Made by a program: the position numbers and the translations under genes. DNA of 26,334 nt from a virus. A model generated the notes under the pieces. That model worked only from the letters and a program-made list of their open reading frames with translations. It was not told the origin of the DNA and searched no databases. Positions 1 to 26,334 of this stretch are shown here, piece after piece. Location: positions 1-26,334 of the IMG/VR virus record IMGVR_UViG_3300030202_002049. One strand, written 5' to 3'. Numbering within the stretch: position 1 is the first letter of the stretch; each line of letters opens with the position of its first letter.

Positions 1-37
1 GATTATTTTTATTTTTTAACAATTGTTAAAAATAATC
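1..37. repeat. AT-rich dyad after the last minus-strand gene
   Basis: A perfect 20-base palindrome centred on AACAATTGTT lies at 13-32. GATTATTTTTA (1-11) and TAAAAATAATC (27-37) form an alternative pair of arms. It starts 11 bases past the stop codon of the gene ending at 49 on the minus strand. It could be a weak terminator hairpin or an operator; a related TTAATTGTTAA lies just upstream of that gene near 655. The role is inferred. Confidence 0.4.
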
Positions 38-48
38 AAAAAATTCTT

Positions 49-642
49 TTAACCAATACTAAAGCCACCACAATTTTCGCAAAACTCTGCAAACTCTTTT
101 ACATTTTCAACTGAAAAAGGGTAAGAAGCGTCACTATTTCTTTTGTTATAAATCTTTTCCCATTTGTCGTGGTCTTTTTTTGGAAAGTCTTTTGGTGCAA
201 CAGTTTTACCAAGTTTTTTATAAACATCTTGACAATGTTCTTCCAACTCTTTTTCAACTTTTTCATTATGAACTTCTAAAGTTTTTCTTCTTGCTTCCCA
301 TTGGGCTTCATATCTTTTTGTATGACCAGTTTTAATTAAGTATCTTAATTGTCTAGCAATCATTTCGGCTTCTTTTTGAGATACCTCTGAACAATCATTA
401 TATCCCCAACTTTCTTTTCTATCCTCTGAGATAATTTTTGTTTCTTCTAAAACATAATGTGCAAGTGGTCGCCACCACCAAACATTGTTTCTAAAATAAG
501 TACCAGATTGAGAAGTGTACTCATCTCTTTTTTCAAAATACTTTTCTTGTTTTTCTTTTGATAATTCCCACAAATTATCTGGTCTTTTTGGTTCTTTTAA
601 ATGTAGGTTTTTTGGATTTAAACCAGTTATATCAAATCCCAT
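49..642 (-). CDS. Conserved phage/bacterial hypothetical protein, MGFDxxGLNPKN family
   Basis: The product is 197 residues. Its N-terminus (MGFDITGLNPKN), the central YFRNNVWWWRPL segment (about residues 50-61) and the end (PFSVENVKEFAEFCENCGGF) match a small soluble family that I recognise from phages and some bacteria. That family has no known function. The middle is strongly charged and likely helical (about 110-145). The start is well supported: AAAGGAG lies five bases before the ATG. A promoter-like TTGACA-15-TATATT lies at 676-702. It is the last minus-strand gene visible, and the large terminase gene would be expected beyond the window edge. Confidence 0.85.
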   Translation of the reverse strand: MGFDITGLNPKNLHLKEPKRPDNLWELSKEKQEKYFEKRDEYTSQSGTYFRNNVWWWRPLAHYVLEETKIISEDRKESWGYNDCSEVSQKEAEMIARQLRYLIKTGHTKRYEAQWEARRKTLEVHNEKVEKELEEHCQDVYKKLGKTVAPKDFPKKDHDKWEKIYNKRNSDASYPFSVENVKEFAEFCENCGGFSIG

Positions 643-675
643 TTTTGCTCCTTTGTTAATTGTTAATATCCCATG

Positions 676-702
676 AATATAGGATATAGATTACTTTGTC
701 AA
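676..702 (-). promoter_or_regulatory. Sigma-70-like promoter, TTGACA-15-TATATT
   Basis: On the minus strand, TTGACA (697-702) is followed after exactly 15 bases by TATATT (676-681), upstream of the gene starting at 642. The -35 is a perfect consensus. If 17-base spacing is used instead, the -10 would be TATTCA. The same layout occurs at 6933-6959 and 14881-14907. Confidence 0.55.
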
Positions 703-706
703 ATGA

Positions 707-805
707 TTATTTAATGCCTAAAAAGGCAATTAAAACAATGATTATAAGGGTAGGGATAGGATAAAAAACTATTAATCTGATTAAAAATGCTAAAAATTTA
801 TCCAT
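707..805 (-). CDS. Tiny membrane peptide, 32 residues
   Basis: Translating the gap by hand gives a 32-residue frame that starts MDKFLAFLIRLIVFYPIP and ends in a hydrophobic run closing with GIK. Almost the whole peptide could be one membrane-spanning helix with a Pro-x-Pro kink near residues 16-18. AAGG lies too close to the ATG to be an ideal ribosome site. It lies between two conserved small genes on the same strand, and its stop is just upstream of the promoter at 676-702. No family is recognised; it may be a chance frame. Confidence 0.4.
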   Translation of the reverse strand: MDKFLAFLIRLIVFYPIPTLIIIVLIAFLGIK

Positions 806-841
806 GCCTTAGAGATATAGATAAAAAATTTAATTACAAGA

Positions 842-1180
842 TTATAATTTAATTTTTTTTATAGATTGTATTACGCTTGTTGGAATGATTGTGGTATTGC
901 CAATATTATCAAATGTAGGTTTTTCTTTAGTCTCTATATAATCAGTAAATATTTTAGTAATTCCATTAGATTGATTTAATAAATAACCTTTAGATACACA
1001 TATAGGTAATTTAGAATTTTTAAGGCTTTTAGTATCTGACCAACCACTATCCCCCTCTATATCTGCCCATTTAATCTCAACATAAGGATATTCTGAAATA
1101 TCATTACTTAAATTTTTAAAATCAAAATTTAGAATTTTTGAATTTTGTCTTTTTTTATTTTTTTTCTTAGGTCTGCTCAT
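842..1180 (-). CDS. Conserved small phage protein of unknown function
   Basis: The product is 112 residues. It opens with a lysine/arginine-rich stretch (residues 2-15) and then has a compact domain with YPYVEIKWADIEGDSGW (about 32-48), ICVSKGYLL (60-68) and a final TTIIPTSVIQSIKKIK. This layout (a WxDI-DSGW motif, then CVSxGYL, then a terminal IPxxVI) matches a small family found in many tailed phages, with no assigned role. GGGA lies eight bases before the ATG. The tandem 30-base repeat at 1191-1250 lies directly upstream. Confidence 0.8.
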   Translation of the reverse strand: MSRPKKKNKKRQNSKILNFDFKNLSNDISEYPYVEIKWADIEGDSGWSDTKSLKNSKLPICVSKGYLLNQSNGITKIFTDYIETKEKPTFDNIGNTTIIPTSVIQSIKKIKL

Positions 1181-1190
1181 TAAATAAATC

Positions 1191-1250
1191 CCATATAGAT
1201 AGTCAGTTGTTCATTTTTTGCCATATAGATAGTCAACTATTCATTTTTAT
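1191..1250. repeat. Two tandem 30-base direct repeats
   Basis: CCATATAGATAGTCA begins at 1191 and again at 1221. The two 30-base units agree at 25 positions, differing only in the five-base block after this core and in the last bases. Read on the minus strand each unit holds TGACTATCTATATGG; the copy at 1231 forms a TTGACT hexamer. The repeat fills the space before the gene starting at 1180 and overlaps the last codons of the tiny gene ending at 1237. It could be a paired operator or a recent tandem duplication. Confidence 0.75.
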
Positions 1251-1323
1251 TTTCAGTTAAAATTGAAACAATACCAACAGATGTATTTAAGTGATGGTTA
1301 TGAATCTCATTAAAAACTGTCAT
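1237..1323 (-). CDS. Tiny peptide gene, 28 residues
   Basis: A 28-codon frame begins MTVFNEIHNHHLNTSVG and ends TENKNE. Its best support is a very strong ribosome site: AAGGAGGG, formed by the last codons of the terminase small subunit gene, lies about seven bases before this ATG. That suggests translational coupling. The frame could extend upstream into the terminase gene (to 1428), but the strong site favours the short form. No family is recognised. Confidence 0.5.
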   Translation of the reverse strand: MTVFNEIHNHHLNTSVGIVSILTENKNE

Positions 1324-1327
1324 GAAG

Positions 1328-1864
1328 TTACCCTCCTTCAGCAATTTTGTCTGGCGTGACGTTAATGATATCTTTTGCTTCTCCGATTTTACCTTCGAGC
1401 TCTGATAATCTTTTTTCAAGTTGTTCACGACTCATTCCCTCCAATCCAACATGTGTTACTTCTTTCTTATCTACAAACATACCTGCCATTTGTCCAGATC
1501 TATACTCTGCATTAACAGCTACAGAAAATTGTTTTTTATCTTCTGCTTTTTTACTTAAAGTTTCAAATCTTTTATATTTTTTTAATTTGTCACCTTCATG
1601 TTTTTTAAGTTCTTGGTTATACTTCATTTCCATATAACGCACTACATGTGGGTTTTTATTGGGATCAGTTAATCTACTTGCAATTTCTGTGGGACCTTCA
1701 GGTTTATTGGATTGATAGCCAGCTCTTTTAGCAGCTTCAACCTTAGTAATCTCTCCCCAATTACTAACGTATATATCAACAAAGGCTTTTTGTTTAAGTG
1801 TTAGTTCGGCAGTAGATTTTAATGTGTTTTTCCTTTTGGTCATTTCTTGACCAGATACTACCAC
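1328..1864 (-). CDS. Terminase small subunit-like DNA-packaging protein
   Basis: Terminase small subunits bind the packaging site and bring in the large ATPase/nuclease. The product shows the Terminase_2-type opening LTLKQKAFVDIYVSNWGEITKVEAAKRAGYQ, which contains the helix-turn-helix AAKRAGY, followed by IASRLTDPNKNPHVVRYM. Next comes a charged helical region, then GLEGMSREQLEKRLSELEGKI, which looks like a coiled coil for oligomer assembly. I chose GTG at 1864 because TGGGAG lies six bases upstream. ATG at 1843 (MTKRKNTLK) and a longer ATG at 1939 are alternatives; the extra N-terminal part looks unlike the family. Noncoding DNA with three 11-base-spaced repeats lies just upstream and may be its target. 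Confidence 0.75.
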   Translation of the reverse strand: MVVSGQEMTKRKNTLKSTAELTLKQKAFVDIYVSNWGEITKVEAAKRAGYQSNKPEGPTEIASRLTDPNKNPHVVRYMEMKYNQELKKHEGDKLKKYKRFETLSKKAEDKKQFSVAVNAEYRSGQMAGMFVDKKEVTHVGLEGMSREQLEKRLSELEGKIGEAKDIINVTPDKIAEGG

Positions 1865-1971
1865 AAGTTTCTCCCAATACACTTCTATAGAAACAAAATA
1901 ATAAAATTTTTTTAGCACAAAATGGCCTCTCTGTTTCATATTTCTGCCATATTCCTAAAACTGATGATATT

Positions 1972-2000
1972 TTCCTGGGAAATTCCTGGTGTTTTCCTGG
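1972..2000. repeat. Three TTCCTGG direct repeats at 11-base steps
   Basis: TTCCTGG occurs at 1972-1978, 1983-1989 and 1994-2000, each 11 bases after the last, about one DNA helical turn. On the minus strand this reads as CCAGGAA three times. The array lies about 110-135 bases upstream of the terminase gene start chosen here. Repeats in phase on one face of the helix are typical of sites for an oligomeric DNA-binding protein. Confidence 0.6.
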
Positions 2001-2118
2001 TCTAAAATGCTCTAGAAGTGTTGTATATCAACGTTTTTCCCAGAACTTGCTTAAAAAAGGCGTGTTTTAAAAAAAAAAAAATAAAATGTTTGTAAGGAAG
2101 TGTACTAGGAAAAAGAAC

Positions 2119-2160
2119 CAAGGGCCGTGATCCGAGGGTCTAGGTCACAGAACCCACACC
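2119..2160. other. G+C-rich patch with hairpin potential
   Basis: This patch is far richer in G+C than its surroundings. GTGATC (2127-2132) can pair with GGTCAC (2142-2147 region) around an 11-base loop. An alternative pairing joins GGGT with ACCC a few bases further on. The two exclusive foldings suggest a structured RNA or a protein-recognised DNA site, but no known RNA family (tRNA, riboswitch) is recognised. Confidence 0.35.
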
Positions 2161-2231
2161 ACTTTTCAGAAAATAATTTTTCGCTAGACAATCATTCTTA
2201 CCAACTATTACCAAGAATCACGATCCAAGGT

Positions 2232-2260
2232 TTGACAATTGCAGCTGATATGATTAATAC
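2232..2260 (+). promoter_or_regulatory. Plus-strand promoter-like pair, TTGACA-17-TAATAC
   Basis: A perfect -35 hexamer (2232-2237) is followed after 17 bases by TAATAC (2255-2260, four of six consensus positions). It points away from the terminase gene and into the DUF7220 gene from its 3' side. Any transcript would therefore be antisense or a small RNA; the hairpin at 2595-2628 lies downstream of it. It may be a chance match. Confidence 0.3.
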
Positions 2261-2315
2261 TTAATTTGGTAATAAGTTTGATATTAATTATTGCCTCTTT
2301 GTTAGTTAATCTAGG

Positions 2316-2543
2316 TTACATATTTTTTATTTGTTTCGTATGTGGCCTAGATCTAAAGAAGGTTCTCCATAACCAAGATCTACATATACTAATGATTGTA
2401 AAAATTACAGCTATATGAAAGCTTTCCCAGACCGTTGGATACATACCAAACAGAGGAAATATCCAGAGCTGTATTAATGTTGATAACAATAGCCCTGATC
2501 CTACATCAATTAAAGTCTCAAATAAGTTTTGATTTATTTTCAT
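2316..2543 (-). CDS. DUF7220-like small phage membrane protein
   Basis: From ATG 2543 the product is 75 residues with two hydrophobic segments, about residues 8-30 (containing STLIQLWIFPLFG) and 38-58 (ending RSWLWRTFF). The first segment, the WIFPLFG turn and the FTIISICRSWLWRTFF end fit the DUF7220 family, small two-helix membrane proteins common in phages and of unknown role. A start at 2564 would add seven residues. Neither start has a clear ribosome site. It is separated from the upstream gene by a perfect hairpin (2595-2628). Confidence 0.7.
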   Translation of the reverse strand: MKINQNLFETLIDVGSGLLLSTLIQLWIFPLFGMYPTVWESFHIAVIFTIISICRSWLWRTFFRSRPHTKQIKNM

Positions 2544-2594
2544 AAAATGGTATAAGTAATACATGTTTCATATACTTTATATGATTCCTTGTCT

Positions 2595-2628
2595 CTTTGA
2601 GGGCTGCGATTGCTCCCTGCCCTCAAAG
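2595..2628. terminator. Perfect 10-base-pair hairpin, possible terminator
   Basis: CTTTGAGGGC (2595-2604) and GCCCTCAAAG (2619-2628) are exact inverse complements separated by 14 bases. It lies between the gene ending at 2653 and the one starting at 2543. The T-run after the stem is poor on the minus strand (AGACAAGG) and modest on the plus strand, so it may be an RNA-processing or attenuation stem rather than a classic terminator. Confidence 0.55.
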
Positions 2629-2652
2629 TTAAAATTCTTTTACCCACCATGA

Positions 2653-3081
2653 CTAATCTAAAATATCGTGATGAACGTAGACATTATCAGCGTCCATGAT
2701 TTGTCTACGTTTATTCTCAACCTGCCTTCTTAATTCTTTTCTTTCATCCTTATTCACCAACACCTTCAATCTCTCAAATAGTTTTGAGTATTCGTGCCAT
2801 AGAAAATGTCTTCTTTTAAATTTAATCAAACCTTCTTTTAAAGCTTTGGTATACCTGTATCTAACATTATCTGGTTCCCAACCAGCCCACCAACAGATCT
2901 GTTCAAAGTCTTTAGAAGTTGATATCCAGAAATGAGCATCACATTTATTTAAAGAACTCTTTCTATCTCCTGCTAACATCCTTACATCTTCGAATGCATT
3001 TAAGATTACATGTCTCCAAAGTTTTTGCTCATTACATACATGAGTCTCTGAGATAATATCCTGAGCAATATTAGTGCCCAT
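2653..3081 (-). CDS. Conserved-looking phage hypothetical protein
   Basis: From ATG 3081 the product is 142 residues, starting MGTNIAQDIISE. A central stretch (LWRHVILNAFEDVR, then AHFWISTSKDFEQICWWAGW and a run of basic helices) resembles small phage proteins in which a Trp/Cys-containing helical motif is followed by a charged tail (residues about 90-130). The function is unknown. The start ATG overlaps the stop of the upstream gene (ending 3071), which suggests coupling; a longer reading from 3180 would overlap that gene by over 100 bases and is less likely. Confidence 0.6.
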   Translation of the reverse strand: MGTNIAQDIISETHVCNEQKLWRHVILNAFEDVRMLAGDRKSSLNKCDAHFWISTSKDFEQICWWAGWEPDNVRYRYTKALKEGLIKFKRRHFLWHEYSKLFERLKVLVNKDERKELRRQVENKRRQIMDADNVYVHHDILD

Positions 3082-3286
3082 AAGTCTTAACAAGTCTGGA
3101 GAGTAGATCACGATAATGGCCTTTCGAGTTTTTAAAATTACAACGATTGGCGACTTCGTAATGTTCATGGACATCATCAATCAATATTGTGATGGCTGCA
3201 CCTTCAAGTGATTCTTCTCGGATATGTTCTTTAATATCTTTGAAGTCTTGAGTCATTTCTTTTTTAGTATAGTTATCCATTCTCAT
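3071..3286 (-). CDS. Small hypothetical protein
   Basis: The product is 71 residues (or 69 from ATG 3280). It is acidic and basic mixed, with no membrane segment and no family that I recognise; the middle reads GAAITILIDDVHEHYEV and the end is RLVKTYGH. The ATG at 3284-3286 overlaps the stop of the preceding gene in an ATGA arrangement, and its own stop overlaps the next start, so it sits in a tightly coupled run of small genes. Confidence 0.6.
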   Translation of the reverse strand: MRMDNYTKKEMTQDFKDIKEHIREESLEGAAITILIDDVHEHYEVANRCNFKNSKGHYRDLLSRLVKTYGH

Positions 3287-3582
3287 ACAATAACATCTTC
3301 TCTTTTATAAGAATTGAAATCTATTACATTTGACTTACTGTTTTTTATTTTAACTGTGACTTTCTTTGTCTTTGAATTTTTTTGTGGTTTACTGTGAATA
3401 CTGTATATGTCATTGGTATCATGGAGAAATTGTGGACCAAGCTCAACGTAACCAAATTGAACTCCATTGAGTAAAGCAAAAATAGTTGATTGATATAACT
3501 TGAATTGACTAGGCGTAAGTTTCCCAGCTGCCAACACACTCAGCTTTGTTAAATCAGTGATACCACCCTTTTTCTCTGCCAT
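3283..3582 (-). CDS. Small hypothetical protein, basic C-terminal half
   Basis: The product is 99 residues. The N-terminal half (TDLTKLSVLAAGKLTPSQFKLYQ) is helical and ordinary in composition. Residues about 68-90 are rich in lysine and serine. No family is recognised. The start lies within the last 29 bases of the upstream zinc-motif gene, in another frame, and its stop overlaps the next start. Confidence 0.6.
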   Translation of the reverse strand: MAEKKGGITDLTKLSVLAAGKLTPSQFKLYQSTIFALLNGVQFGYVELGPQFLHDTNDIYSIHSKPQKNSKTKKVTVKIKNSKSNVIDFNSYKREDVIV

Positions 3583-3766
3583 TAATATAATCCAATGCTA
3601 TTTTAAATAATAAAGTCTGCTCTGCTTCTGACTTTGGTCCGTGAGACGTGCTTCCTGATCCATTACAAATAATACAAGAAACTATTTTTCTAGATTCAGG
3701 AGTAATTATAAAACCATTCCCCTTACAATCTATACAGCTCTTGTAGTTGTACTTACTAATACTCAT
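3554..3766 (-). CDS. Small protein with DnaJ-type zinc-binding motif pair
   Basis: From ATG 3766 the product is 70 residues. It carries CIDCKGNG (residues 11-18) and CIICNGSG (31-38), two CxxCxGxG motifs of the kind found in the cysteine-rich zinc domain of DnaJ co-chaperones. DnaJ has four such motifs and a J-domain, both lacking here, so the likely role is a stand-alone zinc knuckle for protein or nucleic-acid contact. A start at 3790 adds eight residues; neither has a good ribosome site. Small proteins of this type recur in phages without a defined function. Confidence 0.65.
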   Translation of the reverse strand: MSISKYNYKSCIDCKGNGFIITPESRKIVSCIICNGSGSTSHGPKSEAEQTLLFKIALDYINGREKGWYH

Positions 3767-3837
3767 ATAAAAAAAATTCTTTTCATGCAAGTCTTAATTA
3801 TAAACTATTTAGGGTCGTGGGTACAAGGGACTAGAAA

Positions 3838-4119
3838 TTATTTTTTTCTTAAATATCTTTTTAAAATATAATTAGTTAAGTCTAATGCCTTAGAAGATTG
3901 TTCGTATCTTAAATACATGCTTTTCCATCTAGGTCTTTTTCTTCTTCTATCTTCAACAAACTTATCTCTTTCATTGGCTGCTTGTTGTCTTCTCTCAAGG
4001 CCTAAGTATATTTTACCAATAGGGTTGTACTCACTCCAAAGATGAGTAGCAACACTATTAGTATCTAGCCAATGGCTAAAACGCTTCATTGCGTTTTTAT
4101 ATAAAAGTTTTGTTTTCAT
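3838..4119 (-). CDS. Small basic hypothetical protein
   Basis: The product is 93 residues with a strong positive charge; residues about 55-65 (VEDRRRKRPRWKS) and the end (YILKRYLRKK) are arginine/lysine-rich. It lacks cysteines and membrane segments. A nucleic-acid-binding role is possible from charge only. Its ATG shares one base with the stop of the upstream sigma-like gene, suggesting that the two are translated together. Confidence 0.6.
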   Translation of the reverse strand: MKTKLLYKNAMKRFSHWLDTNSVATHLWSEYNPIGKIYLGLERRQQAANERDKFVEDRRRKRPRWKSMYLRYEQSSKALDLTNYILKRYLRKK

Positions 4120-4832
4120 TAATTTAATTTATTTGTATTTTTTGCATGACATAAATCTAAAAAATCATCTGGATCCATATACTCTAATTTATGTTCATCT
4201 TCTTTTTTTATTCTTTTTAAACTTGGAGATAAATTTTTAATACCAAATAATTCATCAGCTCCTGTTTGAAGTATTTTTCTCATAACATTAGGGTGTTTCA
4301 TTTTACGTTTAGCTTTAGCAACGATCTGTCTAACTCTTTCTCTAGATATATTAAAAGTTTGGCCTATCTGATCTAGAGTTTGTTCATTACCATCATCAAA
4401 ACCAAATCTCATTTTAAGCATGGCAGCTTCTCTATGGTTTAGACCTATTTCAATAGCGTAACGTATTCTATTTTTAGCATCTTGCTCAATCATTTTAGTT
4501 TCTTGATTTTTAGTAGGATTAATAATTTTTTTAAGATCTTGTTCTTTAACTTTAATTTCAAAAGACCTTTGATTAAATCCCTCTAATTGTCTGGCAGTAA
4601 AACAATCTTCTAAAGTTACATTGAGAACTTCTAACATTTGTTTACACACTAGAATCATAATACCATTTTCAGTAAAAGGTTTTACCTTACCTGCTACTAG
4701 TTCTGTTAATTGTTGATAAGAAATGTTATGTGCGTTAGCAAAACTTCTAACACTAACAAAACCTTTATCCTCAATTAATTTTAATATTCGTTCATTTCTT
4801 ATTGTTATTTTTACCCTATAATCATTTGTCAT
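4119..4832 (-). CDS. Transcription regulator: XRE-like helix-turn-helix joined to sigma-70 region 4
   Basis: The product is 237 residues. Residues about 12-80 (SVRSFANAHNISYQQLTELV, then a stretch ending EDCFTA) look like a Cro/XRE-type DNA-binding domain of the kind seen in phage regulators. Residues about 118-185 match sigma-70 region 4, the -35 reader: LNHREAAMLKMRFGF, then LDQIGQTFNISRERVRQI. Region 2, needed to melt the -10, is absent, so it is not a full sigma factor. It may redirect host polymerase or act as an activator for later phage genes. AGAGG lies five bases before the ATG. A possible promoter (TTGAAA-16-TAATAT, 4859-4886) lies upstream. Confidence 0.8.
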   Translation of the reverse strand: MTNDYRVKITIRNERILKLIEDKGFVSVRSFANAHNISYQQLTELVAGKVKPFTENGIMILVCKQMLEVLNVTLEDCFTARQLEGFNQRSFEIKVKEQDLKKIINPTKNQETKMIEQDAKNRIRYAIEIGLNHREAAMLKMRFGFDDGNEQTLDQIGQTFNISRERVRQIVAKAKRKMKHPNVMRKILQTGADELFGIKNLSPSLKRIKKEDEHKLEYMDPDDFLDLCHAKNTNKLN

Positions 4833-4858
4833 TTAAACCTCTTAGTTAATTTGTATAA

Positions 4859-4886
4859 ATATTATTAAATTGTAAAACGTTTTCAA
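4859..4886 (-). promoter_or_regulatory. Possible promoter for the sigma-like gene
   Basis: On the minus strand TTGAAA (4881-4886) is followed after 16 bases by TAATAT (4859-4864), upstream of the ATG at 4832. The region is very AT-rich, so chance matches are likely. Confidence 0.3.
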
Positions 4887-4918
4887 TAACTTTTTTTATA
4901 GGACTGTCCCATATAAGT

Positions 4919-5008
4919 TTACGATTTTTCATTATTCCAAAGCATTAATAAAAATATAATAAAACCATAAATCAAAGCAATTAGTAATACATTCATTAAA
5001 AAAATCAT
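4919..5008 (-). CDS. Tiny membrane peptide, 29 residues
   Basis: A 29-codon frame begins MIFLMNVLLIALIYGF and ends MLWNNEKS. It is one long hydrophobic helix with a short polar, charged tail, as in small phage membrane peptides. Its ATG overlaps the stop of the methyltransferase gene (ATGA), the same coupling used between many genes here, which is the main reason to believe it. No family is recognised. Confidence 0.5.
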   Translation of the reverse strand: MIFLMNVLLIALIYGFIIFLLMLWNNEKS

Positions 5009-6063
5009 AACCTATCTTCCTCGATTAGAACTTGTTTTATAGCAAGACCTAGGATTCTTGCACATTGTGGAACGATTGCATTACCTAAACTTTTTATTCT
5101 GTTGGATCTATCTTTGTCCAATTCTTTGGAAATCCCATTAGGAACTCCACAAATGTTGGATTGAGTCTGCCACCAGGTTTGTTGTCCTTCAGTACTGTTC
5201 TCGGTAAATTTTTCTCTAGACTGTCTTTCCAAGTCGGTTGATATGCTGCGTCTTTGTAATCCCTTTGTTTCGGTGTTGGAAACATTTTGTCCTTCTCTAT
5301 CTTGTTCACTACATCGTTCAACTTTGCTCCGAATTTTTTGCCAGTCCCAACCCTCGTTACACTCCAACCTGATGAATTCTTTTTCACTGTCTCTGGTGGG
5401 GCTACTACATCCATATTGCAACTCGCTGCTGGTGTTGGATACATTGCCATTGTTTGTGGATCCATTTGTTCTCTCAGATTCGATGGTTTGGTTCTGCCCT
5501 TTCTTTGACCCTCCATTAATTTCTTTGTCCCTTGAACGCTTCTCGGAGGCAAGTAATCCATTGTGTTTGGAGTGGCCAATAATCCAGACTCTGTTTCTTT
5601 GATGCCAAGCACCGATGCCTGAAGCTGGAATAAGGAAACATTGGACTTCGAAACCTTCACCTTCCAATTGGTCTTGCACCTGTCGGAGTACCATGCCGTC
5701 TTGGAGGTTAATAAGGCCTTGCACATTCTCCCCAATAACGAATTCTGGTTTAATCTCTTTAATGAGTCTAAACATTTCTGGCCAGAGATATCTGTTGTCA
5801 TCTGTTCCTTTTTGTTTTCCTGCAACACTGAATGGTTGGCATGGGAATCCTCCAGTAATGACATCTGCTTCGAATTCTTGTCCTTTGACATTTCTTATAT
5901 CTCCTTCTATTGGTATATTTTTAAAATTCTTTTGTAAAACTTTCTGACAAAATTTATCAAACTCTACAAACTTTACTGTATCAAATATACCAGTGGAATG
6001 AAGACCTAAACTAAAGCCTCCAATACCACTGAATAAATCTAATACCTTAAGTTTATTGTTCAA
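5005..6063 (-). CDS. dcm: Cytosine-5 DNA methyltransferase
   Basis: The enzyme transfers a methyl group from S-adenosylmethionine to carbon 5 of cytosine, probably protecting phage DNA from restriction; no partner nuclease gene is seen nearby. The 352 residues carry the family motifs in order: I (VLDLFSGIGG, 7-16), IV with catalytic Cys75 (GGFPCQPFS), VI (ENV, 112-114), VIII (QRNR, 155-158) and X (SLGNAIVPQ, 325-333). The region between VIII and X, the target-recognition part, is low in complexity and repeats VSNT-type segments. The start codon is TTG at 6063, since no ATG precedes motif I; it overlaps the upstream gene. Residues 58-323 are overlapped by a second reading frame. Confidence 0.93.
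   Translation of the reverse strand: MNNKLKVLDLFSGIGGFSLGLHSTGIFDTVKFVEFDKFCQKVLQKNFKNIPIEGDIRNVKGQEFEADVITGGFPCQPFSVAGKQKGTDDNRYLWPEMFRLIKEIKPEFVIGENVQGLINLQDGMVLRQVQDQLEGEGFEVQCFLIPASGIGAWHQRNRVWIIGHSKHNGLLASEKRSRDKEINGGSKKGQNQTIESERTNGSTNNGNVSNTSSELQYGCSSPTRDSEKEFIRLECNEGWDWQKIRSKVERCSEQDREGQNVSNTETKGLQRRSISTDLERQSREKFTENSTEGQQTWWQTQSNICGVPNGISKELDKDRSNRIKSLGNAIVPQCARILGLAIKQVLIEEDRL
5094..5891 (-). CDS. Overprinted protein inside the methyltransferase gene, MGFPxxW family
   Basis: This 265-codon frame lies wholly inside the methyltransferase gene, same strand, different frame. Three things argue that it is translated. AAGGAG lies nine bases before its ATG. The frame stays open for 798 bases. 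The product looks like a protein family I recall next to phage cytosine methyltransferases: SLLGRMCKALL (51-61), TNWKVKV (74-80), three TP repeats (ATPNTMDY 106-113, YPTPAASC 151-158, FPTPKQRDY 204-212) and a closing GRLNPTFVEFLMGFPKNW (241-258). Function is unknown; a role with the methyltransferase is suggested by position. The family match is from memory and not confirmed by a search. Confidence 0.7.
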   Translation of the reverse strand: MSKDKNSKQMSLLEDSHANHSVLQENKKEQMTTDISGQKCLDSLKRLNQNSLLGRMCKALLTSKTAWYSDRCKTNWKVKVSKSNVSLFQLQASVLGIKETESGLLATPNTMDYLPPRSVQGTKKLMEGQRKGRTKPSNLREQMDPQTMAMYPTPAASCNMDVVAPPETVKKNSSGWSVTRVGTGKKFGAKLNDVVNKIEKDKMFPTPKQRDYKDAAYQPTWKDSLEKNLPRTVLKDNKPGGRLNPTFVEFLMGFPKNWTKIDPTE

Positions 6064-6250
6064 CCTGATCTCTCATTTTAAGAAATTTAAGTTTTGCTAT
6101 TTTAAGCATTCTATCAAATAAAGGTTCTGCTTTGATAGTATGTATTTTATTTCTTAACTCTCCATTAACATACAATATTACATTATTACTTTTTTGATCA
6201 AGTTCTATTGTAAAAAACTCTTTAGCTTTTATTTCTTTTGGATCCGACAT
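6053..6250 (-). CDS. Small hypothetical protein upstream of the methyltransferase
   Basis: From ATG 6250 the product is 65 residues (MSDPKEIKAKEFF...), charged and soluble, with a beta-rich middle (NNVILYVNGELRNK) and a basic helical end. GGAG lies six bases before this ATG, which is why it is preferred to the in-frame ATG at 6262. The TTG start of the methyltransferase lies inside its last codons, so the two are likely coupled. No family is recognised. Confidence 0.6.
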   Translation of the reverse strand: MSDPKEIKAKEFFTIELDQKSNNVILYVNGELRNKIHTIKAEPLFDRMLKIAKLKFLKMRDQVEQ

Positions 6251-6446
6251 TTGCATCTCCATTTATAAGTTTTGTACGAAACGTTGCATTAGGAATTTTT
6301 TGTTTCCTTGCTTGATGATCAATATAATCACTTAATATTTTTGATATCATTGCACCGGGAGCTCTAAATTTTTCTTTACATAACCCCTTTAACAAATCGT
6401 AATCTGTTTTTTTAATTGCGACTGACTTCCATTTATCTATATCCAT
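6222..6446 (-). CDS. Ribbon-helix-helix-like small protein
   Basis: The product is 74 residues. A short strand (WKSVAIKKTDYDLLKGLC, about 6-23) followed by a helix, the RAPGAMISKILSDYI turn-helix (28-42) and a basic tail fits the CopG/Arc ribbon-helix-helix layout, in which a beta ribbon of a dimer reads the DNA groove. This assignment rests on pattern only. Such proteins usually act as repressors. The gene overlaps the next one by 29 bases (from 6250) and abuts the upstream gene in a small-gene operon. Confidence 0.5.
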   Translation of the reverse strand: MDIDKWKSVAIKKTDYDLLKGLCKEKFRAPGAMISKILSDYIDHQARKQKIPNATFRTKLINGDANVGSKRNKS

Positions 6447-6655
6447 TATATTAATTCCCTTCCTTCAGCTGATGCCTCATCTATTATACCAACTAAAGCT
6501 TTTAGTTTTTTATTTTCTTCTGTTAATTTATTTAAGTTAGCTTGAAGTTCATCTATATTTTTCATAAGACTTTTAACTGCTTCTTCAAGTTTTCCTAAAG
6601 AATCTAGATCACCTTCTGGTTGTTGACCGATTGGTAGTATATTATTATTTGACAT
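6446..6655 (-). CDS. Small coiled-coil protein
   Basis: The product is 69 residues. Residues about 18-52 carry leucine-spaced heptads (LEEAVKSLMKNIDELQANLN, then KLTEENKKLKALV), a clear coiled coil, so an oligomer or adaptor is likely. The function is not recognised. AGGAGG lies six bases before the ATG, and the start overlaps the end of the upstream gene (ending 6645). Confidence 0.65.
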   Translation of the reverse strand: MSNNNILPIGQQPEGDLDSLGKLEEAVKSLMKNIDELQANLNKLTEENKKLKALVGIIDEASAEGRELI

Positions 6656-6923
6656 CTAAGTCCTCCTTGTTTGGTTGATTGTTTTTTTCGTATAGTTCGT
6701 CTTCTACTAGAAGAGTAGCAATGGTTCTATTTATTGGATAATGTTTTCTAAAACCACTATCTTCAGAAAAAGAAATATTTGCCACACCATCAATAAGCAT
6801 ATCGAAATGTAATGAATCTTCTATTGGGCTACCATCAACATCATGTGTTGGTATTGCTGCCAATTGTTCATCTAAGTCAGTTATGATATTCTCTAGTAAA
6901 GTGCTTTTGCTTTTTAGTTTCAT
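6645..6923 (-). CDS. Small acidic hypothetical protein, first gene of its operon
   Basis: The product is 92 residues, acidic toward its end (VEDELYEKN...NKEDLDVK), with no membrane segment or recognised domain. It is the first minus-strand gene downstream of the promoter at 6933-6959. The -10 lies only about 10 bases from the ATG and no ribosome site is visible, so its transcript may have almost no leader. Confidence 0.6.
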   Translation of the reverse strand: MKLKSKSTLLENIITDLDEQLAAIPTHDVDGSPIEDSLHFDMLIDGVANISFSEDSGFRKHYPINRTIATLLVEDELYEKNNQPNKEDLDVK

Positions 6924-6932
6924 GTAGTCTTA

Positions 6933-6959
6933 AATATATGGGATAAAAACTAAAGTCAA
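6933..6959 (-). promoter_or_regulatory. Sigma-70-like promoter, TTGACT-15-TATATT
   Basis: On the minus strand TTGACT (6954-6959) is followed after 15 bases by TATATT (6933-6938); with 17-base spacing the -10 would be TATTTA. It faces the gene starting at 6923 and matches the layout at 676-702 and 14881-14907. It is back to back with a plus-strand promoter (6968-6995). Confidence 0.55.
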
Positions 6960-6967
6960 TTAAAAAA

Positions 6968-6995
6968 TTGTAATTAAATTAAAAAAGCTTATAAA
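6968..6995 (+). promoter_or_regulatory. Plus-strand promoter for the small three-gene pocket
   Basis: TTGTAA (6968-6973) is followed after 16 bases by TATAAA (6990-6995). The first gene begins at 7001, so transcription would start at or next to its ATG, implying a leaderless message, or else initiation at the in-frame ATG at 7022. Confidence 0.45.
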
Positions 6996-7000
6996 ACCAT

Positions 7001-7264
7001 ATGACCATTTTAAAATTTGTAATGTTAACTAGTTTTTGTTTTATACCCCATAATGAGGGGGAAAAATGTGGTCAAACACTCCATGATAACCTCTCAGATG
7101 CTTCAGAATGCAGATCTTTAGCTAATTACTATGGAGGTAACATTAATAGTGTCTTAGTTAAAAACAAGGGCTCTATGACCTCTTATAGGGCACAATGTCT
7201 AGCTATTACCCAAGAAGGCTTAGATATTGACCAAACCTTTGAAATATCTTATAATATCTTATGA
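7001..7264 (+). CDS. Small cysteine-containing hypothetical protein
   Basis: The product is 87 residues with a short hydrophobic opening (MTILKFVMLTSFCFIP), then a polar body with three further cysteines (residues about 23, 37 and 66). The opening could be a weak secretion or membrane signal, though its charge pattern is poor. No family is recognised. A start at ATG 7022 (MLTSFCFIP) is possible. It is first of three plus-strand genes set against the minus-strand flow, and its stop overlaps the next start (ATGA). Confidence 0.55.
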   Translation: MTILKFVMLTSFCFIPHNEGEKCGQTLHDNLSDASECRSLANYYGGNINSVLVKNKGSMTSYRAQCLAITQEGLDIDQTFEISYNIL

Positions 7265-7491
7265 CGGCTTATCGTATCAAAGCTAGTATGGGAGGACAGT
7301 CCATTGACCATGTAGTCAATGCTGCCGATAGCAATGAAGCAATACTTAAGTTGTCCGAACTAGTGGGTGATGGTTCAGTTGAAGTAATCGTTGATGGCTT
7401 TACTGGCAACACTATTCCCCACATAACTTATGAGGAACTTGAAAATGAGTCCCAAAAAGATAGAGTTGTTGAAACAACTTCAACACCTTGA
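7261..7491 (+). CDS. Small hypothetical protein
   Basis: The product is 76 residues. It has an alternating strand-helix-strand feel (YRIKASMGGQSIDHVVNAAD, then NEAILKLSELVGDGSVEVIVDGF), suggesting a small alpha/beta fold. That layout resembles small phage proteins with an xxVxAxDxxEAI element, but no named family is recognised. Its ATG overlaps the previous stop by four bases. Confidence 0.6.
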   Translation: MTAYRIKASMGGQSIDHVVNAADSNEAILKLSELVGDGSVEVIVDGFTGNTIPHITYEELENESQKDRVVETTSTP

Positions 7492-7627
7492 GCATAAGTG
7501 GTCAGCCCAGTTAATGACCCATGGTGGATGTAACACTGAAATGCTTAGGATAGAGTCTGATATTAAGTCTACAAGAAATAGTCTTAAGTATCAGGATGTA
7601 CAAGAAAATTTAGCTGCAGCCAGTTAA
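7445..7627 (+). CDS. Small coiled-coil hypothetical protein
   Basis: From ATG 7445 the product is 60 residues (MSPKKIELLKQLQHLEHKW...), mainly helical, with possible heptads at both ends. GAGG lies nine bases before this ATG, favouring it over the ATG at 7430. It overlaps the previous gene by 47 bases and converges tail to tail with the homing endonuclease gene, sharing the last four bases. Confidence 0.6.
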   Translation: MSPKKIELLKQLQHLEHKWSAQLMTHGGCNTEMLRIESDIKSTRNSLKYQDVQENLAAAS

Positions 7628-8040
7628 TTTTTCTTAGGTTTTATAAAAGGAAACTTTTTACCTAGGGCTTCTGTCGGCTTTTTAAATTCATAATGATTTA
7701 TAATCTGTAATAATTTTGGTCTCTTAGTAATACTATAAGGTAAAAATAATTTAGCTAAGTGTAATGCTTTTTGATGTGAGCATCTCCATCTCCATTGATC
7801 TTTTTTACCTAATGAACCCTTACCTATCCCTTTGAAATGAATAGAACCAACTTTAACAATATCATAAAAGTTTTTTATACAATCTAAATCAGTCATGGCA
7901 ATTTCCATTGCTACATTCCATTTTAAATATATTTTATTTGATTTTATTTTTTTGCATTTATATTGTGCATAATTTATATTACCTTCACCATCAAATAATC
8001 CTGCAGCATAAGCAATCATATCCTGGTTATTATGTGGCAT
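7624..8040 (-). CDS. LAGLIDADG-type homing endonuclease, free-standing
   Basis: The product is 138 residues from ATG 8040, which lies seven bases past the polymerase stop. MIAYAAGLFDGEGNI (residues 8-22) is a LAGLIDADG motif, with the acidic metal-binding residue in the DGEG part. Only one motif is present, so the enzyme would work as a dimer. A later YFFxW-like core and the SHQKALHLAKLF helix fit the family. Such enzymes cut allele DNA that lacks the gene and so spread themselves. A start further upstream (8061 or 8088) would overlap the polymerase gene. No intron or intein is seen in the polymerase. Confidence 0.75.
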   Translation of the reverse strand: MPHNNQDMIAYAAGLFDGEGNINYAQYKCKKIKSNKIYLKWNVAMEIAMTDLDCIKNFYDIVKVGSIHFKGIGKGSLGKKDQWRWRCSHQKALHLAKLFLPYSITKRPKLLQIINHYEFKKPTEALGKKFPFIKPKKN

Positions 8041-8047
8041 ATTTTTT

Positions 8048-9922
8048 TTATTTAGCATCTCCCCAACTTTCTCCAAGTCCATATTCAACTACACTTGGTA
8101 CTTTAAATTCAATTGTGTTTTGCATTAAAGATTGTATCTCTTTTGCATGTGCTTCATCCTTAATGTTAAAACAAAGTTCATCATGTATTTGTAACATAGG
8201 TAGATGACCAGCATTATAACAATCTAACATTGATTGTTTTGTTTGATCAGCTGAAGATCCTTGAATTAATCTGTTTAATGCTTTGTAGGTATATGCTCTT
8301 TTAATATTATCTTTACCATACTTGGCTACTGCATCTTCATATTTTTCTGCCTGATGTAAACCAAAGTCTCTTGTTTCCCACATATCAAATCTACATTTCC
8401 TACCTTTTTTAGTTCTAATAACCCCTTTCTCATCTGCTGCATACTTACATCTATCTGAAAGTTTTTTAACAAAGGGTACTTTCTTATTGTACTTAATAAT
8501 TAATTCATTTGCTTCATCTTTACTAACACCTAAAGAATTAGCTAATTTGTTTTTACCCATTCCATACATCAAGCCTAAGCCAATTGTTTTTGCTTGAGTT
8601 CTATCTATACCAACTAGATCTGCAACTGTTTGATGAAAGTCTGCACTTGCATTTTGGTAAGCTTCTACCAATTCATTTGATCCTTCATAACCATCTCCAA
8701 TAGAAGCTGCATAATGTACAGTCATTCTAGGTTCTTGTTGTGAGTAGTCAAAACTTCCCCATTTATGCCCTTCTTCTGGGATAAAGAGACTTCTTATTTT
8801 AGGACCAAAGTCTTTGTTTCTAGATGGTACTTGTTGTAAATTTGGATTACTCATTGAAAGCCTACCAGAAACAGTCCCTCCATTATCTCCTCTTAACTGA
8901 TTTATCTCTCCATGTATTCTCCCATTAACTTGGTATTTCATAATAGAGGATAAAAAAGTTCCATGAAATTTGTTCACTTCTCTTGCACTTACAATTAGTT
9001 GTGCTATTTTGTTTTTATTATTAATCAACCAATTTTGTGTAAAGGAAGGTTCTTTTGTTTTTTCGGTTCGTGGATATTCTAACTTCAATTTGTCAAAAGC
9101 TTTGGCAATCTGGCGGGGTGCCCAAATATCTATTTCTATTCCTGTTTCTTTCTGTATATCCAATAGTATTTCTTTTTCTTGGAGCTTCATTTCTTTTTGT
9201 AATTCTGCAGCTTTTTCCACTTGCACTCTCACACCTCGTTGACGCATCTTTATTAATATCGGAAGCAGTTGCTGCTCCATTTCCCATACAGTGGTTAAGC
9301 TCTGTTGAGCTATTTCGTGTTTAAATCTTTGCCATAGTTTCAATGTAAGTTCTGCATCTTGTTCTGCATAATAACCAACATGCTCAGCTGGTAACTTCCA
9401 CATCTCTGCTTTTGGATCTATACCATGTGCTGCTGCAGCTTCTCTTAGTTCTGTCTCAGCTTTTATCTCATTTAAATAATCTACAGATAATGCATTCAAA
9501 GAATATGAAAATCTATTCTCATTTATTAATGCAGCTGCAATCATTGTATCAACTATAGGTCCGTGAACCTTGATACCAGATGCTTCTAGCCAACCCACAT
9601 CGTATTGAGCATTATGAAATATTTTAGTGTTAGGTAAGGCACATACATCCTTCATATATTTTTTTACTTGTTCAGGTATCATGTTGCCACCACCTAGATG
9701 ACCAAATGGAAAATAACCTTTCCATCCTTCAACGGCTACTGCAAACCCTACAATCTCACCTTTACCTAAAGCCCAACCAGCTCCAAGTCTTTCATTAATA
9801 CCATCGTCTCTAGTCTCTAAGTCAATAGCTATTTCTTTATAACCAGATAAATCCTTATACTCACTAGGTGTATTCCACATTGATTTTTTAAATGTAAGTG
9901 TTAATTGCAATCCGTTACTCAT
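8048..9922 (-). CDS. polA: DNA polymerase, family A, with 3'-5' exonuclease
   Basis: This is the replicative polymerase of the phage. The N-terminal proofreading domain carries Exo I (D34, E36), Exo II (N104 to D108) and Exo III (Y185 to D189). The polymerase domain has motif A (FDYSQQEPR, D392), motif B (R441, K445, L449, Y453) and motif C (HDE, 580-582). The 624 residues lack the 5'-3' exonuclease of bacterial Pol I, as is usual for phages. L449 aligns with Phe762 of E. coli Pol I; phage enzymes with leucine here have been linked to slower, more faithful synthesis and often temperate life. It lies downstream of primase and helicase genes and directly before a homing endonuclease gene. Confidence 0.96.
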   Translation of the reverse strand: MSNGLQLTLTFKKSMWNTPSEYKDLSGYKEIAIDLETRDDGINERLGAGWALGKGEIVGFAVAVEGWKGYFPFGHLGGGNMIPEQVKKYMKDVCALPNTKIFHNAQYDVGWLEASGIKVHGPIVDTMIAAALINENRFSYSLNALSVDYLNEIKAETELREAAAAHGIDPKAEMWKLPAEHVGYYAEQDAELTLKLWQRFKHEIAQQSLTTVWEMEQQLLPILIKMRQRGVRVQVEKAAELQKEMKLQEKEILLDIQKETGIEIDIWAPRQIAKAFDKLKLEYPRTEKTKEPSFTQNWLINNKNKIAQLIVSAREVNKFHGTFLSSIMKYQVNGRIHGEINQLRGDNGGTVSGRLSMSNPNLQQVPSRNKDFGPKIRSLFIPEEGHKWGSFDYSQQEPRMTVHYAASIGDGYEGSNELVEAYQNASADFHQTVADLVGIDRTQAKTIGLGLMYGMGKNKLANSLGVSKDEANELIIKYNKKVPFVKKLSDRCKYAADEKGVIRTKKGRKCRFDMWETRDFGLHQAEKYEDAVAKYGKDNIKRAYTYKALNRLIQGSSADQTKQSMLDCYNAGHLPMLQIHDELCFNIKDEAHAKEIQSLMQNTIEFKVPSVVEYGLGESWGDAK

Positions 9923-9925
9923 TGG

Positions 9926-10102
9926 CTATTTCCTTTTAACAGTGTTCTGACTACTGTTGTTGCTGGGTTTAAATCTAGATCTTTTATGCACCCCATCAAT
10001 AAACTGCTTGACAGCACAAGAACCACAATAGTAAATTTTGTTTTCAATAATAACTGCATCTTTATCACACTTTGAACATTTAATTTTTTTGTTTGCTTTC
10101 AT
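9926..10102 (-). CDS. Small zinc-ribbon protein
   Basis: Reading the gap by hand gives a 58-residue protein with CSKC (residues 9-12) and CGSC (26-29), a treble-clef or zinc-ribbon style pair, then a basic tail (HKRSRFKPSN, about 39-48). The ATG at 10102 overlaps the end of the DUF3310 gene, and the stop lies just before the polymerase start, so it fits the operon neatly. It is probably a nucleic-acid or protein-binding accessory of replication; no named family is recognised. Confidence 0.6.
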   Translation of the reverse strand: MKANKKIKCSKCDKDAVIIENKIYYCGSCAVKQFIDGVHKRSRFKPSNNSSQNTVKRK

Positions 10103-10343
10103 TCTTACGGTCTTTAAGATGTTTAATTTCTAAATCACAATAATGTTTAATTTTTTCTAAATCTTCTAATGGTTTACCTTTAGATAAATATCTACATACA
10201 TATTTAATTATATTTGCTTGTAGTGGATTTAAATTATTTTTTCTTATAAATGTCCAGGGTTGAATTACAAACTGCTTATAGTGGGATCCTCCAATTTGTT
10301 TATCATTAGGAAAGTTTTCATCGAACATATTTTTACTTGGCAT
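10080..10343 (-). CDS. DUF3310 protein
   Basis: The product is 87 residues. GGSHYKQFVIQPWTF (residues 18-32) followed by NPLQANIIKYVCRY and a helix with DLEKIKHYCDLEI is the DUF3310 pattern. Phage T7 gp1.7, a nucleotide kinase, shares this domain, so a role in nucleotide handling is possible but not shown. It begins inside the last codons of the helicase gene and its end overlaps the zinc-ribbon gene. Confidence 0.8.
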   Translation of the reverse strand: MPSKNMFDENFPNDKQIGGSHYKQFVIQPWTFIRKNNLNPLQANIIKYVCRYLSKGKPLEDLEKIKHYCDLEIKHLKDRKNESKQKN

Positions 10344-11976
10344 TTTTCTCCTGTATATAAATTAAATAGTCTTGTCCAATCGGATAGTTAAACTTATAGT
10401 CAGATCTCAATAAATGTAAAGTTTTTCTTGCTCTAGTTGCACCAGTATACCAAACCTTTCTTTCATCACTTTTTTCTTTTTTATTTTTATGTTTGTAATC
10501 AGATGGGTAATTACCCTTACCATAAAGTACAACATGATTAGCTTCTCCACCTTTGACACTATGAATTGTATCAATTGTTATTAACGGATCCTTATCTAAT
10601 TCTTTCTGTCCATATCTTCTAAGTAATCTTATAAAGTGTCTTACTTGTCTTGGTTTAAAATTTCTTCTTAATATCCAATACCAAGGTTTATTTTTTTGAT
10701 CATCTTCTAAGGTTAATCCACACCACTCTTTTAATGTTTGAAAATTATATTCTCTAAAGTCTGGTTCTTCTCTCCAAAATTTATCTAATCTATAAGCAGG
10801 ATCTTCTAGTTCTCTAATATACTTATACAGATTCCTAGCAGCTTTCTTATCAATACTTTTATCTTTTGTAATTGTAGTCCAAGCTTTAATTGCTTCCCAC
10901 TGTTTCTGGTCAAAACATTTTGTGCCCTTATTATCTTTGTAATAAAGACCAGCATCTTTAGCTAACATTCTAAGTTCATTTACTGTTTCATTGATACGTC
11001 CTAATATGTACCAATCTTCATTAAATGTTTCAAAAGGTATTTCCTTAAATGATAGGTAAGCTTTAACAAAGCCTTTACTTCCTCCCGGTAGGTATTCTTT
11101 TTCTTCACTATCACTAATACCTCTTCTAATTACTTGTGAGAATCTATGTATAGCTTCACCGAACCTTTGAGTTCTTCTTAGCTTTACTTTACGGCCTGGA
11201 AAAAATTGAGTAAAATATTTTGGGTCAGCTCCATTCCATTTGTATATAGCCTGATCATCATCTCCTGCTAAATAAATTCTTTTAACTTTAGAAGCCATCT
11301 TATATATCACCGACCATTGAAGAGGTGTGCAATCTTGAGCTTCATCTAATATTAAAACTTTAAGTGATGGAAAGTCTACTTCTTTGATAGCTCTTTCAAT
11401 CATGTCATCAAAATCTATAAATGATCTTTCTCCTCCACCAACTTTGTAGTGTTCATAAGTACTTATCTTTCTTAAAAAAACAGTTAATGAATCTCTTTTA
11501 TAAGCTTCTTGTTTGTAAGCTTCCTCTGGAGTTATTAACAAGTTTCTAGCTTTACTATATACACCTAATGACCAATCCTTATACATAAAGTTATCATCAG
11601 CTAATCTTTTATCACTCGATTTAATAACTTTAGTTTGAAGGGCAAAATCAATTGTACAATCTTTAGGATCAAATACTTCTTCTGGAAAATATCTTCTACA
11701 ATATGTATGTAATGTTTTAAATCTAGAAAAGTCCTCAGTAGTATAGTTTGGAAAAGATTCCATTGCTCTTTTAACTGCAGTATTTACTGCTTTGTTTGTA
11801 AAAGATAAATAAGCTATCTCTTGAGGTTTGATACCTTTTCTTAAATAATTTTTTAAAACCTTTTCAATTAAAGTATAAGTTTTACCTGTACCGGGTGGAC
11901 CAAAGATCTTTATAGTTTTACGGTAAAGATCTTTTAATATTTTAAGTTCTAAACTTTCCTGTGTGGAATTCTTCAT
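10333..11976 (-). CDS. UvrD/PcrA-like superfamily 1 DNA helicase
   Basis: The enzyme uses ATP to move along and unwind DNA. The 547 residues show the superfamily motifs in order: Walker A (GPPGTGKT, 26-33), Ia (YLSFTNKAV, 56-64), II (DEAQD, 211-215), III (GDDDQAIY, 238-245), IV (LRRTQRFG), V (IDTIHSVKGGEANHVVLYG) and VI (VWYTGATRAR, near 512). It is shorter than UvrD (about 720), mostly through smaller insert domains, as in other phage versions. The gene overlaps the primase gene by 35 bases. It may serve as the replication helicase, because no DnaB-type helicase is visible in this window. Confidence 0.9.
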   Translation of the reverse strand: MKNSTQESLELKILKDLYRKTIKIFGPPGTGKTYTLIEKVLKNYLRKGIKPQEIAYLSFTNKAVNTAVKRAMESFPNYTTEDFSRFKTLHTYCRRYFPEEVFDPKDCTIDFALQTKVIKSSDKRLADDNFMYKDWSLGVYSKARNLLITPEEAYKQEAYKRDSLTVFLRKISTYEHYKVGGGERSFIDFDDMIERAIKEVDFPSLKVLILDEAQDCTPLQWSVIYKMASKVKRIYLAGDDDQAIYKWNGADPKYFTQFFPGRKVKLRRTQRFGEAIHRFSQVIRRGISDSEEKEYLPGGSKGFVKAYLSFKEIPFETFNEDWYILGRINETVNELRMLAKDAGLYYKDNKGTKCFDQKQWEAIKAWTTITKDKSIDKKAARNLYKYIRELEDPAYRLDKFWREEPDFREYNFQTLKEWCGLTLEDDQKNKPWYWILRRNFKPRQVRHFIRLLRRYGQKELDKDPLITIDTIHSVKGGEANHVVLYGKGNYPSDYKHKNKKEKSDERKVWYTGATRARKTLHLLRSDYKFNYPIGQDYLIYIQEKNAK

Positions 11977-13495
11977 CCATCTCCGATACTGTTTTCTTTT
12001 CTTTTGGTTTAGTTGCTTTTTTATAATCTACAAACTTAGGCATTTCTACAGACCATACATTCTTAACACCTTCATGATAATCAATTCTATCACAACCCAG
12101 TAAATGCATAGCCTCTGCTGCACTTTTAAATGTTTTATCATTACCTAAAAACTTTTCAAATGTAATCTTTTTAAAATAACAAACATTAGTTTTAGAATCT
12201 AAGACCACATAATTATCTTGTAGCTTATCGAAGTCATCTTCCTCAATATGGCTTTCAAAGAATTTTTTAAGAAAATTATATTTCTCTTCTCCAAGTGTAT
12301 CTTCAAATTTCATCTTCTCATTCTCTACTGCTTTCTTAACAATAGTTGATATAAGCATTTCGAAAGGGGATGGACCACTTCTAGGTCTAGGTAGAGTTAC
12401 CCAATAGATACCATATCTTAAAAGTTTTACTCTGAATGATTTCTCATCTTTCATATCTTCAGGACTAATAACTATTTTTTCTCCTTGAAATTTAAATGAA
12501 TACTCAATTGATTTTGTACTTCTAATAAATTCAATATCCTCAAAGTCATCTATCAAGTCTGGTACTTGTGAACCTATACCAAGCTTTCTAAATTTACATA
12601 AATCTTTGTTGCATATTGGTGTGATAGCCCCAAGCTTAGGAGGACACTTATAATTATAATCTTTTTTAATTACAGATTTAGCTACAGAGTTATCTATCTC
12701 TCTAGGATCCATTGGAGTAACAAATATCTCTTGGTTTCTTTTTTGAAGTATTGTTCGCATTTCTTCAATAGTAATTTTGCCATCAGACTTTTTCATTTCG
12801 AGAACGCCAACATTGTAAAGTAAATCATTACGATGATTGCCTGACCATTTATCCATAATCATTTTTTGGACACAAGGTGGATAATGTTTCCAGTCCTCCT
12901 CTGGTTCATATTCTTTTACTTTTATACTTTGTAATTGTTCTAAAGATAAAGTTTTCTTTCTAATTATTTCAATAAAGGTTCCAATCATTACTGGAGTATT
13001 AGATTCATTGTATGCAAACTCAGTAGTAGCATTCATATTGAAGTAAGGCATATTCATACACTTATTCATTGGGAATACTTCTAAGGCTTGAAAGAAATTT
13101 TTATTCCATTCATTTAATTTTTTAAGAACATCCTTAACTGCATACCAACCGTCTAAAAATAAAAACAAGTGAAGTCCACCTGACTTTGATCTAACTGGTA
13201 CTAAAGGTAGTTGGTTATCTCTTACAATATCTATAACTTTTTTTTGTGAATAATCTTTATAACTTTGTGGATCTATATCAATACAACCCCATCTACATAG
13301 GTCATCCTTTTCAGGTTTAATACCTATTCGTTTCGTACCTTCTAAATGTTCCTTCCAGATTTGAGGAGTAACTGGTTCGTGGACCGTGAGTGTTTGGCCT
13401 ACTGTCTTGCCCCGTTCATCTACCTCTCCAGTTAGAGAGGTAGTAATGAACAGTTCAGAATTACCCTCAAATATTTTTAAGAGCTCCTGTTCCAT
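11942..13495 (-). CDS. AEP-superfamily primase, TOTE/phage type
   Basis: The product is 517 residues. The N-terminal half has the archaeo-eukaryotic primase hallmarks: CIDIDPQSY (71-79), giving the catalytic D73 and D75, and SKSGGLHLFLF (103-113), with the nucleotide-binding histidine. About 283-310 a cysteine set (KCPP...PICNKDLCKFRKLG) resembles the zinc element that follows the catalytic core in such phage primases. Helical regions close the protein. It makes primers for the polymerase and is separated from the upstream ssDNA-binding gene by two bases. The ATG at 13495 has no clear ribosome site, so coupling is likely. Confidence 0.8.
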   Translation of the reverse strand: MEQELLKIFEGNSELFITTSLTGEVDERGKTVGQTLTVHEPVTPQIWKEHLEGTKRIGIKPEKDDLCRWGCIDIDPQSYKDYSQKKVIDIVRDNQLPLVPVRSKSGGLHLFLFLDGWYAVKDVLKKLNEWNKNFFQALEVFPMNKCMNMPYFNMNATTEFAYNESNTPVMIGTFIEIIRKKTLSLEQLQSIKVKEYEPEEDWKHYPPCVQKMIMDKWSGNHRNDLLYNVGVLEMKKSDGKITIEEMRTILQKRNQEIFVTPMDPREIDNSVAKSVIKKDYNYKCPPKLGAITPICNKDLCKFRKLGIGSQVPDLIDDFEDIEFIRSTKSIEYSFKFQGEKIVISPEDMKDEKSFRVKLLRYGIYWVTLPRPRSGPSPFEMLISTIVKKAVENEKMKFEDTLGEEKYNFLKKFFESHIEEDDFDKLQDNYVVLDSKTNVCYFKKITFEKFLGNDKTFKSAAEAMHLLGCDRIDYHEGVKNVWSVEMPKFVDYKKATKPKEKKTVSEMDEEFHTGKFRT

Positions 13496-13497
13496 GA

Positions 13498-14310
13498 TTA
13501 AAACGGAACGTTAGTTTTATCTGGACTATTATTTCCTTGTGCTTGATTTTCTTGAGCAAAATCTACTTTACCAAAAATATCACTCTTCATAGCACTTTGA
13601 TAGAACGCTTGAGTTGTTTCTAAAGCTTTTAAATGTTCTTGAGTATTTAAAAACTTATCAAACTCAACAACCCATCCATACCAAGAGTTTTGTGAATTAG
13701 ACTCTTTGGTTGTGCTTAGTTTATAAGCAGTAGACCATGATGGTGGATTGAACATGCCACTCTTACCTTGTGCTCTTCTAGACATGATCATTGAATTCCA
13801 TGTCTTAGATTTTTTCTTTTGAGTAGACTTCATAGTAATCAAAGCTTGTTCAATTGGATTATAATTTTCATCCAAGATATAAACAAAGTGATTACCAGTA
13901 TCTTCAACATAGTTTCCGTTTTCTAATCGGTCTTTGTTGTCAGCACCTCTTGTTGTTTGGGACATAATAGATGGATCAGTATGAATACCAACAGGTCTTC
14001 CTGGACTATCCCCTTTGTCTTTCCACTCATTAAAAGTGTTTATGTAAAGACAAGGTACTACTATTAATCCTTGCTTACCTTTCCAAACTGTACCAGATGT
14101 TTCACTCCAAATGTCTCCTTGCTTAGCAGTCTCGACATGTTTACCATCAGTCTCATCTAAGACTGGAGAGTTAGCATATAGTATTTTTAGGATTGGTAGT
14201 TTTTGGTCTCGAGCTGTTACATACTCTTGACCTTGCCCTGCCATCTGCTCTAAATTAATAGCAGCTGGAAGGTTATCTTTTTTAGTCGTCATTTCTTTTT
14301 TATCAGTCAT
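13498..14310 (-). CDS. Putative single-stranded DNA-binding protein
   Basis: The product is 270 residues. The central part is rich in aromatics and beta-like segments (VWKGKQGLIVVPCLYINTFNEW, then HFVYILDENYNPI). After a polar, glutamine-rich linker it ends in VPF, like the DIPF tip of SSB proteins, though the usual acidic residues are missing. I know this protein as a recurrent neighbour of phage primase and RecB-type nuclease genes and infer ssDNA binding from that context. AAGGA lies about eight bases before the ATG. It is not a confirmed SSB. Confidence 0.6.
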   Translation of the reverse strand: MTDKKEMTTKKDNLPAAINLEQMAGQGQEYVTARDQKLPILKILYANSPVLDETDGKHVETAKQGDIWSETSGTVWKGKQGLIVVPCLYINTFNEWKDKGDSPGRPVGIHTDPSIMSQTTRGADNKDRLENGNYVEDTGNHFVYILDENYNPIEQALITMKSTQKKKSKTWNSMIMSRRAQGKSGMFNPPSWSTAYKLSTTKESNSQNSWYGWVVEFDKFLNTQEHLKALETTQAFYQSAMKSDIFGKVDFAQENQAQGNNSPDKTNVPF

Positions 14311-14312
14311 GA

Positions 14313-14858
14313 TTATTCCTTCGTGGTTATTTTAGTTTTATTTGCAACATAAGTTCCAAACAATTCAGCTGGCACATCTTTACCAAGATCTTGAATCTGT
14401 TCTTTTACAAATGATCTAAGACTACTTGGATGTACAGATGTTTTCTGTTGAACTGCAAGTCCCTTTTGTTTCAGCTCCTCTACAAGTGCTTTAGCTTCAT
14501 TATCTTGCTTCATTTTAAATTCCAAAGAAACTTGGTTTTTAATCAAATCTCCATGGCCATTTTCACGAAGCCAATTAAAAGCCTCTTCACTTTTAGAGAC
14601 AGGTATTCTAGCTGAATAGAAAGGCTTAACTTCGACAGATGACCCATCTGCTAGTTTAAGCATTGATATACCTGCTTGTTGCATTAAGTTTGGAATTGTT
14701 TGCTCAGAAAGGTTTGTCTCAACTTCTTTTAACTTCTTAAGTTGTTCTTCAGCCGTTGATATTTTTTTCTGAGTTTCCAATAACTTATTGCAAGAGTCGG
14801 CAATGTCTTTCGACATGCCAGTATCTACCGATACGATAGATTCTGCTTCTAAGTCCAT
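14313..14858 (-). CDS. Coiled-coil phage protein of unknown function
   Basis: From ATG 14858 the product is 181 residues. AAGGAGG five bases upstream makes this start certain; a longer reading to 14972 is spurious. Residues about 20-50 are a coiled coil (LLETQKKISTAEEQLKKLKE). A central domain (KLADGSSVEVKPFYSARIP, then FNWLRENGHGDLIKNQVSL) is followed by EELKQKGLAVQQKTSVHPSSL. I recall this layout in phage replication regions but know no function. It is the first minus-strand gene after the divergent SNF2 gene and is served by the promoter at 14881-14907. Confidence 0.65.
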   Translation of the reverse strand: MDLEAESIVSVDTGMSKDIADSCNKLLETQKKISTAEEQLKKLKEVETNLSEQTIPNLMQQAGISMLKLADGSSVEVKPFYSARIPVSKSEEAFNWLRENGHGDLIKNQVSLEFKMKQDNEAKALVEELKQKGLAVQQKTSVHPSSLRSFVKEQIQDLGKDVPAELFGTYVANKTKITTKE

Positions 14859-14880
14859 AAGAACCTCCTTGTGCCGAATC

Positions 14881-14907
14881 AATATATTATTAATTTGATT
14901 TTTGCAA
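14881..14907 (-). promoter_or_regulatory. Sigma-70-like promoter, TTGCAA-15-TATATT
   Basis: On the minus strand TTGCAA (14902-14907) is followed after 15 bases by TATATT (14881-14886), 23 bases before the ATG at 14858. The layout matches those at 676-702 and 6933-6959. It would drive the replication operon from 14858 downward. Confidence 0.5.
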
Positions 14908-14930
14908 ACAAATAATTTAAATAATTTGGT

Positions 14931-16337
14931 GTGTATAATTATAAAACAAAACCATTCAAACATCAAAGACAATCCCTAATTGAAGGAGCAAAACCCTACA
15001 ACTTTGCTTACTTTATGGAAATGGGTACTGGTAAAACTAAGGTTGCTATAGACAATGCAGCTTACTTATTTCAAGATCAAAGAATCAATTATGTATTTGT
15101 TATTGCACCTAATTCTGTATACCAAAATTGGAAAAAAGAAATTGATGTTCATTGCCCAGAGGAAACCAATATTTACATTTGGAAAGTAACCAAAGATAAA
15201 ACATTTAAATTAGATCCTAAAAAACTTACATTTATTTTAATGAATGTTGAAGCGTTATCTCATGCATCAGGTAAGAAGTGGTTAGAATCTAAACTTCAAA
15301 AGCATGGTATGAGAAGTATGATTATATTAGATGAGAGTACATCTATAAAAAATTTAAGAGCATCAAGATCTAAAGCTATAATTAAACTAGGTCAATTAGC
15401 TAGATATAAAAGAATATTAACTGGATCCCCTATTACTAAATCTCCACTAGACTTATTTTCTCAATGTGCCTTTCTTGATAAAGCTTTATTAGGTTATGAT
15501 AACTTTACAGTATTTAAATCTAAGTATGCAGTTATGTATAGTATCGAAAGAGGGGGATACAATATTCAAATACCTAAGTATTATGTGAACTTAGAAGAGT
15601 TAGAATATAAACTTAAAAACTTTTCTTATCGTGTTAGAAAAAAAGATTGTCTAGATCTACCAGAAAAAATGTATGTTCAAAGATATGTTGATATGCCTGA
15701 AGAACAAAGACTAGCTTATGAAAAATTAAAAATTACTGCACTTATGATTATGAAAGATGAAGAAGTATCTTACAATAATAAGCTAACTGAATTACTTAAA
15801 TTACAACAAGTAGCAAACGGTTTTGTAAAAACTAATGATGGTAATATTGTTGATTTTAAAACTAATGCCAAACTAAAAGAACTAATGAGTATCTTAGAAG
15901 AGAGTGAAGATAAATGTATTATATGGGCTAACTATGTACACAACATTGAGGGTATCAAAAAGAAATTAGCTGAAACTTATGGGGTTGATTCTGTTGTTTC
16001 AATATATGGTAAAGATTCAGTTGAAGCTCGTAACCAAGCAGTTGAAAAATTTCAAACTAAAGATGAGTGTAGATTCTTAGTTGGTAATCCAACAGTAGGT
16101 GGTTATGGTTTAACTTTGACTGCTGCTAAATATGTAATTTATTTTAGTAATTCTTATAACTTAGAAGTCAGACAACAAAGTGAAGATAGGGCTCATAGGA
16201 TAGGGCAGAAGTCTCAAGTCACTTATATTGATATAATCTGTAGAGATACTATTGATCAAATGGTATTACATAATCTTGAAAACAAAATAGAATTATCTGC
16301 TAAGACTCTTGGGGAACAAGTTCAGAAGTGGCTTTAG
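14931..16337 (+). CDS. SNF2-type superfamily 2 helicase/ATPase
   Basis: The product is 468 residues. Walker A is MGTGKT (31-36) and motif II is DEST (134-137) instead of the more usual DEAH/DEXH. Motif III is TGSP (164-167). The C-terminal lobe has GGYGLTLTAAK and the SNF2 signature EDRAHRIGQ (418-426). SNF2 proteins translocate along duplex DNA; phage members are thought to aid replication or recombination. The start is GTG at 14931, since no ATG precedes Walker A; no ribosome site is visible. It alone in this module is on the plus strand, and its tail overlaps the opposing nuclease gene by 38 bases. Confidence 0.9.
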   Translation: MYNYKTKPFKHQRQSLIEGAKPYNFAYFMEMGTGKTKVAIDNAAYLFQDQRINYVFVIAPNSVYQNWKKEIDVHCPEETNIYIWKVTKDKTFKLDPKKLTFILMNVEALSHASGKKWLESKLQKHGMRSMIILDESTSIKNLRASRSKAIIKLGQLARYKRILTGSPITKSPLDLFSQCAFLDKALLGYDNFTVFKSKYAVMYSIERGGYNIQIPKYYVNLEELEYKLKNFSYRVRKKDCLDLPEKMYVQRYVDMPEEQRLAYEKLKITALMIMKDEEVSYNNKLTELLKLQQVANGFVKTNDGNIVDFKTNAKLKELMSILEESEDKCIIWANYVHNIEGIKKKLAETYGVDSVVSIYGKDSVEARNQAVEKFQTKDECRFLVGNPTVGGYGLTLTAAKYVIYFSNSYNLEVRQQSEDRAHRIGQKSQVTYIDIICRDTIDQMVLHNLENKIELSAKTLGEQVQKWL

Positions 16338-17040
16338 ATTTATGATATCTATCTACTCTTTCTAACCATTTATCTTCATACTCTTTTAACTTTGATTCAT
16401 TCATTTTAAATTCTTGGTATAATATATCTTTGGTACAAATACATATAAGGCCTTGTGTTATAGGACCATATTGTTCTTTATGTGCTAATGAATATGCAGC
16501 TATCTGATAGTAATAGTCTTCTACAAACTCTTCTCTTTTTGGTTTGTTACTTTGTTTAAAGTCAATGATTGTAGGCTTATCATCATAAAGTCCAACTACA
16601 TCTGTTGCACCTGCCCATCTATCTTCATAAGCTAGACTTACTTCATTACCCCATACCTCTTTCAATAGGTCAAGATTGTTTACTATCTCGTGAGCCATGA
16701 GTCGTGCTTGGGCACCCTCTGGAGATAGGTTTAGGTAGCCACGGCCATCTATGTAGTTTTCAAGGACATAGTGCATCTCCGTGCCTCTGAGAGCTGCCTG
16801 TGAGGTAATTCTAGCTGCTTCTTGGTAGCCAACTCTTTCTCTCCATTTATCTAATCCAGCTTTCTTTTCAGGAGATTGAGTAGCAGATAGTATAGTCGTA
16901 ACACTTGGTATCTTTTTGTTACCTACATTATAGTGCCGTGAGCCGAGGTCATTGTCTCGAGTATATTTTTTATATTGGTATTTCTTTTCGAGTTTTAAAT
17001 CGTTTATTATGAATTTGTTATTTTCTTTGATTAGACGCAC
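16300..17040 (-). CDS. PD-(D/E)XK nuclease, RecB/Cas4-like
   Basis: The product is 246 residues. The motifs are RGTEMH (85-90), D147 in the GATD segment, DFK (160-162) and QIAAY (179-183), which is the RecB-type PD-(D/E)XK arrangement with a catalytic lysine. Phage members are exonucleases that trim DNA ends for recombination, often next to ssDNA-binding proteins, as here. No Cas4-type cysteines are evident, so it is RecB-like rather than Cas4. The start is GTG at 17040 with no clear ribosome site. The gene lies just below the virion module. Confidence 0.85.
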   Translation of the reverse strand: MRLIKENNKFIINDLKLEKKYQYKKYTRDNDLGSRHYNVGNKKIPSVTTILSATQSPEKKAGLDKWRERVGYQEAARITSQAALRGTEMHYVLENYIDGRGYLNLSPEGAQARLMAHEIVNNLDLLKEVWGNEVSLAYEDRWAGATDVVGLYDDKPTIIDFKQSNKPKREEFVEDYYYQIAAYSLAHKEQYGPITQGLICICTKDILYQEFKMNESKLKEYEDKWLERVDRYHKSKATSELVPQES

Positions 17041-17048
17041 ATGGTCTT

Positions 17049-17264
17049 TTAGAATACTTTGAATAGAAGAGCAACTATTATTCCAATCATTGATGTCATT
17101 AAAAATGCAGTAGAAGATATAAGAATTTTTTCTATTCTATGAACATCTGTATGTAAATCTTTGATTTGTTTATTAGTTTGTTCTTGCATGATTCTGCACA
17201 ACTTCTCGTGGTCATCAATTCTTTGATGAGCTAGACTATCTTTACTAGAAGTTTTTCTTGGCAC
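17049..17264 (-). CDS. Holin-like small membrane protein
   Basis: The product is 71 residues: a charged N-terminal half with a short coiled coil (HEKLCRIMQEQTNKQIKDL, 19-37) and one membrane helix at the C-terminus (48-70). This soluble-helix-then-single-TM form is shared by XhlA-type hemolysin/holin accessory proteins. It directly follows the last virion gene and overlaps its end by 20 bases, a usual place for lysis genes. No endolysin is visible in this window, so the call stays tentative. Confidence 0.5.
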   Translation of the reverse strand: MPRKTSSKDSLAHQRIDDHEKLCRIMQEQTNKQIKDLHTDVHRIEKILISSTAFLMTSMIGIIVALLFKVF

Positions 17265-19860
17265 TTACTATTCCTCCCTTATTAAAAAGGTTAAGGGCTT
17301 GTGCTAATTCAGTATTAGATTGACCACCCATTGGTAGGTTAGATGGAGTAACATTTGGTAAAGGTATGTTACTAGTATTTCTTGGACTAGTTGCAGCTAC
17401 ATTTGTAGCTTGAGGTTGATTTAAATCAACAGCTATTGGGTCTTCTTTAGTTGGATTATATGTTTCTTCAGTAGTGAAGAAAGTATTATCTGGCATTTGA
17501 CCTTTAAATATTTTATCAAAATTATTTTCGTTTGCTTTTATATTGGCTTGAACCATAGAATTTTGTTCTTCATCTATTAAACCTTCTGATACTAATGCAG
17601 AACCAAACTGACCCATAAATCTTGAGAATTGATTAAAGTTTCTAGCTTGTGCCCCCTTAGTTCCATCAATTAAAAATTTCATTAATCTTGGATTAGTAAA
17701 TACTCTTGATAAAGCTGCTGGAGCAAATACAAAAGCCATTGCAGAACCAGGGTCAACATAACCTCCAGTTCCTAAAGCTACAGCTCCCATTTGTGTTAAG
17801 GCTCCCATTTCTTTTAATTGAATAAATATAGTACCTCTTCCAGCTTTTGCACCGGGAGCAGTGATCGCCCCATCTGCAAATTTTAATGCATTGGTAAATT
17901 CTTTTAAATGACCAGCTTGTGCTTTAGTAAGTAATCCACCTTTTTCAATAAATTCTTTAAAATCTCTTTCTACGAAATTTCTTGCCTTATCTGATCTCAA
18001 ATAAATATACTGATCTTTTAAGTCTGTAGAATCATCTATAAATTTTTTTATAAATTGTCCTCTTATACCGTCCTTAATCTTATTTGCTTCCCCTATCTCT
18101 AATAATCTTTGACCAGCCCCTTTTTGTCCTGCAACAATACCAGTATCAGTCATATCTAATTTTCTTAAAAAATCTTCAGCTACATCATTTTTACCTTTTA
18201 CTAATATTTGATCTAAAACTTTTTTCTGTCCAATACCAGTTTTAGAGATACGATGAAATATTCCGTCATTAAACATATCATTACCCATTTTCGATAAGTT
18301 ACTTAATTTATTATATTCAGCTCTTATTTGTTGAGGTAAAGGCATTTTATCTAATTCTGCTTTTAATAATTTTTGTATTCCTCTTCCAACTTGTTGATAT
18401 TCTGGAGAAGATCCCCCTCTACTTAAATTTCTACTCAATTGTCTATACTCAGTTAAAACTTCACCAAAGGTTGATTGATTAGGCATAGTTTTTAAATCAT
18501 TAATTAAATCTACAGCATCTTCTGTGCCTGCCTTTTGTCTATATCTTTCTAATCTTCTACCTTCTTGTGATAGTAGTGTTTTTAGACTTACCGCATCTTC
18601 AGTTCTTCTTGTTCTTGAATTAAATACATAATTTTTTCTTACCCCATCCCAAGACAAATCAATACCATATCCTGGTTTAGGTATTATTTTTCCATTTACA
18701 GTTTGCTCAGTTGCTTCTGCTAATATTGGATAAATTTTTTTATAACCATCATCCAAAAATCTATTATAGGTAACATTACTTCTTGTTACTGCAGCTTGAA
18801 TTAAAGTGTTTAATGTATTTGGATCTAATACATCCTTATCAACTCCTTTTACAACTTGTTCTACAAACTCGTCCATTGAACCAAGTAAACCTAATCGAGC
18901 CCCCTCTTTAGCAGTAAGCATTTTACCACCACCAAAAAATGAAGCACCAATAATACTTTCTAAAGTATCAATCATATTATTTTCTGTTACAAGTGCTGGT
19001 GTCAATGTGCCTTGATCAACTCTTTTAAAAAAATCTGCTCCTCTTTCAGTCATTAAATTTTCAGCATTCCTAGAAGCTAGTTCTGGGTTTTTTAAAATCT
19101 TTAATTGTTCGTCTGTAATTTTTCCACCAATTTTAGTTTGAGTTTGTGCGATTAAGTCATCAGTAATTTTTTGACCTCCAGCAGCTTTTTCTAATAATGA
19201 GTAATAGGCTTTCTGTCTTAATATAGTTTGTGAAGCAGCTCTACCACCTTTGATCATTTGAATTTTTTGACCTGCAACTTTGTTATAGCCTTTGCTCAAT
19301 GCACCAGCCATACCAAAACCAAGGACTTCACCAAAAGCACCTTGAATAGCACCTCTTGCTACTTCTTTTACAATGTCTTCTTTTGGATCAAAAGCTTGTG
19401 CAATAGCAGCACCTGAACCTCCCCCAGCTGCAGCCCCAACTGTTGCTCTTCCAATTTTACCTACTGTGTTTGCACTTATATTTAAAAGTGGTCTAGCTAT
19501 TCTAGCTATTCTTGCAGCAGATATAGCTGTTAAAGCTAATGATGATCCACCAGAAAAAGGGGCAGCCGCAGCTCCTGCAATACCCCCAGCAATTGATAAG
19601 CCAACTTCTGTAATTATTCTTTTGAATGAAGGGGATGATAAAAAAGATTCTGTGTCTTGATTGTATTTTCCTTTTTGTGCATCTGTTAAAATATCTTCTG
19701 GAGTTATAAAAACTTGACCATCATCAATATCTTGAATGCCAGTTTTTTCATCATCTAAATTTCTTGCTTGTAAAAAAGTATCAATTGCTACTTGTTCTTG
19801 TGGAGTAGGTTGAGTACCTTTTATTTCGAATGTTTGTCCTGCTACTACTATCTCTGCCAT
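17245..19860 (-). CDS. Large internal virion / DNA ejection-type protein
   Basis: The product is 871 residues. It opens IVVAGQTFEIKGTQPTPQEQ, a short motif common at the start of large phage internal proteins. A long Gly/Ala-rich hydrophobic region (about 65-200) could insert into membranes during DNA ejection, and the middle and rear are helical and charged. It ends LFNKGGIVSAKKNF, a tip related to NKGG motifs in two other virion proteins here. No lysozyme or transglycosylase active site is evident. GGAG lies six bases before the ATG. Its size and place, last in a gene run, resemble T7 gp16. Confidence 0.7.
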   Translation of the reverse strand: MAEIVVAGQTFEIKGTQPTPQEQVAIDTFLQARNLDDEKTGIQDIDDGQVFITPEDILTDAQKGKYNQDTESFLSSPSFKRIITEVGLSIAGGIAGAAAAPFSGGSSLALTAISAARIARIARPLLNISANTVGKIGRATVGAAAGGGSGAAIAQAFDPKEDIVKEVARGAIQGAFGEVLGFGMAGALSKGYNKVAGQKIQMIKGGRAASQTILRQKAYYSLLEKAAGGQKITDDLIAQTQTKIGGKITDEQLKILKNPELASRNAENLMTERGADFFKRVDQGTLTPALVTENNMIDTLESIIGASFFGGGKMLTAKEGARLGLLGSMDEFVEQVVKGVDKDVLDPNTLNTLIQAAVTRSNVTYNRFLDDGYKKIYPILAEATEQTVNGKIIPKPGYGIDLSWDGVRKNYVFNSRTRRTEDAVSLKTLLSQEGRRLERYRQKAGTEDAVDLINDLKTMPNQSTFGEVLTEYRQLSRNLSRGGSSPEYQQVGRGIQKLLKAELDKMPLPQQIRAEYNKLSNLSKMGNDMFNDGIFHRISKTGIGQKKVLDQILVKGKNDVAEDFLRKLDMTDTGIVAGQKGAGQRLLEIGEANKIKDGIRGQFIKKFIDDSTDLKDQYIYLRSDKARNFVERDFKEFIEKGGLLTKAQAGHLKEFTNALKFADGAITAPGAKAGRGTIFIQLKEMGALTQMGAVALGTGGYVDPGSAMAFVFAPAALSRVFTNPRLMKFLIDGTKGAQARNFNQFSRFMGQFGSALVSEGLIDEEQNSMVQANIKANENNFDKIFKGQMPDNTFFTTEETYNPTKEDPIAVDLNQPQATNVAATSPRNTSNIPLPNVTPSNLPMGGQSNTELAQALNLFNKGGIVSAKKNF

Positions 19861-19863
19861 TCG

Positions 19864-20721
19864 TTACTCCGTGTTTATTTTGATTGCACCTGATGCAGTT
19901 TTTTCAAATCCAACTGGTGTAGTAAAATCTACAAATTGTGAAACTCCACCTTGACTATCGATTATTTCAATAGCAGTTTGAAAGCTACTCCCAGTATTTT
20001 CAGAAATATCTTGAGCAGTTCCTAAATATTTTTCTAATGCTTCTATTTTTGCTTCAAATACTCTTTCTGTATCTCCAACTTGAGGAATTAATTCTTTAAT
20101 TCTTTCTCGTTCTTGGTCAGATACTTGTGCACCTGAAACTGCTTTTGTTAAGAAAATAGTTGCTTGATCTATCTTTGTTTTAAAACCAGCATATTGTTTT
20201 GCATAATCTGTTCCTGCTGCTTTTCCAAAAAAACCTCTTATTCTATTCAAATCTCCAGGACCAACTGGTCTACCTAAATTTACATAATCTGTTGCGATAT
20301 CACTTAATAATCTTCTAGTACTTTGAAACCCTCTTCTCTCTTCCAACTCCTTAGAGGATGGTTTAGATACAACTGTAATTTTTCCAGCTCCATCTATTTG
20401 AGCTACAGTTCCTTTTGGAAGTTTATAATCTTTTAGTTCTGACTCTCCCAAAGTTCTTACACCTTTTCCAGAGCCTTTTGCTTTCTCTACTGATAAGATA
20501 GTTGCTGGTAGTTTTCCAACACCTTCACCTAATGCAGATAATGCAGGACCAATACCTTCACCTTTTGCTTGTAGTAAGGGTGCAGCTAAAGTTGCTGCGT
20601 AGATTGCTTTCTCTTTTGGAGATAATGCACTTATACCTCCTTGTTGAAAATGTTTTATAGTTGGTTTTAAACTTTTAAAGTATCTATCTTTAAATAATTT
20701 TCTTGTTAATACCTTATCCAT
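19864..20721 (-). CDS. Virion protein, internal or ejection type
   Basis: The product is 285 residues. Near the start FQQGGISALSPKEK (about 25-38) is like the GGI motifs of its neighbours. It then runs through small-residue helices (AATLAAPLLQAKG) to a glycine-rich linker and a helical domain (about 130-245) with AVSGAQVSDQERERIKELIP and GDT, a form seen in phage internal or tail-hub proteins. GAGG lies five bases before the ATG. It is placed between the Ala/Gln-rich protein and the 871-residue protein, consistent with an ejection-complex part; no enzyme motif is seen. Confidence 0.6.
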   Translation of the reverse strand: MDKVLTRKLFKDRYFKSLKPTIKHFQQGGISALSPKEKAIYAATLAAPLLQAKGEGIGPALSALGEGVGKLPATILSVEKAKGSGKGVRTLGESELKDYKLPKGTVAQIDGAGKITVVSKPSSKELEERRGFQSTRRLLSDIATDYVNLGRPVGPGDLNRIRGFFGKAAGTDYAKQYAGFKTKIDQATIFLTKAVSGAQVSDQERERIKELIPQVGDTERVFEAKIEALEKYLGTAQDISENTGSSFQTAIEIIDSQGGVSQFVDFTTPVGFEKTASGAIKINTE

Positions 20722-20723
20722 AG

Positions 20724-21566
20724 TTACCTCGGCTGCATCATGTTATAAGCTGCATAACCGCCTAGAGCAGTTCCAGCTGCTTGTGCTAATGGATTAGAGC
20801 CGGGAGCCGTGGTTGCTGTAAGTGTACTCTGTGTTGTTGGTAAATTAGTCATGATACCTTTTAAGAATTCAATTCTTTGGTAAGGTTCATAAGCTCTTTG
20901 TAATTCAGTTTGTCTTTGTGCTTCTAAAGCCTGCTGACCAATTCCTCTTTGCAGAGCACCTGCCTGCATTTGTTGATTAATGTCTGCTTGGAACATAGCT
21001 TGTTGTTGTAAACCAGCTTGGCCTAATGCTTGACCAGTTGCTAACTGTTGAGCTCTTTGTTGTTGAGCAGCTCCTAATGCAGTTTGAAAACCTTGGGCTT
21101 GAGCTTGACCTACTTGAGCTAATCTAGCTCTTTCTAATTCTGCTTGAGCAATACCTTGTCTACCACCACCAAAAGCCCCAGCTCCAACTGCTTGTGCAGA
21201 TAATTGGTTAGTAGCCATTTGTGCTTGTCTGTTAATTTCATCAGTAACATATGATTGATAAGGATTAAAAAATTGTGCTATGTTTGGAGCTTGTTGTCCA
21301 GCTTGTAATGCAGCAATACCTTGAGTAGCAGTTGTTGCTCCAGCTCCTGTTGTACCAGCTTGAGTTATACCAGCTTGTTCAAGTGGAGAGATTGGTGCAA
21401 CTTGTATACCAGGTAAATTAACTGGTGTTTTAGCAAGACCTGCAGCTTCATCATATAATGCTAGTTTTCTAGCCTCTACTCCCGGTGCTTCTCTAGCAAT
21501 AGAAGTTTGTGTTCCTGAAGAACTACCACCACCTCCAGAAGATCCTCCTCCTCCAAATATACTCAT
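20724..21566 (-). CDS. Ala/Gln-rich virion protein, internal core type
   Basis: The product is 280 residues. It starts with a run of glycine and serine and continues with long alanine- and glutamine-rich helices (about 110-235), including FFNPYQSYV (about 100-108) and AVGAGAFGGGRQGI. These match a family of phage structural proteins whose helical, Q-rich bodies often line ejection or tail machinery. No enzymatic motif is seen. AAGGAG about eight bases before the ATG supports the start. It follows the GNAT-like gene with no gap of note. Confidence 0.7.
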   Translation of the reverse strand: MSIFGGGGSSGGGGSSSGTQTSIAREAPGVEARKLALYDEAAGLAKTPVNLPGIQVAPISPLEQAGITQAGTTGAGATTATQGIAALQAGQQAPNIAQFFNPYQSYVTDEINRQAQMATNQLSAQAVGAGAFGGGRQGIAQAELERARLAQVGQAQAQGFQTALGAAQQQRAQQLATGQALGQAGLQQQAMFQADINQQMQAGALQRGIGQQALEAQRQTELQRAYEPYQRIEFLKGIMTNLPTTQSTLTATTAPGSNPLAQAAGTALGGYAAYNMMQPR

Positions 21567-22025
21567 TTAATTTAACTCCTTTTCAAATTCAACATGTTTT
21601 GATTTATATCCATATTTTGGCATAACTTTTTTGTATCCTGGTCTCATATAAGCTTTTACTTTTTTACATCCATTTGTTCTAGCAAAAGACTCTAACATAT
21701 TAATTAATTTTTCTTCCCATAATTCCATTTTCTTTCCAGTACAAATTAAACCTTGTAATTCTTTAAAATTTGGATTTTCAAATATTCTAGTTGTAGCTAA
21801 TCCAAATACTTTATTATCAACTCCATCTTCTGAACCAAATATTAAAAACAATTGATTATCTCCAGATAATAATAATTTTTTAATATCATTAGGTTCTGCG
21901 TATCTACCACTGTAATTTAAAGCTTCATAAATCATAAAATGTACTAAAGGCCATATCTCTTCTATTTGAGAAGGTCGTATAGATAATACCTCTACTCCTT
22001 TTTTAATTTTCTTTTGTGTTTGCAT
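21567..22025 (-). CDS. GNAT-like acetyltransferase-fold protein in the virion module
   Basis: The product is 152 residues. FGLATTRIFENPNF (about 73-86) forms the middle strands, the helix with ELWEEKLINMLESFARTNGC follows, and VKAYMRPGYKKVMPKYGYKS near the end fits the last GNAT strands and the Tyr-containing tail. The acetyl-CoA loop (RxxGxG/A) is not clear, so it may bind but not transfer. T7 gp13 occupies a like place before gp14 and has been likened to this fold. The start overlaps the upstream gene by 23 bases; it may otherwise be a true acetyltransferase. Confidence 0.6.
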   Translation of the reverse strand: MQTQKKIKKGVEVLSIRPSQIEEIWPLVHFMIYEALNYSGRYAEPNDIKKLLLSGDNQLFLIFGSEDGVDNKVFGLATTRIFENPNFKELQGLICTGKKMELWEEKLINMLESFARTNGCKKVKAYMRPGYKKVMPKYGYKSKHVEFEKELN

Positions 22026-22953
22026 TAACTAAATCGTAAATTCTTTTTAATTTTTTTTGTTGATCATAAAAAAAACTAGCTCCCGCTTTTCTCATGCTCT
22101 TATAATCTTCTGGATTTCCTCCAGATAAAATACCAGCTCCTAGCACTGCATCAGCTCTAGATACAAACTCTCCGTCAGCTAATTGTGCTAACATAGTGTC
22201 TTCATCCTTATCTCCGTTACCTGCACCATCTTCAACATACCCTTCAGCTCTTACATAATTATTAACATCATTTTCATCATGATCAGATTTAGATGGTAAG
22301 TAATTAACACCACCTTTATTATATTTAGGTATCGCTGTAGCTAACCCACCTTGGTTTGCATAAAACATATCTGACCCATAAGTCTGTGCTCGTGTTGGTC
22401 TAATATTTGTTGGAGTTTCAAATCCACCTTCTAATGCTGCTGATTGTTCTGCGTATGCTTTTTTATAATCTTCTTCTGTAAATGGTGGTTTAAAATCTTC
22501 AACACCATCACCACCTAATAATGGTAATACAGTTGCTGCAGTAAATGCAGTTGCTAATTTATTTTTTTTAGCTTTTTCCATTAATGCTTTTATACCTGTA
22601 GGTTCTGATACTGCACCTGAAGTAATTTTTTGTGCACCAACTAAACCTCTATTGTATGCTGCCTCTTGTGCAGCTTGAGTTCTAAATTGAGCCCCAGCAA
22701 TATCTGCAGCTTTCATTTGAGGTAATGTAGCCGCTTGTTGAGCTGCTCCACTTCCTGCTGCGGCTTGTCCTAAACCTAATGAAGAAAAAGCAGACCCTTG
22801 TCCAAATGTACTTGCAGGACCTAATACTCCAGACGCACCTACTGCATAAGAACCACCGCCAACAAGGGCTGCATCTCTTAATGCTCTCTTCGTAGATTTA
22901 CCTCTAAGTTTTTGTACACCAAATGTGGCTAATGCTATTGTAAATGGATCCAT
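22003..22953 (-). CDS. Virion protein with C-terminal DGEFV-type domain
   Basis: The product is 316 residues. The N-terminal third is rich in glycine and alanine (VGGGSYAVGASGVLGPAST, 31-49). Near 205-215 is a YNKGGV motif. The rear half has MLAQLADGEFVSRADAVLGA, part of a domain I know from many phage tail-tip and internal proteins, usually written as a short DGEFV-x2-A-x-AV stretch. The function is unknown; a structural role is likely from context. A strong promoter (22980-23008) and a modest ribosome site (AGGA) precede the ATG. Confidence 0.7.
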   Translation of the reverse strand: MDPFTIALATFGVQKLRGKSTKRALRDAALVGGGSYAVGASGVLGPASTFGQGSAFSSLGLGQAAAGSGAAQQAATLPQMKAADIAGAQFRTQAAQEAAYNRGLVGAQKITSGAVSEPTGIKALMEKAKKNKLATAFTAATVLPLLGGDGVEDFKPPFTEEDYKKAYAEQSAALEGGFETPTNIRPTRAQTYGSDMFYANQGGLATAIPKYNKGGVNYLPSKSDHDENDVNNYVRAEGYVEDGAGNGDKDEDTMLAQLADGEFVSRADAVLGAGILSGGNPEDYKSMRKAGASFFYDQQKKLKRIYDLVNANTKEN

Positions 22954-22979
22954 AGTCTATTTTCCTAATTATAGCATAC

Positions 22980-23008
22980 ATTATACCTTTTTAGTCTTTG
23001 CTTATCAA
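22980..23008 (-). promoter_or_regulatory. Consensus sigma-70 promoter, TTGATA-17-TATAAT
   Basis: On the minus strand TTGATA (23003-23008) is followed after 17 bases by TATAAT (22980-22985). It is the closest match to consensus found in the window. It lies partly inside the end of the glycosyltransferase gene and faces the virion genes from 22953 down to 17049, so they can be made separately from the two glycosyltransferases. Confidence 0.65.
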
Positions 23009-23875
23009 CTCATCAACAAAACGACCTTCGTAAGTATGCTCTCCTATATGAACTATTCCAGCTTCTACATAAGCATAACATTTACCCCCCATATCTTTCC
23101 ATAATTTGCAAAAACTAAAATCTTCTCCTAGATAAGTTTTTGTTTCTGGATCATGTAGACAATCAAAAAAGTTCCACATATGGGGTCTGTCTACATACTT
23201 ACCATTTATAACAGTCTTTTGAACAATTTGTTTTTCAGGGTATTTTTTTATCATCTTTTCAAAGACTGATCTTTTAATTAGCATACACCCAGTAGGGCTA
23301 TGAGTAACTTCCATTACGCCATTATCAAGTATAATGCTTTTAGGGTCTTCTACTTTCATAGGATAAGTATTAAGATATTTTTTAAGATCCTCTGGTTTTT
23401 TAACAAAACCTCTTTGAATTTTATCAAACAATTTATCCCACATCATAGTCTTAAGAGGATAAGGTATAGATATTATTTCTTTGTCCTTTTCTATCATTTT
23501 AAAAATAGATGGAGTATGAAAATATATATCTGAGTCTATAAATAACATATGGGTATGTTTACTTTCTAAAAAACTAGATACACAAAGATTTCTTCCTTGA
23601 GTTACTAATGAAGATTTTATTAAACAAAATTGAGTTTCAACACCAGCATCTAAAGCATATTTCTGTAGCTCTAGTAGTGCTTGAGCATAATGAATTGAAC
23701 AATCGCTATGAACTGGGGTTGCTATAAATAACGAATAGGGAGCCTTTTTCTTTTTTTCTTTTTTTTCTTTTTTCCACAAAGGGACTATAGCTTTATCATA
23801 AGGATTACTTTCAGTTTTAATTTCAGTCAATGTTTGATATGTGTCCTCATTTACAAACTTATTATTTTCTTTCAT
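22991..23875 (-). CDS. GT-A-like glycosyltransferase
   Basis: The product is 294 residues. IATPVHS (51-57) is the nucleotide-sugar side opening, LVTQGRNLCVSSFL follows, and FIDSDIYF (112-119) contains the DxD metal site (D114, D116). GEDFSFCKLWKDMGG further on is the GED-type acidic segment. These fit a GT-A fold like that of GT2 enzymes. It starts with a lysine-rich stretch (about 35-44). Within a virion module it might decorate phage proteins, phage DNA or a host surface sugar; the target is unknown. It overlaps the other glycosyltransferase gene by 14 bases. Confidence 0.75.
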   Translation of the reverse strand: MKENNKFVNEDTYQTLTEIKTESNPYDKAIVPLWKKEKKEKKKKAPYSLFIATPVHSDCSIHYAQALLELQKYALDAGVETQFCLIKSSLVTQGRNLCVSSFLESKHTHMLFIDSDIYFHTPSIFKMIEKDKEIISIPYPLKTMMWDKLFDKIQRGFVKKPEDLKKYLNTYPMKVEDPKSIILDNGVMEVTHSPTGCMLIKRSVFEKMIKKYPEKQIVQKTVINGKYVDRPHMWNFFDCLHDPETKTYLGEDFSFCKLWKDMGGKCYAYVEAGIVHIGEHTYEGRFVDELISKD

Positions 23876-24791
23876 TTAAAGCACCTTTCAAAAAACTTGT
23901 CCATTCTTGTCCTTTCTTGTTCCAATTGTAAAACCTTTTATAAAATTTTTGTTGTTCATCTAGATGGTCTTGAATAAAATCTTCATGTAAATAATTAGCT
24001 GCAGTATTTATAGCTGATGCAGTATCAATAGCCATCTGTTCATAATTAGTGGAATAATTTATATAGACTGGCCACTCAGCACATGTTTCATATAACGCAC
24101 CAAAGTTATTTGTAATTACATGTACACCAGCTGTCAAAGCTTCTAATGCTGATACACAAGATGTTTCTTCAAATATACTTGGGTAAACAAACATATCATA
24201 ATTAGACATTTGTTCTATAATATATTCATTTGGTTTATAGCCAACATAATTTACATTTGGTAATTCTTTAGCCTGTTCGTATAAGGGCATAAAATCTTTA
24301 TCGTGTACTTTACTAAATTCATCTCCATAGACTTGAGAAGATGAGTAGACATCTAGTATAATATTAGGGTTTTTTATTTCTTGCATAGCACGTAACAAAA
24401 CATTTAATCCTCTCCAAGGAGTGCAATGATGTATAAGTTTTATAGGATCACCTTTTTTATAAACTTTTCTTTTTGGAAAATTCTCACTACCATTTTTTAT
24501 AACTATAGATTTTTCTGTAGGTATATCAAAAAAATATCTAAATTTTTCATAGTTCCAATGACTATTAAAAATATACCAATCATATTCTTTATGTCTTTCT
24601 TTATTCTTAAAAAATTCTTGAAGATTAGGTTGATCATAAGAATTCTTTTGCCAAAGTATATTAAGTTTGTTTGGGTCTAATGGAACTTTACCCGGTATGG
24701 ATGTACAGATTTGTACTTGATCTAATAATTCTTTTGAAACATGCTTATATAGCATTTCCATTTGTAATTCAGTAGCACCTCTAGGTTTCAT
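23862..24791 (-). CDS. GT-B (GT4-like) glycosyltransferase
   Basis: The product is 309 residues. WRGLNVLLRAM (126-136) and YPSIFEETSCVSALEAL (203-219), with the E-x7-E pair (E209 and E217), are the donor-binding marks of GT4-type glycosyltransferases. ITNNFGALYE (226-235) follows, as in GT4 proteins. The N-terminal acceptor half is present but shortened compared with the usual 350-400 residues, starting MKPRGATELQMEML. It is coupled to the gene upstream (TAATG overlap) and to the GT-A gene downstream, making a two-step glycan system likely. Confidence 0.8.
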   Translation of the reverse strand: MKPRGATELQMEMLYKHVSKELLDQVQICTSIPGKVPLDPNKLNILWQKNSYDQPNLQEFFKNKERHKEYDWYIFNSHWNYEKFRYFFDIPTEKSIVIKNGSENFPKRKVYKKGDPIKLIHHCTPWRGLNVLLRAMQEIKNPNIILDVYSSSQVYGDEFSKVHDKDFMPLYEQAKELPNVNYVGYKPNEYIIEQMSNYDMFVYPSIFEETSCVSALEALTAGVHVITNNFGALYETCAEWPVYINYSTNYEQMAIDTASAINTAANYLHEDFIQDHLDEQQKFYKRFYNWNKKGQEWTSFLKGALNERK

Positions 24792-24988
24792 TATTTTTTA
24801 GTATGAATACCCATAGGAATTTTAGTAACTTTAATTTCTAAGTCTTGTCTAAAATCATCGACAGTTGTATCTGTATTTGGATCAGCTACATCTGCATCAA
24901 ACTCTGCTTTGTTAGCATAAACTTTTCCACTTCTTTTATGTTTAATAATTTCTTTTGCTACTGCTGGTATTTTAGGTAAATCAGTCAT
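24791..24988 (-). CDS. Small virion-associated hypothetical protein
   Basis: The product is 65 residues. HKRSGKVYANKAEFDADVADP (about 17-37) is like small proteins found in virion gene runs of marine phages; the pattern is a short basic turn, then E-F-D and D-P. The function is unknown. It overlaps the downstream GT-B start by one to three bases. No clear ribosome site is seen. Confidence 0.6.
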   Translation of the reverse strand: MTDLPKIPAVAKEIIKHKRSGKVYANKAEFDADVADPNTDTTVDDFRQDLEIKVTKIPMGIHTKK

Positions 24989-25019
24989 AACTTTTTATAA
25001 TACTTTTAAAGTTATTTGT

Positions 25020-25157
25020 CTAGCCTTTTCCTTGGCCTTTATATCTTCGAGTACGCTTTTGACGTTTCTCATTTTTATTTAATGATTTTTTATGTTTACG
25101 TGGGCCTCTTTTCTTAGGCTTATCTCGAACTACAAAGTCTTTAAATTTTCTAGCCAT
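25020..25157 (-). CDS. Very basic 45-residue protein
   Basis: Hand translation gives a 45-residue protein opening MARKFKDFVVRDKPKKRGPR and ending TRRYKGQGKG; about half its residues are lysine or arginine. Basic peptides of this sort occur in phage structural regions and may bind DNA or RNA. The ATG overlaps the upstream gene's stop, and AGGA lies just before it, so translation is likely. The function is unknown. Confidence 0.65.
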   Translation of the reverse strand: MARKFKDFVVRDKPKKRGPRKHKKSLNKNEKRQKRTRRYKGQGKG

Positions 25158-25485
25158 TTTCCTGGGATCTGTCTATAAGAGCATAACTTACAACACCTGT
25201 AATTTCATTAGCCGTGTCTGCTTGAATTTTTAGAACATCAGATGCTTCCATCGCTAAAGTTTCACTTACCATATTTGTAAAACTTTTATTTAATTGTGCA
25301 TGACTTATTTCTACATTTGATCCACCAGACTTTTGTAAATATGCATCAACATCTACATTACTTGCACTTTGGTGACTTGCTTGTAGTGACTTAACTAGTA
25401 TTGTTGCATTAGCAGGACAAGTTAAAACTGTTGTAATATTAGTAGTTGTTAAATCGAAGGTGTCACTTTTGTATCTAATTGTCAT
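25150..25485 (-). CDS. Small tail or head-tail structural protein
   Basis: The product is 111 residues, strongly beta-like with alternating polar and hydrophobic residues: MTIRYKSDTFDLTTTNITTVLT at the start, then VDVDAYLQKSGG, and ITGVVSYALIDR near the end. This resembles small beta-sandwich proteins of phage tails or necks. It lies in the virion run and is coupled at both ends (start overlaps the 54-residue gene's stop, end overlaps the 45-residue gene's start). No named family is confirmed. Confidence 0.6.
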   Translation of the reverse strand: MTIRYKSDTFDLTTTNITTVLTCPANATILVKSLQASHQSASNVDVDAYLQKSGGSNVEISHAQLNKSFTNMVSETLAMEASDVLKIQADTANEITGVVSYALIDRSQENG

Positions 25486-25646
25486 GATATAAACCAGTTA
25501 AAAGTATCTTGTTCATTTTTTAATTCTTGTTGATAAGAAGTGTTTAACTTATCTTTTAATGTTTGTAAAGATTGAGCAACTTGCCTTTGATTATCTTCAG
25601 TATAAACTGGTGTAGGTTCTGGTATGACTATATCTACTCTTGCCAT
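25482..25646 (-). CDS. Small conserved-looking virion-region protein
   Basis: Hand translation gives 54 residues beginning MARVDIVIPEPTPVY, with a helical middle (NQRQVAQSLQTLKDKLNTSY) and a closing LKNEQDTFNWFIS. I recall little genes of this form (a Q-Q-LKNEQ-FNWF ending) between tail genes in marine phages. The ATG overlaps the stop of the large upstream gene (TAATG), and its stop overlaps the next start, so it sits perfectly in the run. The function is unknown. Confidence 0.7.
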   Translation of the reverse strand: MARVDIVIPEPTPVYTEDNQRQVAQSLQTLKDKLNTSYQQELKNEQDTFNWFIS

Positions 25647-26334
25647 TATCTCATTCCATCTGGTTGAACATCTACTCTAAAAGTACCATATCTCCAATTC
25701 TGGTCTGTTGATGTGTTTGCAATTTTTACACTAGCAAATCTAGATCTAGCTCTTGTATCTACTTTTTCTGTAGAACTAGTAATTGTAAAAGGTCCGAGAG
25801 GCGAGGAGGTTGCAGTATCACTAGGAAATCTTCTTAAGTTAATTGTAATTTGACAATCACCAGTCAACAACTTAAAGTCTGGAACAAATCTTCTCATACT
25901 CATAAACATTTGACCATCCCCTCCTTGGGATAAATCAAAGTCTCCTGATTGTATAAATGCTTCAATTGCAGTTTTAGCACCTAAAAAAGATACTTGGTTA
26001 TTACCAACTTCATGGGCATAGTATTTAGTTGATCCATTAATATTTGTTACACCTTGTACTACTGGAAAACTTGGATTTGAACTTTTATTAAATTCAGTTG
26101 CATAAGGTAAATCATATAAAGTTGAGTCATGCCAAGTAGTCCTTGCAAGAGAACCCGTAGTCCAAGTATTTTCTGTGTAGTTGTAGGTAACAACTCTATC
26201 AACATTTTCAGAACCATCTTTTGCATAAAACCAATTTATTTCTTCATATAAATGGTTTAGACCTGCATAAACAAGTTCACCAGAATTATAATTAATTCCT
26301 AAATTATTTCCTTTTGTGGTAAATACAAAATCTT
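25646..26334 (-). CDS. Large tail/hub structural protein, C-terminal 229 residues
   Basis: The frame stays open to the window edge, so the start is missing. The visible part has INWFYAKDGSENVDRVVTYN, then TWTTGSLARTTWHD, AFIQSGDFDLSQGGDG and MFMSMRRFVPDFK, and ends FRVDVQPDGMR. This order (WFY...DRxVxYNY..W.TGSLART..., SGDFD, RRFxPD, then DVxPDGxR) is a common phage tail-tube/hub or DNA-stabilising protein family. The aromatic repeats suggest beta-propeller or beta-sandwich folding. Its stop overlaps the 54-residue gene. A start at 25909 would give only 87 residues and is not the real start. Confidence 0.75.
   Translation of the reverse strand, partial: DFVFTTKGNNLGINYNSGELVYAGLNHLYEEINWFYAKDGSENVDRVVTYNYTENTWTTGSLARTTWHDSTLYDLPYATEFNKSSNPSFPVVQGVTNINGSTKYYAHEVGNNQVSFLGAKTAIEAFIQSGDFDLSQGGDGQMFMSMRRFVPDFKLLTGDCQITINLRRFPSDTATSSPLGPFTITSSTEKVDTRARSRFASVKIANTSTDQNWRYGTFRVDVQPDGMR

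Follow-up and report, generated by a model that had tools for sequence, protein, structure and literature searches.

Two-polypeptide C5-cytosine methyltransferases are known. Lee, Kam and Shaw are said to have reported in 1995 that, in M.EcoHK31I, the gene for the larger chain also specifies the smaller one in an alternative frame, and M.EaeI is another enzyme of two polypeptides. In M.EcoHK31I, the larger chain holds motifs I-VIII and X and motif IX stands alone on the smaller chain; the recognition domain is predicted in the larger chain, not in the smaller one (PMC3404938). M.AquI likewise consists of two chains, the first of which holds catalytic motifs I-VIII (PMC3404938).

A literature search returned no paper describing dual coding in phage methyltransferases. 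Both frames of such loci are annotated as genes in Paenibacillus phages Bloom (gp56/gp57) and Lily (gp62/gp63; 'g62 internal gene'), whose records state no relation between the two, and also in E. coli phage K1G ('Mte8-like'). The P. larvae phage paper gives gp62 and gp63 both as methyltransferases, and the passages on them hold no comment on their overlap.

From motif content and codon-level rates, it is proposed here that one stretch of viral DNA very probably encodes both chains of a two-polypeptide C5-cytosine methyltransferase, a catalytic subunit (motifs I-VIII and X) and a recognition subunit (repeat modules and motif IX).

Locus and coordinates

The window analyzed was a 26,334-nt stretch of IMGVR_UViG_3300030202_002049, a virus contig of ~26 kb. 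The C5-cytosine methyltransferase gene, encoding the proposed catalytic subunit, lies at 5005..6063 on the minus strand (352 aa, TTG start; motifs I-VIII and X, without motif IX). All features of the locus given below are on the same strand. A previous sequence-only reading of the window had described a 265-codon ORF nested wholly within this gene, and its position, frame and length proved exact (5094..5891; 265 aa, ATG at 5891, stop ending at 5094; +1 frame). The Shine-Dalgarno sequence AAGGAG was found at 5901..5906, 9 bases upstream of this ATG, as that reading had given it. Also recovered were the catalytic Cys75 of the methyltransferase frame, within motif IV (GGFPCQPFS; 5827..5853), the three TP repeats of the embedded protein (LATPNTMD, YPTPAASC and FPTPKQRD) and its C-terminal end, GRLNPTFVEFLMGFPKNW (also given as RLNPTFVEFLMGFPKNW). 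The two 15-base blocks pointed out earlier were exact as well (AATGTTTCCAACACC and AATGTATCCAACACC). The block at the junction of modules 1 and 2 (5431..5445) is read as MYPTP in the overlapping frame, the block at the junction of modules 2 and 3 (5272..5286) is read as MFPTP, and both are read as NVSNT in the main frame.

Elsewhere in the window, a 154-aa ORF (7624-8088, minus strand) that overlaps the DNA polymerase gene (8048-9922) at the latter's 3' end resembles a LAGLIDADG homing endonuclease by eye.

Coding evidence for the embedded frame

The methyltransferase frame by itself was used to retrieve 80 viral loci. The +1 frame was open for ~200-417 codons in these loci, except in those cut by a contig end, and the +2 frame was far shorter. 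Stop codons in the shifted frame of relatives, which had been named beforehand as evidence against dual coding, were looked for, and the frame was open in every complete relative. A Shine-Dalgarno-like site (4 or more bases) was present at the first ATG in 68 of 69 near relatives, against a background of 29% for ATGs of these genes overall. At 32 near-relative loci the embedded frame runs 125-170 codons past the methyltransferase stop, and these extensions have ordinary codon periodicity (80/45/253).

Substitutions were counted in pairs made up mostly of marine phage relatives of the window. Counts at main-frame positions 1/2/3 were 111/78/294 outside the overlap, an ordinary gene pattern, and 1081/465/770 inside it. 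The fastest sites in the overlap were the embedded-frame third positions (main-frame position 1), and main-frame third positions were slowed. Over the whole overlap, two-frame counting gave dN/dS values of 0.17 (95% CI 0.13-0.21) in the embedded frame and 0.36 (0.26-0.46) in the main frame.

An open frame could also be a by-product of methyltransferase protein conservation, codon usage or DNA repeats. In 20,000 synonymous shuffles, which preserve the window's methyltransferase protein, no +1 ORF reached the length of the real one (mean 86, max 222 codons). Scored against a profile of distant relatives, shuffled +1 proteins averaged 61 bits, which shows that the similarity is partly forced and lends the by-product reading some support; the real +1 protein, however, scored 183 bits, compared with at most 110 bits for 2,000 shuffles. 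Chance or a codon-usage artefact was ruled out by the synonymous shuffles and the codon-position rates, and RNA or DNA-repeat constraint by the fastest sites being embedded third positions and by the extensions beyond the gene. With main-frame first positions fastest and third positions slowed, and with the frame continuing past the methyltransferase gene, an origin as a by-product is barely credible. To judge from these rates, the overlap is real coding sequence with the embedded frame under purifying selection, and the earlier claim that both frames are protein-coding is borne out at the codon level.

Catalytic frame and linker

The main-frame protein matched PF00145 (E=2.5e-54) and belongs to the C5-cytosine methyltransferases, with motifs I, IV (PCQ), VI (ENV), VIII and X in one fold and the invariant residues present. 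HhaI and HaeIII folds were the top PDB matches of the main-frame model, with homology limited to residues 5-167. AF2 gave a pLDDT of about 90 for the catalytic core and about 25-40 for linker residues 183-310 (5134-5517). Motif X (RIKSLGNAIVPQ; 5065..5100) follows immediately past the end of the overlapping ORF.

At the linker's place, a typical C5 methyltransferase has its target-recognition domain and then motif IX. In the window, the stretch after motif VIII that stands in place of the recognition domain (5206..5583) is unconstrained and predicted to be disordered, and the motif IX profile detected motif IX in 0/123 main-frame proteins. A single-chain C5 methyltransferase would combine a recognition domain with motif IX in one polypeptide, which the main frame does not do. 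The sequence-only reading, which had placed all methyltransferase motifs in the main frame and regarded the enzyme as complete, was wrong on the first point and unsupported on the second: motif IX is located in the second frame, and an unconstrained linker occupies its place in the first.

The substitution counts were further split into regions at motif marks. Region-wise SS sites were few, and the ratios, which therefore rest on NN/NS and NN/SN, indicated constraint on both frames in the segment of motifs IV-VIII (embedded 0.14, main 0.06), an embedded value of 0.19 (0.12-0.27) versus a main-frame dNN/dSN of 1.02 (0.83-1.54) in the segment after motif VIII, and constraint on both frames again in the segment preceding motif X (0.20 embedded, 0.37 main). 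The main-frame linker is stop-free; shuffles of the embedded codons predicted 7.4 stops in the window's linker, and none of them left it stop-free. Because the linker is stop-free, carries no amino-acid constraint and has low pLDDT, the main frame appears to be translated through it, with the amino acids there hardly mattering. The earlier proposal that the 15-base repeat serves both proteins holds insofar as it is read in both frames, but only PTP is constrained and VSNT is not.

Embedded protein family and motif IX

Relatives were gathered by tblastn and profile searches. The embedded protein matched 72 phage records (191 when a compact relative was used as query), 217 viral contig stretches and 300 bacterial genome stretches. 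Record titles named Bacillota, Bacteroidota, Acidobacteria, Chloroflexi, Nitrospirales, Verrucomicrobia, Alphaproteobacteria and others; the dual-coding arrangement is found repeatedly among phages and prophages from many bacterial phyla. Five identical dual-coding gene copies were seen on one chromosome of a Roseovarius MAG (L199-L203), and several matching places in Paenibacillus alvei (G007).

That the second frame belongs to a conserved phage family, as the sequence-only reading had it, was confirmed by a match to phrog_1008 (E=1.4e-25; positions 30-282 of 329), labelled 'DNA methyltransferase' in PHROGs. Embedded-frame proteins are matched by phrog_1008, phrog_31772, phrog_26627 and phrog_27243, two of which are labelled DNA methyltransferase and two unknown; since the four families carry differing labels on the same frame, database annotation mixes the two frames.

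The N-terminal part of the proposed recognition subunit (5580..5891) overlaps motifs IV-VIII, and helices and a beta-hairpin are predicted for it in a weak model. It is followed by three proposed recognition modules. Module 1 (LATPNTMDYLPPRSV...; 5442..5579) is 53% identical over 45 aa to a module of L260, a Brevibacillus-family genome, and modules 2 (YPTPAASCNMDVV...; 5283..5441) and 3 (FPTPKQRDYKDAA...; 5169..5282) were assigned by repeat and module comparison.

The C-terminal pattern of the embedded frame, L-N-P-x-x-V-E-x-L-M-G-F-P-x-x-W-T, is that of C5-methyltransferase motif IX, which was assigned in the window to RLNPTFVEFLMGFPKNWT (5115..5168) by two profiles. The motif IX profile, built solely from single-chain actinophage and plasmid enzymes, scored 12.9 bits in the window's embedded frame; among the embedded frames of relatives, 91/123 scored above 8 bits and 65/123 passed i-E<0.01, the motif being short. 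The IX-X profile, made from single-chain and split proteins, matched plant C5 methyltransferases of the DRM2 type in the PDB with modest significance (E=0.007; LEPDEVEMLLGFPKNHT aligned). PDB sequence searches gave no match with the embedded protein and nothing relevant with a single IX-X sequence. The AF2 model of the embedded protein alone was poor (pLDDT 60, pTM 0.27); it had no fold match, and its Foldseek hits were meaningless.

Single-chain, split and extended relatives

In Gordonia and Mycobacterium phages and a Tsukamurella plasmid, a single chain in one frame was found to run from motifs I-VIII through LLPTPxxxDG repeats and RLxxAFxEWMMGxPxGWVT to motif X. Profile-profile comparison of the embedded family with these enzymes gave a probability of 97.5 (E=7.9e-12) over the repeats and motif IX, and a repeat of Gordonia phage Lton shares 68% identity over 28 aa with a module of the split form in L225 (Brevibacillus). 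In L225 and L260 (both Brevibacillus-family), the first ORF ends right after motif VIII, and the embedded ORF continues through the modules, motif IX and motif X. Where the overlap is lost, this second ORF has a normal codon pattern (33/23/89; motif X part 18/11/39).

The embedded ORF has its own start, its own constraint and a named phage family, phrog_1008, all of which would suit an independent accessory phage protein (e.g., anti-restriction or regulatory) that merely overprints the methyltransferase. Such a protein would leave the main frame a methyltransferase lacking both recognition domain and motif IX. Motif IX and the modules stand in-frame in the single-chain methyltransferases, the embedded protein is fused to motif X in L225 and L260, and stand-alone copies of the ORF were found at none of the 80 bacterial loci kept, where the methyltransferase was in the partner frame or split (L225). 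An accessory protein is accordingly improbable. Judged by its motifs, the embedded ORF is the methyltransferase's own missing part and not an unrelated second protein, because motif IX, absent from the main frame, ends the embedded chain, because in single-chain actinophage enzymes TP-x-D repeats and motif IX follow motif VIII and precede motif X, and because L225 and L260 fuse the embedded protein to motif X. The idea of an independent protein printed over a complete methyltransferase, as first put forward from the sequence, was given up on these grounds. A lack of homologues outside methyltransferase gene shadows had been named in advance as counting against the second frame. Homologues of the embedded ORF are numerous, but the lack of stand-alone copies comes near to that outcome; this leaves dual coding unrefuted, since the evidence for it at the codon level is direct.

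The motif order of the single-chain relatives is exactly that expected from programmed frameshifting, in which ribosomes would enter the +1 frame near motif VIII and return before motif X to yield a single actinophage-like chain. Two shifts would be required, the embedded ORF has a conserved Shine-Dalgarno site and ATG, and a stop-free main-frame linker would not be needed. The embedded frame is already conserved ahead of any point at which a shift would be useful, within motifs IV-VIII (0.14), and the linker is kept open. Frameshifting is therefore the less likely course and is considered highly improbable; separate translation of two chains is preferred.

Several relatives depart from the common arrangement. 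In L025 (2001-3599), L163 (1673-3298) and about 30 other loci, a C-terminal extension was observed that adds another TP-x-D repeat as well as a helix-turn-helix-like segment. This segment matches the recognition region of the Bacillus phage CM1 C5 methyltransferase (profile comparison of the extension, 93%, E=2.9e-7) and also occurs in the recognition region of the Staphylococcus phage Alsa_2 N4/N6 methyltransferase. RhoGAP and thioredoxin-like Pfam matches of the extension were below cut-off and were discarded. In L206 and L261 (Brevibacillus), both frames are rearranged, and the embedded ORF holds QRKRVFVVGN, which is main-frame motif VIII in relatives. The rumen MAGs L220 and L230 carry, at ~3430-3540, opposite single-frame indels that fall at about the same repeat and swap halves between the frames; this exchange was set aside as evidence, as the opposite indels are likely assembly errors or decay, odd as the coincidence is.

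Proposed two-polypeptide enzyme

Dual coding and the domain assignment are established at the level of sequence. In the proposed mechanism, the main frame would be translated into the catalytic chain (motifs I-VIII, disordered linker, motif X), and the +1 frame, from its own Shine-Dalgarno site and ATG, into a second chain composed of the N-terminal domain, the TP-x-D modules and motif IX. The two chains would join as one enzyme, in which the second chain may fill the target-recognition place between motifs VIII and X and the modules may recognise the DNA target. The enzyme would methylate phage DNA, probably against host restriction.

TP-x-D modules occur whether the enzyme is overlapped, split or single-chain. 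A modular and swappable recognition subunit is put forward tentatively, as a possibility somewhat less likely than not: each TP-x-D module might read a part of the target, phages of different phyla might trade modules with one another, and the catalytic frame might have been reduced to a tolerant linker, so that specificity could evolve without touching the catalytic chain. If the modules do read DNA, they would constitute a natural swappable recognition system for C5 methylation.

If the two-polypeptide proposal is true, a common class of phage 'cytosine methyltransferase' is mis-annotated. Gene callers often retain one frame, and databases call the other unknown or methyltransferase. Codon-optimised recoding of the annotated gene would abolish the second subunit unnoticed, and enzymes of this kind may for that reason have been recorded as inactive. 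The locus is also an unusually clear long overlap, in one segment of which selection acts almost only on the embedded frame.

Comparison with known systems

By analogy, the two-polypeptide principle has a precedent in M.EcoHK31I. In both, the large chain holds motifs I-VIII and X with motif IX on the small chain, and the organization reported for M.EcoHK31I likewise has the large gene coding for the small chain in an alternative frame. Unlike in M.EcoHK31I, repeat modules are present on the small chain here, and the large chain has an unconstrained linker and no recognition domain. The predicted position of the M.EcoHK31I recognition domain, in the larger chain, counts against the present proposal. 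Because that domain lacks a counterpart here, the locus is classed as one that would work like M.EcoHK31I and not as a member by descent.

L225 and L260, with motifs I-VIII followed by modules, motif IX and motif X, resemble M.AquI, and only in these two do motifs IX and X stand together on the small chain. Unlike M.AquI, the window keeps motif X with the catalytic chain and nests the second chain in the other frame. In Gordonia phages Lton and Derg and Mycobacterium phages Wachhund and prophiGD91-2, too, these repeats and motif IX separate motif VIII from motif X, but their enzymes are encoded in one frame as one chain. What is new relative to the known enzymes is the breadth of the family, the proposed modular recognition subunit and the free linker; a further difference is that the enzyme exists in overlapped, split and single-chain forms which share modules.
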